A DNA stretch of 64,000 bases from Frankia casuarinae (GTDB lineage Bacteria; Actinomycetota; Actinomycetes; Frankiales; Frankiaceae): positions 434,001 through 498,000 of the forward strand of contig NC_007777.1 in NCBI RefSeq assembly GCF_000013345.1, given 5' to 3'. A program made the position numbers and the translations under genes. Every line of letters starts with the position of its first letter. Position 1 is the stretch's first letter. The notes beneath the pieces were generated by a model, which had not been told where the DNA came from, did no database searches, and saw only the letters and a program-made list of their open reading frames with translations. Positions 1-64,000 of this stretch are shown piece after piece.

Positions 1-70
1 GGTCCGACGCGGCCAGGAGTGGCACGCTTCATACCAGTGCCGACGGGCCGTGCTCGGACGCGGCTCGGCT

Positions 71-253
71 CATGTGCGGCACTGTCGATGTGCGGCCCGG
101 CCGAGGCCGATGTGCGGCACTGTCGAGGCCGATGTGCGGCCCGGCCGAGGCCGATGTGCGGCACTGTCGATGTGCGGCCCGGCCGAGGCCGATGTGCGGC
201 CCGGCCGAGGCCGATGTGCGGCACTGTCGAGGCCGATGTGCGGCCCGGCCGAG
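71..253. repeat. Mosaic tandem repeat upstream of acyl-CoA dehydrogenase
   Basis: Nine consecutive units begin with GATGTGCGG (the first with CATGTGCGG). They end in one of two ways: CACTGTC, sometimes followed by GAGGCC, or CCCGGCCGAGGCC. Units are therefore 16 or 22 bp and alternate irregularly. The array stops about 10 bp before the start codon of the next gene and abuts its Shine-Dalgarno sequence. GTGCGGCAC inside one unit type is a small palindrome. The array can be read as protein in several frames, but I treat it as non-coding because a good ribosome-binding site and start lie just after it. Confidence 0.85.
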
Positions 254-263
254 AGGAGGGCCG

Positions 264-1949
264 GTGATCTCGCCGACCACCGTCAACCGGACAACGGCGG
301 TTCCCGGGACGTGTTCGTCCCGGACCCATGAGGTGACGAACCAGCCTCCGCCCCTCGTGGGGCACGATGCGGCGGCCGATCCGGCGCTGCTGGCGGCCCT
401 CGCGCGGGAGGGGGCCGGCTGGCATATGGACGATCTGCACCGACTCGGTCGGTTGGCCGGCAGCGAGGAGGCCGCCCGCCAGGCCGACGAGGCGAACAGG
501 TTCCCGCCGCAACTGCGCACTCATGATCGTTACGGGTTTCGCGTTGACGAGGTGGACTTCCATCCCTCCTGGCATGCCCTGATGGAGGTCGCGGTACGGG
601 AGGGCTTGGCCGGGGCGCCGTGGGCCGACCCGCGTCCCGGCGCCCATGTCGCCCGCGCCGCGGACATCCTGGTCTGGGGCACCGTCGAGCAGGGCCATCT
701 GTGCCCGGTGTCGATGACCTACGCCGTGGTGCCGGCGCTGCGCGCCGCCCCGGAGCTCGCCGCCCGCTACGAACCGTTGCTGACCAGCCGCGTCTACGAT
801 CCGGGTCTGCGCCCACCCGAGGGCAAGGCCGGCCTGCTGGCGGGCATGGGCATGACGGAGAAGCAGGGTGGCTCGGACGTCCGTGCCAACACGACGACGG
901 CGACGCCGGCGGGCGACGGGACCTATCGGCTGCGGGGGCACAAGTGGTTCACCAGCGCCCCGATGAACGACGTCTTCCTGGTCTTGGCCCAGGCCCCCGG
1001 TGGCCTGTCCTGCTTCTGGGTGCCACGGGTGCTTCCGGACGGCGTCCGCAACACCTTTCGCATCGCGCGGCTGAAGGACAAGCTCGGTAATCGCAGTAAC
1101 GCCAGCGGCGAGCCGGAGTTCGACGACACGGTCGGTTGGCTGGTCGGCGAGGAGGGCGCAGGGGTCCGGGCCATCATCGAGATGGTGGCGATGACCCGGC
1201 TCGACTCCAGCCTCGGCTCGGCGGCGGGGATGCGTGCGGCCGTCATGGCGGCAGCCCACCACGTGCGTCACCGACGCGCGTTCGGGAGACCGCTCATCGA
1301 TGCTCCGTTGATGCGCAATGTGCTCGCCGATCTCGCCCTGGAGTCCGAGGCCGCGACGACCCTGGTGCTCCGGGTGGCGGGCGCGGTCGACCGGGCGGCC
1401 CGTGGCGATCGTCAGGAACAGGCGTTCGGACGGTTGGCGATCGCCGTCGCGAAGTACTGGGTGTGCAAGCGTTCCCCGGCGCTGGCCGCCGAGGCGCTCG
1501 AATGCCTGGGGGGCAACGGCTACGTGGAGGAGTCCGGGATGCCGAGGCTCTACCGCGAGGCGCCGCTGAACGGCATCTGGGAGGGCTCGGGCAACGTCAA
1601 CGCGCTCGACGTGCTGCGCGCGCTCACCCGGGAACCGGCCAGCTTCGCCGCCTTCGCCACGGAGATCGACGCGGCGCGTGGCGCGGACCGCAGGCTGGAC
1701 GCGGCCTGGGCCCGGTTGCGCGCTGTCCTGGACCGGTCCAAGGACGCGGAGTTCGCCGCCCGGCGCATCGTTGAGCGACTTGCCGTCGTCCTGCAGGGCT
1801 CCTTGCTGGTGCGCTACGCCCCGAGCGCCGTGGCCGACGCGTTCTGCGCCACGAGAGTCGCCGGTGAGGGGGGACTGGCCTTCGGTACCCTGCCCGATGC
1901 CGCTGATGTGCCAAATATTCTCGGCAGAATTCCACCGATGGGCGCCTGA
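264..1949 (+). CDS. AidB-like acyl-CoA dehydrogenase
   Basis: Flavoprotein of the acyl-CoA dehydrogenase superfamily, closest in pattern to E. coli AidB (alkylation-response, isovaleryl-CoA dehydrogenase-like). The 561-residue product has the AidB-type N-terminus (THEVTNQPPPL), a middle FAD-binding stretch around GMGMTEKQGGSDVRA and KWFTSAP, and a C-terminal helical domain with RRAFGRPL, CLGGNGYVEESG and IWEGSGNVNALD, all family hallmarks. AidB is 541 residues, so the length fits. I chose the GTG at 264 because GAGGAGG lies 4-5 bp upstream and because it includes the conserved THEV segment that the later GTG at 333 would lose. A role in alkylation protection or in acyl-CoA or nitroalkane oxidation cannot be decided from sequence. 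It stands alone, with no obvious operon partner. Confidence 0.88.
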   Translation: MISPTTVNRTTAVPGTCSSRTHEVTNQPPPLVGHDAAADPALLAALAREGAGWHMDDLHRLGRLAGSEEAARQADEANRFPPQLRTHDRYGFRVDEVDFHPSWHALMEVAVREGLAGAPWADPRPGAHVARAADILVWGTVEQGHLCPVSMTYAVVPALRAAPELAARYEPLLTSRVYDPGLRPPEGKAGLLAGMGMTEKQGGSDVRANTTTATPAGDGTYRLRGHKWFTSAPMNDVFLVLAQAPGGLSCFWVPRVLPDGVRNTFRIARLKDKLGNRSNASGEPEFDDTVGWLVGEEGAGVRAIIEMVAMTRLDSSLGSAAGMRAAVMAAAHHVRHRRAFGRPLIDAPLMRNVLADLALESEAATTLVLRVAGAVDRAARGDRQEQAFGRLAIAVAKYWVCKRSPALAAEALECLGGNGYVEESGMPRLYREAPLNGIWEGSGNVNALDVLRALTREPASFAAFATEIDAARGADRRLDAAWARLRAVLDRSKDAEFAARRIVERLAVVLQGSLLVRYAPSAVADAFCATRVAGEGGLAFGTLPDAADVPNILGRIPPMGA

Positions 1950-2074
1950 GATGATTCGCTCGGTGTTTCCTGACCTTGGCGGATAGGTACTAGAAACTCT
2001 CCGTAATCAATGCTGCGCCATCGGGTGGGGGATGTGCCCCTAGGGTGGAGACTGACTGCGCCCTGGAGGGTTCC

Positions 2075-3145
2075 ATGGTGTTCTTCTGCTTGGCTGTCGC
2101 CGGGCTGATATTGATCGCGGGCGCGCTCGGCCTGGTGCGGGGACGCGCGGAATGGGCGTGGATCCCCAACCGCCGTACGGCCGGCGCGGTTGCCGGTGCG
2201 GGATCCGCGGCGCTCGTCGCTTTCGGGCTGCTCGCATCCCGAGGAGTCGGGGTCGGCGACGGCAACGATCCGGACCTGCCCGTGAGCCAGGCTGTCCTGC
2301 CCGCACCGACTCCCCCATCACCGTCCACGCCAGCATCGCCACTTTCAGTGCTATCCGCGACGTCCGTCGAGCCCGGGTCCACGTTGCCCGCGGACACCGA
2401 CGCGGATCGGGACCTGGCTGCGGACAGGGCCGCACGTCGTCCGGCGCCGTCCGATGACCGCGGCGGACCCCAGCAGTCGCGTCCTCCCACATGGGACACC
2501 TGGCCGCCGTGGGCGTCGCCCGCGGACAGCCGGTCGTCGGGGACGTTGCAGCTAGGGACGTTGCCGGTGGAGACGTCGCCGGCGCCGACGCTGCCGTCTG
2601 CTACGTCCTCGCCGGGGACGTCGCCGCCGGGGACGTCGCCGGCGGGGACGTCGCCGCCGGGAACCCGGCCGACGGGAACCCCGCCGCCGGCGCATGGTCG
2701 GCCCGACACCCGCCCGGACGACCGGGGAACCGCCGGGGACGACCGGGGAACCGCCGGGGACGACCGGGGAACCGCCGGGGACGACCGGGGAACCGCTGGC
2801 GGTCGCGGAACCGCCGGTCAGAAGTCCGACGGGCGCGACCATGCCGGGTCCGACCGAGGAGCCGAGAGCGCGGCCCCGACACCACGCGACGGCGGTCGCC
2901 CCTCACCCGGATCACCTGGATCGAGTGATACGGGTCGTGGCGCGGGGGCATCGCGGCAACCGAGGGAACCGGGGGATCGGTCCGTCTCTAGGCCGGCGAG
3001 TGGACCCTCGGCGAGTGGACCGTCGGCGAGCGGGGCGGGGTCGCCGTCCGCTCCGCCGCGCACGAACGAGGGCTCGCCCAGGGCGACCGGGCAGCCGGTC
3101 GGCTCGGCCCGGCCGGCTGTCGCCGCCGGGCCGGCGGACGGATGA
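2075..3145 (+). CDS. Membrane-anchored Pro/Thr/Ser-rich hypothetical protein (paralog 1)
   Basis: Not a recognised family. Residues 1-65 hold two hydrophobic segments, separated by a basic loop with the pattern G-L-x-R-G-R-x-x-W-A-x-I-x-x-R-R. The rest (about 290 residues) is a low-complexity tail rich in Pro, Thr, Ser, Gly and Asp, with pentapeptide-like GTSPP repeats and four copies of DDRGTAG. The ATG at 2075 follows GGAGGG by about 5 bp and is preferred to a GTG ten codons upstream. The next gene (3284-4129) has the same two-helix head with different tail sequence, so the two are tandem paralogs. Likely a membrane protein with a disordered exposed tail; which side of the membrane it faces is unknown. 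Third-position G+C bias supports coding. Confidence 0.6.
   Translation: MVFFCLAVAGLILIAGALGLVRGRAEWAWIPNRRTAGAVAGAGSAALVAFGLLASRGVGVGDGNDPDLPVSQAVLPAPTPPSPSTPASPLSVLSATSVEPGSTLPADTDADRDLAADRAARRPAPSDDRGGPQQSRPPTWDTWPPWASPADSRSSGTLQLGTLPVETSPAPTLPSATSSPGTSPPGTSPAGTSPPGTRPTGTPPPAHGRPDTRPDDRGTAGDDRGTAGDDRGTAGDDRGTAGGRGTAGQKSDGRDHAGSDRGAESAAPTPRDGGRPSPGSPGSSDTGRGAGASRQPREPGDRSVSRPASGPSASGPSASGAGSPSAPPRTNEGSPRATGQPVGSARPAVAAGPADG
2717..2800. repeat. Four 21-bp in-frame repeats (DDRGTAG)
   Basis: Four contiguous 21-bp units starting GACGACCGGGGAACC; the first three are identical and the last differs by two bases. Each unit is seven codons (DDRGTAG), so gain or loss keeps the reading frame. It lies in the disordered tail of the membrane protein at 2075-3145, after a stretch of shorter 15-bp GTSPP-type repeats at about 2570-2680. 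Confidence 0.9.
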
Positions 3146-3283
3146 TCGTTCTCGCTCGAGGTTGTCGGCTGCCGCGCTTTTCCGGGTACACGGAGGGCGA
3201 CACGACGTTCTGGTATTCGTCTCGTTACTTTCAGTGAGTTACGGTTCGGGTTCTCGTGCTGATGCTGAGACCTGGGGGCCCCG

Positions 3284-4129
3284 ATGGCGGCGGTTGCGAT
3301 GATCATCGCTCTGCTTGCGGTGATGGTGATGCTGATCGGTGTCACAGGCATCCTGCGTGGGCGGGTCGGCTGGGCCGGAATTCTGGACCGGCGGCGAAGC
3401 GGCGCGGTCGCGGCGGCTGGATTCACGGTCGCGGTCATCGCCTTCGGGCTCGCCGCGCCCGGCGGGCCCACCCCGGGCGACGTGCTGATCCAGGCCGATC
3501 GACCGTCGTCCGATCGGCTCGTCCGGGCCAGGACTGATGACGATCGGGACGACGACCGGTGGGCGGGCCGCCGCGAGCAGAGCCGATCGTCCTTCCCCAC
3601 CCGGTCCACCTACCCCGACCCCGTCCACCCCGTTCCCGGCGTCCCGGGAACGGACGGAGCACGGACGTTGCCACGCCTCGTCGCCCCTTCCGGCGATCCG
3701 GATTCCGCCGGGGGCCCGACCGCACCTTTCGTCGAATCACGGCCCCCGTCTTCGCCCACGCGCCCGCCGTCGGCCGACGGCGGGCGGCGGGTGTCATTGG
3801 TTCCACCCGTCGCATCGGATCGGGCGGATGCCTTCGGACCCGATCCGGGGGACAGGAGACTGCTCCCTTCGGTGCCCAGCCGCCGGACCGCGCCGCGTCC
3901 GTCGTCGAACCCGTCGGAAGCGCGGCCGTCCGGCGGACTGCTCCCCGCGCCCGCGGGCGGGTCGGTCGATCCCGGACCGCCCGCACAGGCCGGTCCGACG
4001 GGGGGCGGCAGGGCGGACGGCCGGGGCGACGACTGCGGCCCGGCGACGGGTCCCGGACCGATTGTGGTGATTCCCGATCTGTTCGGCTCCAAGCAACAGG
4101 CTGATGCCGCGATGTGCGCGGATCCCTGA
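3284..4129 (+). CDS. Membrane-anchored Pro/Ser-rich hypothetical protein (paralog 2)
   Basis: The 281-residue product starts with a long hydrophobic helix (residues 3-25), then LRGRVGWAGILDRRRSGAV, then a second hydrophobic stretch (about 45-62). This head matches the upstream paralog at 2075-3145 nearly position by position. The remainder is a Pro/Ser/Arg/Asp-rich tail. The last 20 residues (IVVIPDLFGSKQQADAAM) resemble the beginning of a PASTA repeat (V-P-D-V-x-G-x-x-x-x-x-A), but only half a domain would be present, so I do not call one. There is a 138-bp gap after the first paralog. No enzymatic motif is visible; cell-surface or secretion-related roles are guesses. Confidence 0.55.
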   Translation: MAAVAMIIALLAVMVMLIGVTGILRGRVGWAGILDRRRSGAVAAAGFTVAVIAFGLAAPGGPTPGDVLIQADRPSSDRLVRARTDDDRDDDRWAGRREQSRSSFPTRSTYPDPVHPVPGVPGTDGARTLPRLVAPSGDPDSAGGPTAPFVESRPPSSPTRPPSADGGRRVSLVPPVASDRADAFGPDPGDRRLLPSVPSRRTAPRPSSNPSEARPSGGLLPAPAGGSVDPGPPAQAGPTGGGRADGRGDDCGPATGPGPIVVIPDLFGSKQQADAAMCADP

Positions 4130-4267
4130 GCGGGTCCGGCGTTTCAACCCGCCGGTGTGGGACCGGCGCGGCTGGCCGCGACCAAGGCGACGACCGAGGG
4201 GCGAGCCGAAGCACTTTTGTCTCCACCGGCCCGGTTCGCATTGTCGCCTACCCGATAATGTACCGCC

Positions 4268-4852
4268 GTGCCTATTCCTTATCCCGTTCTCGCTCAGGCG
4301 ACACCGCCGCCGCTGCCGATCGCCTCGAACACTGCCCTACAGAAATCCGTAAATCTTAACCCGTCGAATGAACTGCATTATTCCAACATCTTGTCGCCGT
4401 TGGTTGTTCTGATTATGGTTGTTGCTGGCCTGCTGCTGCTGCATGGACTCCGCGCCGGTGTGCGTCCCTGGGCTCGACGCCGCGTCCTCACGGCCGGGGT
4501 CCTCACGGCCGGCGGTGTTGTGGCCAGGGCTGTTGTGGCCAGGGCTGGCATGGCTGATCGGGCGCCGTGCGCCGGTATCCCGGTGGAAGGCCCCGGCGCC
4601 GGGGGCGTGCCGGCAGATGACGTCGTGACCGCCCCCGGACGTCAACGACGCGATCAGAGCGGGGACCACTCCTGGGCCTGGATGACGAGTCCGGACCAGT
4701 CCGCGCCCTGGCTGCGGGCGCGTTCGGCGAGAAAGAGGATTCCGTTCGACAGCCAGCTGCTCGGCCGCACGGCGGATGCGGCGAGCGCTCTGGTCGCGAG
4801 GATCTCGGCCTTGTCCAGCTCGCGTGCGCGCATCGCCGCGGATGTCTGGTAA
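4268..4852 (+). CDS. Possible small membrane protein, doubtful
   Basis: A 194-residue frame with a GTG start, one strong hydrophobic segment (residues about 45-65, LVVLIMVVAGLLLLHGL) and a following basic GLRAG-x-x-x-WARRR stretch that faintly recalls the heads of the two upstream paralogs. No clear ribosome-binding site is seen. Its last 200 bp lie antisense to the end of the better-supported minus-strand gene 4654-5643, so the C-terminal part is probably not real protein sequence or the frame is decayed. Listed because something hydrophobic is encoded here and the 4130-4650 interval otherwise has no gene. Confidence 0.25.
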   Translation: MPIPYPVLAQATPPPLPIASNTALQKSVNLNPSNELHYSNILSPLVVLIMVVAGLLLLHGLRAGVRPWARRRVLTAGVLTAGGVVARAVVARAGMADRAPCAGIPVEGPGAGGVPADDVVTAPGRQRRDQSGDHSWAWMTSPDQSAPWLRARSARKRIPFDSQLLGRTADAASALVARISALSSSRARIAADVW

Positions 4853-5643
4853 AGGCGGACGGCGGCGAGAGCACCGGACGCCCGGGAACGGTCGAACAGT
4901 TCGGCTGCCTCGCTCAGCCGCTCATTTCCCTCGTCCAATGCGCCGGCGGCGACGAGTGCCGCACCGCCGAATGTCGGCAGATACCCAGGATGGATACCGT
5001 CCAGGCTGTAACCCACCGCACCTGCCGGGAGCTTTGCCGCGACCGATCCCGCTGAGCGCAGCACGGCGACGATATCGTCGGTAGGCAGGTGGCACGCGGC
5101 CATGATGTGCGCCTCGGTGGTCATCGCCAGGACCGCGGTGTGCGCGTGTGGTGCCGTGGCCTGGGCCGCCCGCGCCAGCGCCAACCCGTCGCGGGTGCTC
5201 TGGAAGGAATAAGCGGCGAGTTCAGCCAACACGACTCCGGCGTGGGCGGCGGTCGTCGCGTCTCCTACATGTTTCGCGAGGACGAGCGCCGCCCGCGCCG
5301 AGACTGTGGCCGGCCTGGCCATGCCGTTGTCACCCTGTGCCACGGAGGTCATGAGAAGAATCCGGCCATGCGCTCGTATCCAGTCCCGGCGCAGGGCTGA
5401 GCCCAACCGCCATCGGCCGATCGTCCGCGCATGGTGCTCCAGCGTCGCGAGGCGCTCGACCAAGTCGGCCGGCGCGGTGGTCTCCCAGCGGCGGGCGAGG
5501 GACTCCAGACCGGCCTCGACCTGGTGTAGCGCTGCGCGGCTGTCCATCGCCGAGGATGTCATGTCGACCGCCTCGGCGGCTCCGAGGACACCGAGTAGCG
5601 CGCTCGTGGTAAGGATCGTTCGGCGGTCCGTCGATGCGTCCAT
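4654..5643 (-). CDS. TPR-like helical regulator-associated protein
   Basis: The 329-residue product is almost entirely alanine-rich amphipathic helices in the style of the tetratricopeptide C-terminal half found on many actinomycete XRE regulators. It lacks the N-terminal helix-turn-helix. The N-terminus (DRRTILTTSALLGVLGAA) is a short hydrophobic stretch after two arginines; this is the usual first helix of such orphan TPR proteins and only superficially like a Tat signal. The ATG at 5643 has AGGAG seven bases upstream. The open frame continues 450 bp further upstream, but that stretch overlaps the end of metB in antisense-style composition and is rejected. Function unknown; a protein-protein interaction role is the safest inference. 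Confidence 0.65.
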   Translation of the reverse strand: MDASTDRRTILTTSALLGVLGAAEAVDMTSSAMDSRAALHQVEAGLESLARRWETTAPADLVERLATLEHHARTIGRWRLGSALRRDWIRAHGRILLMTSVAQGDNGMARPATVSARAALVLAKHVGDATTAAHAGVVLAELAAYSFQSTRDGLALARAAQATAPHAHTAVLAMTTEAHIMAACHLPTDDIVAVLRSAGSVAAKLPAGAVGYSLDGIHPGYLPTFGGAALVAAGALDEGNERLSEAAELFDRSRASGALAAVRLYQTSAAMRARELDKAEILATRALAASAVRPSSWLSNGILFLAERARSQGADWSGLVIQAQEWSPL

Positions 5644-5873
5644 GTGGTACTCCTGACGATCGCGACCTGGCGGACTGGGCACATGTCCGGCGTATGCGCA
5701 CGCGCAACCATTGCTGTTCTCCGCCCGAGGGTCTCGACACAGTAAGGTCACGGTAACCGGGTACGGGGCGCTATGTCGCCGCCGCGGGTTAAGGTTTGGA
5801 CTTTTTTCGCTGGTTCGCCCTTCCGTACCGGACGCGTGCGCCAGAAGCCACCACTCCCGAAACCGGGGCCGGG

Positions 5874-7052
5874 CTACGCGGATCCGTCGGAAAGCCCGCG
5901 CAGCGCCTGGTGCAGATCGGCGACGAGGTCGTCCACTGATTCGATCCCGACCGAGAGCCGAACGAGGTCCGCGGGTACCGCGAGCGGCGAGCCCTCCACC
6001 GAGGCATGGGTCATGCTCGCCGGATGTTCGATCAGGGATTCCACCCCACCCAACGACTCGGCGAGAGTGAACAGCCTGGTCCGGCCACATGCCGCCACGG
6101 CCGCCTGGGGGCCGGCCCGAAGGGTGAACGAGACCATTCCCCCGAAGTCGCGCATTTGCTTCGCGGCGATGTCGTGACCCGCATGGCCGGTCGAACCCGG
6201 GTAGCGGACGGCCCCGACAGCGGGGTGCGTGGCGAGCTCGGCCGCGATACGCCGAGCGTTGTCGCAGTGCCGGTCCATCCGAACGGGGAGCGTCTTGACA
6301 CCGCGCAGTACCAGCCAGCTGTCGAAGGGGCCGGCGACGGCGCCGGCCGCGTTCTGCAGGAACCGTAGCCGGGCGCCCAGGTCCGGATCGCCGACCACGA
6401 GCGCGCCGCCGACGACATCGCTGTGGCCACCGAGATACTTCGTCGTGGAATGCACCACCGCGTCCGCCCCCAGGGTCAGTGGCTGCTGCAGGTAGGGCGA
6501 AGCGAACGTGTTGTCGACCGTCAGCAGCGCCCCCGCGTCATGCGCCAGCGACGAGAGAGCGACGATGTCGGCGATGGACAGCATGGGATTGGTCGGGGTT
6601 TCGCACCACACCAGTCGCGTGGTGCCCGGACGGATCGCGACTCGCACCGCATCGAGGTCGGTGAGATCGATGCTGGTGTGGTCGACGCCCCAGTCGGCGA
6701 GCACCCGGGCGATGAGCCGGTAGGTGCCGCCATAGGCGTCCGCCGGGATGATGACGTGGTCTCCGGGCCGGCAGACGGTTCGCAGCAGGGCGTCCGCCGC
6801 CGCCATGCCGGAGGAGAAAGCGAGGCCGACCGTCCCGCGTTCCAGTGCGGCGAGGCAGGTCTCCAGCGCGGTACGGGTCGGATTCGCCGAACGACTGTAC
6901 TCGTAACCGCTCCGAAGCCCACCCACGCCATCCTGGGCGAACGTCGAGGACTGGTGGATCGGCGTCACCACCGCTCCCGTGACGGGATCGGGCTCCTGGC
7001 CGGCATGGATCGCGATGGTCTCGAATCCCTCAGCGGGCTGCTCCATATGCAT
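5874..7052 (-). CDS. metB: Cystathionine gamma-synthase / gamma-lyase
   Basis: PLP-dependent enzyme of the Cys/Met metabolism family, 392 residues, the usual length. Visible hallmarks: the N-terminal AIHAGQEPDPVTGAVVTPI, the SANPTRTALE segment, SSGMAAADALL (phosphate-binding), the D in LTVDNTFASPYL and the Schiff-base lysine in HSTTKYLGGHSD. It joins O-acyl-homoserine and cysteine to cystathionine, or cleaves cystathionine in the reverse direction; sequence alone cannot separate these. It lies 38 bp downstream of cbs on the same strand, an arrangement also seen around M. tuberculosis cbs and metB, so the pair probably works in homocysteine-to-cysteine transsulfuration. Confidence 0.93.
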   Translation of the reverse strand: MHMEQPAEGFETIAIHAGQEPDPVTGAVVTPIHQSSTFAQDGVGGLRSGYEYSRSANPTRTALETCLAALERGTVGLAFSSGMAAADALLRTVCRPGDHVIIPADAYGGTYRLIARVLADWGVDHTSIDLTDLDAVRVAIRPGTTRLVWCETPTNPMLSIADIVALSSLAHDAGALLTVDNTFASPYLQQPLTLGADAVVHSTTKYLGGHSDVVGGALVVGDPDLGARLRFLQNAAGAVAGPFDSWLVLRGVKTLPVRMDRHCDNARRIAAELATHPAVGAVRYPGSTGHAGHDIAAKQMRDFGGMVSFTLRAGPQAAVAACGRTRLFTLAESLGGVESLIEHPASMTHASVEGSPLAVPADLVRLSVGIESVDDLVADLHQALRGLSDGSA

Positions 7053-7090
7053 GACGCCACGCTAGGGCGTTCTCGATGATCGGTGCCGAT

Positions 7091-8479
7091 CTAGCGGACG
7101 GCCAGGAAACTCAGCAGGTCGGCACGGGTAAGGATGCCGACGGGATTACCCTCGTCGTGTACCAGCACCGCGGGTTCGTCCCCGAGCACCGCGACGATCC
7201 GGGCCAGTGGCTCGCCGGTACCCACCATCGGAAGCGACGGCGACAGATGATCGGCGACCGGAGCGTCGATGGCGGACCGGTCGGCGAAGACCGCCGCGAG
7301 CAGATGCCGCTCGATGACGGAACCCGCGACCTCCGCCGCCCGCAGGGGCGGTTCGTGCCGCACCACCGGCATCTGCGACACGTTGTACTCGCGCAGGTAG
7401 GAGATGGCGGCACCGACTGTCTCGGCCGGGTGGACATGCACCAGATCGGGGGGACCACTGGTCTGTTCGGCCTTGTTCCGCAGGACGTCCGAGACGGTCG
7501 GCTCGTTCGACGGCGGCTCCAGAAAGCCGTACTCGTACATCCATTCGTCGTTGAAGATCTTCGACAGGTATCCGCGGCCGGAGTCCGGAAGCAGGACCAC
7601 AACGGCGTCGTCCGGGCCGAGCTCGCGAGCGACCCGGAGGGCGACTACCACCGCGAGCCCGCCTGATCCGCCCACCAGCAGCCCGCATTTCCTGGCCAGC
7701 TCGCGCGTCATCAGGAACGAGTCGCGGTCGCTGACCGCCTCCACCCGGTCGACGACCGTCTTGTCGTAGGTCGTCGGCCAGATGTCCTCCCCGACGCCTT
7801 CGACGAGGTAGGGCCGGCCGCTGCCACCGGAGTAGACCGAACCCTCCGGATCCGCGCCCACGATCTGCACGGTTCCGCCGGACGCCTCCTTGAGGTAACG
7901 GCCGACTCCACTGATCGTCCCGCCGGTCCCGATGCCGGCGACGAAATGGGTGACGCGACCGTTCGTGGCCTGCCAGATCTCCGGCCCGGTCGTAGCGTAG
8001 TGCGCAGCGGGATTGTTCGGGTTGGAATACTGATCCGGGCTCCAACCACCGGGAGTCTCGCGGACGAGCCGGCGGGCCACCGAGTAGTAGGAGCGGGGGT
8101 CGTCGGGTGCCACTGCTGTCGGGCAGATGACGACCTCGGCGCCGTAGGCGCGCAGGACGGCTCGTTTCTCTTCGCTGATCTTGTCGGGCATGGTGAACAC
8201 GCAGCGATAGCCCCGCCGGGCCGCCACCAGGGCCAAGCCGACACCGGTGTTTCCGCTGGTAGGTTCGATGATGGTCCCACCAGGCGGAAGCAGTCCGGCC
8301 TCCTCGGCGGCGGAGACCATGGTCAGCGCTACCCGGTCTTTCACCGATCCACCGGGATTAAGGTACTCCAGCTTTGCCAGCACTGGCGTCGGCGTCGTCT
8401 CGATCGTCGGTGTGATCCGGACCAGCGGCGTGTTTCCGACAAGATCGATTACGTGGTCGAATGCCTGCATATCGGTCAT
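7091..8479 (-). CDS. cbs: Cystathionine beta-synthase with C-terminal CBS pair
   Basis: Makes cystathionine from serine and homocysteine (first step of reverse transsulfuration). The 462-residue product has the PLP fold with the lysine of NPGGSVKDR near residue 45, the Asn loop SGNTGVGLAL and the phosphate loop GTGGTISGVG. After about residue 330 come two CBS modules (ETVGAAISYLREYNVSQMPV and the terminal GILTRADLLSFL). There is no N-terminal heme domain, as in other bacterial enzymes. The CBS pair suggests nucleotide or S-adenosylmethionine control. First gene of a two-gene operon with metB; an unusually strong hairpin lies in its leader. Confidence 0.93.
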   Translation of the reverse strand: MTDMQAFDHVIDLVGNTPLVRITPTIETTPTPVLAKLEYLNPGGSVKDRVALTMVSAAEEAGLLPPGGTIIEPTSGNTGVGLALVAARRGYRCVFTMPDKISEEKRAVLRAYGAEVVICPTAVAPDDPRSYYSVARRLVRETPGGWSPDQYSNPNNPAAHYATTGPEIWQATNGRVTHFVAGIGTGGTISGVGRYLKEASGGTVQIVGADPEGSVYSGGSGRPYLVEGVGEDIWPTTYDKTVVDRVEAVSDRDSFLMTRELARKCGLLVGGSGGLAVVVALRVARELGPDDAVVVLLPDSGRGYLSKIFNDEWMYEYGFLEPPSNEPTVSDVLRNKAEQTSGPPDLVHVHPAETVGAAISYLREYNVSQMPVVRHEPPLRAAEVAGSVIERHLLAAVFADRSAIDAPVADHLSPSLPMVGTGEPLARIVAVLGDEPAVLVHDEGNPVGILTRADLLSFLAVR

Positions 8480-8543
8480 CCGCGCATCACTTCCGCTCTC
8501 GAGAGAGGTAACCGGGGCGACACCTCGTGTCCACGGCGGGCGG

Positions 8544-8571
8544 GAGCCGGTTGGGCTACCCGAACCGGCTC
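8544..8571 (-). promoter_or_regulatory. Strong leader hairpin upstream of cbs
   Basis: GAGCCGGTT and AACCGGCTC are perfect 9-bp arms, extended inward by GGG/CCC with one bulged base around a 3-base loop. In the cbs transcript this hairpin would end about 65 nt before the start codon. It could be part of an attenuator or cis-regulatory RNA, but I see no match to the conserved cores of the S-box, SAM-II, SAM-IV or SAH riboswitches. The rest of 8480-8979 holds no convincing gene; it also has a 12-bp palindrome CTGTCATGACAG at 8687-8698 and a near-perfect duplicated 24-mer around 8768-8815. Confidence 0.55.
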
Positions 8572-8979
8572 ACCTCCTGGATACCGACGACCGTGGCCGG
8601 GAAGCTGCCTGCGCCAGGCGGCGGCGTACGTCACCTGCGTTCGTGCGGCCGCGGCCGGTCGGTCGCGACCGGCCGGCATGGACTGCTGTCATGACAGTAG
8701 CGAGCAGGGCCGGAACGTGCCGGGCCGCGTGGCATCCACTCCGTTTGCGATGGCGTCCCCGGGGCAGATCATCGTGGTGTACCTGACGGTGTGTCATCGT
8801 GGTGTACCTGACCGTGTTCGGACGGTCGTGTTCGGACGACCTGGGCTGGATTGGTACGATAAAGTCGGTGCCGATCGACGAGTGGCGGCCGATCGACAGT
8901 GGCGCTGATGCTTCCGGCAGGCTTGCCATCGGCGTTCACCACGATCCCGGTGTCGGATCGGGAGAGAGCGGGTCAGCTC

Positions 8980-9384
8980 ATGCGCCTCGTGCTCAACGTC
9001 ATCTGGTTGGTATTCGGTGGTTTCTGGCTTGCCGTCGGCTATGCCCTCGCAGCGCTTGTGTGCTTCATTCTCATCGTCACGATTCCCTTCGGGATCGCCG
9101 CCCTGCGGATGGCGAACTTCACCCTGTGGCCGTTTGGACGGCGCATTGTCGACCGACCCGGCGCCGGCGGGGCGTCCCTGGTCGGAAACGTGCTGTGGAT
9201 CCTGCTGGCCGGTTGGTGGTTGGCACTGGGACATCTCACCACCGGCCTGGCACTCTGCCTCACCATCATCGGTATCCCGCTCGGGTTGGCGAACTTCAAA
9301 CTGATCCCGGTCTCGCTGCTGCCGCTGGGTAAGGAGATCGTGGACGTCGACGCCCCCGCGGTCGGAGCTCGCGCGGCATTCTGA
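8980..9384 (+). CDS. yccF: YccF-family inner membrane protein (DUF307)
   Basis: The 134-residue product begins MRLVLNVIWLVFGG and contains the duplicated YccF pattern: hydrophobic helices followed by IPFGIAALRMANFTLWPFGR in the first half and IIGIPLGLANFKLIPVSLLPLGKEIV in the second. Four membrane helices are expected. E. coli YccF is 148 residues. I chose the internal ATG at 8980 because it gives the conserved family N-terminus; an upstream ATG at 8899 would add 27 unrelated residues. Function of the family is unknown. It is followed by about 300 bp without a gene. Confidence 0.85.
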   Translation: MRLVLNVIWLVFGGFWLAVGYALAALVCFILIVTIPFGIAALRMANFTLWPFGRRIVDRPGAGGASLVGNVLWILLAGWWLALGHLTTGLALCLTIIGIPLGLANFKLIPVSLLPLGKEIVDVDAPAVGARAAF

Positions 9385-9681
9385 GCCGCCGCGGCAGGTC
9401 GAGCGTGCTCGGACCGTGCCGCGCCGCCGCGCGAACAGAATGCCGGCCGCATGATCACAACGACATGATCGACTATGCCGTCCCGCTCCACCGGTAGCGT
9501 CGCCAGCATCGCATACGTGCTTATACCGGTCTCATCTCGGGCGTCGCTCGCAGATCGGAGCATTCCGTAGGCGACAGCAGGCCCACAATGGTGTAGTAGA
9601 TTTGATGGTGTGGAATGTGCGCGCAGGCCAGGAGGGTGACGCGGAAACCTCTGGGCTCCCGAGGAGGGAGGTGAAATCATC

Positions 9682-12600
9682 GTGGACATCTGGGATGACC
9701 TTGCGCAGCGTAACAGCGCTCACCTGCGGGAACGATTCCTGACGGGGGACCTGGTAGCGGAAGGACCACAAAACGCGATTTTGGGTTCGTGGTGGCGCAG
9801 CCAGGTACTGAACGTGAGCCCGGACCGGTGCTCCCCCGTCTATGATCCGGATCTTGATCTGGACACGCGCCTGGTCCGCGCGGCCGACCCGGTACTCGAC
9901 CGACTGGCATCCATGATCGCCGGGACCTGGGTGTGCGTGTGTCTCACCGACGACCAGGCAAGAATACTGGCGCACCGGGTCGGTGAGGCATCCTTCGGCC
10001 TACACCCTGGGTTCTGCGTCGCCGAGCACCTGGTCGGCACCAGCGCCGTAGCCCTCGCCCTCGTGGAAAGGCGCCCCGCCCGCGTCTCGGGCGCCGAGCA
10101 CTTTGCTGACCTCTACCAACCGGACGCGTGCATATCCGCTCCCGTCCGCGACCCCCTCAGCGGGCGTATCGAAGGCGTGTTCAGCCTCATTTGCAGGCTC
10201 GCCGAGGCGAATCCGTCGGCGGAAGCCATGGTGGGGGAGGCTGGCCGCGCTATCGAACATCGCCTGCTGGAACAGGCGAGCGAGCGGGAACGCGCCTTGC
10301 TCCTGGCGTACCGGCAGGCCAAACACCGGATGCGGATACCGGCTGGCGGCGCACAGTTTCCGCTTGATCTCGATGCCGGGTCCGGCATCGAGATCAAGCA
10401 CGATACTCGGCTGGTTTTGCAGGAGAAGGCCGCTGAACTGATCGCAGCGGGCCGGCCGACCGCCATCGAGGTATCCCTGCCGCACGGTCAGACTGCCACG
10501 CTGGTGTGCAGGGAGGTACGGACGCACTCCGCAGTGGCCGGGCTGGCCGTCGAGGTCGTCCTTCCCTTCGGGCCGCCCCGTCGCCTCATGACCAGCGCCG
10601 CGGCTGTGGCAGGACACCTCAACAGCCAGCCGCGGGGGGCCGACGCCGGTGCCCCGTCGGCGCCGGGGCTTTTCCTGCCGTATGCCGCGCTCAGCGCGCC
10701 CAGGCCGACGCCGCGACTGCCGGCGGGTGCACCCGACGCCACCCGCCCGGCCAGCACACCCGTGGCCAGTGCGTACCCGGCCAGCCGGCAGCCCGCCATC
10801 GGCGCGTCACTGCTGGCGATCGGGGAACAGGGAATCGGCCGTCTCGCGGTGGCGGCACGGCGACGCCTCACCCTGCTGTACGAGGCCAGTATGCACATCG
10901 GGACCACCCTCGACGTGACTCGGACCGCCGAGGAACTGGCCCAGGCAGCCGTGCCCGAACTCGCCGACGTCGTCACGGTGGACCTGTCGGAGTCTGTTCT
11001 GCGGGGCGAGGACTCGCTGCGTCCGACCGCACTGCTGCGCCGCGCCGCCCTGCACGGCATCCAGGAAGGCCTCGCTCTCTACCCGGCCGGTCACCAGATC
11101 AGCTTCCTGCCCTCCACGCCGCAGGCTCGGTGCCTGGCCAGCGGGCGAGCGGTGCTCGAGGCCGACCTGCACGCGGCTCCCGGTTGGCAGGCCCAGGACC
11201 CCGAACGCGTCGAGCAACTCCTCGCGCAGGGGATCCACTCGCTCATCACCGTCCCCCTGTGCGCCCGCGACGTGATGTTCGGGGTGGCCAGTTTCTGCCG
11301 CTCCCGGCAACCAGAGCCCTACGAGGACGACGACCTGGCCCTGGCCGAGGAGTTGGCCGCCCGCGCGGCGCTGTGCCTGGACAACGCCCACCGCTACACC
11401 CGCGAACGACAGCTGCACCACCAGGCCCTGCACGATCCGCTGACCGACCTGGCGAACCGCACGCTGTTGACGGCCCGACTGCAACGCGGACTTGCCCGGC
11501 GCCTCCACGACAATACGCAGGACGACACGCAGCTTGCACTACTGTTCTGCGACCTCGACGACTTCAAGAGCGTCAACGACAGATTCGGGCACGCGGCCGG
11601 CGACGACCTGCTTCGCGTAACCGCGGGTCGGCTGACGAGTTGCGCCCGTAGCACCGACACGGTTGCCCGCATCAGCGGCGACGAGTTCGCGGTCCTGCTG
11701 GAAGGCGGCTGCGTCGACCCCGAGTCCATCGGGCGGCGGATCCTGGAAACACTCCGCGTACCCTTGGTACTCGCCGGAACGGTTCATACAACCCAGGCCA
11801 GCATTGGGCTGGTCGTTGTCGACCCCGGCACTCAGGCCACCGCGGAAAGCGTGCTGAAACAGGCGGACTCCGCCATGTACGCCGCAAAACGGCGGGGTAA
11901 GGGCACCCTGGTGGTGTACCGGCCGGAGCTGTGCCCCGCCAGCGCCGAGGACGCCCTGCGCACCAGCCTCACCCACGCCGTACGCGGCGAGGATGGCGGC
12001 GGTACCCTCAACGTCAGCTATCAGCCGATCATCGAGCTCCACACCGGTCGGACCGTCGGTGTCGAGGCGGCGCTTCGGTGGGACGACCCGTCCTCCCGAT
12101 CCGTTCCCCACCACCGTCTCACCCTCACCGCCCAGCAGACCGGGCTGGCCCCCGCACTGGAGCACATCCTGCTCGACCGGGCCTGCCGTGACCTCGGCCG
12201 ATACCGAAGCACGGGCCATCCGGAGGTGGCCCTCCACATCCCCGTCTCGATCCTCGATGCCGCTGACGCCCGGTTCACGACCGAGGTGGTCAATGCTCTG
12301 ACCGTCCACCACCTGCCACCCGATGCTCTCGTGCTCCGCGTCGCCGGCGCGACGCACCACACCGATCAGGCTGCCCTGCGGGCGCTGCGCGGACTGGCCG
12401 CACGAGGTATCAGGCTCGCGATCACCTATCCCGACGCCGAGGACCTCTCGTTCGATCCCCTTCTGCCGCTTCCCGTCCAGATCATCGTGCTCGACGCCGC
12501 CGCCACCCGGCACCTGACCGAATCGCTGACCGACGGCCGCACCCCCGGGGAAGAAGAAAACGACGGCACGCTGCGCACGGCGTTCCTCGCCACCATCCGC

Positions 12601-12747
12601 GGACTGGGCATTTCACTGCTGGGCACCGGCATCGCTGACGCGAAGCAGGCCGCCACCCTCGCGCACAGCGGCTGCGGCCTTGGCCAGGGCAGCCTCTTCG
12701 GCGGACCCGCACCGCTCGCCGACATCCCCGGCAGGTATCCGACATGA
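9682..12747 (+). CDS. GAF-GAF-GGDEF-degenerate EAL signalling protein
   Basis: 1021 residues. Residues 1-200 resemble the N-terminal sensor of AcoR-type activators (ILGSWWRS, then a GAF-like fold) but no sigma-54 ATPase follows. Residues about 400-570 form a second GAF domain. A diguanylate cyclase domain spans about 584-745, with DPLTDLANR, LFCDLDDFKSVNDRFGH and the active-site variant SGDEF; an RSTD I-site for product inhibition sits five residues before it. Residues about 775-1010 are EAL-like but lack the catalytic residues: the motif is EAALR, the NxS, TEx and DDFGxG motifs are replaced. So it probably makes, and does not degrade, cyclic di-GMP; the EAL half may bind a ligand. GTG start preceded by GGAGGGAGG. 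Confidence 0.85.
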   Translation: MDIWDDLAQRNSAHLRERFLTGDLVAEGPQNAILGSWWRSQVLNVSPDRCSPVYDPDLDLDTRLVRAADPVLDRLASMIAGTWVCVCLTDDQARILAHRVGEASFGLHPGFCVAEHLVGTSAVALALVERRPARVSGAEHFADLYQPDACISAPVRDPLSGRIEGVFSLICRLAEANPSAEAMVGEAGRAIEHRLLEQASERERALLLAYRQAKHRMRIPAGGAQFPLDLDAGSGIEIKHDTRLVLQEKAAELIAAGRPTAIEVSLPHGQTATLVCREVRTHSAVAGLAVEVVLPFGPPRRLMTSAAAVAGHLNSQPRGADAGAPSAPGLFLPYAALSAPRPTPRLPAGAPDATRPASTPVASAYPASRQPAIGASLLAIGEQGIGRLAVAARRRLTLLYEASMHIGTTLDVTRTAEELAQAAVPELADVVTVDLSESVLRGEDSLRPTALLRRAALHGIQEGLALYPAGHQISFLPSTPQARCLASGRAVLEADLHAAPGWQAQDPERVEQLLAQGIHSLITVPLCARDVMFGVASFCRSRQPEPYEDDDLALAEELAARAALCLDNAHRYTRERQLHHQALHDPLTDLANRTLLTARLQRGLARRLHDNTQDDTQLALLFCDLDDFKSVNDRFGHAAGDDLLRVTAGRLTSCARSTDTVARISGDEFAVLLEGGCVDPESIGRRILETLRVPLVLAGTVHTTQASIGLVVVDPGTQATAESVLKQADSAMYAAKRRGKGTLVVYRPELCPASAEDALRTSLTHAVRGEDGGGTLNVSYQPIIELHTGRTVGVEAALRWDDPSSRSVPHHRLTLTAQQTGLAPALEHILLDRACRDLGRYRSTGHPEVALHIPVSILDAADARFTTEVVNALTVHHLPPDALVLRVAGATHHTDQAALRALRGLAARGIRLAITYPDAEDLSFDPLLPLPVQIIVLDAAATRHLTESLTDGRTPGEEENDGTLRTAFLATIRGLGISLLGTGIADAKQAATLAHSGCGLGQGSLFGGPAPLADIPGRYPT

Positions 12748-12760
12748 GGTAGCCGCCATG

Positions 12761-12864
12761 TCTCCAGTGCGCGGCACTGACCCTCGACTCTCCAGTGCGC
12801 GGCACTGACCCTCGACTCTCCAGTGCGCGGCACTGACCCTCGACTCTCCAGTGCGCGGCACTGA
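12761..12864. repeat. 28-bp tandem hairpin repeat (3.7 copies)
   Basis: Three full 28-bp units and a partial fourth, starting TCTCCAGTGCGCGGCACTGA. Each contains CAGTGCGCGGCACTG, a perfect inverted repeat with 6-bp arms and a 3-base loop, so a transcript would carry four identical hairpins in a row. It lies 14 bp after the signalling gene and 118 bp before the ABC exporter operon. There are no spacers, so it is not CRISPR. It could end transcription, slow RNase or bind a protein; nothing decides between these. Confidence 0.9.
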
Positions 12865-12982
12865 AAATGCCTTGACCTGATGTTGGGTTGACGTCGTAGG
12901 GTCGCAACACGTCTGCAGTGTGCTTACCCACCGTTGTCGCGATCTACCGGTTCGACCACCAGCCGCCACCGAGAGGGACCGT

Positions 12983-14716
12983 ATGCTGATCCGACTTCTG
13001 CGGGCTCACCTCGGCCCCTACGGCCGGCCGATCTCGATACTGGTCCTTCTGCAGCTGGTGGCGACGATCGCCATGCTCTACCTCCCCACCCTCAACGCCG
13101 ACATCATTGATCGTGGAGTGGTCATCGGCGACACCGGCTACATCATGCGTATCGGTGGACTCATGCTCGGTGTCAGCGTCGTGCAGATCGTCTGTGCCGG
13201 CGCCGCCGTCTTCTTCGGAGCCCGGACGGCGATGGCGCTCGGTCGGGACATCCGGGCGTCGGTGTTCGACCGGGTCCAGTCGTTCTCGGCCCGGGAGGTC
13301 GGCCGCTTCGGCGCGCCCTCTCTGATCACCCGGGCCACGAACGACGTGCAGCAGGTGCAGATGCTGATGTTAATGAGCTTCACGCTCATGGTCTCCGCGC
13401 CGATCATGTGCCTGGGCGGCATCATCCTGGCGGTCAACCAGGATGCCGGGCTCTCGCTCCTGCTCGTCGCGATCACTCCGGTCCTCGCAGTGATCATCAG
13501 CTTGATCGTGCGACGGATGCGGCCGCTGGGCCGGGCGATGCAGGAGCGCTTGGACGCCGTCAACCGGATCCTGCGGGAGCAGATCACCGGGCTCCGGGTG
13601 ATCCGCGCTTTTGTCCAGGACGACTATGAGCGGCGCCGGTTCGCGGTGGCTGACGCCGAACTGACCGACATCTCGTTGCGGTTCGGTCGACTCATGGCGT
13701 TGATGTTCCCGCTCGTGCTCACCGTGGTCAACTTCTCGAGCGTGGCCGTGCTGTGGTTCGGTGCCCACCGTATCGACGCCGGCCAGATGCAGATCGGCGC
13801 GCTGACAGCCTTCCTCAGCTACCTGATGCAGATCCTGATGTCGGTGATGATGGCCACCTTCATGTTCATGATGATTCCCCGCGCCGAGGTGTGCGCGGAG
13901 CGCATCCAGGAGGTGCTCGAGACCGACTCCACGGTCCTGCCACCGCAGAACCCGGTGCGGGAGCTGCGCCGCCACGGTGACCTGGAACTGCGGGGCGTCG
14001 GGTTCCACTACCCGGGCGCGGAGGCGCCGGTCCTGCGCGCAATCAGCCTGCGCGCCCGGCCGGGTCAGACCACAGCCATCATCGGCAGCACCGGTAGCGG
14101 CAAGACAACGCTGCTCGGTCTGGTCCCGCGGTTGGCCGACGCCACCGAGGGCGCCGTCCTCGTCGACGGCGTCGACGTCCGCGATCTCGACCCGGCGCTG
14201 CTCGCCCGGACCGTCGGCCTGGTTCCACAGAAGCCGTATCTGTTCTCCGGCACCGTCGCGACCAATCTGCGTTACGGAAATCCGGACGCCACCGACGACG
14301 AACTGTGGCGCGCGCTGGAGATCGCGCAGGCGAAGGACTTCGTCGAAGCCATGCCGGACGGTCTCGACACCGCGATCGCCCAGGGTGGCACGAACGTCTC
14401 CGGCGGCCAGCGCCAACGGCTCTCCATCGCCCGCGTGCTCGTTCACGGCCCGGAGATCTACCTGTTCGACGACTCCTTCTCGGCCCTCGACTACGCCACC
14501 GACGCCCGCCTGCGCAGGGCGCTCGCCCACGAGACCTCCGCCGCGACCGTGGTGATCGTCGCTCAGCGGGTCGCCACCATCCGGGATGCGGATCAGATCA
14601 TCGTGCTGGACCACGGTGAGGTGGCCGGCGTCGGCACCCACCAGCAGCTGATGGCCGACAACACCACGTACCGCGAGATTGTGCTCTCCCAGCTCACCGA
14701 GGAGGAGGCGGCATGA
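12983..14716 (+). CDS. ABC exporter half-transporter, degenerate ATP site subunit
   Basis: 577 residues: six-helix export-type membrane domain (residues 1-320) and a nucleotide-binding domain with Walker A GSTGSGKTT near residue 367 and signature VSGGQRQRLSIARVL. Two catalytic positions differ from consensus: Walker B reads LFDDSFSALD (Asp for the catalytic Glu) and the switch position reads AQRVATIRDAD (Gln for His). This is the hallmark of the non-catalytic half of heterodimeric exporters such as TM287/288 and BmrCD. ATG at 12983 follows GAGAGGG; a longer frame from 12920 has no ribosome-binding site. Overlaps the partner gene by 4 bp. Substrate unknown (drug or lipid export is common in this group). 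Confidence 0.92.
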   Translation: MLIRLLRAHLGPYGRPISILVLLQLVATIAMLYLPTLNADIIDRGVVIGDTGYIMRIGGLMLGVSVVQIVCAGAAVFFGARTAMALGRDIRASVFDRVQSFSAREVGRFGAPSLITRATNDVQQVQMLMLMSFTLMVSAPIMCLGGIILAVNQDAGLSLLLVAITPVLAVIISLIVRRMRPLGRAMQERLDAVNRILREQITGLRVIRAFVQDDYERRRFAVADAELTDISLRFGRLMALMFPLVLTVVNFSSVAVLWFGAHRIDAGQMQIGALTAFLSYLMQILMSVMMATFMFMMIPRAEVCAERIQEVLETDSTVLPPQNPVRELRRHGDLELRGVGFHYPGAEAPVLRAISLRARPGQTTAIIGSTGSGKTTLLGLVPRLADATEGAVLVDGVDVRDLDPALLARTVGLVPQKPYLFSGTVATNLRYGNPDATDDELWRALEIAQAKDFVEAMPDGLDTAIAQGGTNVSGGQRQRLSIARVLVHGPEIYLFDDSFSALDYATDARLRRALAHETSAATVVIVAQRVATIRDADQIIVLDHGEVAGVGTHQQLMADNTTYREIVLSQLTEEEAA

Positions 14717-16674
14717 GCAGCCCGGTACCGGCACCGCGCCGCGGCCCGGCCCCGACGGCCGGGCCCGCTCGGTTCTTCGTGGGCCCGGGCGCGACGGAGA
14801 AGTCGATGGACTTCGCCGCGTCGAGCCGCCGGCTGCTCGGACTGCTGCGACCGCAGCGCCACCTGCTGATCGCCGTCGTGGTCCTGGCGACGTTGAGCGT
14901 CGGCCTGAGCGTGATCGGTCCTCGCCTGCTCGGCCACGCCACCGACCTGGTGTTCGCGGGGATCTTCAGTCGGCGGCTGCCAGCCGGCAGCACGAAGGAA
15001 CAGGCGGTCGCGCAGCTGCGTGCCACCGGCCACGGTACCCAGGCGGACCTGCTCGCCTCGCTCGACGTGACCCCCGGTCATGGCATGGACTTCGATGCCA
15101 TCGGTGTCGTGCTGCTGGGGGTCGTGGTCGTCTACGCGGTGTCCGGATTGTGCGGTGTGCTCCAGGCCCGGCTGGCGAACCTGGCCCTGCAGAGAGTGAT
15201 CAGTGATCTGCGCCGCGACGTCCAGGCGAAGATCTCGCGGTTGCCCGTCCGTTACTTCGACGGTCAGCCGCGAGGCGAGGTGCTCAGCCGGGTCACCAAC
15301 GACATCGACAACTTCGGGCAGAGCCTGCAGCAGAGCATGTCGCAGATTGTCGCGTCGACGCTGACGATCGTGGGCGTGCTATCGATGATGCTCTGGATCT
15401 CCTGGATCCTCGCCCTGATCGCGCTGGTCACGGTGCCAGTGTCGATCATGATGGCGACCCGGGTCGGCAAGCTGGCTCAGCCCCAGTTTGTCGCCCAGTG
15501 GCGGATCACCGGTGGTCTCAACGCCCATATCGAGGAGATGTACACCGGGCACACGCTCGTGCGGGCGTTCGGCCGGCAGGAGGAATCCGCGGAGATCTTT
15601 CGTGAGCAGAACGAGCGGCTCTACGCCGCCAGTTGGCGCGCGCAGTTCATCTCCGGTCTCATGCAGCCCTCGATGTTGTTCATCGGAAACCTGAACTACG
15701 TGCTGGTAGCTGTGATCGGCGGCCTGCGGGTCGCGTCCGGCTCGCTGTCGATCGGTGACGTCCAGGCGTTCATCCAATATTCTCGGCAGTTCAGCCAGCC
15801 GTTGTCCCAGGTTGCCAGCATGGCGAACCTGGTGCAGTCCGGGGTGGCCTCCGCGGAGCGGGTGTTCGACCTGCTCGACACCGTCGAGCAGGAACCCGAC
15901 CGGGCGGTTCCGGCGCATCCGGAGCGGCTTCGTGGCCGGGTGGCCTTCGAACGCGTCTCCTTCCGCTACGAACCGAACAAGCCGTTGATCGAGGACCTGT
16001 CACTTGTCGCGGAACCTGGTCACACCGTCGCGATCGTCGGGCCGACCGGCGCCGGCAAGACCACTCTGATCAACCTGCTGATGCGCTTCTACGAGGTCAC
16101 CGGCGGACGGATCACCTTGGACGGGGTCGATGTCGCGGCGATGTCGCGGGATGAACTGCGGGCCAGCATCGGCATGGTCCTGCAGGACACCTGGCTGTTC
16201 GGCGGAACGATCGCGGAGAACATCGCCTACGGTGCGGAGGGCGCCACCCACGAGCAGATTGTGGCGGCGGCCCGCGCCGCGCACGTCGACCGGTTCGTCC
16301 GCACTCTTCCCGCGGGTTACGACACCGTGCTCGACGACGAGGGGGTCGGCGTGAGCGGCGGGGAGAAGCAGCTGATCACCATCGCCCGCGCCTTCCTCGT
16401 GGAACCTCTGATCCTGGTTCTCGACGAGGCGACGAGCTCGGTGGACACCCGTACCGAGGTCCTCATCCAACGGGCGATGTCGACCCTGCGGGCGGGGCGG
16501 ACCGCGTTCGTCATCGCGCATCGGCTGTCGACCATCCGGGACGCGGACACCATTCTCGTGATGGAGAACGGAGCCATCGTCGAACAGGGCACCCACACCG
16601 AGCTCCTGGCCGCCGATGGCCCATACTCCCGGCTGTACCAGTCCCAGTTCGCCCAGGCCGTCGTCGAGATCTGA
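14713..16674 (+). CDS. ABC exporter half-transporter, catalytic subunit
   Basis: 653 residues with an N-terminal extension of about 40 residues, an export-type membrane domain that includes an insertion between the first two helices (HATDLVFAGIFSRRL...HGMDFDAIG), and a complete nucleotide-binding domain: Walker A GPTGAGKTT near residue 442, signature GVSGGEKQLITIARAF, Walker B LVLDEATSSVD with the catalytic Glu, and the switch His in AHRLSTIRDAD. The ATGA overlap with the upstream half and the complementary degeneracy there show that the two form one heterodimer with a single fully catalytic ATP site. Confidence 0.93.
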   Translation: MSSPVPAPRRGPAPTAGPARFFVGPGATEKSMDFAASSRRLLGLLRPQRHLLIAVVVLATLSVGLSVIGPRLLGHATDLVFAGIFSRRLPAGSTKEQAVAQLRATGHGTQADLLASLDVTPGHGMDFDAIGVVLLGVVVVYAVSGLCGVLQARLANLALQRVISDLRRDVQAKISRLPVRYFDGQPRGEVLSRVTNDIDNFGQSLQQSMSQIVASTLTIVGVLSMMLWISWILALIALVTVPVSIMMATRVGKLAQPQFVAQWRITGGLNAHIEEMYTGHTLVRAFGRQEESAEIFREQNERLYAASWRAQFISGLMQPSMLFIGNLNYVLVAVIGGLRVASGSLSIGDVQAFIQYSRQFSQPLSQVASMANLVQSGVASAERVFDLLDTVEQEPDRAVPAHPERLRGRVAFERVSFRYEPNKPLIEDLSLVAEPGHTVAIVGPTGAGKTTLINLLMRFYEVTGGRITLDGVDVAAMSRDELRASIGMVLQDTWLFGGTIAENIAYGAEGATHEQIVAAARAAHVDRFVRTLPAGYDTVLDDEGVGVSGGEKQLITIARAFLVEPLILVLDEATSSVDTRTEVLIQRAMSTLRAGRTAFVIAHRLSTIRDADTILVMENGAIVEQGTHTELLAADGPYSRLYQSQFAQAVVEI

Positions 16675-16702
16675 CCGTCGAGATCTGACGGTCGAGATCT
16701 GC
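16663..16702. repeat. 14-bp tandem repeat spanning a stop codon
   Basis: GTCGAGATCTGACC repeats at 16663, 16677 (last base G) and 16691 (partial). The first copy contains the last codons and the TGA of the exporter gene, so the repeats are duplications of the gene's 3' end into the intergenic space. The unit contains the palindrome AGATCT. Confidence 0.85.
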
Positions 16703-16780
16703 GTGAGCGGTTGCGCCACCGGCCCGTGCGTGTGACAGCGGGGATGAGCACGAGCCGGACGGCTTGTTAGGCGAACGTGG

Positions 16781-18109
16781 TCAGTTGATCAGTTTGATGA
16801 GCTGGCGCCCGTCGAGCCAGTTGCCGGTGACATCGGTGAACGTGTTGTTCTTCCACGCCAGCAGCCGCACCGCCGTGTTGCAGATCGCCGGGAAGATGTC
16901 GATCTGCTTGCCGTCGCAGGTGAACGGATGGGCCATGACGTTCGGGCGGTCGTGGGAGGCGCGAAGCGCCGTGAGCAGGGCGGCCGAGGTCGGCTGGGCG
17001 GTACCGGCCAGCAGCGACCGGATGTTGAGGACGGCGGAGAAGGATCCCTGCGACGACGAGGACCGATCGGCCTCCGGGATCGCCTTACGGAACGCCGCCG
17101 TGTCGGCGTCACCATCGCTCGTCCCGACCGGTAGGTAGCTGGATGCGAAGTAGAGGTTGTCGGTCCGGCCGCTGGCCGCGCGCGGCACCGCGGGGGTGGT
17201 GCAGGGACCGATGAAGTAGATGTCGCTGCGGATGTTCAGCGCCGCCGCGGCCTGGACGATCCGGGTGCACGTCGCCGCCTGGAACACCACGATGATCGCG
17301 TCCGGCTTGCCCGCCGCGACCTGGGTCAGGGCCGGCGCGAAGTCTGCCGCGTCGGATTTCTCCGGCACCAGTTTGACGTCGGACACACCTTTATGGTGCA
17401 GGACGTTCTGCGATCCCTGGATAGCGGCGGACAGCAGGCCGGGCAGGTCGAGGTACAGGGCATGCACGCTGCGCACATGCCGGATGTTCGTCAGATAGTC
17501 GGTGAGGCCGAGCAGCTCGCTGAGCGAACCGCCGGAAAATGCGAAGGCGTTGTGTGAGCCGAGTTCTCCGCTCAGTTGAGGAGAGCCGGTGACGTACGGG
17601 ATGTGGGCGGTCTCGTATATCGGCATCGCCGCCTCCGCGCCGAAATCGATCCCGCCGACCACCGCGAGTGGTTTCGTGGCGACAAGCCGGTTGGCGCAGT
17701 TCTGGGAGGACTCCGGCGAGCCGTCGGTTGCGCAGCTGATCAGCCGGAGCGGTCGACCGTCGAGCCCGCCCAGAGAGGTGTTGGCGTAGTCCACGGCGGC
17801 CTGAGCGGCCTTCCGGGTCTCCGGGTATGACCCGACAGTGCTGTTCTCAACCGTTACGAAGCCGACAGTGACCGCAGGCCCGGTCAGGCGGCTCGCCGCC
17901 GCGCTGCCACCGGCAGCTGCGCCGGACGAGCCACCGCGCTGACTCGTGCACCCGGCGACAACGACGGACAAGGCTACGGAGAACGCGAGGAGGATGCGGG
18001 AGGCTTGTCTCACGGCTCGTGAAGCTACACTTCTGTCGTCCAGTTCTGGGGGCTTGACCGTCGACCGGCCGGACGGGGACTGTTGTGTGACCATGCGTCC
18101 GGTCTTCAT
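16781..18109 (-). CDS. Branched-chain amino-acid-type substrate-binding lipoprotein
   Basis: Periplasmic-binding-protein fold of the LivJ/leucine-binding type I class, 442 residues. A hydrophobic signal segment ends in the lipobox VVAGC near residue 53, so the mature protein is a membrane-anchored lipoprotein outside the cell. Typical stretches are VTVGFVTVENS at the start of the fold, AAVDYANTSLGGLDGRPL and AVVGGIDFGAEAAMPIYE. The N-terminal 30 residues before the signal are long; a later start such as the GTG/ATG a few codons in is possible. It is divergent from the fused permease gene starting at 18158 (about 50 bp between starts), and supplies the binding component of that importer. Substrate could be branched-chain amino acids, amides or urea. 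Confidence 0.88.
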   Translation of the reverse strand: MKTGRMVTQQSPSGRSTVKPPELDDRSVASRAVRQASRILLAFSVALSVVVAGCTSQRGGSSGAAAGGSAAASRLTGPAVTVGFVTVENSTVGSYPETRKAAQAAVDYANTSLGGLDGRPLRLISCATDGSPESSQNCANRLVATKPLAVVGGIDFGAEAAMPIYETAHIPYVTGSPQLSGELGSHNAFAFSGGSLSELLGLTDYLTNIRHVRSVHALYLDLPGLLSAAIQGSQNVLHHKGVSDVKLVPEKSDAADFAPALTQVAAGKPDAIIVVFQAATCTRIVQAAAALNIRSDIYFIGPCTTPAVPRAASGRTDNLYFASSYLPVGTSDGDADTAAFRKAIPEADRSSSSQGSFSAVLNIRSLLAGTAQPTSAALLTALRASHDRPNVMAHPFTCDGKQIDIFPAICNTAVRLLAWKNNTFTDVTGNWLDGRQLIKLIN

Positions 18110-18157
18110 CGCAGTTCGGATCTCTCTATCTGCAATAGATGCGTCTACGGGGGCCCG

Positions 18158-20236
18158 GTGACAACGTATATAGCAGCATTGCTGCTCGGCCTTGGCCCGG
18201 GGGCCGTGTACGCGGCGCTCGGGCTAGGGCTCGTGCTCACCTACCGCGCGTCCGGCGTGGTGAACATCGCCCATGGGGCGTTCGCTATGTACGCCACCTA
18301 CCAGTACGCAGAACTACGGGAGGTCGGGGACCTCGTACTGCCCGTCGTCGGGATGCCGCCAAGAATTCATCTCACCGACACGCCCACCTTCGGGCTAGCC
18401 CTGTCAGTATCCCTCGCAATGGCGGCAATTCTAGCACTGGCATCCTATCTGGTGGTTTTTCGGCCCTTGCGGCGTGCCCAGCCGCTGATGACGGTCGTGG
18501 CGGCGGTCGGCCTCACGATCGCGCTGCAGGCCGTCGCCGTGCTCCAGTTCGGATCTGACAACAGGTTCCTCAGCCCGGTGCTGCCGCAGTCACCGCTGTC
18601 CCTGCTGGGCGTGACCGTGGCGAGTGACCGGCTGCTGCTCGCCGCGTCGGTCATCGTGGTCGCCGCCGGTCTGTGGGCGATGTCGCGCTGGACGTTGTTC
18701 GGCCTGGCTACCCGCGCCGTCGCCGAGGATGAGCAGACCACCGCGCTTCTCGGCCGGCGGCCCGGCTGGATCGCCGCCGTCAACTGGGTCATGGCGGCCG
18801 TGCTCGCCGCCCTCGCCGGGATCCTCGTGGCGCCGATCAGTGCGCTGAATCCGACGAGCTACTCGCTGTTCGTCGTTCCCGCGCTCGCCGCCGCTCTGCT
18901 CGGTGGCCTGTCCTCGTTCGGTCTGACCGTCGTCGGAGCTCTCGGCCTCGGCATGACCCAGGCCGTCCTGATCCCGCTGCAACAGGACGTCTCCTGGTTG
19001 AACCAGCCGGGACTGCGCGCGCTGCTTCCGATGCTTCTGGTCATCGCGGTGGCGGGCCGGCGCGGGGATCTCATTCCCGGTCGCGCCGCGGGCGTCGCCG
19101 TGTCGGCTCCGATGCCGGTGGTCGACCCGCCGGAGTCTCCCCTGCGCCACCTCGCGGTCGGTGTGCCGTTCGGGGTGGTCGCGATCCTCGTGCTGGCCGG
19201 CCCCTACCGGCTCGGCCTCGAACGCAGCCTTGCCGGCGCCGTGGTGTGTCTGTCGTTCGTCGTGTTGACCGGGTACGTCGGACAGCTCTCGTTGGCACAG
19301 ATGACCCTCGCCGGTGTCGCCGGCTTCCTGTTGGCCAGACTCCAGGGTGAGCTGGGCGTGCCGTTCCCGATCGCACCCCTGCTCGCCACGGGTGCCGCCG
19401 CCGTGGCGGGCCTGCTGCTGGGGGTGCTGTCACGGCGGCTGCGTGGAATCGACCTGGCATTGATCACTCTGGTCGCCGGCGTCGCGATCCAGGAGGTGGT
19501 GTTCGGAAACCCGCTGGTCACCGGCGGGTTGGCCGGGTCGGTAGTACCGAGTCCGAAGATCTTCGGCCTCGATCTCGGGCTCGCCGGTGCCGGGTTCCCC
19601 CGGCCGCAGTACGGGCTGCTGGCGTTGGCCGTGCTCGCCGCGTGCTGCTACGGAGTCGCCCGGCTGCGCACCGCGGACCTGGGCCGGCGCATGCTGGCCG
19701 TGCGCGCGAACGAACGGGCCGCTGCCGCGGCCGGGATCGACGTCCGTCGTACGAAGGTGCTCGCCTTCACCCTCTCCGCCGCGATCGCCGGTCTCGGCGG
19801 CTGCCTCATCGGCTACGGCCAGGGACGTCTGTCCTTCGACTCGTTCGGCGTCACGGCCTCGCTGTTCTTCCTGGCGATCGCGGCCGCCGGCGGGGTGACG
19901 AGTGTCGGCGGAGCGTTGCTGGGCGGTCTGCTGGTGCCGGGCGGAATCGTGTTCATCGTGCTGGACCAGGTTGCCGGGCTCGGCAAGTACCAGTCCGTGC
20001 TGTGCGGGATCGCCGTCGTGGTGCTGGCGGTGCTACGTCCGGCCGGGCTCGCGTACCGACCGCATCGGACGGCTCGCGCCGATCATCAGGGCCGCGCGGA
20101 TCGGTCGGGTGGCACGCATCGGACCGGTCCTGGGCAGCGAACGCGTCGAGGAGATCACGTGCGACACCCGCAGCCGCCGGACCAGGGCCGGCCGAGCCTG
20201 ACCCCGCATCCGGTCAACCCGGGCGGAGCCCCGTGA
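18158..20236 (+). CDS. Fused LivH-LivM permease of branched-chain-type ABC importer
   Basis: 692 residues, about twice the length of a single permease. Residues 1-310 match LivH (N-terminal GPGAVYAALGLGLVLTYRASG, VVNIAHGAFAMYA, and the EAA-like loop around FGLATRAVAEDEQTTALLG). Residues about 330-640 match LivM (VGQLSLAQMTLAGVAGF, GRRMLAVRANERAAAAAGI, GGVTSVGGALLGGLLVPGG). A basic, proline-rich extension of about 50 residues ends the protein. The GTG at 18158 follows GGGGG and gives the conserved N-terminus; the frame is open further upstream. The stop overlaps the next gene's GTG. One polypeptide replaces the usual two-permease heterodimer. Confidence 0.9.
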   Translation: MTTYIAALLLGLGPGAVYAALGLGLVLTYRASGVVNIAHGAFAMYATYQYAELREVGDLVLPVVGMPPRIHLTDTPTFGLALSVSLAMAAILALASYLVVFRPLRRAQPLMTVVAAVGLTIALQAVAVLQFGSDNRFLSPVLPQSPLSLLGVTVASDRLLLAASVIVVAAGLWAMSRWTLFGLATRAVAEDEQTTALLGRRPGWIAAVNWVMAAVLAALAGILVAPISALNPTSYSLFVVPALAAALLGGLSSFGLTVVGALGLGMTQAVLIPLQQDVSWLNQPGLRALLPMLLVIAVAGRRGDLIPGRAAGVAVSAPMPVVDPPESPLRHLAVGVPFGVVAILVLAGPYRLGLERSLAGAVVCLSFVVLTGYVGQLSLAQMTLAGVAGFLLARLQGELGVPFPIAPLLATGAAAVAGLLLGVLSRRLRGIDLALITLVAGVAIQEVVFGNPLVTGGLAGSVVPSPKIFGLDLGLAGAGFPRPQYGLLALAVLAACCYGVARLRTADLGRRMLAVRANERAAAAAGIDVRRTKVLAFTLSAAIAGLGGCLIGYGQGRLSFDSFGVTASLFFLAIAAAGGVTSVGGALLGGLLVPGGIVFIVLDQVAGLGKYQSVLCGIAVVVLAVLRPAGLAYRPHRTARADHQGRADRSGGTHRTGPGQRTRRGDHVRHPQPPDQGRPSLTPHPVNPGGAP

Positions 20237-21849
20237 CGGCGTTGCTGGCGGTCGACATGCTCGCCGCCGACCAGGGCCGCACGCGCATCCTCGAGGATGT
20301 CTCCTTCACTCTGTCGGCAGGCACCATCACCGGGCTCATCGGACCCAACGGAGCCGGAAAGACGACGTTGATCGACGCCCTCACCGGGTTTGCGTCGATC
20401 AGCGCGGGTACCGTCACGCTGGACGGTGCCGTGCTCGTCGGACTGCCGGCGCATGAGCGGCTGCGGTTGGGGCTCGCCCGCACCTTCCAGGCGCTGGAAC
20501 TCTTCGACAGTCTGGAGGTCGGGGAGAACCTGGCCGTCGTCACGCCCCGGGCACCCGGACCCGCGACCGGGCCAGATCCGGCCCGGTCGCTCGGGCTCGC
20601 CACGATCGCCGATCGCCTGCCGTCGACGCTCTCCCACGACGAGCGGTCCTCGGTGGCTCTCGGCCGCGCCCTCGTCGCCAGGCCGAAGGTCCTGCTGCTG
20701 GACGAACCGGCCGCGGGTCTCGACCCGGCCGCCCGCCGGACGCTCGCCGACCGGCTGCGCCGCATCGCCGCCGACGGCATCGCCGTGCTGCTCGTTGACC
20801 ACGACGTGAAGCTCGTCTTCGACGTATGCGACCACGTCCTCGTCCTGGACGGGGGCCGCGTCGTCGCGCGCGGTCGATCCGCCGAGGTGCGCGCCGATCC
20901 GGCGGTCCGCGCTGCCTATCTGGGCGGTGGTGGGCCCGACGGCGGCGACCGCGCCGGGACCGCCCCGGGACCCGGGCCCGGCTCGGCCTCTGCTCTCGAC
21001 TCCGTGTCTGCTCTCGACTCCGTGTCTGCTCTCGACTCCGTGCCTGCTCTCGACTCCGTGCCTGCTCTCGACTCCGTGCCCGCCTCCACCCCGGCGCCGG
21101 CCCCCGGCCGAGGCGGGGGCGATCTGCTCGTACTCGACCGGGTCACGAGCGGATACGACGGAGTTCCGGTGCTCCGGGACGTGTCGCTCACCGTCGGTGC
21201 CGGGGAGATCGTGGCGCTGCTCGGAGCGAACGGCGCGGGCAAGACGACGCTGATCCGCACGGCGGCGGGGCTGCTGACGCCGTCGAGGGGACGGGTCAAG
21301 GTCCTCGATGACCGGTCGCGCCGGGCCGCGCCGAGCACACTCGCCCGCCGGGGGATGGCGGTCGTACCGCAGGGACGAGGATCACTCGGGCGGTTGACCG
21401 TCCGCGAGAACCTGCGCCTGGCGGCCGGCCGGCGCTCATCCGGCGAGATCGGGCGGGTGTTGGACTGGTTCCCGGTGCTGCGCGGCCTGCTCGACCGGTC
21501 GGCCGGAGAACTGTCCGGGGGCGAGCGGCAACGGCTCGCGTTGGCCGTCGCTCTGGTGCGCAGACCGCGTCTGCTGCTGGTGGACGAGCTGTCGTTCGGC
21601 CTGGCACCCGGGATTGCGCCGCAGCTGCTCGCCCTGCTGCGCACGATCGCCCTCGAGACGTCGACCGGCGTGCTGCTGGTCGAGCAGTTCGTCTCGCTCG
21701 CGTTGCAGGTGGCCGACCGTGGCTACGTTCTCGACCGGGGCCGGATCGCGCTGTCGGCGAGCGCGGCGGATCTCATCGCGCATCCCGAGCTCATCGAGAC
21801 GGCCTACCTGGGCGGGAGTTCCGGGCCGGCGGCGGCCCCGGACCGCTGA
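20233..21849 (+). CDS. Fused LivG-LivF ATPase of branched-chain-type ABC importer
   Basis: 538 residues containing two ATPases. The first (1-240) is LivG-like: Walker A GPNGAGKTT near residue 36, ARTFQALELFDSLEVGENL, Walker B VLLLDEPAAGLD; its signature reads LSHDERSSVALGRAL, so the LSGGQ-type motif is eroded. A linker (about 250-295) carries five SALDSV/PALDSV repeats. The second (300-538) is LivF-like: Walker A GANGAGKTT near 331, intact LSGGERQRLALAVAL, LLLVDELSFGLAP and the switch His replaced in context VLLVEQFVSLAL as usual for LivF. GTG start overlaps the permease stop (GTGA). With the divergent binding protein this makes a full importer from three polypeptides. Confidence 0.9.
   Translation: MTALLAVDMLAADQGRTRILEDVSFTLSAGTITGLIGPNGAGKTTLIDALTGFASISAGTVTLDGAVLVGLPAHERLRLGLARTFQALELFDSLEVGENLAVVTPRAPGPATGPDPARSLGLATIADRLPSTLSHDERSSVALGRALVARPKVLLLDEPAAGLDPAARRTLADRLRRIAADGIAVLLVDHDVKLVFDVCDHVLVLDGGRVVARGRSAEVRADPAVRAAYLGGGGPDGGDRAGTAPGPGPGSASALDSVSALDSVSALDSVPALDSVPALDSVPASTPAPAPGRGGGDLLVLDRVTSGYDGVPVLRDVSLTVGAGEIVALLGANGAGKTTLIRTAAGLLTPSRGRVKVLDDRSRRAAPSTLARRGMAVVPQGRGSLGRLTVRENLRLAAGRRSSGEIGRVLDWFPVLRGLLDRSAGELSGGERQRLALAVALVRRPRLLLVDELSFGLAPGIAPQLLALLRTIALETSTGVLLVEQFVSLALQVADRGYVLDRGRIALSASAADLIAHPELIETAYLGGSSGPAAAPDR
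20989..21078. repeat. Five 18-bp in-frame repeats in the ATPase linker
   Basis: Five contiguous 18-mers, TCTGCTCTCGACTCCGTG three times and then CCTGCTCTCGACTCCGTG twice, coding for SALDSV/PALDSV. They form the flexible bridge between the two fused ATPases. Length changes by whole units would alter only linker length. Confidence 0.93.
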
Positions 21850-22002
21850 GCTGGTCCGGCGTTCCCCGCCACGCAGAGAAACCGGGGTCCGGCGGAACAG
21901 GGCTCTCACGTCGCCCGATGGTGTAGGGCATGCGTCGGATGAACCGGAAGGGGTGGCGAGCGGGCCGGCGGTGTCTTACTGTCGACAAGCGTCGAAGTTG
22001 AT

Positions 22003-24115
<2,113 letters not shown>

Positions 24116-24195
24116 CGTCCCGACGGGCTTCCGCCGGTCAGCGGCGGGCCCCGTCGGGCGCAGGGGGCTCAGCGGGCGCAGCGGCCCCGGTGGTC

Positions 24196-24290
24196 CATAA
24201 AAGCTATCTAAAAAAGATATCTAAGACGATTACTTTGACGAGGGAGTAACCTCTCAAGAGGAAGTGGAGTGGTTATTTGGGTGATCGGCT
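24196..24290 (+). promoter_or_regulatory. A+T-rich promoter/operator region
   Basis: A markedly A+T-rich strip in otherwise 70% G+C DNA, with TATCTAA repeated at 24205 and 24218 (13 bp apart), the palindrome AGATATCT between them and a CCTCTCAAGAGG inverted repeat at about 24251. It lies just before the truncated ABATE-domain gene and probably contained its promoter and operator. Confidence 0.4.
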
Positions 24291-24306
24291 CGAGGGGAGG
24301 TCTCCG

Positions 24307-24636
24307 ATGAACCCGGACGTGCTGATCGGGTTGGGCGATCATCCGGTGCTGGACTTCGTCAACAGCCTCGCCTTCTCGGCGGACGGCCCGATCGAGTTGA
24401 TCGCCGATGGCTGGAGCTACCTGCGCTGGCTCCAGCTCACGGGGCTTGTCGGCACGGCCGAACGAGAGGCGCTGCCTGCCCGGTTCGGATCCGAGGAGCT
24501 CGACCGCATCGCCGTCGCCGCGGTCGAGCTCCGGGAGTGGCTGCGGCCGCGCATCGGCGCCTGGGCGGGCGGCAGCTCCACCGTGCCGGACGAACCCACG
24601 CTGTCGCGACTGAATGGGCTGTTGGCCACCGACTGA
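24307..24636 (+). pseudogene. ABATE-domain (CGNR-type) regulator, C-terminus missing
   Basis: The 109-residue frame matches the N-terminal ABATE domain of CGNR zinc-finger regulators: GDHPVLDFVNSLA near the start and then alternating helices (WSYLRWLQLTGLV, LDRIAVAAVELREWLRP). Family members are about 190 residues and end in a C-G-N-R zinc finger; here the frame stops at LNGLLATD and the finger is absent. ATG at 24307 has GGGGAGG upstream. The sequence right after the stop already belongs to a different gene family, so a deletion or recombination joined two broken genes here. Confidence 0.7.
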
Positions 24637-24675
24637 AGCGCGCAGGTCGGCTACCACTGGCATCTGCGGAAGCTG

Positions 24676-24921
24676 ATGGCCGAGCGTGGGCTGTTCGCGA
24701 CGACGGCGCTGGTCCCGCTGCTCGCCGAGCGGGGTGTCCGGCTCTCCCGCGAGCAGGTCTACCGGTTGGTGACCGGCATCCCGGAGCGGCTGTCGCTGGC
24801 CACACTCGCCGCGCTCTGCGACATCCTCGGCTGCGCGCCCGGAGACCTGGTCGAGCCCTATTGGGGCCGGCCCCGGCGCGCCGACATCACCGCCATCCCC
24901 GGCCCGGGGGTCGGGTCATGA
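24676..24921 (+). CDS. XRE/Cro-type helix-turn-helix protein, N-terminally clipped
   Basis: 81 residues, a small lambda-repressor-like fold: VPLLAERGVRLSREQVYRLV, then LSLATLAALCDILGCAPGDLVEP. Homologs usually begin about 12 residues earlier with a GYHWHLRKLMA-like stretch; that stretch is present in frame (24652-24678) but has no start codon, being preceded by the stop of the truncated ABATE gene. So this is either a functional short form from the ATG at 24676 or a remnant. Its stop overlaps the next start (ATGA), the normal arrangement in recombinase-associated regulator pairs. Confidence 0.6.
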   Translation: MAERGLFATTALVPLLAERGVRLSREQVYRLVTGIPERLSLATLAALCDILGCAPGDLVEPYWGRPRRADITAIPGPGVGS

Positions 24922-25171
24922 CCAGCCCCTGGGCGTCACGGCTCGCGACGGCGGCGGCCCGCTGGGTGGCGGTGACCGCCGCGGTCGCGGCCGCCGACCC
25001 GTCGCTGCCCGCCGACGTGATTACCGCGGCGGTGCCGGTCTGCGCGCGCACGACGACCAGCCCGACATCTGCGTGAACTGCTTCACACTCCCGGAAGCGG
25101 TCTGCTCGGTCTGCGGGCGGCGGCGGCCCTGCGCGTTCGCCACCAGCGACGCCCCGCTCCGCCAGACCTGC
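24918..25171 (+). pseudogene. Zinc-ribbon recombinase-associated protein, frameshifted
   Basis: The first frame gives MTSPWASRLATAAARWVAV and runs out at 25076 after an out-of-frame tail. A Cys-rich stretch (CVNCFTLPEAVCSVCGRR, four Cys in CxxC pairs) appears in another frame from about 25068. Together these look like a single gene that lost an internal part and its frame. The ATGA overlap with the HTH gene and the integrase remnant downstream suggest an old HTH-zinc ribbon-integrase cassette. Confidence 0.55.
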
Positions 25172-25292
25172 ACGCCTCGGCGCCCACCAGGTACTCCCGG
25201 CACGCGACGAGGCACTCGCCCGCGCCGAACAGCGCCTGGCCCGCCGGCTCGCAGACGTCGAACCGCCCGAACACCGACGCGTTGCAACCGCC

Positions 25293-25327
25293 GAGGGACT
25301 CGAACCCCCAACCTTCTGATCCGTAGT
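25293..25327. repeat. Left attachment site (35-bp copy of tRNA-Arg segment)
   Basis: 35 bases beginning GAGGGACTCGAACC and ending GATCCGTAGT are identical to 45524-45558 inside tRNA-Arg, running from the 3' side of the T stem to the anticodon loop. The acceptor stem and 5' half are missing here, so it is not a tRNA. The next base differs, then AGAT matches again. It marks the left border of the integrated element. The following 180 bp hold a repeated CTTGGCTGTCA and several GTCGACGTC-like words that could be integrase arm sites. Confidence 0.88.
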
Positions 25328-25518
25328 TAGATTTGGATCTTCCGTCGACGTCTGTCAACGTCCGCCCTGTCTGCTGACCATGAGCGTTCCGTCCACCGGT
25401 ATCCGTCGACGTCCACCCGCGTCCAGCGGCTTGGCTGTCAACTTGGCTGTCACTCGTGCCACGGCTTGGACCACGTGACGGGCGCTCGACGCTGAGATCC
25501 GGGAGCATACTGGGAGGC

Positions 25519-25758
25519 ATGGCGGAAGATCTTCTGGCGCTCGTCGTGGCCGACCCGACAGTCGGTCATGGGCAGGCGTGTATCCGGGGGACCCGGGTGC
25601 CGGTGAGTGTCGTGCTCGACTGCCTTGCCGACGGTATGTCCGACGGTGAGATCATCGCGGAGTACCCGTCGCTGACCGTGTCGGGGATCCGTGCGGCCGC
25701 TGCCTACGGGGCGCGTCTGGCGCGGGAGGATCTCGTGCCGCTTCGTACCGCGCCGTGA
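25519..25758 (+). CDS. DUF433 antitoxin
   Basis: 79 residues with the DUF433 (VapB-like) pattern: HGQACIRGTRVPVSVVLDCL, LADGMSDGEIIAEYPSLT, IRAAAAYGARLA. DUF433 proteins are usually the antitoxin upstream of a DUF5615 PIN-like toxin, as here: the next gene overlaps by 4 bp. The winged-helix part probably binds DNA and represses the pair. GGGAGG lies only a base or two before the chosen ATG, so a slightly different start is possible. Lies just inside the left att site. Confidence 0.82.
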   Translation: MAEDLLALVVADPTVGHGQACIRGTRVPVSVVLDCLADGMSDGEIIAEYPSLTVSGIRAAAAYGARLAREDLVPLRTAP

Positions 25759-26165
25759 AGGTCAAGCTGGACGAGGGTCTCCCGGTCTCCCTTGCCGAGC
25801 GACTCGCCAAGCACGGGATCGATGCCGATACCGTGCTTGCGGAGAACCTGTCGGGCCGCTCCGATCCGGAGGTGCTCGCTGCTGCGGTTGCCGAGAACCG
25901 GATCGTGTTCACCCTCGACCGCGGCTGCGGGAACATCCGTGCCTACCCGCCGGGATCGCTTCACTATCACCTCGTGACCTACAGAGGGCCGCGCCGTGAA
26001 GAGACATGCGCTCTGAACTGGCCGGACGTCGACCTCGACCAAAAGAAGATCCTCATCCAGTGGCAGCTCGTCGTCGTCGGCTGGAAGGTGCAGCGCACCA
26101 GGCCCAAGACCGACGCGGGAGTGCGGGAACTGCTCCTCGACGACCTCACTGTCGAGGAGTTCTAA
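25755..26165 (+). CDS. DUF5615 toxin fused to an integrase fragment
   Basis: 136 residues. Residues 1-72 match the DUF5615 PIN-like toxin (MKVKLDEGLPVSLAERL with an acidic residue early, DPEVLAAAVAENRIVFTLDRG). From about residue 74 the sequence switches to the catalytic domain of a tyrosine recombinase (GPRREETCALNWPDVDLDQ, then RPKTDAGVRELLLDD), which contributes its first catalytic Arg region. The toxin's own C-terminal third is missing. The open frame crosses the junction without a stop. The DUF433 gene overlaps it by 4 bp. Whether it still acts as a nuclease toxin is uncertain. Confidence 0.7.
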   Translation: MKVKLDEGLPVSLAERLAKHGIDADTVLAENLSGRSDPEVLAAAVAENRIVFTLDRGCGNIRAYPPGSLHYHLVTYRGPRREETCALNWPDVDLDQKKILIQWQLVVVGWKVQRTRPKTDAGVRELLLDDLTVEEF

Positions 26166-26202
26166 CCGTCATCGGGAACGGCAGCACGACGAGCGCCGCG
26201 CC

Positions 26203-26688
26203 ATGGGCCTCGACTGGGACCCCTCAGGACCGGTGTTCACGACCCTCGACGGCGATCCTCTGCATCCCGCCGCCGTCTCCGCCGAGTTCCAGGACCAGAT
26301 CGCGAGAGCCGGGGTACCCCCGATCCGCCTTCACGATGCCCGGCACGTCGCCGCCACCCTCATGCACGGCGGCGGCGCGGACCTGAAGGTCATCCAGGAG
26401 ACCCTCGGCCACTCCAGCCACGAGGTGACGGTCAACACCTACACCTCGGTCCTGGAAGAACTCGCCCGGGAAGCCGCCGAAGGCGCCGCCCGACTCGTCC
26501 CCCGCACTCCACCCACTCGGGCCGCGCACACCCCGCGCACACCCGACAGGTCACAAGAAGATCGAATAGGAGAAAAACCGCAGGTCAAGCAGGGTGCGCT
26601 CGGCAACGCACCACAAACACCCCCACCAGCACGGTTGCGGATCACACACGCGATCATACTGTCGGCGACCAGAGCTCAGTGGTGTTGA
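26203..26688 (+). pseudogene. Tyrosine recombinase C-terminal remnant
   Basis: In a frame shifted from the chimera, the rest of the same integrase appears: PVFTTLDGDPLHPAAVS, then RLHDARHVAATLMHGGG (catalytic H-x-x-R), the second His in TLGHSS and the Tyr in VTVNTYTSV. The N-terminal core-binding domain is lost and a frameshift near 26165 separates this part from the DUF5615 fusion. The tail after about residue 110 is low-complexity. It is a second integrase, distinct from the intact one at 43918, so more than one element has used this neighbourhood. Confidence 0.75.
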
Positions 26689-26758
26689 TTGGAAATATTC
26701 GATCAATCGTCACCTGCACTCACCCGGATCCATGTTTAGCTTGAGCTATAGTTGACCA

Positions 26759-27151
26759 ATGGCCGCAACGCCCGCCCGGTGGACGATCAAGGCCACCTCC
26801 GAGGTGCGAGAGTGGCTGCGTTCGCTGCGCCGGGAGGAGCCGGACAGCTACCGATCCGTCAACGCGGCAATCGACATGCTCGCCGAGGCCGGGCCGGCGC
26901 TCGGGCGCCCGCTGGTCGACACCCTCAAGGGATCAACGATCAGCAACCTCAAGGAGCTCCGACCGCGGTCGGGCCGCGAGGTGGCCATCCGAGTGATCTT
27001 CGTGTTCGATCCATGGTCGCAGGCCGTGCTGCTGGTCGCGGGGAACAAGGCCGGCGACTGGTCGCACTGGTACAGGGCTGCGATTCCTGCGGCAGAGGTT
27101 GTCTACGACGGCTGGCTGGCCGTCGAACGGAAACGGCGGGAGGGCTCATGA
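26759..27151 (+). CDS. HigB/RelE-type toxin
   Basis: 130 residues with the Gp49/HigB-like pattern: AATSEVREWL-like N-terminus, LGRPLVDTLKGSTISNLKELR, then VAIRVIFVFDPWSQAVLLVAGNK and DWSHWYRAAIP. These match mRNA interferases of the RelE superfamily that cut mRNA on the ribosome. Gene order is toxin then antitoxin, typical of HigBA, with an ATGA overlap. The upstream 80 bp are A+T-rich (TTGAGCTATAGTTGAC) and probably carry the promoter. Confidence 0.85.
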   Translation: MAATPARWTIKATSEVREWLRSLRREEPDSYRSVNAAIDMLAEAGPALGRPLVDTLKGSTISNLKELRPRSGREVAIRVIFVFDPWSQAVLLVAGNKAGDWSHWYRAAIPAAEVVYDGWLAVERKRREGS

Positions 27152-27462
27152 CCGAGTTCCATGACTGGGAGGACATCCGCGCCGAGCTCCATGACGGCGA
27201 TGACGCGGCACTCGCCGTGGAACGAGCGCGTACGGAGGCGTGGGCCAGCGCCTACCACCTGGCCGAGGAGCGCAAGCGCCTTGGTTTGACACAGCGTCAG
27301 GTCGCCGATCTGATGGGCGTCTCACCTGGCCGGATAAGCCAGATCGAAAACGGTGATCTGGACGTGAACGAGGTGGCAACCCTGAGCCGATACGCCCGGG
27401 CGTTGGGCGCACGCATGCGGATCATCTTCGACTACGGTAATGACCTCCGCCAGATCGCCTGA
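27148..27462 (+). CDS. HigA-type XRE antitoxin
   Basis: 104 residues. An acidic N-terminal part (FHDWEDIRAELHDGDD) is followed by a helix-turn-helix (RLGLTQRQVADLMGVSPGRISQIENG) and a short dimerisation tail. It should neutralise the preceding toxin and bind the pair's promoter. Starts within the toxin's last codon (ATGA). The 545 bp that follow (27463-28007) contain no gene I can support; an A+T-rich strip at 27760-27880 may be the left part of the next transposon. Confidence 0.87.
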   Translation: MTEFHDWEDIRAELHDGDDAALAVERARTEAWASAYHLAEERKRLGLTQRQVADLMGVSPGRISQIENGDLDVNEVATLSRYARALGARMRIIFDYGNDLRQIA

Positions 27463-28007
27463 TACGACCGGGAACTCAAGAAGCGGATCGGGGCGGCGCT
27501 GCCGCTGCTGCTGTCCCAGGGGCGCACCCCCGGAGTCGTGATCGTCGCCGGCCGACCCCACCCGCGCTGCCGACCGAGGCGTGGATCAACCAGCCCCCAG
27601 CGATCATCGAGACCGAGGAGGCGCTACCCACGAACCAAGCAGCCTGATGTCTCATCGGGATTGACAGGCTCCGATGGCGGAGAAGCAAGGTGCATTGCGC
27701 AAGCTCGACGATCACCTGTCCAGCGACGCTGGCGAGGATGCGCGGTAGGGATGTTGCTACTAATAGGAATCTTAGCATCTGGACACGGCTGCCCTATTGT
27801 GATTCAATAACTAGAGTTTCGCAGTTTTCTTGATCCAGATCAGTGTCTGGCAACGGCTGGATAATTTTCCCGATTGCTTTCGGGTGGATGATTCCCTGGT
27901 GCCTGCCGGTGGTATCGCGGTGCGTGGCGGAGGGGTGGAAGGCCAGCGCGAGGGGCTGGTGGCGGGAGCATCAGCGTTTCCTGTACCAACCCGAAAGTTG
28001 GACGCCG

Positions 28008-29195
28008 ATGCTCCCGGACGTGACGATACCGGTTTCTCTGGCGGTGCTGCTGGAGGGTTTCCGGCCGTGTTTCACCGCGCCGTCGTTCCGGACGTTCCGG
28101 GCGCTCGTCGTGGGGATGCTCGCCACCGGCGGGCGGCGCACGGTGTGCGGGATGCTCGTCGGCGCGGGCCTGTCCACGCTGTGGCCGCACGACCGGGCGC
28201 ACCGGTTTTTCGCGCGGGCGGTCTGGTCGCCGGAGAAGGTCGGCCTGGCGCTCGCCCGGCTCGTCGTCGACCGCCTCGTCCCGGCCGGGCCGCTGCACGT
28301 CGTCGTCGATGACACCCTGTTCCACCGGGCGGGGAAGAAGGTGTGGGCGGTGGGCTGGTTCCACGACGGATCCGCGAAGGGGCCAGACCAGGTCGGGTTC
28401 GGCAACAACTGGGTGATCGTCGGCCTCGTCGTGCCGGCGCCGCTGCTCGGCCGGCCGGTCTGCCTGCCGGTCCTGGCCCGCCTGGTCCGCAAGGACACCG
28501 TCTCGGCCTCGCGGCTCTGGCTGGCCGCCCGCGCGGTCGAACAGCTGGCCGGGGCGTTCCCCGCCCGCCGGGTCCACGTCGTCGCGGATGCCGCCTACGC
28601 CGGCGACGAGCTCAGGGGACTGCCGGCCTCGGTGACCTGGACGACCCGGCTCCGCCGCGACGCCGCCCTGTTCGCCCCCGCCCCACCCCGCACCGGGAGA
28701 CGTGGCCGGCCCCGACTCAAGGGCGACCGGTTGCCCTCCCTCGCCCAGCTCGCCGCGGCCGCGACGTTCCGCCCGACGGCCGTGACCCGCTACGGCCGCG
28801 CCGGGACCGTGCACACGGCGGTCATCCGCTGCCTGTGGTACGGAGTGTTCGGCCCCCGCCCCGTCACCGTCGTCCTCGTCCGCGACACCGACCGGCCCGG
28901 GACCTACGACCTCGCGCTCGTCACGACCGACACCCTGACCAGGCCCGCCGAGCTCGTCGCCCGCTATGCGGCCCGCTGGTCGATCGAGGTCGCGATCGCG
29001 GACGCGAAGCAGATCTTCGGGGTCGGCCAGGCCCGCAACCGACTCACCGCCGCCGTCGAACGCACCGTCCCGTTCGGCCTGACCTGCCAGACCCTCGCCT
29101 TCGCCTGGTACCTCACCACCGGCCACCACCACGGCGACGCCGCCGACCACCGCGCCCGCACCCCCTGGCAGGGCCCCGGCAAAGTTGTCGGTTAG
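28008..29195 (+). CDS. IS701-family transposase
   Basis: DDE transposase of the IS701 type. From the ATG at 28008 the product starts MLPDVTIPVSLAVLLEGFRP and includes the first catalytic Asp region (HVVVDDTLFHRAGKKV), the second (VHVVADAAYAGDEL) and the Glu-containing RWSIEVAIADAKQIFG. The frame is open upstream to 27843 without conserved sequence. The usual C-terminal tail is replaced: the frame ends TPWQGPGKVVG just where the ISAs1-type element begins, so the 3' end of this transposon appears to have been cut by that insertion or by an earlier deletion. Confidence 0.85.
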   Translation: MLPDVTIPVSLAVLLEGFRPCFTAPSFRTFRALVVGMLATGGRRTVCGMLVGAGLSTLWPHDRAHRFFARAVWSPEKVGLALARLVVDRLVPAGPLHVVVDDTLFHRAGKKVWAVGWFHDGSAKGPDQVGFGNNWVIVGLVVPAPLLGRPVCLPVLARLVRKDTVSASRLWLAARAVEQLAGAFPARRVHVVADAAYAGDELRGLPASVTWTTRLRRDAALFAPAPPRTGRRGRPRLKGDRLPSLAQLAAAATFRPTAVTRYGRAGTVHTAVIRCLWYGVFGPRPVTVVLVRDTDRPGTYDLALVTTDTLTRPAELVARYAARWSIEVAIADAKQIFGVGQARNRLTAAVERTVPFGLTCQTLAFAWYLTTGHHHGDAADHRARTPWQGPGKVVG

Positions 29196-30520
29196 CAAGC
29201 AAGGCTCTTGATCGTCTCTAGTGGTCGTTCGGGGCGCCGCGCGTGGTGTCGGATTGCCTGGGCGATGTTCGTGGCGCCGGTCAGGCGAAGGATCGCGATC
29301 GCCAGGTTGCGCAGGCTGGCCATGACCTGGGGAGCGTGGCCGGTCCGGACCTGGCTGAGGTCCTCCCCGAAGGTGACGTCGCGGACCCAGTGCAGCCGGT
29401 TCTCCACGAGCCAGTGCTCGCGGGCGTAGGTGGCCAGCAGCGTGGGGCTGGCCTGGTGGGTCGGCAGGCTGGTGACAAGGTAGACGATCTCGGTCGTGGC
29501 CGGCCCGTCGGCGAGCGGCTGGCGGCGGCGGGTGACCTGCACTGCCTGCACGGCGTGCGGGAAGAGTAGTCCCGCGCGGACCTCGGTGGTCTTCACGGTG
29601 CGCCGCTCGCGGCGGCCGTGGCCGCGTTCGACGGTGCGCGCGGCGGTCTTCACCCGGCGCCAGGGCAGGGCGGCGAGCTGGGCGTATAGCGCCGGCTGGT
29701 TGGCCTTCACCGTCAGGATGTAGTGCGCATGCCGGCTGACCAGCCAGGATGCGGTCTGTCGCTGGGTGTGTAGAGCATCCGCGGTCACGATCACATCGGT
29801 CAGGTCCAGGTCGGCGAGCAGGACGGGCAGCGCCGGGATCTCGTTCGACTTCGCGTCGACGGCGACCTGGCCGAGCACGACACCGCTGGTGTGGTCGAGC
29901 GCGGCGAGCAGGTGGCGGCCCGGACTGTCAGGCGTGCGGGAGCCGCGCAGCGTCTTGCCGTCGACCGCGAGCCGCCGCCGCGTCCCGGCCGGCGGGGTGG
30001 TCGCCGCGGCGGCCCATGCTCCCAGCGCCGTATCCAGGGCGTCGGCGTCGAGTGCGGCGAGTACCCGGCGAAACGTCGACTCCTCGGGCACTCGAGAGAC
30101 GCCGAGCAGGCCCGCGACCGCCTGGCCGGCGTCGGCGGACCATTCACCGATCGCGGTGAACGACCGCGCCCCGGCGAGCACCGCGCAGGTCGCCAGCGTC
30201 AGCACAGCGGCCAGGCTGTGCCGCCTGCCGCGGGGCTTCCGGGGGTCCGGTAGCTGGTTGAAGACCGCCAGCAGACCCGCCGGCGACGGAGGCTGGTTGC
30301 CGGCGCCGACGGCAGCCAGCCGATCGAGAACAGGGGCAGGCGGTAATACTGGTGCGGCGGGCATGGCACCTCGAGACGATCATGACGGTGTAGGAACCTC
30401 CATGATCTCCAGGAGCCGTGCCCGCACCCATGACGCCCCCGGCCTCGCGTCAGAAGCGCGCTACGCAACACCACTGGAAGCCCCACACAACGCCGAAAGT
30501 CTGCTTACCAGCAAACTTGC
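29179..30520 (-). mobile_element. ISAs1-family insertion sequence
   Basis: Imperfect terminal inverted repeats are visible: GCAAAGTTGTCGGTTAGCAA at 29179 and, on the other strand, GCAAGTTTGCTGGTAAGCAG reading inward from 30520 (about 15 of 22 positions agree). The enclosed 1.34 kb contains one transposase gene. Target duplications are not clear, so the exact ends could be a few bases out. It abuts the truncated IS701 transposase on the left. Confidence 0.65.
29192..30364 (-). CDS. ISAs1-family transposase
   Basis: 390 residues, full length for the family. Hallmarks: N-terminal LLAVFNQLPDPRKPRGRRH and LATCAVLAGARSFTAIGEW, first Asp in LAVDGKTLRGSR, second in VIVTADALHTQ, and the Glu region REHWLVENRLHWVRDVTFGED. 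No frameshift, so the element could still be active. It reads toward the truncated IS701 gene and overlaps its last four bases. Confidence 0.93.
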   Translation of the reverse strand: MPAAPVLPPAPVLDRLAAVGAGNQPPSPAGLLAVFNQLPDPRKPRGRRHSLAAVLTLATCAVLAGARSFTAIGEWSADAGQAVAGLLGVSRVPEESTFRRVLAALDADALDTALGAWAAAATTPPAGTRRRLAVDGKTLRGSRTPDSPGRHLLAALDHTSGVVLGQVAVDAKSNEIPALPVLLADLDLTDVIVTADALHTQRQTASWLVSRHAHYILTVKANQPALYAQLAALPWRRVKTAARTVERGHGRRERRTVKTTEVRAGLLFPHAVQAVQVTRRRQPLADGPATTEIVYLVTSLPTHQASPTLLATYAREHWLVENRLHWVRDVTFGEDLSQVRTGHAPQVMASLRNLAIAILRLTGATNIAQAIRHHARRPERPLETIKSLAC

Positions 30521-30659
30521 TGAGGCCCTGCTGCTCACGTGCCGCGCGTGGCCGCGCGGGGAGCGGCTGACGCTCGTTCCCTGCCCCCACGTCCCCAGCT
30601 ACTTTGATCGCTCCCACTGCGCGAAGTGCGGTCACGAGCTGGGGAGCGTGGCCGCGTGA
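30521..30659 (+). pseudogene. Clipped zinc-finger-like ORF ahead of the serine recombinase
   Basis: The frame ends PCPHVPSYFDRSHCAKCGHE, with C-x2-H and C-x2-C pairs that could bind zinc. Its TGA overlaps the GTG start of the serine recombinase, a spacing typical of translational coupling. The 5' part has been replaced by the ISAs1 element, so only about 45 residues remain of what was probably a small accessory gene. Confidence 0.4.
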
Positions 30660-32224
30660 GGCCCGCCATCACGCTCTGGTCGGACAATCGGGACGCCGCG
30701 TACGGGTCTGGGGTGGTTCGCAAGCTGCGCACGATCGGTTACCGCCGGATCTCCGACGACCGTGAAGGGCTGGAAGCCGGGGTCACCCGCCAGGACGAGG
30801 ACATCCGCGAGCTTGCCGAACGGCGTGACGACGTCGACCTGATCGACGTGCTGACCGACAACGACCTGTCGGCCACGAAGGACTACCGGCCGGAGTTCGA
30901 ACGCATCCTCACCATGGCGCAGGCCGGCCAGATCGACGCGGTAATCGCGTGGACGTCGAACCGCTTCCTACGCAACCGGCCCGACCGGATGCGCGTGATC
31001 GAACTGTTCAAGGCCCGCAACGTCCGGCTGATCCCGGTCCGGGGCACCACCATGGACTTCACCTCCGCCGACGGCCGGATGATGGCCGACATCATCTTTT
31101 CGATCGACGCGGGAGAGGCCGAGCGCACGGCGGAGCGTGTCGCACGGGCAGCACAGCAGCGGGCCGAGCAGGGCCGCCACCACGGCGGACCCCGGGCGTA
31201 CGGCTACGGGCCGATCGTCGGCACCGACCACGCCGGCAAGCCCGTACGGGACTTCTACGCCCTCGTGCCGGACGAGGCGGCGGTTATCCGCCGCATCGCG
31301 GCCAACATCCTGGCGGGCGTGCCGTTGGCGGCGATCGCCCGCACGCTCAACGCCGAGGCGGTCCCGACCGTGACGAAGGCCCACCGGCCGATCTGCCCGA
31401 ACAACGTCAAGGGCCGTCGGGCGTGGACCGACTGCCCATGCCCGTACCGCGGGTGGAACGCGACCACCCTCAAGGAGATGATGGTCAACCCGCGTCTGAT
31501 CGGCATGCGCGGCTACCAGACCCGCAGCACGCGGCGCAGCACGGGAACCATCGCGGTCATGGGCCAAGCGGTGTGGCCGGCGATTCTGGACGTCGATACG
31601 TGGGAGCAGATCCGGGCGATCCTCACGGACGCCTCGCGGCGGACCAACACCAACGCGCAGAAGCTTCGGCGCATGCTGGCGGGGTTCGTCTACTGCGCCT
31701 CGTGCGGGCACAAGCTGACCGGGAACGGCACGAACGGGACGCGGCTCTACTGCCAGCGGCGTGACGGCCGCTGTCCGGCCAAGGTCCGAATCGGGGAAGC
31801 CTTCCTCGTCGGGCTGGTCTCCCGTGCCGTGCGGGGGCGTCTCGACGAGCTGGTTCTCCAGCCTGTGGCCATGGACGACCCGGCCGCCGCTGAGCTGGCG
31901 ACGTTGGAGGCCCGCAAGAGCGCGCTGGCGGACCGGTGGGCATCCGGGAAGATGGACGATGACGCCTACGACGATGCCCACAAGGCCATCGTCCGCCAGA
32001 TCCGCGCGGCCGAGGCCCGGATGCACACCAGCGCGCGACGGCGCGCCACGCTGCCCGTGGAGGGCGCCGTGGGCTGGGACGGGCTCGGCGAGGACATCGC
32101 GGCCAAGCGGGTGATCCTCACCCAACTGATCGACGGTGTGATCGTCGGCGGAAACGGGACTGTCGAGGGTGATGATGTTCAGCGTGTGCGGATCGTGTGG
32201 CGAGACCTGAACGACCCCCGGTAG
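30656..32224 (+). CDS. Large serine recombinase
   Basis: 522 residues. Resolvase domain at the N-terminus with the catalytic serine at position 33 (GYRRISDD), then DLSATKDYRPEFERIL, IAWTSNRFLRN and the arginine-rich DIIFSIDAGEAERTAERV. A recombinase domain follows (RAYGYGP, then VNPRLIGMRGYQTRS) and a zinc-ribbon domain (FVYCASCGHKLTGN, YCQRR) plus a coiled coil. This is the architecture of phage and ICE integrases. GTG at 30656 overlaps the preceding TGA; GGGGAG lies upstream. It suggests a second integration module inside the element. A palindromic terminator follows. Confidence 0.92.
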   Translation: MRPAITLWSDNRDAAYGSGVVRKLRTIGYRRISDDREGLEAGVTRQDEDIRELAERRDDVDLIDVLTDNDLSATKDYRPEFERILTMAQAGQIDAVIAWTSNRFLRNRPDRMRVIELFKARNVRLIPVRGTTMDFTSADGRMMADIIFSIDAGEAERTAERVARAAQQRAEQGRHHGGPRAYGYGPIVGTDHAGKPVRDFYALVPDEAAVIRRIAANILAGVPLAAIARTLNAEAVPTVTKAHRPICPNNVKGRRAWTDCPCPYRGWNATTLKEMMVNPRLIGMRGYQTRSTRRSTGTIAVMGQAVWPAILDVDTWEQIRAILTDASRRTNTNAQKLRRMLAGFVYCASCGHKLTGNGTNGTRLYCQRRDGRCPAKVRIGEAFLVGLVSRAVRGRLDELVLQPVAMDDPAAAELATLEARKSALADRWASGKMDDDAYDDAHKAIVRQIRAAEARMHTSARRRATLPVEGAVGWDGLGEDIAAKRVILTQLIDGVIVGGNGTVEGDDVQRVRIVWRDLNDPR

Positions 32225-32238
32225 CCCACGTCACCGCA

Positions 32239-32266
32239 GAAGGCCCCGGCGTCTGCCGGGGCCTTC
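32239..32266. terminator. Hairpin terminator after the serine recombinase
   Basis: GAAGGCCCCGGC and GCCGGGGCCTTC form a perfect 12-bp stem with a four-base loop 15 bp after the stop. There is no T-run, as is common for G+C-rich actinomycete terminators. The 860 bp from here to 33124 contain no gene I can support. Confidence 0.8.
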
Positions 32267-32696
32267 GTCGTACCTGCCCGCTATGACCCTTTGAGAGCCA
32301 CACTGGCACGTTAGAACCGCCTTCCCCGCTGGCAGGGGGGGAGAGATTCCGTCCCTGGACCGTTAGCGGGCCGAGCGTGAAGGGGCCGAAGAGTCAGCGG
32401 GAGTGCCACCGTCACGGCGACACGCCGTTGCCCACGCCGTGACGGCGGCACGCTGTGCACGATTCTCGGCGGCCTGGGCGGCGCGCGGGCACCGTGCCGA
32501 TAAGCGCCCCCTGCGGAGCAGGATGCGACGTCACAGCGGGATGGTGCAAAGCCAGCGACACGGCGCGTCGGTGGAACCAGGGCGCTGACCTGCGACGCTG
32601 TGACGTACGCGGCCGATGCCAGCGATCAATGGTCCACATTAACCAGTCCACTCTGACTATCCCCGCTGGGCACCCGACCCGCACAGCGATCTTGCA

Positions 32697-32778
32697 CGAC
32701 AACCACGGTTGTCGATTGCGAAGCGGCAGCTACCCGACCCGCGACGAAGCATCTCCTTGGCTGACAACCAAGGTTGCC
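32697..32778. promoter_or_regulatory. Pair of GACAACC-NN-GGTTGTC palindromes
   Basis: CGACAACCACGGTTGTCG (32697-32714) is an 8-bp inverted repeat around a central AC; GACAACCAAGGTTGCC (32763-32778) is the same motif with centre AA and one mismatch. The centres are 65 bp apart in a gene-free stretch between the serine recombinase and the peptide/oxygenase cassette. They could be repressor sites, or recombinase sites, since serine-integrase att sites are also imperfect palindromes around a dinucleotide. Confidence 0.5.
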
Positions 32779-33124
32779 GGTGTGGGTCGTAACGTGACGA
32801 TCGTGCCGGCCGGCCGGCCGGGCTGCGCTGCCCGACCGCCTCGCCAGGCGCTCAGCGGCCCGGTGCCGCAGGTCGGCAACGTCCGGGGTGCAGGTCATAA
32901 CGAAGGCCAGCGTCACGGGGCTCTCGCCCTTGCTGGTGCGGCCGGCACATCGTGCCAGCCGTGGCCGGGTGGGAACCGAAGGAGTTCCCGAAATCGGTAG
33001 CGACTCCGGGAGCGGTCCGGTAATCTTTCAGTCGCTGCCCGCAATCAACCAGAATCTGGGCTGCTTCGGCCTCGCTTATCGTCGCGGGCGCCACGGCTGA
33101 TGCTCACGGAAGGAGACCAGCGCA

Positions 33125-33244
33125 ATGACGCCACCGGATGACCTCGTCATCGTGGTAGAGGAGTTGGCCACGATCCAGGACCGCGGCGACTTTCAGACCT
33201 CTGATGGACCCGTCGGTGACAGCGGCGAGAACAGGGACGGCTAA
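33125..33244 (+). CDS. 39-residue acidic peptide, possible RiPP-type precursor
   Basis: Short ORF with a good AGGAG nine bases before its ATG. The product is very acidic (11 Asp/Glu), with a hydrophobic core DDLVIVVEELATIQ and a polar tail ending SDGPVGDSGENRDG; no Cys. It precedes, on the same strand, genes for an Fe/2-oxoglutarate oxygenase and an aldo/keto reductase. The leader-like first half and small polar tail recall precursor peptides such as the actinomycete FxLD type (L-x-I-x-V-V-E spacing), but cysteines are absent and I cannot show homology. It may equally be a regulatory peptide or a chance ORF. Confidence 0.45.
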   Translation: MTPPDDLVIVVEELATIQDRGDFQTSDGPVGDSGENRDG

Positions 33245-33355
33245 GCATCGACGTTAGCTGTCGCCGTACGACCCTGCCTCTCTTTCATCTGTTTCGGTTG
33301 GTTTTTCATGGCGATCTGGGTGCAGGCCGAAGGAGCCACCATGTAAAGGATGTTG

Positions 33356-34570
33356 ATGGATCATCAGCTCATCCGCGATATAAAGACCGCGTTGGCATGG
33401 TCCAGACCCAGCTCGACACCCTCCCGGTTCCTACGGGGGACTCTTCCTGATTCTGGGATATGCCCCAGGGTGCTCACGCCGACCAGATTTCTAGACCTGA
33501 TAATGAGACGAAGCCTTGTCTCGCCCCAGATGCGGTGCTTTCAAAACGAATCAGAGCTGCATCCAAACTCCTTGCTTCAGATGAACACGACGAGGCGAGG
33601 GCAGGTCACTCCGATGGTCGATATGCGCCGGCTGGCCGGACTTTTGCAATCAGGCTGCACCCTGGTGTTGGACGCGGTCAACCACTTTGATCCGACGCTA
33701 GAGGTTGCGTGCCGAGCGTTTCAATGGTGGTTGCGCGCGCCTGTGCAGGCGAACGTGTACCTCACAACGGGCGACGCGGCGGGTTTCTCCCTACACTGGG
33801 ATGATCACGACGTCATCGTCCTACAGTTAGCTGGCGACAAAGAGTGGGAGGTCCGGGGTCCGTCTCGCCGTGCTCCCATGTACCGCGACGCCGCACCCAA
33901 TACTGAGCCTCCCAAAGACATCGTGTGGTCTGGTACCGTGAATACCGGTGACGTGTTGTATATTCCCCGGGGCCACTGGCATCGGGCGAGCCGCACCAGC
34001 AGAGGTGACGGGTTTAGCCTTCATGCTACCTTTGGGTTCACGAGACGAACGGGCGTCGATTGGTTGGCTTGGCTTGCGGACCAGTCGCGCCGCGAAGAGG
34101 TGTTTCGGGAGGATCTGAATCAGCGGGGAGAAGACCCGAAAGAACATCAAAACGACGGCGAGAAAATTATTGTTGCCGCATCGCGTCTTCTTACGTCACA
34201 TCCGCCGGCCCATTACTTGGAATCCGTGGCGCATGCCACCTCCGCAGGCCGGTATGTCTCCACAGCCGGCATTTTTGGTCCGCCATCCGCGGTCGTGTGC
34301 GTTACTGATTTTCCACCTCAGATAGAGACCCAGGGCGATACAGTGGCGGTCGCGACGGCGGAGAAACGGATCGTCTTCACCAGGAAAGCATTACCAGCCC
34401 TTGGGTTGCTTCTGTCGGGCAATCCTGTGTGCCTTGACTACGTATCGTCCGCAGCGGGGATCGATGGCGCGCGCCTTGGGGAGATACTTGTCCGGGAGGG
34501 CATATGCGCGGAACTGACTCCGGAATTATTCTCGGGCTATACCGGTCTGACCACAGACGGCAAGCTTTAG
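33356..34570 (+). CDS. JmjC/cupin-type Fe(II)/2-oxoglutarate oxygenase
   Basis: 404 residues, similar to the ROX branch of JmjC proteins (ribosomal or peptide hydroxylases). Metal site: His147 and Asp149 in FSLHWDDHDV and a distal His in PRGHWHRA (His207 or His209). A typical LQLAGDKEWEV strand lies between them. A C-terminal winged-helix-like part (LGLLLSGNPVCLDYVSS) follows, as in ROX enzymes. Likely hydroxylates a peptide or protein side chain. The ATG at 33356 is preferred; ATG at 33350 is also possible, and a start-stop ATGTAA with its own GAAGGAG precedes both. Codon use is less G+C-rich than the window average, suggesting recent transfer. Confidence 0.8.
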   Translation: MDHQLIRDIKTALAWSRPSSTPSRFLRGTLPDSGICPRVLTPTRFLDLIMRRSLVSPQMRCFQNESELHPNSLLQMNTTRRGQVTPMVDMRRLAGLLQSGCTLVLDAVNHFDPTLEVACRAFQWWLRAPVQANVYLTTGDAAGFSLHWDDHDVIVLQLAGDKEWEVRGPSRRAPMYRDAAPNTEPPKDIVWSGTVNTGDVLYIPRGHWHRASRTSRGDGFSLHATFGFTRRTGVDWLAWLADQSRREEVFREDLNQRGEDPKEHQNDGEKIIVAASRLLTSHPPAHYLESVAHATSAGRYVSTAGIFGPPSAVVCVTDFPPQIETQGDTVAVATAEKRIVFTRKALPALGLLLSGNPVCLDYVSSAAGIDGARLGEILVREGICAELTPELFSGYTGLTTDGKL

Positions 34571-35370
34571 AGGATGCCCTTGCCGTTGGCATTCAATGCC
34601 TAGACACAAGCTACAACTATCATGGGTTCGACTCGCATCGCCTTCTCTCAAGCGTCGTGGGCGATTTACTTTCCATGTTCTCCATCTCGACGAAAGTCGG
34701 CTTCTTCCGAGAGTCCGGACGGGTAGTTCACACCCTCGCTCCCGGCCGGCTTCGCCGTGCGGTGGAGGAATCAGCGTGCGACCTTGGACGCATCCCGGAC
34801 GTCGTCTTTCTGCATAATCCTGAGAAGTCCCTTGTGGGAGTGAGCCCCGTACAAGCCCGTGAGCGCTTGGATGCGGCGTGCGCGGCGCTGTATGAAGCGG
34901 TAGCCATGGGTCTGTGCGCGTCGTGGGGAATATCGTCCTGGGATACGGCGCCGCTGATCCGGGCGCTTGACGGCGATCTCTTCGCGAAGGCTCCCACGCC
35001 AGACGTGCTCATGGTCCGCGCGGGGCTGACGGTGCCGTCTGACCAGCTCGACGCGAGCGAGCGGGCGGCGCAACGTCTGGGCGTCCCGTCCGATCGCCTG
35101 TGGGGGATGAGCCCGTTCGGCGGGGACGCCGCACGCGACGTCTGGAAGAGAATTAAGGCGGCCACCTTTCTTCAGCCAAACGAAGAAGGGTCAAATGTGC
35201 AAGCCGTCTTCCGCGTGTCATATGAGCTGCCAAGAGTAACGCGGATAGCCGTGAGTTCCGGCAGCACAGACCATATGAGGGAACTTGTGTCAGCCGAAGC
35301 GCTAAAGGTTGACCTAGACCAGATCGCTCGTTATCGGCAGCTCCTCCGTGAGAGAGGCGCTCACATCTGA
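34504..35370 (+). CDS. Aldo/keto reductase
   Basis: 288 residues of the AKR (beta/alpha)8 family. The catalytic tetrad is complete: Asp34 and Tyr39 (CLDTSYNY), Lys64 (ISTKVGFF) and His104 (VVFLHNPEKS). NADPH-dependent carbonyl reduction is expected. The start overlaps the oxygenase gene by 67 bp; the ATG is supported by GGGAGGG just upstream and by the conserved LGLYRSD start of the barrel. Such overlap implies co-translation with the oxygenase, so both probably act on one substrate. Its last ten bases overlap the end of the convergent kinase-like gene. Confidence 0.85.
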   Translation: MRGTDSGIILGLYRSDHRRQALEDALAVGIQCLDTSYNYHGFDSHRLLSSVVGDLLSMFSISTKVGFFRESGRVVHTLAPGRLRRAVEESACDLGRIPDVVFLHNPEKSLVGVSPVQARERLDAACAALYEAVAMGLCASWGISSWDTAPLIRALDGDLFAKAPTPDVLMVRAGLTVPSDQLDASERAAQRLGVPSDRLWGMSPFGGDAARDVWKRIKAATFLQPNEEGSNVQAVFRVSYELPRVTRIAVSSGSTDHMRELVSAEALKVDLDQIARYRQLLRERGAHI

Positions 35371-36251
35371 AGGTCTTTCACCAGCCTTTCGACAGCCTGA
35401 CATGCCGGCTCGTGAAGCGGCCCTGAATACGAGGCGGGCGCGCTGACAATGTCCGCGCACAGAAATAGCGTCATGATCTTACCTGTCTTGCTTTCCAGTT
35501 CCTCTCTGTACTCTCGGTAGATGCGGCTGGCGAGGTCGGGAATTGCCAGGCTGTTGACCCACAGGTTCGCTGGGTCCAATCCGCGCGGCGCCATTCCCCA
35601 GTCTTCCCAGTCAAGCAGCATACATTCTGGTGCCGTGAGATTCGCCCAATTTAGGTCGGCATGCGCGGCTGACCATTGCTCGATCCTAGTGTCGATCTTG
35701 CCGCCACAGGCCCGACTGATTGCCAGGTCCACCCGCGCTTGCGTTATTGTCTCGGTGTGAGGAGTAGCTAGCCGGGTGGTCGAATGCCCGGCAAGCGCGG
35801 CCAGCGAAGATCTCAGCGTCGCCCACCACGCCTCAGAAAGGTCGGGATCGGTAGTGAGGATACCACCGGGTTTAACGGGATGATCCGCGACGAAATCTGT
35901 CTCGTCAGCCCTCCACATGAGATCCTGGTCGGGATCGTTCCAAGAGACGCTTTGCCTCCAGACGGGCCGGGCCACGCCATGAAGCATCGATGAGGTCTCT
36001 GTTCCGTTCCATCCCTGACCGGTCATCTTCTCTGGAGATCGAACCTCAACACGGACCCAGGTTCCTCTATCGCTGGCGAGGCCAATTGAGCGTCGCTTCC
36101 GCACGACCGCGGTTCGGTCAAAGTGAACGTCTAGTGATCGCTCGACACGTTTCAAGACGTCGTTATAGGATCCCGACCTGAGATCCAATTTAGCGCGGAC
36201 GTTTGGCACGATGGAAACCCTATCTCTCTCGTCGCTCGGGCGGAGTGTCAC
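35361..36251 (-). CDS. Aminoglycoside phosphotransferase-like protein
   Basis: 296 residues. The C-terminal half shows the kinase-like signature: SAAHADLNWANLTAPE (catalytic-loop H-x-D-x-x-x-x-N) and CMLLDWEDWGMAPRGLDPANL (metal-binding D). The N-terminal ATP-binding lobe is short and poorly conserved. Members of this superfamily phosphorylate antibiotics, sugars or amino-acid derivatives; which one is unknown. It is convergent with the aldo/keto reductase and may belong functionally to the same lower-G+C cassette, for example as a self-protection or modifying kinase. Confidence 0.7.
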   Translation of the reverse strand: MTLRPSDERDRVSIVPNVRAKLDLRSGSYNDVLKRVERSLDVHFDRTAVVRKRRSIGLASDRGTWVRVEVRSPEKMTGQGWNGTETSSMLHGVARPVWRQSVSWNDPDQDLMWRADETDFVADHPVKPGGILTTDPDLSEAWWATLRSSLAALAGHSTTRLATPHTETITQARVDLAISRACGGKIDTRIEQWSAAHADLNWANLTAPECMLLDWEDWGMAPRGLDPANLWVNSLAIPDLASRIYREYREELESKTGKIMTLFLCADIVSAPASYSGPLHEPACQAVERLVKDLQM

Positions 36252-36345
36252 CCGTCCGCCTGCGTTCGAGCGCCACGCGGACGGGCAACAATAGTGAAGA
36301 CGTGTAAAATGCTATCTCGGCGCCCTGTGGACACCGTATCGGCTG

Positions 36346-36555
36346 TTAGGCCGTGAACTCTCCATCCGTCACACCACGCACGAACGCCGACCATTCCGCA
36401 CTGGTAAAGACCAGCGCAGGCCCGGTTCCATGGTCCTTGCTGTCCCGTAGGGCGACAAGGCCGCCGTCAAGGAATGCAACCTCGACACACTCACCCTTAG
36501 CGTTGCTGTAGCTACTCTTGCGCCACACCGCGCCGGAAAGATCGTGACTGTTCAT
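36346..36555 (-). CDS. DUF397 protein
   Basis: 69 residues with the complete DUF397 pattern: WRKSSYSNAKGECVEVAFLDGGLVALRDSKD (shown here only by its landmarks WRKSS, CVEVA and VALRDSKD) and the final FTSAEWSAFVRGV. Its start overlaps the stop of the upstream XRE gene. DUF397 proteins pair with WhiJ-type XRE regulators in streptomycetes and relatives and tune development and antibiotic genes; biochemical function is not settled. Confidence 0.9.
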   Translation of the reverse strand: MNSHDLSGAVWRKSSYSNAKGECVEVAFLDGGLVALRDSKDHGTGPALVFTSAEWSAFVRGVTDGEFTA

Positions 36556-37442
36556 GGTTCGAGACTCCTAGCTCGATCAATGAGCATCTTGGTGCTCGCG
36601 TCCCGCTCGGCCGCAGATTCCCACATCGCGCTGAACGACTCTTCGTATTGCTCTACCTCACGATCTTTCTCTAGATACAACGCTCCGGTAAGTCCCTCCA
36701 CGTAAACCGTTGGCGGTTCCCCCGCTCGTCCGGTTCCGTTCTCGGGAAACCGAAGAACGACGAACGGACCCGACGTGACGCCCGTGTGTAGGCCGGCACT
36801 GAACGGCATTACCTTGATCGTGACATTAGGCAGCCGGTTTACGTCCGCAATCCGTTCGAGTTGCTGTGCGAGCACCTTCGGGCCACCAACGGGGCGATGC
36901 AGAATCGACTCGCTGAGAACAACATTCAGGACCGGGGGATCGGTCACTCGGGTCAGCAACGCCTGCCGGGCCATGCGTACATGAACTCGCCGGTCTATTT
37001 CGTCGTTCTCGATATCGGGGTCTTCCGCTCGGATCAGGGTCCGTGCGTACTCCTCTGTTTGGAGGAGACCGGGAACGAGTTCCGCCTGGTAGCACCAGAG
37101 GCGAGAGGCTGCCTCTTCGAGCCCGATGTACAGGTCGAGCCAGGCCGGGATGACGTCGCCGTAGCTGTGCCACCAGCCGCGCGCCTTCGTCTCCTTCGCG
37201 AGCCCCATCAGCGCCTCGGTCAGGTCGGTGGGTGCACCGTAGATCCGGCACATGATCTCTACGTCAAAGCTCCGAAGCGAGGTCAGCCCCGACTCGATGC
37301 GCCAGATCTTGGCTTCGGACCACTCCAGGCGCCGTGCGGCTGCCCGCACGGTCAGCCTCGCCTGGTTTCGAAGATCGCGTAGGTACCGGCCGAGCTGGCG
37401 GCGCGGCACGGTCGAGCCCGTCGTCGTGCTGCCTTCTGGCAT
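36552..37442 (-). CDS. WhiJ-type XRE regulator with DUF5753
   Basis: 296 residues. Helix-turn-helix near residues 18-70 (RYLRDLRNQARLTVRAAAR, WSEAKIWRIESG), then the long DUF5753 domain (WHSYGDVIPAWLDLYIGLEE, YQAELVPGLLQTEEYAR, VLSESILHRPVG, LPNVTIKVMPFSAG). The ATG at 37442 has GGAGGGG upstream; longer starts lack it. Together with the co-transcribed DUF397 gene and the anti-sigma-like ATPase on the other strand (38130) it forms the familiar actinomycete WhiJ/DUF397/ATPase set, here as cargo of an integrated element. Confidence 0.9.
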   Translation of the reverse strand: MPEGSTTTGSTVPRRQLGRYLRDLRNQARLTVRAAARRLEWSEAKIWRIESGLTSLRSFDVEIMCRIYGAPTDLTEALMGLAKETKARGWWHSYGDVIPAWLDLYIGLEEAASRLWCYQAELVPGLLQTEEYARTLIRAEDPDIENDEIDRRVHVRMARQALLTRVTDPPVLNVVLSESILHRPVGGPKVLAQQLERIADVNRLPNVTIKVMPFSAGLHTGVTSGPFVVLRFPENGTGRAGEPPTVYVEGLTGALYLEKDREVEQYEESFSAMWESAAERDASTKMLIDRARSLEP

Positions 37443-37527
37443 CGCCCCTCCTTCGGTTTGAGGGTAGTCCATCACCCGAAATGAAAGACTCCGGTCGCTG
37501 TTTCGCAACAATATCAACATCTCTCAG

Positions 37528-37548
37528 CTTGCATTGTGAGTCTTGCAT
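37528..37548. promoter_or_regulatory. Direct repeat CTTGCAT in divergent promoter region
   Basis: CTTGCAT occurs at 37528 and 37542, 14 bp apart, in an A+T-richer strip of the 320-bp intergenic region between the XRE regulator (minus strand) and a small plus-strand gene. It is a candidate operator for the XRE protein. Nothing else recognisable lies in 37443-37762. Confidence 0.35.
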
Positions 37549-37762
37549 GTTGGGTCCTCACGGTGTTTGACTTCTGCGTGACAGCAGGCGCGCCGAGAGT
37601 GGCCGCCTGGCCGCCTACGGCGCTGCCATCGGCGGACGCTCGCGTCTCTCTGCGTTGCCAAGGAGCCCTCCTCGGCGGCATCTGCCGCGCCCTGCTGTCT
37701 GCGGCACGGAGACGGAGGCGCGGCGCGGGGGCTGCCCGTCGCAGACCGAAGGGAGAGGGTCC

Positions 37763-38068
37763 ATGGACGAACGCCGGTTCGTGGTGTGGGACGCGGACGG
37801 ACGACCGCTCGGGGCATTCCCCGACTTCGACACCGCCCACGAGTGGGCGCACGTGCGGATGCGGCAGGCGCGAACCCGCCTCCCCCTGACACTCGACGAC
37901 CGTGTAGCGAAGGTCAGCCGCCGCCTATCCCACGCCCGCTGTGAGCTGGTGGCGTGGGCCGAATTCGCCGTGTTGCCCGGCTGTGACCTGCCCGCTCTCG
38001 GCGCAGCCGCAGCCGCAGCCGCAGGCGACACGGCGCGGCGCCAGCCTGCACAGCACTCACGGTCGTGA
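37763..38068 (+). CDS. Small hypothetical protein
   Basis: 101 residues beginning MDERRFVVWDADGRPLG, with a compact N-terminal alpha/beta-like part and an Ala-rich end. GGGAGAGGG precedes the ATG by about 5 bp. No family recognised. It lies upstream of, and in the same direction as, the anti-sigma-like ATPase, 61 bp away, so it is probably in the same transcript. Confidence 0.6.
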   Translation: MDERRFVVWDADGRPLGAFPDFDTAHEWAHVRMRQARTRLPLTLDDRVAKVSRRLSHARCELVAWAEFAVLPGCDLPALGAAAAAAAGDTARRQPAQHSRS

Positions 38069-38129
38069 CCATCCGGATCATCGGCCGCTGGGCTGCCGTC
38101 CGCGCGCTGACCGCCGCACGGGGCTCAGC

Positions 38130-38741
38130 ATGACTGGTGACTCATCGCCTGTGATCCGGGTGGCCGTGGCGCACTTCCCGCCGACAGCCGCCGCCGTTCC
38201 CGACGTGCGCACGAGCACGGCCTGCACGCTCAGGGAATGGTCAGTCGACTCCGACACCGTCAACACTGTCGAACTCGTCGTTTGTGAATTGACCTCGAAT
38301 GCCGTGAAGGCGAGCCGCCCGGAAGACGTCGTGGCCATACGGCTCACCGCGACAGGAGAATACGTCCTTGTTGAAGTGCGGGACGGCAATGACACCGCTC
38401 CCCGTATCAAAAGCCCGGACCTGTTCAGTGAGGACGGACGCGGCCTGCTGATGGTCGACGCGCTGTCGCGCCGATGGTCGTGGTGGAGAGTAAAGACCGG
38501 CGGAAAAGTTGTCTGGGCCGAGATTCCCGGTGGTTTGCAAGCCACGCCGCCGCCGACGCAGGCCGCTACGCCGATGCCGACGCGGACACCGAGGGTCGGG
38601 CCGCAGCCTACGGCGCCGGTCGTCTACCGCACCGACCCGGAGACCCTGCGGCGGGTCGCTGACGCGCTGCGCGCGCTGGACCCGTGGCACCGGACCCCCT
38701 CCGGCCGCAGCTTGCCCGAAGCTGTGCCGCACCGGGCCTGA
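38130..38741 (+). CDS. RsbW-like ATP-binding protein
   Basis: 203 residues. GHKL-type ATPase fold (HATPase_c_2): N-box LVVCELTSNAVKASRP, G1-like VEVRDGNDTAP and G2 EDGRGLLMVDALSRRWSWW. These bind ATP in anti-sigma-factor kinases; in WhiJ-type loci such ATPases accompany XRE and DUF397 proteins. Residues from about 135 are a proline/threonine-rich extension not needed for the fold. ATG at 38130; no strong ribosome site is seen. Confidence 0.82.
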   Translation: MTGDSSPVIRVAVAHFPPTAAAVPDVRTSTACTLREWSVDSDTVNTVELVVCELTSNAVKASRPEDVVAIRLTATGEYVLVEVRDGNDTAPRIKSPDLFSEDGRGLLMVDALSRRWSWWRVKTGGKVVWAEIPGGLQATPPPTQAATPMPTRTPRVGPQPTAPVVYRTDPETLRRVADALRALDPWHRTPSGRSLPEAVPHRA

Positions 38742-38772
38742 CGCATCGCAACCTGGCCGGGAAAGGGGGAAC

Positions 38773-39318
38773 ATGGGGCGAGCTGGTATGCGAGCGGAAC
38801 AGAATGCGCTACGGGTCCACCTGTTGCATGCGGGAATGACGCAGGCCGAGATAGCCGACGAGTTCATCCGACGTTATCAACTTCGCCCTCGCGCCGCTTT
38901 CCGCCACGCGCACGGCTGGACGCAGCTACAAGCCGCCGACCACATCAATAGACAAGCGGCCCGTCTCGGCCTTGACCCGGACGGCAGGGCTTCCATCACC
39001 GGTCCCTATTTGTGTGAACTGGAGCATTGGCCGGACACGTCCGCGCGGCGAAGGCTCACCCCGCAGATTCTCGCGCTGCTGGCGACCGCGTACGGCACCG
39101 ACGTTCACCGGCTGGTGGACGCCTCCGACCGCGTGCGGATGCGGCCGGCGGACCGGCTGGTGATCGACGCCATGACGTGCGTGCGCCAACCGGCCACCTG
39201 CCCCCGCTGCCGCCGCCGGGAACCAACCGCGATGCCCCGGATGCCGAGGGCGCGGCCGGATGCGCTGGCGTCGTCCGGGAGCCTCGCTGTGTCGGCACAC
39301 CCCCTGCCCATCGGGTAG
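38773..39318 (+). CDS. Helix-turn-helix regulatory protein
   Basis: 181 residues. MTQAEIADEFIRRYQLRPRAAFRHAHGWTQ-type sequence (landmarks AEIADEFIRRY, FRHAHGWTQLQAADHIN) shows an XRE-like DNA-binding domain, followed by LTPQILALLATAYGTDVHRLVD, the usual end of such a repressor fold. The C-terminal 40 residues are basic and disordered with a CPRCRRR stretch. ATG has GAAAGGGGG upstream. Lies 31 bp after the ATPase gene, same direction. Common in actinomycete accessory DNA. Confidence 0.72.
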   Translation: MGRAGMRAEQNALRVHLLHAGMTQAEIADEFIRRYQLRPRAAFRHAHGWTQLQAADHINRQAARLGLDPDGRASITGPYLCELEHWPDTSARRRLTPQILALLATAYGTDVHRLVDASDRVRMRPADRLVIDAMTCVRQPATCPRCRRREPTAMPRMPRARPDALASSGSLAVSAHPLPIG

Positions 39319-39598
39319 CCGTACCGGTCGCCGTGCCGGTCCCCTGTTTGAGCGGCGACCCCGCAAGGGCGCCGCTGGCGCAGGCCACCGGCTCCGCTGG
39401 GACTGCCCAAGGACAGCCCGACTCGTAGCCCTACAGGCCACGTGTTCACATCTGGACGACCTCGGCCGCTGGGCATCCGCACGCTCGCAGGCTCCCGCAT
39501 GGGTCGCTACGTTCCTGTTCGGTATGAATTATCCAAACTTCCCGTCCGTCCGCCCACCGGAGCACCCATCGGCCCGCCCACCGGACCACCTGTAAAGA

Positions 39599-39655
39599 TG
39601 GGTGGGTCTGAGATGTCGCACTGGCGCAGGTCAAAGCACCTGCCACACCCACCCA
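39599..39655. other. Nested hairpin just before the IS5-type insertion
   Basis: TGGGTGGGT (39599) pairs with ACCCACCCA (39647) and encloses a second hairpin GCAGGT-CAAAGC-ACCTGC. It ends 15 bp before the insertion target. Could be a terminator or an RNA structure. The 350 bp between the HTH gene and the insertion otherwise hold no supported gene. Confidence 0.4.
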
Positions 39656-39711
39656 AGCACTCCGCGACTTAAGAGCGTGTCTTGCGTGGCTGCCCGGGGT
39701 ACATATCGATC

Positions 39712-40080
39712 ATGGATGTGTTGGAGAGCAGCCTTGCCGGGCGGCTGGTCCCGGACGAGTTGCGGGAGCTGGTGGAACCGCTGCTGCCCCGGTTCGAGGC
39801 CCGCTGGCAGGGCGGTGGGACTGCCCCGATCGAGGATCGGGCGGTGTTTACCGCGGTGGTCTACGTGCTGACCTCGGGGTGTGCTTGGCGGCATCTGCCG
39901 TCCGAGTTCGGGGTGTCGGTACCCACGGCGCACCGTCGGTTCCAGGCGTGGACCCGGGCGGGTGTCTGGCCTCGACCGCACCGCAAGATCTTGGACCTGC
40001 ACGGTGTGGCCGGACGGGTCGACTGGTCATCGGCGATCGTGGACGCGGCCAGCCTGCGGGCAAAAAAGGGGGAAGCCTGA
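39712..40080 (+). CDS. IS5-family transposase, OrfA
   Basis: 122-residue N-terminal half: DELRELVEPLLPRFEAR, VFTAVVYVLTSGCAWRHLPSEFG, PTAHRRFQAWTRAGVW, all typical of the IS5/IS427 helix-turn-helix (DUF4096-like) domain, then the first catalytic Asp in WSSAIVDAASLRAKKGE. It ends 20 bases after a slippery run. Confidence 0.9.
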   Translation: MDVLESSLAGRLVPDELRELVEPLLPRFEARWQGGGTAPIEDRAVFTAVVYVLTSGCAWRHLPSEFGVSVPTAHRRFQAWTRAGVWPRPHRKILDLHGVAGRVDWSSAIVDAASLRAKKGEA

Positions 40081-40535
40081 CCGGTCCGAACCCGGTCGAC
40101 CGCGGCAAACCGGGCTCGAAGATCCATGTCCTGACCGACGCGGGCGGGCTGCCGCTGGTCGTGGCGGTCTCCCCGGCGAACCCGCACGACAGCGGGGCCT
40201 TCGTCCCGCTGGTGGCCAGTATCCCGGCGATCCGTTCCCGCCGTGGACCGCGGCGGCGCCACCCGGCCACGCTGCGCGCGGGCAAGGCCTACGACCAGCC
40301 GGAACGACGGCGTTTCCTGCGCCGGCGCGGTATCGCGGTGCGGATCGCCCGCCGTGGTGTGGACAGTACCGAACGCCTCGGCCGGCACCGGTGGAAAGTC
40401 GAGAGAACGCTGGCCTGGCTCGGTGGCTACCGCCGCCTGAGCCCGCGTTACGAACGCAACGGCTACAACTTCCTCGGGTTCCTCTGCCTGGCTGCCGCGA
40501 TCACCTGCTGGAAGAAGCTCCCGCACTCGACGTGA
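39712..40535 (+). CDS. IS5-family transposase, OrfAB by -1 frameshift
   Basis: The heptamer A-AAA-AAG at 40062-40068, in the right phase for the zero frame, followed by a G run, lets ribosomes slip back one base. The -1 frame continues with LTGPNPVDRGKPGSKIHVLTD, AVSPANPHDSGAFVPL and the C-terminal catalytic Glu region WKVERTLAWLGGYRRL, giving a full-length DDE transposase of about 274 residues. This is the known mode of expression in the IS427 group. No other lesion is present, so the transposase should be active. Confidence 0.85.
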
Positions 40536-40641
40536 GACACGCTCTAATCTCCCTTGCAAGGAACCGCCGTCGCCTACGCGCCCAGAACACCGCCATGCGC
40601 GCCCATCGGCGCTCACGACCGACACACGAGTACCACTTGCC

Positions 40642-41115
40642 ATGTGTGACCAAGGGGTGGTACCGGTTGTGCTGGCGTACGCGCGTGCGCTGCTGACCGG
40701 GTCGGAGCAGGGGCGGACCGCCTACCTGGCGGCGGATCTCCGGGACCCCGGGCTCATCCTCGATGCCGCCGAGCTCCGCGGCGTGCTCGACTTCCACCGG
40801 CCGATTGCGCTGTTCCTCGTCGCGGTCCTGCACTTCCTGACCGGCGCCGACCAACCGCGTGCGCTGGTGCGCAGGCTGCTGGACGGTCTGCCGTCCGGCA
40901 GCTACCTGGTCGTGTCCCACGCGACCGGCGACCAGGCACCCCCAGGGGTCGGCGCGATCGTCGAGACCTACGCGACCACGGCCGCGCCGCTCGTTCTCCG
41001 CGGCCTCGCGGACGTCTGCCGCTTCTTCGACGGGACGGATGTCCTCGACCCGGGCGTGGTGCGCCTACCGCTGTGGAAGCCGGACACGCCACCCACGGAC
41101 CCGGAAACCGTCTGA
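40642..41115 (+). pseudogene. DUF574-type SAM methyltransferase, N-terminus missing
   Basis: 157 residues match the C-terminal two thirds of DUF574 methyltransferases: VVLAYARALLTG, TAYLAADLRDPGLIL, LFLVAVLHFLTGADQP, LPSGSYLVVSHATGD. The N-terminal part with the S-adenosylmethionine glycine motif is absent; only the end of the second strand (VDNDP in intact homologs) is faintly present as VVPVV. So it is a truncated gene. Its 3' end is 10 bp from the equally truncated replication initiator. Confidence 0.75.
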
Positions 41116-41125
41116 GTCTACGGCG

Positions 41126-42595
41126 GTGCAGGACGGAAGCCCTGACCGCTCGCGGCGGCTCCGGATGGCCCAGTGCAAGACCGGATGGCATCTCGACGAC
41201 GAACCCCTTCCCGACCCGGATCCGCCGTCCGACGACGCCAAGGCACTTGCCGTGCTGCGGGCGGACCTGGAGGAAGCCCGCGGTGAGGTCCTGGCGGCCG
41301 GCGACCTCGGGCAGGTCGGCGAGATCGACGAACTGATCGGCCAGGTGGACCGGGAACTGTCAGATCTGGGCGTGCGGGGCCGGATCGCGCCGGCCGACCG
41401 GGACCGGCCGCGCCGCGTCCGCTCGACCCGTCGTCGCCAGGATGCCCCCGATCTGCCCCGGCTGCCCGTTGAGCGGCGCACGGTCGGGCGGACGTTCACC
41501 GCGCCGGACGGGACGGTGTGGCGGCCGTCGATGTTCCTGACCCTGACCTGTGCCTCGTACGGGCGGGTGCACTCCGACGGCACGCCGGTGGACCCGGCCT
41601 CCTACGACTACCGGCAGGCGGCACGGGACGCGATCCACTTCCCGAAGCTGCTGGATCGGTTCTGGCAGAACCTGCGCCGCGCGGTCGGCTGGGATGTCCA
41701 GTACTTCGCCGCGCTGGAACCCCAACGGCGTCTCGCCCCGCACCTGCACGCCGCGATCCGCGGCACCATCCCGCGGACCATGCTGCGGCTGGTGGCGGCA
41801 GCCACCTACCACCAGGTCTGGCGGCCAGCGACGGACCGGCCGGTCTACGACGATCAGCATCTGCCCGTCTGGGACGACACCATCGGCGCCTACCTCGACC
41901 CCGACGCCGGCGACCCGCTGCCCTCGTGGGATGCGGCGCTCGACGCGATCGGTGAGGACGACGAACCCGCGCACGTCGTGCGGTTCGGTCCGCAACTCCA
42001 GGCGGACGGGGTGACGGCGAACTCGGTGAACACCGGCCGGATGATCGGCTATCTCACCAAGTACCTGACGAAGACCCTCGACACCTGTCACGAGATCAGC
42101 AGTGACCGGCAGCGGGCGCATGTGGAGCGGCTCGCCGATGCCCTGCGCTACGAACCCTGCTCCCCGACCTGTGCGAACTGGCTGCGCTACGGCATCCAAC
42201 CCCGCAACCCCCGGCGCGGCCTCACCCCCGGACGGTGCACCGGCAAAGCCCACCGGCGCGAAACCCTCGGCTTCGGCGGCCGGCGGGTGCTGGTCTCCCG
42301 CCGCTGGTCTGGCAAGACCCTCACCGACCACCGTCGTGATCGGGTCGTCTTTATCCGCCAGCAGCTCGCGGCACTGGGCGCCACTGGCACCGGACCGGCC
42401 GCGCCCGAGGACGATCCGACCCGCATCGCCTGGACGCTGCTACGCCCCGGGGACCCGGCCGCACCCCGCCGCGAACATCTGATCTTGCATGCCATCGCCC
42501 AACGGCACGCCTGGCGCGCACAGCTCGGAATCGGCACCGAGGAAGGGGCCGGCGGGGATTCGGCAACAGGGCCGCCGCTGGCGGACGCAGCCTGA
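41126..42595 (+). CDS. RepSA-like replication initiator, N-terminally truncated
   Basis: 489 residues from GTG 41126. Rolling-circle initiator of actinomycete ICEs: SRRLRMAQCKTGWHLDDEP near the start, the HUH metal motif APHLHAAIRG (His206, His208) and the catalytic tyrosines in IGYLTKYLTK (Tyr309, Tyr313), then CANWLRYGIQPRN and RETLGFGGRRVLVSRRWSGKTL. Homologs have about 80 further N-terminal residues with a CPxC zinc motif before RRLR; here that part is replaced by the methyltransferase remnant. Catalytic residues are intact, so limited function is possible. It is the first gene of the element's core and lies 31 bp before xis. Confidence 0.82.
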   Translation: MQDGSPDRSRRLRMAQCKTGWHLDDEPLPDPDPPSDDAKALAVLRADLEEARGEVLAAGDLGQVGEIDELIGQVDRELSDLGVRGRIAPADRDRPRRVRSTRRRQDAPDLPRLPVERRTVGRTFTAPDGTVWRPSMFLTLTCASYGRVHSDGTPVDPASYDYRQAARDAIHFPKLLDRFWQNLRRAVGWDVQYFAALEPQRRLAPHLHAAIRGTIPRTMLRLVAAATYHQVWRPATDRPVYDDQHLPVWDDTIGAYLDPDAGDPLPSWDAALDAIGEDDEPAHVVRFGPQLQADGVTANSVNTGRMIGYLTKYLTKTLDTCHEISSDRQRAHVERLADALRYEPCSPTCANWLRYGIQPRNPRRGLTPGRCTGKAHRRETLGFGGRRVLVSRRWSGKTLTDHRRDRVVFIRQQLAALGATGTGPAAPEDDPTRIAWTLLRPGDPAAPRREHLILHAIAQRHAWRAQLGIGTEEGAGGDSATGPPLADAA

Positions 42596-42626
42596 CCCCA
42601 CCCCGGCAAGCCCCTGGAGAGCCTGC

Positions 42627-42818
42627 GTGACCAAGCTCCTGCTCACCCCGACGGAAGCCGCTGACCTGCTCGGCGTCAGCCGCAGCACCGTCTACGAACT
42701 GCTGAACAGCGGCGACCTCGAATCCGTCCGCATCGGCCGTGCCCGCCGGATCCCCTCCGCCTCGCTGCTCGCCTTCGTCCACCGGCTCCGCGGCCTCGAC
42801 GACGGACAGGCAGCATGA
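42627..42818 (+). CDS. xis: Excisionase (MerR-like HTH)
   Basis: 63 residues, GTG start after GGAGAG. LLTPTEAADLLGVSRSTVYELLNSGDLESVRIGRARRIP (landmarks AADLLGVSRSTVYEL and RIGRARRIP) is the helix-turn-helix 17 excisionase fold. Position between rep and int is the standard order of actinomycete ICEs, where Xis helps Int to excise the element. Confidence 0.88.
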   Translation: MTKLLLTPTEAADLLGVSRSTVYELLNSGDLESVRIGRARRIPSASLLAFVHRLRGLDDGQAA

Positions 42819-42824
42819 TCACCC

Positions 42825-43028
42825 TCACTGGCCGTCGGGCGGGGGCAGGTCGGGGCGGTGTTCGGCAATCCATGCCTCCACATCGACGGTCCGCCAGATG
42901 TGACCGGCGGCCAGGGAGGCATACGGCGCGGGGAACGACGGGTCTTCCTTCAGAAGCTGGTTCACCCGCGTCCGCCCGACCCCCAACCGGCGGGCGATCT
43001 CCGCCGCTCCCATGAGCGGTTGCGTCAT
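42825..43028 (-). CDS. AlpA-type helix-turn-helix protein
   Basis: 67 residues, MTQPLMGAAEIARRLGVGRT then a short beta-wing region ending in WIAEHRPDLPPP. The ATG at 43028 is 13 bp from a perfect palindrome. Longer frames upstream lack support. It is divergent from 43179 and probably binds the twin operator between them, controlling itself and the int side of the element. Confidence 0.78.
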   Translation of the reverse strand: MTQPLMGAAEIARRLGVGRTRVNQLLKEDPSFPAPYASLAAGHIWRTVDVEAWIAEHRPDLPPPDGQ

Positions 43029-43041
43029 ACCCCGCAATCTA

Positions 43042-43096
43042 CTGGACGACCGTCCAGCGCCACGTGTACCGTGGATGTCGCTGGACGGTCGTCCAG
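43042..43096. promoter_or_regulatory. Twin 16-bp palindromic operator
   Basis: CTGGACGACCGTCCAG (43042-43057) and CTGGACGGTCGTCCAG (43081-43096) are each palindromic with 7-bp arms, and each is the exact reverse complement of the other. With flanking GCG/CGC they make an 18-bp inverted repeat around a centre that includes CCACG/CGTGG. The block sits between the divergent AlpA-like gene and the 43179 gene, as expected for a shared operator. Confidence 0.85.
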
Positions 43097-43178
43097 TCGC
43101 GTTGAGGCGGTTCCGGCCGAGTGCGGCAACACCCGACCGGAACCTTGGCCCCTTCCTGCGCGAACAGGAGAGAGACCC

Positions 43179-43478
43179 ATGCCCATCTTCCCGTCCGACG
43201 CCCCGGATCCCGACCGAACCCCCGGCGGAGACGTGCCGCTGATCGTGGCCAGCATCGTCCGGCCCGGCGTCTATGCGCTGACGCTGCGTCCTGGTGCTGA
43301 TGCCCGCGAGATCGCCGAGCTCCTCGCCTGCATGCCGGTCGACGCCTTCCTGACCGAGCACGTCGGCGACATCGACCTGACCATGGTCTTCCGGACAGTG
43401 CCCGACGGCAGGGAACCTGATCCCACCGGGGGCGTCACCCCGACGGCACCGGCGGCGGCACGCGGAACCCGCCCGTAG
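43179..43478 (+). CDS. Small hypothetical ICE protein
   Basis: 99 residues. A central, well-ordered part (VASIVRPGVYALTLRPGADA, IAELLACMPVDAFLTEHVGD, DLTMVFRTVP) is flanked by proline-rich ends. AGGAGAG precedes the ATG. No family recognised; it occupies the slot of small conserved proteins often found between xis-like regulators and int in actinomycete ICEs. Confidence 0.6.
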   Translation: MPIFPSDAPDPDRTPGGDVPLIVASIVRPGVYALTLRPGADAREIAELLACMPVDAFLTEHVGDIDLTMVFRTVPDGREPDPTGGVTPTAPAAARGTRP

Positions 43479-43714
43479 CGGTTCTTCTGCCCCACCCATT
43501 TTTCTTCCGTTCTCTGGTGGCGCCTCAATCTGTCGGGGCGGTGGACGGGTCCAGGGTCGGCCATAGGCCGATCGCGTAGCGACGCGATAGCGCCCTGGAC
43601 GCGGCCGGCGACCCGGCAGACCATCCCAGCGCCAGAGAACGGAAACCCCAACTCGCGCCGGACCATGCGACTCGCGACCCGCGCCCGTTCTTTCGGCAAG
43701 GAGCCAGAACCACC

Positions 43715-43918
43715 ATGCCCACCAACACCCCACGGCGGGTGACCCTCATGCAGGCGCTGCATGACCACCTCGACCGCGCCGACCGCGGCCAGGGACGCGG
43801 TTACCCGCAGTCGGACGGAGAGACCAAGTTCGCCTGCGACATGGAAGACAGCCCCTACGGCTGCCCATGGTGCGACGCCGTCGAATGGCCCGACGGCAAC
43901 CCCCTGGACGTGGCCTGA
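43715..43918 (+). CDS. Small CPWC-motif protein
   Basis: 67 residues with MQALHDHLDRADRG and YGCPWCDAVEWPDG; the CPWC motif plus one earlier Cys might bind metal. AAGGAG lies about 12 bp before the ATG. The TGA overlaps the ATG of int (TGATG), so translation is probably coupled. The 236 bp before it hold no gene. Confidence 0.6.
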   Translation: MPTNTPRRVTLMQALHDHLDRADRGQGRGYPQSDGETKFACDMEDSPYGCPWCDAVEWPDGNPLDVA

Positions 43919-45396
43919 TGGCCGAGGGTAAGGGCAGCAGACGCGGCAACGGCGAAGGCTCGATCTACCGGTACCGCAACGGTTGGGCCGGTCAGATCAG
44001 TATGCCGGACGGCACCCGGCCGACGTTCTACGGCAAGACGAAGGACGACGTCCGAGGGAAGATCATTGCCGCGCTCCGGGCGGTGCAGGACGGGGTGCCG
44101 CTGGTCACGACACGGATGACGGTGGCCGAATATCTCGATCAGTGGGTGACCATCGTTCTGCCTTCCCGCGTGGTCGCCGGAACGCTCGCCGAGTCAACGG
44201 CCGAGTCGTATGCCGATCAGGTCCGGCTGCATATCACGCCGATCCTCGGCCGTCACGAGCTGCGCAAGCTGTCCACCGCGCACGTCCGCCACTGGATGAC
44301 GCGCAAGCTCACGGAACCGTCGTCCGCGGGTCTGGCGCAGTGCGCGGCCTGGGAGGCTGAGGCGGCCCGCAAGGCGGCAGAACGCGCGAAAGAGAAGAAG
44401 ACTCGCCCGGCTCGACGCGCGACAGCACAGAAGAAGGCTCCGGCACCGAGCGAACGCAAGCCCGTCAAGCCGCTGTCGGCCCGGTCGGTGCGCTACCTGC
44501 TGGTGATCCTCACCGCGGCGTTGAATGACGCGGTCCGGGAGGAACTGCTGACCCGGAACGTCGCCGCTCTCGTCCAGCCGCCGAGGAAGGCCGATGCGCC
44601 GATACGGGCGCTCACCGAGGAAGAAGCCCGTCGGGTTGTCGCGGTCGCGCTCGTGGACCGGATGTCCGCGCTGTGGCTGGTGCTGCTGGCGCTCGGGCTG
44701 CGCAAGGGGGAAGCGCTCGCGCTGCGCTGGGATGCGCTCGACCTTGATGCGGGCACGGTCGCCGTGGTGCGCAAGCAGCGGCGTCGCAAGGCGGGAATTG
44801 ATCCGGAGACCGGCCGGCAGCGCTGGGAACTCGTCGAAGAGGAAGCCCTGAAGACGAAGGGTTCAAAGGCGGTTCTCGCACTGCCCGACATGGTCGTCAC
44901 GATGCTCCGTGAGCACCGGTGGCGGCAGGACGACGCGAAAGCCGACCTCAGCGCCAAAGCGGACCAGGCGGAAAAGGACCTGGCGGCGCTGGCCGCGCAG
45001 AACCTCCCCGAGGGGGTGTCCGGGACTCCGGCGGACCTGAAGGTCATCCGGTGGGAAGACCCCGGACTGGTGTTCACTACCGCACTCGGGCGGAAGGTCG
45101 ACCCGCGCAACGTCAACCGGTGGTGGGACGCGGTGTGTGAGCGGGCTGAGGTGCGGCACACCCGCGTGCACGATCTCCGCCACACGGCGGCGACGATGCT
45201 GTTCCGGGCCGGCGTCGACCTGAACGAGATTCGCGCGCTTCTGCGTCACACCCGCCTTGGCACCACCGCGGACATCTACGTTGACGTTCTGGCGGACGTC
45301 CGGCGGGGGACGGCCCGCAGCATGGACGACATCCTCACCCGGCTCCGGAACCCGACCACCGCTACGGAGAGTGAGGCAGACGAGGGTGCCGCCTGA
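43918..45396 (+). CDS. int: Tyrosine integrase of the element
   Basis: 492 residues. N-terminal arm-binding region (GEGSIYRYRNGWAGQI), core-binding domain (MTVAEYLDQWV, VRLHITPILGRHELRKL) with a Lys/Ala-rich insertion at about 140-180, and a catalytic domain with Arg262 (LRKGEAL), His418 and Arg421 (HDLRH), His444 and the nucleophile Tyr454. All catalytic residues are present, so it should be functional. It lies 120 bp from the tRNA-Arg att site, with two 10-bp repeats and a terminator between. It catalyses integration and, with Xis, excision. Confidence 0.94.
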   Translation: MAEGKGSRRGNGEGSIYRYRNGWAGQISMPDGTRPTFYGKTKDDVRGKIIAALRAVQDGVPLVTTRMTVAEYLDQWVTIVLPSRVVAGTLAESTAESYADQVRLHITPILGRHELRKLSTAHVRHWMTRKLTEPSSAGLAQCAAWEAEAARKAAERAKEKKTRPARRATAQKKAPAPSERKPVKPLSARSVRYLLVILTAALNDAVREELLTRNVAALVQPPRKADAPIRALTEEEARRVVAVALVDRMSALWLVLLALGLRKGEALALRWDALDLDAGTVAVVRKQRRRKAGIDPETGRQRWELVEEEALKTKGSKAVLALPDMVVTMLREHRWRQDDAKADLSAKADQAEKDLAALAAQNLPEGVSGTPADLKVIRWEDPGLVFTTALGRKVDPRNVNRWWDAVCERAEVRHTRVHDLRHTAATMLFRAGVDLNEIRALLRHTRLGTTADIYVDVLADVRRGTARSMDDILTRLRNPTTATESEADEGAA

Positions 45397-45419
45397 GTCG
45401 TCCCGCAGTACCGTTCGCC

Positions 45420-45441
45420 AACTGCAGTATGAACTGCAGTA
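45420..45441. repeat. AACTGCAGTA direct repeat, likely Int arm site
   Basis: AACTGCAGTA occurs at 45420 and 45432, 12 bp apart; the inner ACTGCAGT is palindromic. Position between int and the att core suits integrase arm-type binding sites. Confidence 0.5.
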
Positions 45442-45460
45442 CACGAGGTCTTGAAAGCGG

Positions 45461-45497
45461 CAGAGCCCCGCACCTTGGATGGGGGTGCGGGGCTCTG
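45461..45497. terminator. Bidirectional terminator between int and tRNA-Arg
   Basis: CAGAGCCCCGCACC and GGTGCGGGGCTCTG form a perfect 14-bp stem with a 9-base loop. It can end transcripts from int and from the tRNA on the other strand. Confidence 0.85.
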
Positions 45498-45515
45498 GCC
45501 TGTCTCAACCGTGCG

Positions 45516-45588
45516 TGCGCTCGGAGGGACTCGAACCCCCAACCTTCTGATCCGTAGTCAGATGCTCTGTCCGTTGAGCTACGAGCGC
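45516..45588 (-). tRNA. tRNA-Arg (ACG)
   Basis: 73-nt cloverleaf on the minus strand: acceptor GCGCTCG/CGAGCGC, D arm with GCTC...GAGC, anticodon stem TCTGA/TCAGA around loop CTACGGA (anticodon ACG), T arm GGGGG-TTCGAGT-CCCTC and discriminator A. CCA is not encoded. ACG (read as ICG after deamination) is the main arginine tRNA for CGU/CGC/CGA. The gene remains intact although an element is integrated in its 3' part. Confidence 0.95.
45524..45558. repeat. Right attachment site within tRNA-Arg
   Basis: 35-bp core identical to 25293-25327, from the T-stem 3' strand to the anticodon loop. The tRNA 3' end faces the element, and the integrase is the nearest gene, the classic arrangement of actinomycete ICEs such as pSAM2. 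Confidence 0.9.
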
Positions 45589-46047
45589 GATCTGCCACCG
45601 TGGTGGCCGGCGGTGCCAGCTTACAGCACCCGACGGGTGGCACCGATCCCCCGAGGGGGATGTAGCTTTCCGTAGTTCATCATGTGCTTATTGTGTGGAC
45701 AGATGTGGGGTCATCGTCGAATCGGCAGCTGCGGCACCGGCAGGAGGAGTTGCCGGTGGGGCGCGCGGCGGACGGTCAACCGCTGACCGTCCGCCGCGGC
45801 GGGAGGCGGCGCAGTACGACCTCCCTGAGCCGGCGATCCTCCGCCTCGGCGGGCAGTTCGCGTGCCCGCACCGGGAGGTGCGTGTCCGAGAGCATGACCA
45901 GACGCACCCCGCCAGTATCCGACGCGACGGCCGCGGGAACGCCATCGTGCCCGATCGGGCGGGCACGTTCGCGCCCGCTGCCGAGAGGTCCTCATGGTCG
46001 AGCGGTCCTCATAGTGACATCGGGATGTCATCGGGTGTCGTCGATCA

Positions 46048-46136
46048 TAATTGGATTTATGTAACTTAATTAGATTTTATGTATCGTAATTAGATCTGTC
46101 GAAGCATAATTGGATGCCGCCAGAGCGTTGTTCGAT
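46048..46136. promoter_or_regulatory. Phased TAATTRGAT box array
   Basis: TAATTGGAT (46048), TAATTAGAT (46067), TAATTAGAT (46087) and TAATTGGAT (46107) lie 19, 20 and 20 bp apart, about two helical turns each; TTGTTCGAT at 46128 may be a decayed fifth. The array is in a strongly A+T-rich island about 110 bp before the start of the MFS transporter. It looks like cooperative sites for a regulator. The rest of 45589-46244 contains no supported gene. Confidence 0.75.
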
Positions 46137-46244
46137 CTTATCGGGTATCGTCGCATGGAGCAATGATGCGTAACGATCCGGGGCGCAGGGTAATTCTCCT
46201 CGCGGCGTGCGCATCATGAAGATCGACGGCTGGAGATCATCCTG

Positions 46245-47576
46245 ATGGATCCGGGCGGCGTGCGCCGCGCGACTCGGAGCCAGCCCTTCGATGCCCAAGT
46301 ACTGTTCCGTGCCCGGGCGGCGACGATGAGCTCGCTGTTCCTGCTGGCTCTGCTGCTTGCGAGCTGGGCGCCGCGTATACCGCAAATCAAGGAGGGGCTC
46401 GAACTCGGCGACGGGCAGCTCGGTCTGACCCTGCTCGGCGCCCCGATCGGGGCGGTTCTGACACTGTGGCTGATCGGTCTGGCGGTCACCCGCTACGGCA
46501 GCATCACCATGGTGCGAGCAGGTTTGCCCGCCTACTGCGCCACCGGTCTTCTGGTCCCGCTCGTCGAGGGACCCTGGTCTCTGTTCGCCCTGCTCGCCCT
46601 GTGGGGGGCGACCAGCAGCTGCCTCGACATCTCCCTGAACACCCAGGCCGTGGGGATTGAGCGCTGCTACCAGCGGCCGATCATGACCTCCGCCCATGCG
46701 GCGTGGACGGCGGGTGCCCTGTCCGGGGCCGGGATCGGTTCGGCGGCGGCCGCTCTGAGTGTCCCGATCGGCGTGCAGTTCGCGGTGCTCGGCGGGTTGG
46801 GTCTCGCTGCCGCCCTACCCGCCACGGCCTGGATGCTGCCCGACGGCGCTGCACCGGAAGTCGCGCCGGGGGACGGGCGAGATGGCTGGGACGGGGACAG
46901 CGACAGAGCGATGCCCCGGGGTCCCGTCGGCACCGGCAGCCGTGCCCGGCCGTTCGTCGCACTGTGCGTCATCGCCTTCGGTAGTTTCCTCTGCGAAGGT
47001 GTGGCAGCGGACTGGAGCGCCGTCTACCTCACCGATGTGGCCGGAGCGGCCGTCGGAATCGCGGGTATCGGCTTTGTGGCCTTCACCTCCTGCATGTTCG
47101 TCGTGCGCCTGTTCGGGGACCGCGCCATGGCACGGTTCGGCCCGACCCGAACGGTCCGCGGCCTCGCCGTGACCGCGATGGTGGGATTCGCGCTCATGCT
47201 TGCGCTCGGTTCCTCGGCGTTCGGCACGGTCGGGGGAATCGTCGGATTCGGAACGCTCGGCGTCGGCACCGCCTGCGTGCTGCCCGCGGTGTTCTCCGCG
47301 ACGGGGCGGCTTGGATCTTCGACGGGCAGCTCCATCGCCGTGGTCGGCACGGTCGGGTATGTCGGATGGTTGTGCGGGCCGGCTCTCATCGGTGGGCTCG
47401 CCGAGCTGGCGGGCCTGCAGTTCGCCATGGTCGTCGTGTTCGTCCTGCTCGTTGCGATCACGGTTTGCGCGTCGGCGCTGCGCGGTCCCGATTCTCCTGC
47501 TGCGGCTGCCGAGTTCACTGCGGACCCCGGTACCTCGGAGATCTCCGGGGTACCCAAGATCCCCGAGGTCGGCTAG
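46245..47576 (+). CDS. MFS transporter (YbjJ/FucP-like)
   Basis: 443 residues, about 12 membrane helices in two halves joined by a hydrophilic loop (residues about 205-230). LFLLALLLASWAPRIPQIKEGLELGDGQLG and FLCEGVAADWSAVYL-type stretches (landmarks WAPRIPQIK, CEGVAADWSAVY) are characteristic of the YbjJ-type subgroup, whose substrates are not established. ATG at 46245 follows GGAG. The 30-residue C-terminus is a Pro/Gly-rich tail. Single gene, probably controlled by the upstream box array. Confidence 0.87.
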   Translation: MDPGGVRRATRSQPFDAQVLFRARAATMSSLFLLALLLASWAPRIPQIKEGLELGDGQLGLTLLGAPIGAVLTLWLIGLAVTRYGSITMVRAGLPAYCATGLLVPLVEGPWSLFALLALWGATSSCLDISLNTQAVGIERCYQRPIMTSAHAAWTAGALSGAGIGSAAAALSVPIGVQFAVLGGLGLAAALPATAWMLPDGAAPEVAPGDGRDGWDGDSDRAMPRGPVGTGSRARPFVALCVIAFGSFLCEGVAADWSAVYLTDVAGAAVGIAGIGFVAFTSCMFVVRLFGDRAMARFGPTRTVRGLAVTAMVGFALMLALGSSAFGTVGGIVGFGTLGVGTACVLPAVFSATGRLGSSTGSSIAVVGTVGYVGWLCGPALIGGLAELAGLQFAMVVVFVLLVAITVCASALRGPDSPAAAAEFTADPGTSEISGVPKIPEVG

Positions 47577-47647
47577 CGTCACCGGCGACCAGCGACCAGC
47601 CATCAGGCCGGGTCCTCTGCCGGCTGCCCCGGAAGCGGAAACGGGCA

Positions 47648-50600
47648 CTACCGCCGGCCGCGACGGAATCCGGGCAGCAGGGTCTGCACCAGTGCGTCCG
47701 TCTCGGCCTCGGCCCGCCCGCCGCGACGCACCCCGCCGACACCGATAGTTCGGTACATCTCCGTTGCCACAGCCTGCAGAGTCCGGCGATCACCCCGTGC
47801 GGCGACCGTGCGCAGCAGGTCCCGCCAGAGCACTTCGGAGGTCGGCACGGCCCGTAGCCCGGTGCGGCAGGCCGCCATCGCCGTCATCGTGTCACCGAAG
47901 TCCAACGTCAGCTGGGCGAGGCGATGCGCCACGTCGACCACGCCCGCCCGGGTGCTTCGGGCGATTGGCCCGGTGGTCGCCCAGCGGTACCGCCCGGCAG
48001 GCAGATCCGTCCACAGGGGACCGCTGACCATCCGCAGGGCTGTCGTCAGATCCGCCTCGGCGTCGCTGCCCGGCAGACCGGCCCGGTGGGTGTAGGCCAC
48101 GAAGAGTTCCCAGTCGCAGCGCACATCCGGACTCAGCCACCACCGGCCATCCGGGCCGATCATGATCCGAGGCAAGCCGCTGGCATCGGTCCCCAGCCAC
48201 TGGCGCGCTTCGGTCAACGCGGCGTCGGCGATCTCCTCCGTGGTGTCGGATGGCCAGATCTCCTCGGCGAGGAGCCGACTGTCCACGCCTTCCCGGTGCA
48301 GCGCGAGGTAGACGATGACCTCGGTCAACAGGTCGATGCGCTCGGCGGGTGGTCGCCCGGGACCCTCGACGGTGGGCAGTCCGAGAATCCGGACCTGCGC
48401 CTCGGCGGGCGCGGTGGGATCGGCGGGCGGCGTGGTTTCGAGCGGCACACGCTGTGGCGCCGCCCCGGGCGTCCCCGTCGGGGGCCGTGAAACGCCGACA
48501 TCCGGGACGGTGGTATCTCCGTCGGCGTAGCGCGCCCGAGCAGTCTGAGGCGGTGCACGGTGCGCGTCCGCCGCCAGCCGTTCGTTCGGAGGCGGGATCG
48601 GCGGCCGGGGTGGGATCGCGGTCCGGTACCCGGTGGTTGGCGGCGGGGGGGCAGGGGGTCCAGGTGGTGCCTCCGTCCCGGGCTGGATCGATTCGGCCGG
48701 GACGCGGCCCTGCCGGTTCGCTCGCATCCGGGGCGTCTCGAAGTAGACCACGGGTGGTACCCGTGGGATATCCGTCGGGTGGATGAGCGGTCGCCCCGGA
48801 TGGGCCAGCAGACCGGCGGCTTCGGGGGCGTCGCCGGTGTCCGTGGTGGTCGGTAGGACGGGACCGGCCGATGCGGTCCTTCGCGGAGGGCTGGGAGGCT
48901 TGGGCGTGGGCGGCGGGGGTTCGGTGGGGAGCCGGCGGCCGTTCGAGGGCGGTCGCGTCGGATCGTCGTCCGATGGGGAAATGGTGGGTGGGAATCCGGT
49001 GCCGGGCAGGACCGCGGCGCGACCGTGCATGTCCTGCGGTTCCGCTCCGCGTGGCTCCGGTGTGGCAGAGCCGGGGTCGGGGAGTGGGCCTGCCGGAGTG
49101 GGGACGGTCGAGAGCGGCTGGGGGAAGGCAGGCCCGGTGAGGGCTGAGAGTTTCGGCGTCCAGGGCAGCGCCCCGGGCATGGAGCCGCGTTGTGAGGGTG
49201 GCCTTGTCGGCTCGTCGGGCCGGGTAGTTGCCGGCCCGGTCGCGGTGGGTCCGGCGACGATCGGTCCGGCGGGCGGCTGTGATACGGGGGGTGGTGGGGG
49301 GCCCTCGTCCGGCAGACTCTCGTCCGGCAGGCTGCCCGAGGCCCGGGCGGGAGATCCCGCCGCATCGGCCCGATGGAACAGCGCGGTGATCGAGGTGTAC
49401 TCGGTCATGCTCAGAGCCTGCGCCCGTACCTGGACGCCGAGAACGCCGAGGGACACGCGGCGGTCCGACTCGACCGTGAAGCGCCAGCGGGCGGCCGGGG
49501 TGTCGCCGACGGTGAGGACTCCCACGGCGTCGTCCCGCCCGTTCGCCATCCTGGTCAACCGGGCGACGTCGGCGGCTGCGGGAGGGGCCGCGAGAATGAG
49601 TAGATCGGGTGCCAGCGCCCGTGGATTGCCGGTGACCCGATCGCGGCCGCCCGCGGTGACGGTCGGCGGGTCTGCCGGTGCCGGATCGACGCCGGTGCGA
49701 CCGGCGTCGTCCTGTGGTCCGGCGAGTTCGTCGAGGACGGCGCTCAGGTCGTCCGCTGTCCAGACCCGAGCGGGTGCGATCGTCGTCAGGTCGGCTCCGG
49801 TGTCGGCCGGGAAACCCACCAGACAGACCCGCAGATCATCCGACCACACGTTGGTTCCCAGCTCGATCGCCACGGCGATCGCGACCTCCGTCGCGACGTC
49901 CAGGTCGCCGATCAGGCTGATGATGCCCGGAGCGCCTTCCAGGTCGACGAGAATGCGTGACCCGGCGTCGTCCCGGCCGAAGGTGACGAGGGCCGGGAAC
50001 GGAGCCGGCACGCCGGCCGTCATCTGGGCGATCATCTGGGCCGGCTGGTCACCGGGCAGACCGGGCATCCGCTCGATCCGCCAGGACCCGGGCGCCTCGC
50101 CAACGGTCCATGGGGGCGGTGGAGGCTCCTCCTCCGCGGGTGCCATGTGCAGGATCAGCAGGTCGTCGGTGAGGATCGCCGCGTACACCGGGGGAAGCAG
50201 ACGTCCCAGATCGGTCAGGCCGGCAGACAGAACGCGCAGTGAGCGGTCGACAAATCGGGCGGCATCCGTGTCGGCGGCCAGGAGCAGCGCGCGCTCTGTC
50301 TCGTCCTCCGGGGGGCTCGCCGGCCCCGCCCGGCGTGTGGACAACGCCACCATGACTCCGGCGGCGAGCAGGCTGGCGGCTGCTATCCCCAGCAGACCCT
50401 GGGAGGACGGTCCGAAGGAGTCGGACGTGAGCAGGCCGGGTGTAGTGGGGCCACCGGTGACCACCGCGGTGTTCCGCGCCGAGACGACCGCGGCCGTGTC
50501 ATCCAGGACTGCCAGCGCACGAGAGGCGCCGAGACGACCGTCGCTGTCCCCCGGCCCGGGGTCTTCGAAATCGGGATAGCTGGGTTCTGGATCATCGAGG

Positions 50601-51805
50601 CCCGGGTCGCCGGGGCCGTGGTTGTCGAGGTCAGTGAGGTCGTAGCCGCCGGGGGTGGGGGGCGCGGTACCCGTTTCGGCGGCAGGCCATCCCGGGACGG
50701 AGTCCGGTACATGCAGTGTCTGCAGGCCCTCGCCCTGCGCGTCGGCGGGCAGCAGCAGCACCCAGCCGGCATGGATGAGCGATGGCTTGGACAGCGTGCG
50801 GCCGTCCGGCTGGGCACGACCCTCGTTGAGGTCGAAGATCTCCCGATACCGTAGACCGTCACCGAGGAAGCGCTCCGCGATGCCCCAGAGGGTGTCGTGG
50901 TGGCGTCCCTCGGCAGGTCGCACCTCGTAGAGCTTCATCATGCGCCCGTTGGGCATGAGCCGGCCGTTCGGATCCGCGATCGGACTGATCAACTCGGCGT
51001 GGCGGACACGCGGTGTCATGCGGCCAGCCGGGCCAGCCGGGCTGCTCCCCGGTTCCGGCCGTGACGGCCAGGTCTGCTGGGTCGGTGCGCCGGCGCCGGG
51101 ATCCGTTGTCGTGGTCACCGGAGCCCGATCACCCCTCGTGAGCGCGGGCGCCCTGTCGTCCGGAGCCGGCCGCGGAGCGACCAGGGCCGCCGAGGTCGTC
51201 GATACCGGCATTGCCGTCCCCATCCGGCCGGGCGCAGGCGGAACGGCGGGGGCCCGGGCGTATGTCATCGGGGCGACCAGAACCGTCGTCCCGGAGAACA
51301 ACACGGATGTGGCGACGAGACGGCGGGCGAGGTTCTGGGGGGCGCCGCCCAGCGGTATCCGCGGGGCGAGGCCGGTACCGCGCAGCTCGGCTCGGCATTC
51401 CGCGATGAGACAGGCGGTGAAGTGCAGCCAGGCGGCCCAGAAGAGCAGGGCCAGGATGGCTCGGACGACCGCGCCGGTTCCGTCCCTGCTCTGGAGCGGT
51501 GGACCCAGTACCAGGATCAGTACGACCGGAACGCCGAGGACGACACCGGCGATCGCAGCGATGGCCCCGGCTGCGCGCAGCCGTTCCCGAGACCGCAGCT
51601 CCGCGGAGACCACCGGCACCGGCTGGCGGGCCGGCACACTCCCGGCCCTGTCATCGACCATCCGATAGGGAGGGTCGCCGGCACGCGGAAGCCGCCGTCG
51701 TGACCGCGGTGCCGCCGCCGGAGAGGCGGACGTCATCGATGCCGGCGGCGAGGACGGCCGCGCGGATCGAAGTGGTGTCGATGGTGGCGGGAGCGGCGTG
51801 GACAT
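47648..51805 (-). CDS. LysM-BTAD membrane protein
   Basis: 1385 residues. Three membrane helices at about 78-185; a LysM-like domain at about 288-350 (DTLWGIAERFLGDGLRYREIFDLN, landmarks TLWGIAERF and AGWVLLLPADAQG); a further helix near 470-490 (LLGIAAASLLAAGVMVAL); a middle domain with no name; a 250-residue Pro-rich linker; and a C-terminal AfsR/SARP-style part with winged helix (VRILGLPTVEG, IVYLALHREGVDSRLLAEEIWP) and bacterial transcriptional activator helices. It may couple cell-wall sensing to regulation, or act as a scaffold. It is downstream of the FtsK-type ATPase and WXG100 genes on the same strand, separated by 590 bp. Confidence 0.82.
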   Translation of the reverse strand: MSTPLPPPSTPLRSARPSSPPASMTSASPAAAPRSRRRLPRAGDPPYRMVDDRAGSVPARQPVPVVSAELRSRERLRAAGAIAAIAGVVLGVPVVLILVLGPPLQSRDGTGAVVRAILALLFWAAWLHFTACLIAECRAELRGTGLAPRIPLGGAPQNLARRLVATSVLFSGTTVLVAPMTYARAPAVPPAPGRMGTAMPVSTTSAALVAPRPAPDDRAPALTRGDRAPVTTTTDPGAGAPTQQTWPSRPEPGSSPAGPAGRMTPRVRHAELISPIADPNGRLMPNGRMMKLYEVRPAEGRHHDTLWGIAERFLGDGLRYREIFDLNEGRAQPDGRTLSKPSLIHAGWVLLLPADAQGEGLQTLHVPDSVPGWPAAETGTAPPTPGGYDLTDLDNHGPGDPGLDDPEPSYPDFEDPGPGDSDGRLGASRALAVLDDTAAVVSARNTAVVTGGPTTPGLLTSDSFGPSSQGLLGIAAASLLAAGVMVALSTRRAGPASPPEDETERALLLAADTDAARFVDRSLRVLSAGLTDLGRLLPPVYAAILTDDLLILHMAPAEEEPPPPPWTVGEAPGSWRIERMPGLPGDQPAQMIAQMTAGVPAPFPALVTFGRDDAGSRILVDLEGAPGIISLIGDLDVATEVAIAVAIELGTNVWSDDLRVCLVGFPADTGADLTTIAPARVWTADDLSAVLDELAGPQDDAGRTGVDPAPADPPTVTAGGRDRVTGNPRALAPDLLILAAPPAAADVARLTRMANGRDDAVGVLTVGDTPAARWRFTVESDRRVSLGVLGVQVRAQALSMTEYTSITALFHRADAAGSPARASGSLPDESLPDEGPPPPPVSQPPAGPIVAGPTATGPATTRPDEPTRPPSQRGSMPGALPWTPKLSALTGPAFPQPLSTVPTPAGPLPDPGSATPEPRGAEPQDMHGRAAVLPGTGFPPTISPSDDDPTRPPSNGRRLPTEPPPPTPKPPSPPRRTASAGPVLPTTTDTGDAPEAAGLLAHPGRPLIHPTDIPRVPPVVYFETPRMRANRQGRVPAESIQPGTEAPPGPPAPPPPTTGYRTAIPPRPPIPPPNERLAADAHRAPPQTARARYADGDTTVPDVGVSRPPTGTPGAAPQRVPLETTPPADPTAPAEAQVRILGLPTVEGPGRPPAERIDLLTEVIVYLALHREGVDSRLLAEEIWPSDTTEEIADAALTEARQWLGTDASGLPRIMIGPDGRWWLSPDVRCDWELFVAYTHRAGLPGSDAEADLTTALRMVSGPLWTDLPAGRYRWATTGPIARSTRAGVVDVAHRLAQLTLDFGDTMTAMAACRTGLRAVPTSEVLWRDLLRTVAARGDRRTLQAVATEMYRTIGVGGVRRGGRAEAETDALVQTLLPGFRRGRR

Positions 51806-52394
51806 GAACGTCCCCGATCAGGCGCAGGGTCGGGCGCATGGGCACTCCGGGCACGGCCTCGTGCCCGGTTGCGTGGCGCTCATGCTAGGTCGCTGGAAGC
51901 CGGTTTCCAGGGCGAAGCAGCAGTTCCCTGACCTTCTTGTGACCATTACCTGGATCCGGTCGATGGTATGTCTCCGCCGTGGATGCCGGCGCTCCAGGCT
52001 CTGGACTGGGGCGAGCTGACGGGACTTGCGGGAGCGGCGCCGAGCCGCCTGGATGCCCGCACGTCGATCTCGTGCAGTGGACACCCGGCCTCCTCGCGCT
52101 GCTGTGCCTGGACGGCGACAGAAGGACGAACCCGCTGTAATCGTACCAGCGTGGTTGCATAGAGGAAATTTTGAGATGAAAGATCTATGATACATTACTC
52201 AAGGTGGGCATCTGATGTCGTTCCGATGCTAAATGTCCAAATTTATTCTTACGTTGAGTTATCCCTAAAAGTGTCCAGTGTCGCGGCGTACCAGGGCAGG
52301 CGTATCTTCGATCGACCACCTTGTCCATTCCCGCATCCGCGGAACACCGGCGCTGGCCACACACCGAGGCCGGACCGACCCCGGAGTGGTCTGG
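51806..52394. other. Gene-free interval before the LysM-BTAD gene
   Basis: 589 bp with no supported gene. An A+T-rich island at about 52155-52280 is unlike its surroundings and probably carries the promoter of the LysM-BTAD gene (reading left) or ends the WXG100 transcript. Confidence 0.4.
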
Positions 52395-52682
52395 TCATCC
52401 GGCACTCTGGATCTCGTTCTGAATCTCGGCGAGCCGCGCACGTAGCTGATCCAGCTGGGTGTGCAGTTCGGTGAGGGTCCGGTCGTATCCCGGCCAGACG
52501 GTGGTCCGGAAATCGACCGCGCTACGGCCGTCCCAGCTCTCCGGGTCGATCAGTACCTTCGCCGCGGCGCGGAGCTCGTCGAAATGGGTGAGCAGCGGGC
52601 CGTTGATGATCGTGGTGAGATCGGCGATGGCGGTCACGGCTTGTGGCGTGCTGCGGACGGTGACATCGGACGGCTGGGTCAT
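52395..52682 (-). CDS. WXG100-family protein (B)
   Basis: 95 residues, two amphipathic helices around the turn ESWDGRSAVDFRTTVWP (W-D-G). ATG at 52682 has CGGAG upstream. WXG100 proteins are small helical hairpins exported by, and often part of, type VII secretion systems. The C-terminal Y-x-x-x-D/E export signal is not evident. It shares the W-x-G-x-x-A-x-x-F-R-x-x-V-W-P pattern with the neighbouring WXG100 gene, so the two are paralogs and may dimerise. Confidence 0.85.
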   Translation of the reverse strand: MTQPSDVTVRSTPQAVTAIADLTTIINGPLLTHFDELRAAAKVLIDPESWDGRSAVDFRTTVWPGYDRTLTELHTQLDQLRARLAEIQNEIQSAG

Positions 52683-52806
52683 GGTGTGCTCCGGTGACGG
52701 GGATCTGGACGGCCGTCTCGGCGGCAAAGCGCCTCGATGGCATGGAAGAGAGCGAACGGCGCAGTGGACAGTGGTCCCGGGAGGGCACGGTCCCGGGGGT
52801 GATCCG

Positions 52807-53076
52807 TCAGCTTCCGGCCGCGGCGGTTCGGCGGTTGATCTCGGTGATGCCGCGGGCGAGCTCGGCGAGGTTCGTCCGCAGGTCGGTCAGCGCGCTCTGC
52901 ACCTCCGGCCAGACCTGAGCACGAAAAACCTGTGCCTTCGGGCCCTCCCAGTTTCGCGGGTCCGCCAACGTATTGCCATGATTGATCAGATTTGTCGTGG
53001 TCGCCTGCAGATCGGGTAGCTGTCGGCTCATCCGCCCGGCCGCCTGTTGGGCCGCTGGTGTGGTCACGGTTCGCAC
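52807..53076 (-). CDS. WXG100-family protein (A)
   Basis: 89 residues. Turn motif NWEGPKAQVFRAQVWPEV, preceded by helix LPDLQATTTNLINHG and followed by helix VQSALTDLRTNLAELARGI. Its start overlaps the end of the FtsK-type ATPase gene by 13 bp, so it is co-transcribed and probably co-translated with it. Likely partner or substrate of that ATPase. Confidence 0.88.
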   Translation of the reverse strand: MRTVTTPAAQQAAGRMSRQLPDLQATTTNLINHGNTLADPRNWEGPKAQVFRAQVWPEVQSALTDLRTNLAELARGITEINRRTAAAGS

Positions 53077-56000
53077 GGCATTGTTCCTTTCGGGACTCGA
53101 GCAGAGGGGGACGTGAGCAGGTTGGGTGTCGGGGGACAGGCGACCTGGACAGGAAGGACGGCTCCGCGGCGCACCAGCACCCCGCGACCTGGAGGCGCGG
53201 GGCCGCCGATCGTGCGGGACAGCCGGACTCCGAGCAGTTCGCCGTCACCCGGCCGCCCCGGGGCCAGGAGCAGCCCGTACCCACCGCGGCGGACGTCGAC
53301 GAGGAATCCGCGGTACTGGCCCAGCAGCTCCTCGGTCGTACCAGCGACGATCAACACGCCGCCGCCGTCGCGTGCGGCCTGCCAGAAGGCCGCCAGTTCG
53401 GCCGCGGCCCGTTCACCGACCAGTTCGGCGTCGTCGACGAGGACGACCAGAGGTTCGTCCCCTGACAGGCCGGTTGGCAGGTCGGTCAGCGACCGGGCGG
53501 TGTCGGTCCGACGGGTCTTCGGCGTGACGGCTGACTCACCCCGCCCGCGGCCGCCGTGACGGCCGGTGCTGTTGCTTCCCGCCTCCTCCACGAGGTTCAT
53601 GGTTCCGTCCAGAACGGCGACGACACCGGGTCGGTGGGCGAGGGAACGAAGGGGCGACGGACGCGGCGTCAACGCGACGATTCGGGCACCCTCGGTAAGG
53701 AGGGACAACGCCAGCGTGAGTAGAACGCAACTGCGCCCGGATCGTGGCGGGCCGCTGATCATGAAACCGGGACTGTCGGCATCCAGATCCACCTCGACGA
53801 TCTCCAGCTCGTCCCCTCCGATTCCGATCGGCACGTGCAGCGAAGATCGATTTTCTGGGCGCATGGCCGCCGCCACGGATCTCCGCGACCGCCCGGGCGC
53901 GCGTTCCATCTGCTCGGATGTGACGAGGGAGGGCAGCGCGTCGATCCGGAAAGGACGACGATCGAAGCGCTCCGGCAGCCTTCGCGGCACCTCCACAGAT
54001 CGGCCCGCATGGGACATCGCCCGAGAGCCCACCGCCCGCAGTGCCGCAACCTGAGCCCGGCCTGTGGGGTCCGCGTCGAGCAGCGCGATCTGTGTCTCCA
54101 CGGGACTGGGGAACCGACCTCCGACCGCGACCCCACGTCCGGCGGGCAGCGTCCCGGGCACGTCGAACGGGGACAGGCCGGCGAGTGCGTAGTCGGAAGG
54201 GTCGGCCATCCGCAGGAGTAGTCGTTCGTCGACGAGCGACGCCAGCCGCCCGATCAACCCTCGTCGATCGGTAGTGATGATCACTCGCAGGCCCACCGCC
54301 TGACCTTCGCGCACCAGCCGCAGAAATTGGTCGACGAGTATTCCTCCGTCGACGTCCTCAAACGCGGCCAGAAATCCTTCGAACCGGTCGACGAGCAGCA
54401 CCAGGTACGGCGATGGGCGCATGGCGTCGCCCGCATCGCCGGGGGACGGCCGCCACGACCGCCGGGCCTCGGCAAGATCCATGAAGCCTTTCCGGGAGAG
54501 GATCGTCTGCCGTTCGCTGATCTCATTGGCCAGACGGGCGAGGAGCCTCGCGACCCGCTCGGGATCGTCCCGGCTCACCACGGCACCGGAGTGCGGCAGG
54601 TCCTCGAGGGGTGCCAGGGCGTTGCCGCCGCAGTCCAGTCCGTAGAGATGGAGCTCGCCGACGGGCAGGGCGGTGGCGAGGGCGCCGGCAGCGGTGCGCA
54701 ACACGGTCGAGCGCCCGGTCCGTGGCGAGCCGACGATCATGAGGTGGCCGCCGTGTTCCAGATCGATCGTGAAGGGCAGCTGAAGCTGACGGTCACAGTG
54801 ATCGGCCAGCCCGATGGCGACGGGAGGGAGCCGAACGAGACCGTCCGCGTGGAGCCCGGGGGATCCGCTGGAGCCCGCCGGACGGTTGGAGCCCGCCGGA
54901 CGGCGGCCGTAGCCATCCGCGGCGATGGTGTGGTCGCTCGGGCCGGTGTGGTCGCTCGGGCCGGTGCGGCCGGCGGTCGCCCCGACGAGAGAGTCGAGGG
55001 TAATCCGCTCAGGGAGCGGGGGAAGCCACGGACTGGGTACCGGAGAGATCCCGAGCCTCGTCGAGGCCTCCCGTACTGCCGAGACCAGAGCAGCCAGGTC
55101 GGTGCGCGGCTCTGCCAGGGACACGTCTTCCGACGGCGGTCCGTCCGACGGCGCCGGCACCACCTGGGACGTGTCGGCATCCCGACGTGGAGCGTCGTCC
55201 GGTTCCGGCCACGGTAGCGGGGTGACCCTGGGCACAGGAATTCCGGACGAGCCGTCTCTGCCTGGTCTGGTGACCGGATCCGGTCCACCGATCCACCCGG
55301 TCTGAACGGCTGTCGTGATGCCCGGGCCGGTGCGTACCACCGCCCGACCGGGAGTGGCCGGACTGATCAGGGCAGCGGCCGGGCAGCCGACGACGTCCTC
55401 GCTCTCCGCCGCGTCGGTGACCCGCAACGCGATGCGCAGGTTCGTATTCGCCCGGATCTCCGGTGACACCACCCCCGCGGGGCGTTGGGTGGCCAGCAGG
55501 AGATGGATCCCGAGCGACCGTCCGCGTTGGGCCAGGTTGACCAATCCGGCGACGAATTCGGGTAGTTCGCGGGCTAGCGTGGCGAATTCGTCGACGACCA
55601 GAAGTAGGCGGGGAATCGTCGGACGCTCGATGGGATGATGGAGCAGACGTCGAAAGGCGTCGAGGTCCTTCGCTCCGGCCGCGGCCAACATCCGTTCCCG
55701 TCTGCGAAGCTCGGCGCTGAGCGAGCTCAGCGCGCGTCGAACCAGGTGCGGATCGAGGTCGGTGACCATACCGACGGTGTGGGGGAGAGCGGCGCACTCG
55801 GCGAACGCGCTGCCTCCCTTGTAGTCAACCAGCACGAAGATCATCTCGTCCGGGCGGTACATCACGGCGTGCGCAGCAATGATCGTCTGCAGCAGTTCGG
55901 ACTTTCCGGCCCCGGTCGTGCCAGCGACCAGCCCGTGCGGTCCGTCGCGAGAGAGATCGATCGTGAACCTCCCACCCTCACCGATCCCGACTGGTACCGC

Positions 56001-57980
56001 CCTGCTCGCCGCGCCCCGGGGCGGCTGCGGCACCGATGACCAGAAATCTTGGATCACCTTCGGCGTGGGTGGGTCGGCGCCGAGGATGTCCAGGAGCCGG
56101 ACGGCGGAGGGAAGGCCCTCGGAGTCGTCGTCACCGGCGTCGCGCAGCGGCGCCAAGGCTCTGGCGACCGACTCACACCAGCCGGCCGCGGAGGCCAGTC
56201 CCACGGCATCGACGGCCGGTGCTCCGGCCTGGCCGGTGAGACCGGCCTGGTCGGTGAGACTGGGCAGGCCGGTGAGACCGATAAGGTCTGGGCAGACATG
56301 TCTGATCACGGCTGACCGATCCTGCCGCATCAACAACTCGTCGCCGTCCTGTTCGACAACGGCCCGGCATTCGGGCGGAAGGTCCCGGACGTCGGCCTCC
56401 AGGCAGATGATGTGGATGCCGACCGCCGGTCCGCCACGTAGCACGGTCGTCATCCCGGGAACGGAGCGCAGCATCCGGGCCCCGTCCAGCACGACCAGGA
56501 TGTCGGGGGCGGATCTGGGTGCCTCGGGCGGATGGGCGCGGCGACTCTCGATCAAGGATGTAAGTTCGGCGATCCGGCGGGAGCGGCTGACCTCGTCGGC
56601 TCCGACGAAAATGGCTTTCTCCTCTACCAACGGCCGACAGTGCGGCAGCCAGCGGATCCATCGCCAGGCATCGACGATGCCTGTGGAGCCAATCAGTAGA
56701 CAGATCCGGAGATCGCGAGGGCTGTGCAGGACAGCGGCCTGGATCACGAGCCAGCTGCCGAGAAGCTGCGGCAACATGCCCCGACCGGTGACGCCGAGCA
56801 CTCCCCGCTCGGCCAGAGCAATGACGGCGGGGACATCGGGAGCGACCCAGGCCGGGGGCTGCCGGGGCGTGACGGCGGCAGGGGAGGGGTCCGTGGTCCG
56901 GACCCTGCTTGGCAGGTCGGCCGTGCCGAACCTCAGGTGCAGGTGGTCGGGGTCATGACGACGCCGCTCCCACAGCGTCGCAGTCGGTCCCTGAGCGGTG
57001 GCGAGCAGACTTGCCGGATCGGGGTGGCTGCGACGACGCTCGGCGCATTCCGCCGCAAGCGCGGCACGAGCCGTGGCCTCGACGTCGTCCCGCTCCTGCC
57101 GGTAGCGGGCCATGGCCGCACGGAACTCCCGGCCCTCCCGCCGTCGGCCGCTCACCACGGAGGCGGCCAGGCTCACCGGCGCCAGCACCGCGAAGAGCAG
57201 AACGTAGACCGTCCGCAGCAGGGCTGCCATGCCCAGGGCGGCGACAAGCGGCAGCACCGTCGTGAGCACCGGAACCTGAACACGGCGGGGTTCGGCGGGT
57301 GCGGCCGGCAGGACAAAGACGGACTCCCGCTCCGGCGGATGCAGGCGAGGCGGACGGTTGACGTCGAGCATGCCAGGAGCGGAGACGGACGGGCGGGTCA
57401 GCACCGTGAGCGGTGCGGGCCGCACGAGCAGCAACGTCACCGGGGCGATCCGCACCGCGGCCAGGATGGTGCCGGCAGGCAACGATGGGTGGTCGCCGAG
57501 GACGGCCGCACCCGGACCGGCTGTGACGGTGCACCGACCGTCGACCTCGATCCGGATGGTCAGCGCGGGCTCGTCGCTGCTGTGACCCCCTAGCGTGACA
57601 GTGCAGCCGGGTCCCGAGCCGACGGTGAACTCACCCGCCGGCAGGTGATGAATGTCGCCCGCCCCGGGTCCGCCGATGATCATCAGGTCGACCAGGCCCG
57701 TCCCGCGGACCCGCCGGGACACCACGGCATCAAGGCTCACCACCGCACCCTCACGCAGCGGCGAGGAGGCCAGGGTCGTCTCCGGGTCGAGCGGACGGAC
57801 GGTACCGGAGACGTTGATCGAGGGCCCGGCCCGCGCCGGTGTGGGAGTACGCCGCTGCGGGCGGACAGCGGCGGCCATCGCCCCGGCCACCGCACGGAGT
57901 GGGGTTTCCGGGGCGGCGGTCAGTAGTACGTCCGTGCTGGAATTCCGGGTGGCATCGCGGACGGTGAGGGTGAAACGCAT
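53064..57980 (-). CDS. EccC-like FHA-FtsK/SpoIIIE ATPase (type VII secretion)
   Basis: 1638 residues. N-terminal ubiquitin-like region, an FHA-type domain (about 100-185, GEFTVGSGPGCTVTLGG), two membrane helices (about 236-280), then three FtsK/SpoIIIE domains. D1 has intact Walker A GTTGAGKSELLQT (about residue 687) and Walker B RLLLVVDEFATLA; D2 (GSPRTGRST, about 1083) and D3 (GPPRSGRSC, about 1408) have Arg for the Walker lysine. This matches EccC/EssC, in which D1 is the motor and later domains bind WXG100 cargo. The FHA domain is more like EssC of Firmicutes. No EccB, EccD, EccE or mycosin gene lies nearby. Confidence 0.92.
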   Translation of the reverse strand: MRFTLTVRDATRNSSTDVLLTAAPETPLRAVAGAMAAAVRPQRRTPTPARAGPSINVSGTVRPLDPETTLASSPLREGAVVSLDAVVSRRVRGTGLVDLMIIGGPGAGDIHHLPAGEFTVGSGPGCTVTLGGHSSDEPALTIRIEVDGRCTVTAGPGAAVLGDHPSLPAGTILAAVRIAPVTLLLVRPAPLTVLTRPSVSAPGMLDVNRPPRLHPPERESVFVLPAAPAEPRRVQVPVLTTVLPLVAALGMAALLRTVYVLLFAVLAPVSLAASVVSGRRREGREFRAAMARYRQERDDVEATARAALAAECAERRRSHPDPASLLATAQGPTATLWERRRHDPDHLHLRFGTADLPSRVRTTDPSPAAVTPRQPPAWVAPDVPAVIALAERGVLGVTGRGMLPQLLGSWLVIQAAVLHSPRDLRICLLIGSTGIVDAWRWIRWLPHCRPLVEEKAIFVGADEVSRSRRIAELTSLIESRRAHPPEAPRSAPDILVVLDGARMLRSVPGMTTVLRGGPAVGIHIICLEADVRDLPPECRAVVEQDGDELLMRQDRSAVIRHVCPDLIGLTGLPSLTDQAGLTGQAGAPAVDAVGLASAAGWCESVARALAPLRDAGDDDSEGLPSAVRLLDILGADPPTPKVIQDFWSSVPQPPRGAASRAVPVGIGEGGRFTIDLSRDGPHGLVAGTTGAGKSELLQTIIAAHAVMYRPDEMIFVLVDYKGGSAFAECAALPHTVGMVTDLDPHLVRRALSSLSAELRRRERMLAAAGAKDLDAFRRLLHHPIERPTIPRLLLVVDEFATLARELPEFVAGLVNLAQRGRSLGIHLLLATQRPAGVVSPEIRANTNLRIALRVTDAAESEDVVGCPAAALISPATPGRAVVRTGPGITTAVQTGWIGGPDPVTRPGRDGSSGIPVPRVTPLPWPEPDDAPRRDADTSQVVPAPSDGPPSEDVSLAEPRTDLAALVSAVREASTRLGISPVPSPWLPPLPERITLDSLVGATAGRTGPSDHTGPSDHTIAADGYGRRPAGSNRPAGSSGSPGLHADGLVRLPPVAIGLADHCDRQLQLPFTIDLEHGGHLMIVGSPRTGRSTVLRTAAGALATALPVGELHLYGLDCGGNALAPLEDLPHSGAVVSRDDPERVARLLARLANEISERQTILSRKGFMDLAEARRSWRPSPGDAGDAMRPSPYLVLLVDRFEGFLAAFEDVDGGILVDQFLRLVREGQAVGLRVIITTDRRGLIGRLASLVDERLLLRMADPSDYALAGLSPFDVPGTLPAGRGVAVGGRFPSPVETQIALLDADPTGRAQVAALRAVGSRAMSHAGRSVEVPRRLPERFDRRPFRIDALPSLVTSEQMERAPGRSRRSVAAAMRPENRSSLHVPIGIGGDELEIVEVDLDADSPGFMISGPPRSGRSCVLLTLALSLLTEGARIVALTPRPSPLRSLAHRPGVVAVLDGTMNLVEEAGSNSTGRHGGRGRGESAVTPKTRRTDTARSLTDLPTGLSGDEPLVVLVDDAELVGERAAAELAAFWQAARDGGGVLIVAGTTEELLGQYRGFLVDVRRGGYGLLLAPGRPGDGELLGVRLSRTIGGPAPPGRGVLVRRGAVLPVQVACPPTPNLLTSPSARVPKGTMPCEP

Positions 57981-58090
57981 GTATGGAAGATACGGCGTGG
58001 AAAAGCGGGAAGCGGGACCGGCCGACGGGGAGTTCTTCTACTTGGTGTTGTGGTCGAAATACGTGGTGGCGCAGAAACCACCATGACGAT

Positions 58091-58561
58091 TCATGGCGAG
58101 TCGCGAGGACGATGCTCCCGCCCGACCGTGCGTGCCGTCGCCCGGGTGCGCATCACCTCCGTACCCGCCAGCTCCACCATGGCGTCACCCACCTCGGCAG
58201 CGTCGGCCGGGATCGGTAAACCGAGCGCAGGTTCGGGTGAGCGTGCCTGGCCGGTCGGAGACGGCCCGGCCGACAGGGCCACTCCGGCGCTCACTGACAT
58301 GCTGATCCGATGACCGTGCACGTCCAGCGGTCCGTCCAGGGAGGAGATGAGCCGCTCGGCCAGGGTCGCGGCCTCGGCCGCGGTAACGGGTCCGGTGAGG
58401 ATGACGAACTCGTCCCCGCCCCAGCGCCCGAGAATGTCGCCGGGGTGGAGTATTTTCGAAAAGCGGCGGGCGGCGGCATCCGGAACGGCATCGCCCATCG
58501 GATAGCCGAAGGAGAAATTGACTCGACGAAATGCATCCAGGTCACGGAAGGTCGGGGTCAA
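58091..58561 (-). pseudogene. GGDEF domain remnant
   Basis: 156 residues that begin in the middle of a diguanylate cyclase domain (RDLDAFRRVNFSFGYPMGDAV) and include ILGRWGGDEFVIL, an intact active site, then LISSLDGPLDVHGHRISMSVSAGVAL. The N-terminal half (D-x-L-T-x-L) and any sensor are absent, and the tail is unrelated. It most likely no longer folds. It lies 110 bp upstream of the EccC-like gene, same strand. Confidence 0.7.
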
Positions 58562-58573
58562 ACGGTCGGCAGG

Positions 58574-60370
58574 TCAGCTGCGTCGACGGACAATATGGAA
58601 TCCCGCCTCGGCCAGAATCATCGGTATCAGCCTGATGGTCTCGTGGTCCTTCTCGCGACTGGGGGCATCAAGGTCGTCCCACGGTACAAGCATGGGATGA
58701 GTTTTTCGATCGTTGTCCCGGTGGGGTCCGTACCGCCACCCGTTAGCCTGTCGCTCGACCATCCACCGCTCGTGTTCCCGCTTCGCGAGAATTTCAACCT
58801 CGTTGTGCTGCGCGTCGGTCACACTGAAAGAAAAAGGATCGTCTCGGACAGCGCCGGCAACGATTCCACAGCCGATCATGTCGAGTTTTCGGCGGATGTC
58901 GCGGGCTTATTCGTAGTTGGCGTTGCGAAAATCCTCCGAGAGATTTTCCCAGGCGACGAGCGCGCGGTTTTCTTCCGGTCTTTCGCCGGCTTCCATCCGC
59001 CGCCGGCAGTAGTCTCGGTGTATTCCTTTGGCGAGCTGTTCGACCTGGGGATCCTGTAGCTGGTCGGGATCGCAGACGCGGTCCAGCAGTGGAAAAACGG
59101 TGAGGCCACGGTAGAGGATGTCCAGCGGTCGCGCGCCGTCACCGCTACCGAAGGCCTGCCCGAAGGGAGTCATGCGATCCACCCGAACGATCACCTTGCG
59201 GTGTCCGGGCAGCCGGGACACCGCAAGAGCCTTGCGTAACGCCAGTTCCTCGTCTTCGTAGCAGATGAACACCAACTGCATGGCTCCTTCCGGGGCGTAT
59301 CCATCCAGAAGACCGTTCAGGTCGACCTCGTCGGAACCCGTATCCTGGCAGATGGTGTCTACCATCGCCTCGACGAGGCCATAGCGGGTCTGCAGCAGCC
59401 TCAGTACACCGCTGGCATTCTTGTCGATGAGGGTCACCTGCATCCGCGACGTCGCACCTACCTCTCTGCGGCGCCGCGCGAGTTCCAGGAGCAGCTCCCG
59501 GCCGAACGGGCCCATGCCCACTACCACGACGGACAGACCAAGGGGCGCGAACGCGATCCGTTCGTCGTCGAGCAGAAGACTTGCACCGAGACGGGCGGTG
59601 TTGAAGAACTCGACCGTGAGACGACCGATGTGTTCCCTGCCGAGCAGAAGCGTCCACAGGGCGTCGAGCACGTCAGGATCCGACTCCTCCGCGTAGCATG
59701 TCAGCGGGCGGTGGCGCTGGCGTGACACCTGCTCCGCCGCCGCGACGACAGCGGCGTTATATCCGGACGCAGTCCCACACACGTACAGTTGGTCGGCCCG
59801 GGCCACGCCAGCCCGCCGTAGCACATCCCCGCGACGCGCATCTCCTCGTAGCAGGACCAGACCAAGACGGCGGGCGTGTTCCGCGATTTCGATACTGTCG
59901 ACGTCATCGATCAGTACAACCTGGCGGGACGCGGCCCGCAGGCGTTCCGCGAAGGCAAGCGCCGTCGGTCCGCTGCCACAGATGACCGCGTGCCCCCGGG
60001 ACAGCGTGGCCTGGAGGGCGGCCATCGGTTTGACCAGCGTATCCGCGAGTACATAAGCAGTGGCCGCAGGCGCCAGGAAGCGGGCGATCTCAAAGGAGAT
60101 CGGGAGACCGACATCATTGGGTAGGTCTGGTGGCTGGACGAAGAAAAGCCCCAGGCTGCCGTAGGCGATGTCGGTGGCGCTGAGGCCGGCGCCGGGGCTT
60201 CGGGACAGCTGCCAGAGCCCGACCATCCCCAGACTGAATGCTGAAACCGCGGCAAGCAGACATAGGCGTCGCCAGCCGGCGGGCGGCTGGAACAGTCCGT
60301 TGAACATCCAGCGGACGGTCCGCACCGGGTGGCGCATCCGGGAGGACACGACTACCACGGCGCCTTCCAT
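58574..60370 (-). pseudogene. TrkA-N/RyR-domain protein split by an in-frame TAA
   Basis: Residues 1-487 (to 58910): membrane helices (LCLLAAVSAFSLGMVGLW, EIARFLAPAATAYVLADTLV), a TrkA-N NAD-binding domain (HAVICGSGPTALAFAERL) and a second Rossmann-like domain (VVVVGMGPFGRELLLELA), then the start of an RyR domain (ALVAWENLSEDFRNANYE). TAA at 58907-58909 follows. The same frame continues with ARDIRRKLDMIGC and the RyR core LAKREHERWMVERQANGW to 58574. CAA (Gln) is the codon expected at that position, so a single C-to-T change explains the break. Start could also be GTG 60406. A NAD- or nucleotide-gated ion channel-like function is plausible for the family. Confidence 0.75.
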
Positions 60371-60836
60371 GTTCCGAAAAATGATCAGCAGAACATCATA
60401 GAACACGGTGCCTACCAGCCTCCTGTTTCCTCCGCCAGCCAACAGTTCAGCCAGGCCCCGGGACCGGGCGTCGGGAGGTTTCGTCGGGGAGCCGGACCCG
60501 TGATTGATCTCTCCCCGATATTCATCGACGAGATATTCCGACGACCGGGAAAGTAGCGGAATCGAGGTCCGCCGGGGTGAGGATTCAGCGGATGAATCAA
60601 CGGTGGCCGGCGGCCGGCGGCTCGCCGGGCATGGCCCCCTTCCGCAGCACGCGGCGCCGCACTCACACCCACCCCTCTCACCGGTGCCCGGCAGGAACCG
60701 GCGGAAGCGGCCACCCTGGCCTGGCGTGTGCCGTGCTCGCCTGCTCCCGGTCTGGGTCGCGCGGCTGGTCCCGGCCTGAGCCGAAAGGCTCCGGACCACG
60801 GCGCGGCTCACGCCGCCTTGCCCGGTTGCCGTCAAG

Positions 60837-60884
60837 AACGTCCCCGTCAGTCATACCCGAAACGTCCCCATCAGCCATACCTGA
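60837..60884. repeat. 24-bp imperfect direct repeat
   Basis: AACGTCCCCGTCAGTCATAC at 60837 is repeated with three changes in 24 bases at 60861. It lies in a 590-bp gene-free interval (60371-60965) between the TrkA/RyR gene and an IS630 remnant. Confidence 0.7.
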
Positions 60885-60965
60885 TCGCTACTCAGCCGGG
60901 TCAGGATAACGCGAGTGGCGCAACGCCAGCCATCACTCACAGGTACTGAGCTTCAATGCCTGGAG

Positions 60966-61230
60966 TCATGTTGGCCGCAGCTCCTCCCAGCCCAGGCCGG
61001 TTTCGGCGAGGAACCCCAACAGCAACGCGGGCCGGTACCGCAGCCGTTTCAGTCCGTGTTTGGCCGCCTGGTGGACATCGTCGAGGCTGCGGGCGGCCAG
61101 GTTCACCAGGGCGGTGCGCTTGAGCTGGGACCACACCCCTCCGCCGGATTCAGCTCGGGCGTGTAAGCCGGCAGCAACACCGTGCTCACCCAGCCGGCGT
61201 GCTCCCGCAGGAACGCGGCCATGATGCGTG
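60966..61230 (-). pseudogene. IS630-family transposase remnant
   Basis: The C-terminal end of a DDE_3 transposase: MAAFLREHAGWVSTVLLPAY and TPELNPAE in one frame, then GVWSQLKRTALVNLA and RYRPALLLGFLAETGL in another. One G is missing in GGAGGGGTGTGG, shifting the frame. The N-terminal three quarters are gone. Confidence 0.75.
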
Positions 61231-61494
61231 TCGCCCGGGCGGCGCTTGCAGCCCGGCACGGTGCGTACTGCCATCCTGAACGGAGCCTACGGTGCCGAGC
61301 CCGCGGTCCGCTACGCGCAGGTGTCTGGCGGTCGGCTGCCAGGACAAGTTCTCGGGCCTGCTGGAAAGCGCGAGACTGCCGGCATGGTGAGAACTCGAAC
61401 CCGCCCAGGCCTGTGCTGGCGAGCGTCTCGCCGACATGCTCCGCAGATGCGCGGTCAGTTCAAGGTCATGGGCGCGGCGGTTCGGGCCGCAGGC

Positions 61495-61965
61495 GAGAGG
61501 CCCGCGGCTGCGAGCGGCACCGTTCCCAGAGCGTGAGGTAGGCGCGGGCCATCTGGTGGTCAGTGAAGGTGCTCACGGCCGCCTGGCGTGCCCGTATTCC
61601 CCAGCCGGTGGCGCAGGACCGGATCATCCCGCAGCCGGCACAGCGCAGCGGCCAGGGCGGCCGGGTCGCCGGCGGGCATGAGCAGCCCGGTCGCGCCGTC
61701 GATCACTGCTGCGGAAGCTGATCGACGGCGACGACCCGCAGATCGCAACCGGCCACTCCGGCCGTCAGGCCGGCGGCCAGCATCGGCGCGCACGCCCACG
61801 GCACACACCGGTTGACGTGCAGGACATCGGGGCGTACCCGGCGCAGCAACCGCCCGTGCGCGCCAGTCCCCCCGCGCACGACATGGACGGACGCGCCGCC
61901 GCGCCGGCGGCAGGCGACCCATTCGACCGGCCCGGCGTCGGGACCGGCATCTGGTGGAAGCCATG
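61495..61965 (-). pseudogene. GT4 glycosyltransferase remnant
   Basis: Pieces of a group-1 glycosyltransferase in different frames: RPDVLHVNRCVPWACAPML, then AVIDGATGLLMPAGDPAALA and ALCRLRDDPVLRHRLG (the usual donor-site and C-terminal helices), then STFTDHQMARAYLTLWERC. Order is right but at least two frameshifts and an internal loss separate them. The interval 61231-61494 shows nothing recognisable. Confidence 0.55.
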
Positions 61966-62146
61966 ATCGACTACTGTCGGGATGGGCTACGCCGGCTGCG
62001 GTTCGCTGAGGGTCGGTAGGCTGGGGCAGTCATCTCTGGAGTAGTCATCTGCAGGATGGCGATCCGTCATCTGGCCCGCCCGGGAGCGTTCACGAAACGC
62101 CACCCTCGTGGCTAGCTGGTGCTTTCTGCGGCAAGAGGGTGTGTTG

Positions 62147-63598
62147 ATGTCGATCGAGGAGTCCGGGGTAACCGAGGCGGCGGGGCCGCGGTCCGGCTAC
62201 CGGACCGACGCGGTCGCGGCCGATGCCGCAGCCGCTCCCGACGGGACGGCTGTCCGTCTCGCCGGCCGCGTGGTCCTGTGGCGCCGTATGGGCGGGCTGA
62301 TCTTCGGGCATCTCCAGGACCGTAGCGGCCGGGTGCAGGTTTCCCTGTCCAAGACCGATCTGGGCGCCGAGGTCGTCAAGGAATGGTCCCGGGCCGTGAA
62401 GATCGGCGACTTCGTCGGGATCGCCGGCAGCCTCTACACCACCCGCCGCGGCGAACGGACCGTCGCCATCTCCGAGATGACGGTGCTGAACCGGACCGTA
62501 CGTGCCCTTCCGGACAAGTGGCAGGGCCTGTCCAACGTCGAGGCTCGTTACCGCCGCCGCTACCTCGACCTGCTTGTCAACGCCGAGTCCCGGGAACGCT
62601 TCCAGACCAGAGCGAACATCATCAGGCGGATTCGCCGTCTCCTTGACGACAACGACTTTCTCGAAGTCGAAACCCCGATTCTGCAAGAGGCAGCGTCCGG
62701 TGCCGCGGCCCGCCCGTTCATCACCAGGCACAACGCCCTCGGTGAGGACTTCTACCTGCGGATCTCCCCCGAGACCTATCTCAAGCGGATCGTCGTCGGC
62801 GCCTATGACCGCGTCTACGAACTTGGCCGCAACTTCCGCAACGAAGGCATGGACTCCTCGCACCTCCAGGAGTTCACGATGCTGGAGTGGTACGCCGCCT
62901 ACTGGGACTATCGCGACAACATGGCCTTCGTCCGCGAACTGATCCTCACGGTCCTCGACGACGTCCTCGGCACCCGGGCGGTTACCTACGAGGGTGTCAA
63001 GCTCGACTTCGGCGCAGACTGGCCGGAGATCGACTACCGGGCCGAGGTGGAGCGGCGCACCGGCATCGACCTTACCGTTGTCCGCGATCTTCCCACTCTG
63101 CGTGCCCGAGTGGCCGAGCTCGGCTTGGACGTCGGGACCTCCCCGTCCTACGCCGGCCTGGTAGACCTGCTCTACAAGAAGACGGTCCGACCCGATCTCG
63201 TCCAGCCGTGCTTCCTCGTGCACCACCCGGCGGAACTGGTCCCGCTGGCCCGGCGCAGCGACACCGACCCCACCGCGCTTGACATGTTCCAGGTCGTGGT
63301 GAACGGCGTGGAGATCGTCAAGGCTTACTCCGAACTCGTCGACCCCGCCGAGCAGCGGCAGCGGCTTGAGGAACAGGCCGCGCTGCGGGAGGCCGGCGAC
63401 GACGAGACCATGATGCTCGAAGAGGACTTCATCGAGGCCATGGAATACGGGATGCCCCCGATGTCCGGCCTCGGGCTCGGCATCGACCGGTTCGTTGCCC
63501 TGCTCACCGGCGCCCCGACCCTCCGCGACGTCGTCCTCTTCCCCACCATGCGCGGCGCCCACAAAGACCAGACAGCCCCCGTTGAAGATGACCTGTGA
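62147..63598 (+). CDS. lysS: Lysyl-tRNA synthetase, class II
   Basis: 483 residues. OB-fold anticodon-binding domain (RLAGRVVLWRRMGGLIFGHL), class II motif 1 region (RRIRRLLDDNDFLEVETPIL), motif 2 (VYELGRNFRNEGM, with HLQEFTMLEWYAAYWD) and motif 3 (GLGLGIDRFVALLTG). It charges tRNA-Lys. ATG at 62147 follows AAGAGGG at modest distance. The neighbourhood (transposon and glycosyltransferase remnants) is not that of a core lysS, and motif 2 reads MDSSHLQEF where core enzymes usually have an S-x-x-H-N-P-E-F-like sequence. It may therefore be a second, specialised copy. Confidence 0.9.
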   Translation: MSIEESGVTEAAGPRSGYRTDAVAADAAAAPDGTAVRLAGRVVLWRRMGGLIFGHLQDRSGRVQVSLSKTDLGAEVVKEWSRAVKIGDFVGIAGSLYTTRRGERTVAISEMTVLNRTVRALPDKWQGLSNVEARYRRRYLDLLVNAESRERFQTRANIIRRIRRLLDDNDFLEVETPILQEAASGAAARPFITRHNALGEDFYLRISPETYLKRIVVGAYDRVYELGRNFRNEGMDSSHLQEFTMLEWYAAYWDYRDNMAFVRELILTVLDDVLGTRAVTYEGVKLDFGADWPEIDYRAEVERRTGIDLTVVRDLPTLRARVAELGLDVGTSPSYAGLVDLLYKKTVRPDLVQPCFLVHHPAELVPLARRSDTDPTALDMFQVVVNGVEIVKAYSELVDPAEQRQRLEEQAALREAGDDETMMLEEDFIEAMEYGMPPMSGLGLGIDRFVALLTGAPTLRDVVLFPTMRGAHKDQTAPVEDDL

Positions 63599-63760
63599 CG
63601 GGGGCCCCTAAAGAAACTCTCGAACACGTCGCCGCCGACCGCTACAGAGCCCTCCCACTCCTTGCTACCAGAGTGCGGGCCAGTGCTCCGGTCTTCAGGC
63701 CGGGGGTGAAGGCCCGCGTGTGGGGTGCGAGAACTCGGCCACCGGCGTTGGCCTGGTCTT

Positions 63761-64000
63761 TTAGGCGGCTCGTTCGTATTCGTTGATCAGGCCGCCGAGG
63801 ACGGGCTGACGTTTGATCCGTTCCTGGCTCAGGTCCGCGGCGGGGTGGTCGGGCCGTGGTCGTTGAAGGTCGCGGCCGCGGTGGGGGCGTCGTCCGTTGT
63901 AGCGCCGTGCGTACTCGGCCAGGACAACGCGCAGGTGCCGTTCACCGAAGATCAGCATCCGGTCGGTGACCTCGGTCCGGACGGTTCGGACTAACCGTTC
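63761..64000 (-). CDS. Integrase-core transposase, partial (window edge)
   Basis: The visible 79 C-terminal residues include ERLVRTVRTEVTDRMLIF, VVLAEYARRYNGRRPHRG and the final LINEYERAA. This is the end of an rve-type (IS3/IS481-like) transposase with the conserved Y-N-x-x-R-P-H-R. The frame is open to the window edge. Whether the upstream part is intact cannot be seen. Confidence 0.8.
   Translation of the reverse strand, partial: ERLVRTVRTEVTDRMLIFGERHLRVVLAEYARRYNGRRPHRGRDLQRPRPDHPAADLSQERIKRQPVLGGLINEYERAA

Follow-up and report, generated by a model that had tools for sequence, protein, structure and literature searches.

In many actinobacteria, a gene for a short Asp- and Gly-rich peptide is accompanied by genes for an iron oxygenase, a reductase and a kinase, and the cassette of this kind in Frankia casuarinae is therefore probably a peptide-modifying pathway of new make-up. 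The peptide is conserved, it is linked to three enzymes with intact active sites, and these enzymes have recognisable predicted folds. Our favoured reading, which we consider probable, is a RiPP-type biosynthetic pathway in which the JmjC oxygenase would act first and the aldo/keto reductase (AKR) and the kinase afterwards. Judged from the sequences, a short putative precursor is encoded beside its candidate modifying enzymes and is conserved as a peptide, as is expected of a RiPP.

Gene layout and regulators of the Frankia cassette

The window, that is, the whole 64,000-nucleotide stretch of DNA analysed, carries the putative precursor peptide gene at 33125..33244 on the forward strand. It encodes 39 residues, MTPPDDLVIVVEELATIQDRGDFQTSDGPVGDSGENRDG, and belongs to a conserved family found upstream of JmjC genes; the good ribosome site described for it can be read in the sequence as a Shine-Dalgarno-like AAGGAG (33110..33115, forward strand), 9 nt before the ATG. 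The ROX-type JmjC oxygenase (33350..34570, forward; PF08007, E 1.8e-21) and the AKR (34504..35370, forward; PF00248, E 3.2e-13, above cutoff) overlap by exactly the 67 bp first noted, and the APH-fold kinase gene (35361..36251, reverse) converges on this pair, as had been proposed, with its 3' end overlapping the end of the AKR gene by 10 bp. The tract is indeed poorer in G+C, at 0.593 (33100-36260) vs 0.685 for the whole window. The original prediction also placed it in an integrative element. A serine recombinase (30626-32224) lies upstream of the cassette and a tyrosine integrase (43867-45396) adjoins a tRNA-Arg, which bears out that claim only in part. Two other Frankia loci, L023 and L075, have this cassette without the recombinase next to it, in a comparison that spans about 5 kb of upstream sequence in L075 and only about 1.1 kb in L023.

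What does stay with the cassette in both of these loci is a regulatory pair on the reverse strand, comprising a DUF397 protein (36346..36555) and an adjoining XRE regulator with a DUF5753 domain (36552..37520). This raises the idea, which we regard as unlikely, that the peptide is a signalling molecule, perhaps modified, that is read by the adjoining regulators. Of 102 loci, 39 have an upstream cluster of regulator-like TPR-repeat ORFs, most of them on the other strand, which could be taken in the same sense; one member scanned (L055) gave no HTH match. Against this, such regulators are very common in actinobacteria. The regulators and a serine hydrolase found near many Streptomyces loci are not counted among the parts of the cassette, for want of a background rate.

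Linkage of the four genes across actinobacterial genomes

The peptide-modifying reading draws most on the company that the peptide keeps. In a GTDB scan, the peptide lies directly upstream of JmjC in all 80 of the best relatives, taken from 306 confirmed, so that the counts lean towards close relatives; Streptomyces supplies 54 of these loci, three pairs of identical loci are counted twice (L002/L023, L003/L075 and L014/L042) and L042 duplicates a profile seed. The first scan had no upper length limit. A stricter test recovered the peptide at E<1e-3 in 77 of the 80 loci, left 2 without a match at E<1, and found no peptide match elsewhere at E<0.05 among 10,804 ORFs. The original prediction had staked itself on the peptide being conserved wherever the JmjC-AKR pair is conserved, and this is what the loci bear out. 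Every one of these best 80 of 306 has the kinase and 74 have the AKR, which makes the kinase the more constant partner, and no locus has lost a metal-ligand or kinase catalytic residue.

When the peptide profile alone was used on 393 genomes, it hit 25 places, 21 of them beside JmjC (at least 4 of which are rows of the profile itself); the others were two beside AKR and kinase without JmjC, one decayed cassette and one probable chance match. Loci L156 and L158 keep peptide, AKR and kinase with no local JmjC, which rules out a strict need for a local oxygenase, and the decayed cassette L157 keeps peptide and kinase. Together these three loci tie AKR and kinase to the peptide itself. Close relatives of the JmjC protein are sporadic, occurring in 15 of 393 genomes of the class at E<1e-90 and in 125 of 393 at E<=1e-10, and are also carried on plasmids. 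The plasmid search returned 131 records, 77 of them from Streptomyces and many of the others probably unrelated cupins, and 12 of 20 listed were examined; in these the peptide genes are annotated as 'hypothetical protein' or not at all. At plasmid locus L021, whose JmjC is 37% identical, the upstream 51-aa ORF fails to match the peptide profile and neither AKR nor kinase was found. In type I loci, the window's own kind, no constant protease or exporter gene was seen among ORFs of >=110 aa in flanks of 1.5-6 kb. Two other settings were considered and set aside: a defence system, since PADLOC listed nothing for any of the three enzymes at E up to 0.01, and phage cargo, as a phage collection held no JmjC match.

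The putative precursor family and the accompanying enzymes

Type I peptides share an N-terminal LxxxVExLxxVxxR pattern followed by a putative core that varies in length and sequence and is rich in D-G and D-x-D-G. In the window peptide, the putative leader or recognition stretch covers residues 6-20 (DLVIVVEELATIQDR; 33140..33184, forward) and the putative core residues 26-39 (SDGPVGDSGENRDG; 33200..33241, forward). R20 and D27 are invariant in all 81 distinct peptides, and a late Asp is present in 80 of them. Codon comparison of 20 Streptomyces copies points to constraint at the amino-acid level: 40% of pairwise differences in codons 14-55 are non-synonymous (943/2381), where random single changes would be expected to give 74%, and 68% in codons 1-13 (858/1267), with pair counts that are mutually dependent and, because one row of the codon alignment is shifted by one residue, non-synonymous counts that are inflated. 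This codon pattern, together with conservation of sequence and position in relatives, excludes a chance ORF. Shine-Dalgarno sites before 96 of 97 type I peptides carry no evidential weight, as start codons were chosen partly for them. The description of the peptide as Cys-free largely carries over to the family, Cys occurring in 4 of 97 type I peptides (three times in the N-terminal part, once in the core). Its suggested kinship with FxLD precursors is not supported: a search of NCBIfam at E up to 1 gave nothing for the window peptide, and three other type I peptides match no family except for one spurious weak hit. NCBIfam presumably contains an FxLD model, and the absent family match together with the near-absence of core Cys speaks against an FxLD or lanthipeptide precursor.

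The pairing of peptide and oxygenase extends to three further oxygenase clades (types II-IV), each with its own Asp/Gly-rich peptide, which in one of the three, type IV, contains tandem repeats; type labels in the tree were assigned with knowledge of both peptide and JmjC similarity, and 14 type IV loci were chosen from the weaker places of the search of 393 genomes, which are many more. In type II, the kinase lies within a same-strand gene run. All seven type III loci examined have an upstream gene for a prolyl oligopeptidase-like protein, a plausible candidate for the leader peptidase, and six of the seven encode an FhuF-like 2Fe-2S protein; a sucrase/ferredoxin-like protein is present in 13 of 15 type IV loci. 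Pfam searches covered one of the oligopeptidases and two proteins each of the FhuF-like and sucrase/ferredoxin-like kinds; the other members were placed by BLAST clustering. Beta-hydroxyaspartate is a siderophore ligand, and it is conceivable, if improbable, that the core becomes a metal ligand in which hydroxylated Asp chelates iron or calcium. The D-G and D-x-D-G cores and the FhuF-like and sucrase/ferredoxin-like partners of types III and IV would suit such a role; on the other side, only 3 of the 7 type III loci have the FhuF-like gene directly next to JmjC, types I and II show no recurring partner of this sort, and no uptake receptor or exporter was recognised.

The assignment of the oxygenase to the JmjC/ROX type is upheld by its PF08007 match and by a model with the full-length ROX fold (Z 21.5, rmsd 6.8, 369 aligned vs NO66; Z 19.5, rmsd 4.5, 333 aligned vs YcfD). 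The metal triad H149, D151 and H211 and K164, the latter of which we take to be the 2OG-binding residue, are conserved in 80 of 80 type I relatives, and the HxD...H triad and Lys are kept in all 37 type II-IV sequences examined. Several JmjC relatives start at a codon equivalent to 33356. At the C terminus lies a predicted winged helix (34319..34495, forward), with strands followed by helices (bbb-aaa) in model m1d1c900abdb2, an order that agrees with the published definition of an RRE (PMC12710340). Of five models, the best shows residues 8-13 of the peptide as a strand (pLDDT about 61-66) with no partner strand visible, within a low-confidence peptide part whose ten-residue pLDDT means are 61, 66, 49 and 30. 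The RRE family PqqD (PF05402) was not listed for six C-terminal domains at E up to 10 under HMMER's filters, and the ROXA-like winged helix PF20514 matches relative L107 and not the window protein.

Structure comparison places an equivalent winged helix in ribosomal oxygenases too, and ROX enzymes such as NO66 and YcfD share both the fold and the Pfam family. One could argue that JmjC is simply a ribosomal oxygenase of the ordinary kind, with a ribosomal protein as its substrate, and that the small ORF next to it is unrelated to its action and encodes a regulatory element or small protein of its own. We consider this very improbable in view of the pairing of peptide and JmjC in four clades with clade-specific peptides, the sporadic and plasmid-borne occurrence of close JmjC relatives, and the retention of AKR and kinase beside the peptide where JmjC is absent.

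The AKR tetrad D34-Y39-K64-H104 is intact in the window, and its residues are found in 73-74 of 74 sequences, one row being gapped at three of them. The window kinase falls below the Pfam threshold for APH (PF01636; E 0.21, 11.7 bits vs a gathering score of 23.2), which the kinase of relative L108 passes with 24.1 bits. The model of the window kinase nonetheless predicts an APH fold that keeps the HxDxxxxN ... D catalytic residues (motifs HADLNWAN and DWE; H197, D199, N204 and D214), and compares with APH(4)-Ia (Z 16.2, rmsd 4.4, 247 aligned), corramycin phosphotransferase (Z 13.6, rmsd 3.6, 237 aligned) and LxmK (Z 13.5, rmsd 3.7, 242 aligned). In 70 of 80 loci, the kinase gene runs in the opposite direction to JmjC and hence lies outside the JmjC operon. 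With its separate, converging gene in these loci, and with antibiotic kinases and corramycin phosphotransferase among the APH-fold matches listed, the kinase might serve self-protection or inactivate the mature product of JmjC modification, as antibiotic phosphotransferases do, instead of performing a biosynthetic step, and we give this somewhat less than an even chance. That all 80 type I loci have the kinase, and that type II places it in a same-strand run, speaks for a part in biosynthesis, as does LxmK, the kinase of a class V lanthipeptide, whose APH-like fold demonstrates that RiPP kinases of such a fold exist.

A proposed pathway and its relation to known systems

We propose the following pathway. 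The ribosome would make a precursor consisting of an N-terminal recognition stretch (LVIVVEELATIQDR) and the C-terminal Asp/Gly-rich core (SDGPVGDSGENRDG). The JmjC protein, a predicted Fe(II)/2-oxoglutarate oxygenase, would bind the recognition stretch, which may join its winged helix as an extra beta strand, and hydroxylate one or more core residues, the likeliest being the SD motif's invariant Asp and the Asp of the late D(G). The AKR, NADPH-type by family, could then perform a carbonyl or alcohol step on the oxidised core, and the kinase may phosphorylate a hydroxyl for maturation or self-protection. We infer that the peptide is very likely the substrate; hydroxylation of its core by JmjC is likely, Asp as the target has an even chance, and the odds that the kinase, and likewise the AKR, acts on the same peptide are about balanced. 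A metal-binding or signalling peptide is our first guess for the role of the product.

The enzyme order recalls the calcium-dependent antibiotics, in which the Fe/2OG hydroxylase AsnO is followed by the kinase HasP, which phosphorylates the new Asx hydroxyl of a D-x-D-G-containing peptide. That pathway is non-ribosomal, and the likeness drawn here is one of description and order. LxmK resembles the window kinase as an APH-like kinase of a RiPP pathway; it works with the lyase LxmY to give dehydroamino acids, whereas no lyase was recognised here. NO66, MINA53 and YcfD share the HxD...H triad and, in the models, the whole-length fold including the winged helix, but ribosomal oxygenases hydroxylate ribosomal proteins, while JmjC proteins of the window type go with a gene for a small peptide. 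A study by Xia et al. (2025), cited in PMC12710340, reportedly concerns macrocyclization by 2OG-dioxygenases in RiPPs and may be relevant.

JmjC hydroxylases of RiPPs and RRE-JmjC fusions are already published. BipG/BpmG, the JmjC ornithine hydroxylase of the biphenomycin pathway (PMC12707348, PMC12257519), is a Fe(II)/2OG hydroxylase that acts on a ribosomal precursor, as is predicted for the window protein. The original prediction considered that hydroxylation followed by carbonyl chemistry on a Cys-free core would, if real, be novel; with BipG published, the hydroxylation part is not new (PMC12707348). BipG is one tailoring enzyme among others, working with MNIO and B12-rSAM enzymes and acting on Orn (PMC12707348), whereas the window JmjC, compared by description, is accompanied by an AKR and an APH-fold kinase and faces Asp/Gly-rich cores. 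Bregman et al. (2025; PMC12710340) reported RRE-JmjC (PF08007) fusions and bacterial JmjC homologues in RiPP-like contexts, which resemble our protein in joining a PF08007 domain to a bbb-aaa domain; the available text describes no gene set, precursor family, AKR or kinase for them. In a graspetide cluster, the oxygenases SmaO/SmaX are reported to place a beta-hydroxyl on Asp in a ribosomal precursor, which they then process further (cited in PMC13097080), a likeness by description to a cluster that contains a graspetide synthetase. In the open-access literature searched, which mostly leaves subscription papers outside its scope, the peptide-JmjC-AKR-kinase gene set is not described.

If the peptides are substrates, they would constitute a small, mostly Cys-free precursor family with one-enzyme hydroxylation in many actinobacterial genera, would show the recruitment of ribosomal oxygenases to peptide natural products, and would add a tandem-repeat precursor type processed by an oxygenase; the role of the ROX winged helix as a leader-binding domain would become directly testable. 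More speculatively, and with the odds well against it, there may be an actinobacteria-wide RiPP class in which the JmjC winged helix binds the leader and beta-hydroxyaspartate is formed in Asp-Gly cores, across many tandem repeats in some precursors, with phosphorylation (types I and II) or 2Fe-2S partners (types III and IV) leading to metal-binding peptides. Such a class would be a ribosomal counterpart of the hydroxyaspartate siderophores and calcium-dependent antibiotics.

Cassette and protein families

Re-reading of the sequence placed all four open reading frames of the cassette where the original prediction had put them: a 39-residue peptide (MTPPDDLVIVVEELATIQDRGDFQTSDGPVGDSGENRDG; 33125-33244, + strand), a JmjC oxygenase of the ribosomal oxygenase (ROX) type (33350-34570, +), an aldo/keto reductase (AKR; 34504-35370, +) and a kinase (35361-36251, -). 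The claimed architecture was also borne out, with AAGGAG lying 9 nt before the ATG of the peptide, a JmjC/AKR overlap of 67 bp (34504-34570), a convergent kinase gene that shares 10 bp with the end of the AKR gene, and a G+C content of 0.593 (33100-36260) as against 0.685 for the window.

The JmjC and AKR proteins belong to PF08007 (E 1.8e-21) and PF00248 (E 3.2e-13), the sole Pfam match of the kinase is PF01636 at E 0.21, and the peptide has no Pfam or NCBIfam match with an E value of 1 or less. An APH fold is nevertheless seen in the modelled kinase (pLDDT 92), the structural matches listed for it including APH(4)-Ia (Z 16.2, rmsd 4.4, 247 residues), the lexapeptide kinase LxmK (Z 13.5, rmsd 3.7, 242 residues) and the corramycin phosphotransferase (Z 13.6, rmsd 3.6, 237 residues). 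The JmjC model resembles ribosomal oxygenases across its length, including the winged helix (NO66, Z 21.5, rmsd 6.8, 369 residues; YcfD, Z 19.5, rmsd 4.5, 333 residues). The ROXA-like winged-helix family PF20514 has no match in the window JmjC protein and matches the C-terminal part of a more distant relative, L107 of the type II clade (E 4.3e-9).

Other Frankia contigs hold cassettes whose JmjC is 81-83% identical to that of the window, and two other Frankia loci (L023 and L075) retain a DUF397/XRE-DUF5753 pair beside the cassette at 86% and 91-92% identity. Elsewhere in the window, a tyrosine integrase (PF00589; 43867-45396, +) adjoins a tRNA-Arg (45515-45588, -) that an integrative element likely uses as its site of integration. 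A transposase with DDE_Tnp_1 and DDE_Tnp_1-associated domains (29192-30364, -) lies directly upstream of a serine recombinase, and DUF5615 and Gp49-like (DUF891) proteins (25755-26165 and 26759-27151, both +) are possible toxin-antitoxin components.

Conservation of the peptide and its partner genes

Searching GTDB genomes with a JmjC alignment yielded 306 confirmed relatives, of which the best 80, all actinobacterial by record title, were kept. The prediction that a small ORF is conserved upstream of the oxygenase was upheld in every one of these 80 by a profile of eight peptides from loci L001-L022 (L042 being a second copy of one), the weakest match having E 0.017. In a wider collection of 102 loci, 97 match at this value or better; L012, L013, L021 and L022 have no upstream match to the profile, and L011 has one at only E 2.2. 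When 10,804 ORFs between 20 and 250 aa long, taken from all six frames of the 80 loci, served as control, the upstream match was recovered at E<1e-3 in 77 loci and at E<1 in 78, and no match lay away from the upstream place at E<0.05. One Arg and the Asp of an 'SD' motif are invariant among 81 distinct peptides, and a late Asp is present in 80.

The pattern of codon differences points the same way. Pairwise comparison of 20 Streptomyces copies gave 1438 synonymous and 943 non-synonymous differences over codons 14-55 (40% non-synonymous; random single changes to those codons would be expected to give 74%), and 409 and 858 over codons 1-13 (68%). Codons 37-51, a stretch chosen after viewing the table, show 676 and 89. 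The window peptide differs from two other Frankia copies (39 codons each) by 9 synonymous and 6 non-synonymous codons.

Among the same best 80 of 306 relatives, the kinase is present in all 80 loci, converging on the set in 70, and the AKR in 74 (missing from L074, L086, L087, L093, L098 and L100). JmjC H149, D151, K164 and H211 and kinase H197, D199, N204 and D214 are retained in 80/80; AKR H104 is found in 74/74, and D34, Y39 and K64 in 73, the remaining row being gapped. Clustering of neighbouring ORFs of at least 110 aa revealed no further gene that most loci keep at a fixed position; the commonest extra neighbour is a regulator-like ORF (39 of 102 loci). Such proteins lie upstream, mostly divergent, in loci of types I (the window-like clade) and II; examples are a TPR-repeat protein (L055:2771-4123, -), whose ORF cluster has members in 38 other loci, and an HTH_31 protein (L103:1314-2621, -). 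The plasmid locus L021, with a JmjC 37% identical, has a 51-aa upstream ORF without the peptide motif, and neither AKR nor kinase was found there. In L113 (genome G363) the JmjC relative is split into two parts about 1.2 kb apart (matches to 3-294 and 282-402), which may reflect disruption by an insertion.

A second profile, of 14 type I peptides, was run on 393 genomes of the class without regard to JmjC (E<=1e-3) and found 25 places in 19 genomes. Judged by coordinates, 21 of them directly precede a JmjC place. At least four of the 21 (window, L014, L016, L006) were used to build the profile, which leaves no more than 17 new ones. L156 and L158 show the usual order of peptide, AKR and kinase, but the JmjC is absent between them; elsewhere, their genomes carry a JmjC that has a peptide of its own and might act in trans. 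In the decayed cassette L157 (genome G032, contig C125), peptide and kinase are open and 82% and 80% identical to those of the window, the JmjC is a short remnant from near its start, and no AKR was found at the locus; here the peptide outlives the oxygenase of its cassette. Since these three loci keep the peptide with AKR and/or kinase while the JmjC is missing or a remnant, the peptide is linked to AKR and kinase, not only to the JmjC. A place in genome G273 (E 5e-4), where neither partner gene nor core was seen, is probably a chance match.

Further oxygenase clades with their own peptides

A maximum-likelihood tree built from 70 JmjC proteins places each of four types on one side of a well-supported branch. 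JmjC matches occur in 131 plasmid records, 77 of them from Streptomyces, and 12 of the 131 were examined. Type II, a distant clade on Streptomyces plasmids, has small ORF, JmjC, AKR and kinase all on the same strand; the nine plasmid and genome loci examined contain the peptide (e.g. ...AARSRAEHEGDGGGTGRSDGND) in 9, the AKR in 8 and the kinase in 9. Peptides of L159, L160 and L162 join a type I-like leader (e.g. TVAVEEIAVVRSR) to the type II core SDGGSTGKGDLND.

Type III, a single family (f17), has a peptide in 13/13 loci examined (e.g. MDPIEVEVEDLAEVTSRDITAGGDSDGTDSSSDFI). In the seven loci read over 13 kb, a prolyl oligopeptidase-like gene is always upstream (in pieces in L130), and an FhuF-like 2Fe-2S protein is downstream in six, adjoining the JmjC in three. 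Type IV has a D-G-rich repeat ORF (e.g. GEGTADGGSNPEGHDGGADGTAG, repeated) upstream in all 14 weaker relatives fetched and in L013; the best 60-residue stretch contains 6-15 DG pairs upstream versus 2-4 anywhere else per locus. A sucrase/ferredoxin-like gene (PF06999 in the two members scanned) adjoins the JmjC in 13 of 15 loci (not L145 or L149). The upstream ORFs of L011 and L012 are Asp-rich, below the type IV DG-pair count; that of L012 (1003-1314 in JmjC-gene orientation, on the opposite strand of the locus) encodes 103 aa with repeats like DSDSTQADPQGTDPAGSD, apparently another multi-core precursor type.

A proposed pathway

The peptide families and the JmjC/AKR/kinase combination have no description that we found in the open-access full-text literature, but hydroxylation of a RiPP precursor by a JmjC enzyme has already been published for BipG (PMC12707348). 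Bregman et al. (PMC12710340) note RRE-like domains fused to PF08007 JmjC proteins, whose bacterial homologues occur in 'RiPP-like genomic contexts', and the paper defines the RRE order as three strands followed by three helices.

The C-terminal domain of our fused peptide-JmjC model (mean pLDDT 80; JmjC residues about 324-382) has three strands then three helices, the order of an RRE, and peptide residues 8-13 form a strand at modest confidence. As modelled, this arrangement fits leader binding by strand addition, in which the winged helix of the JmjC would capture the peptide. The invariant Asp, and a D-G pattern present in all four clades, point to Asp as the residue that would be oxidised. 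The new hydroxyl on the oxidised core would then be the substrate of the kinase, an oxygenase-kinase pairing that recalls, by analogy, that of AsnO with HasP in the biosynthesis of calcium-dependent antibiotics. The AKR, which is optional, would carry out a reduction or oxidation at a carbonyl/alcohol. The 2Fe-2S partners seen in types III and IV point tentatively to iron, and the type III prolyl oligopeptidase to removal of the leader. The chemistry of the cassette, all of which we infer, would be that of a RiPP-type pathway, with the peptide as precursor, the JmjC as putative core hydroxylase, and the AKR and kinase acting later.
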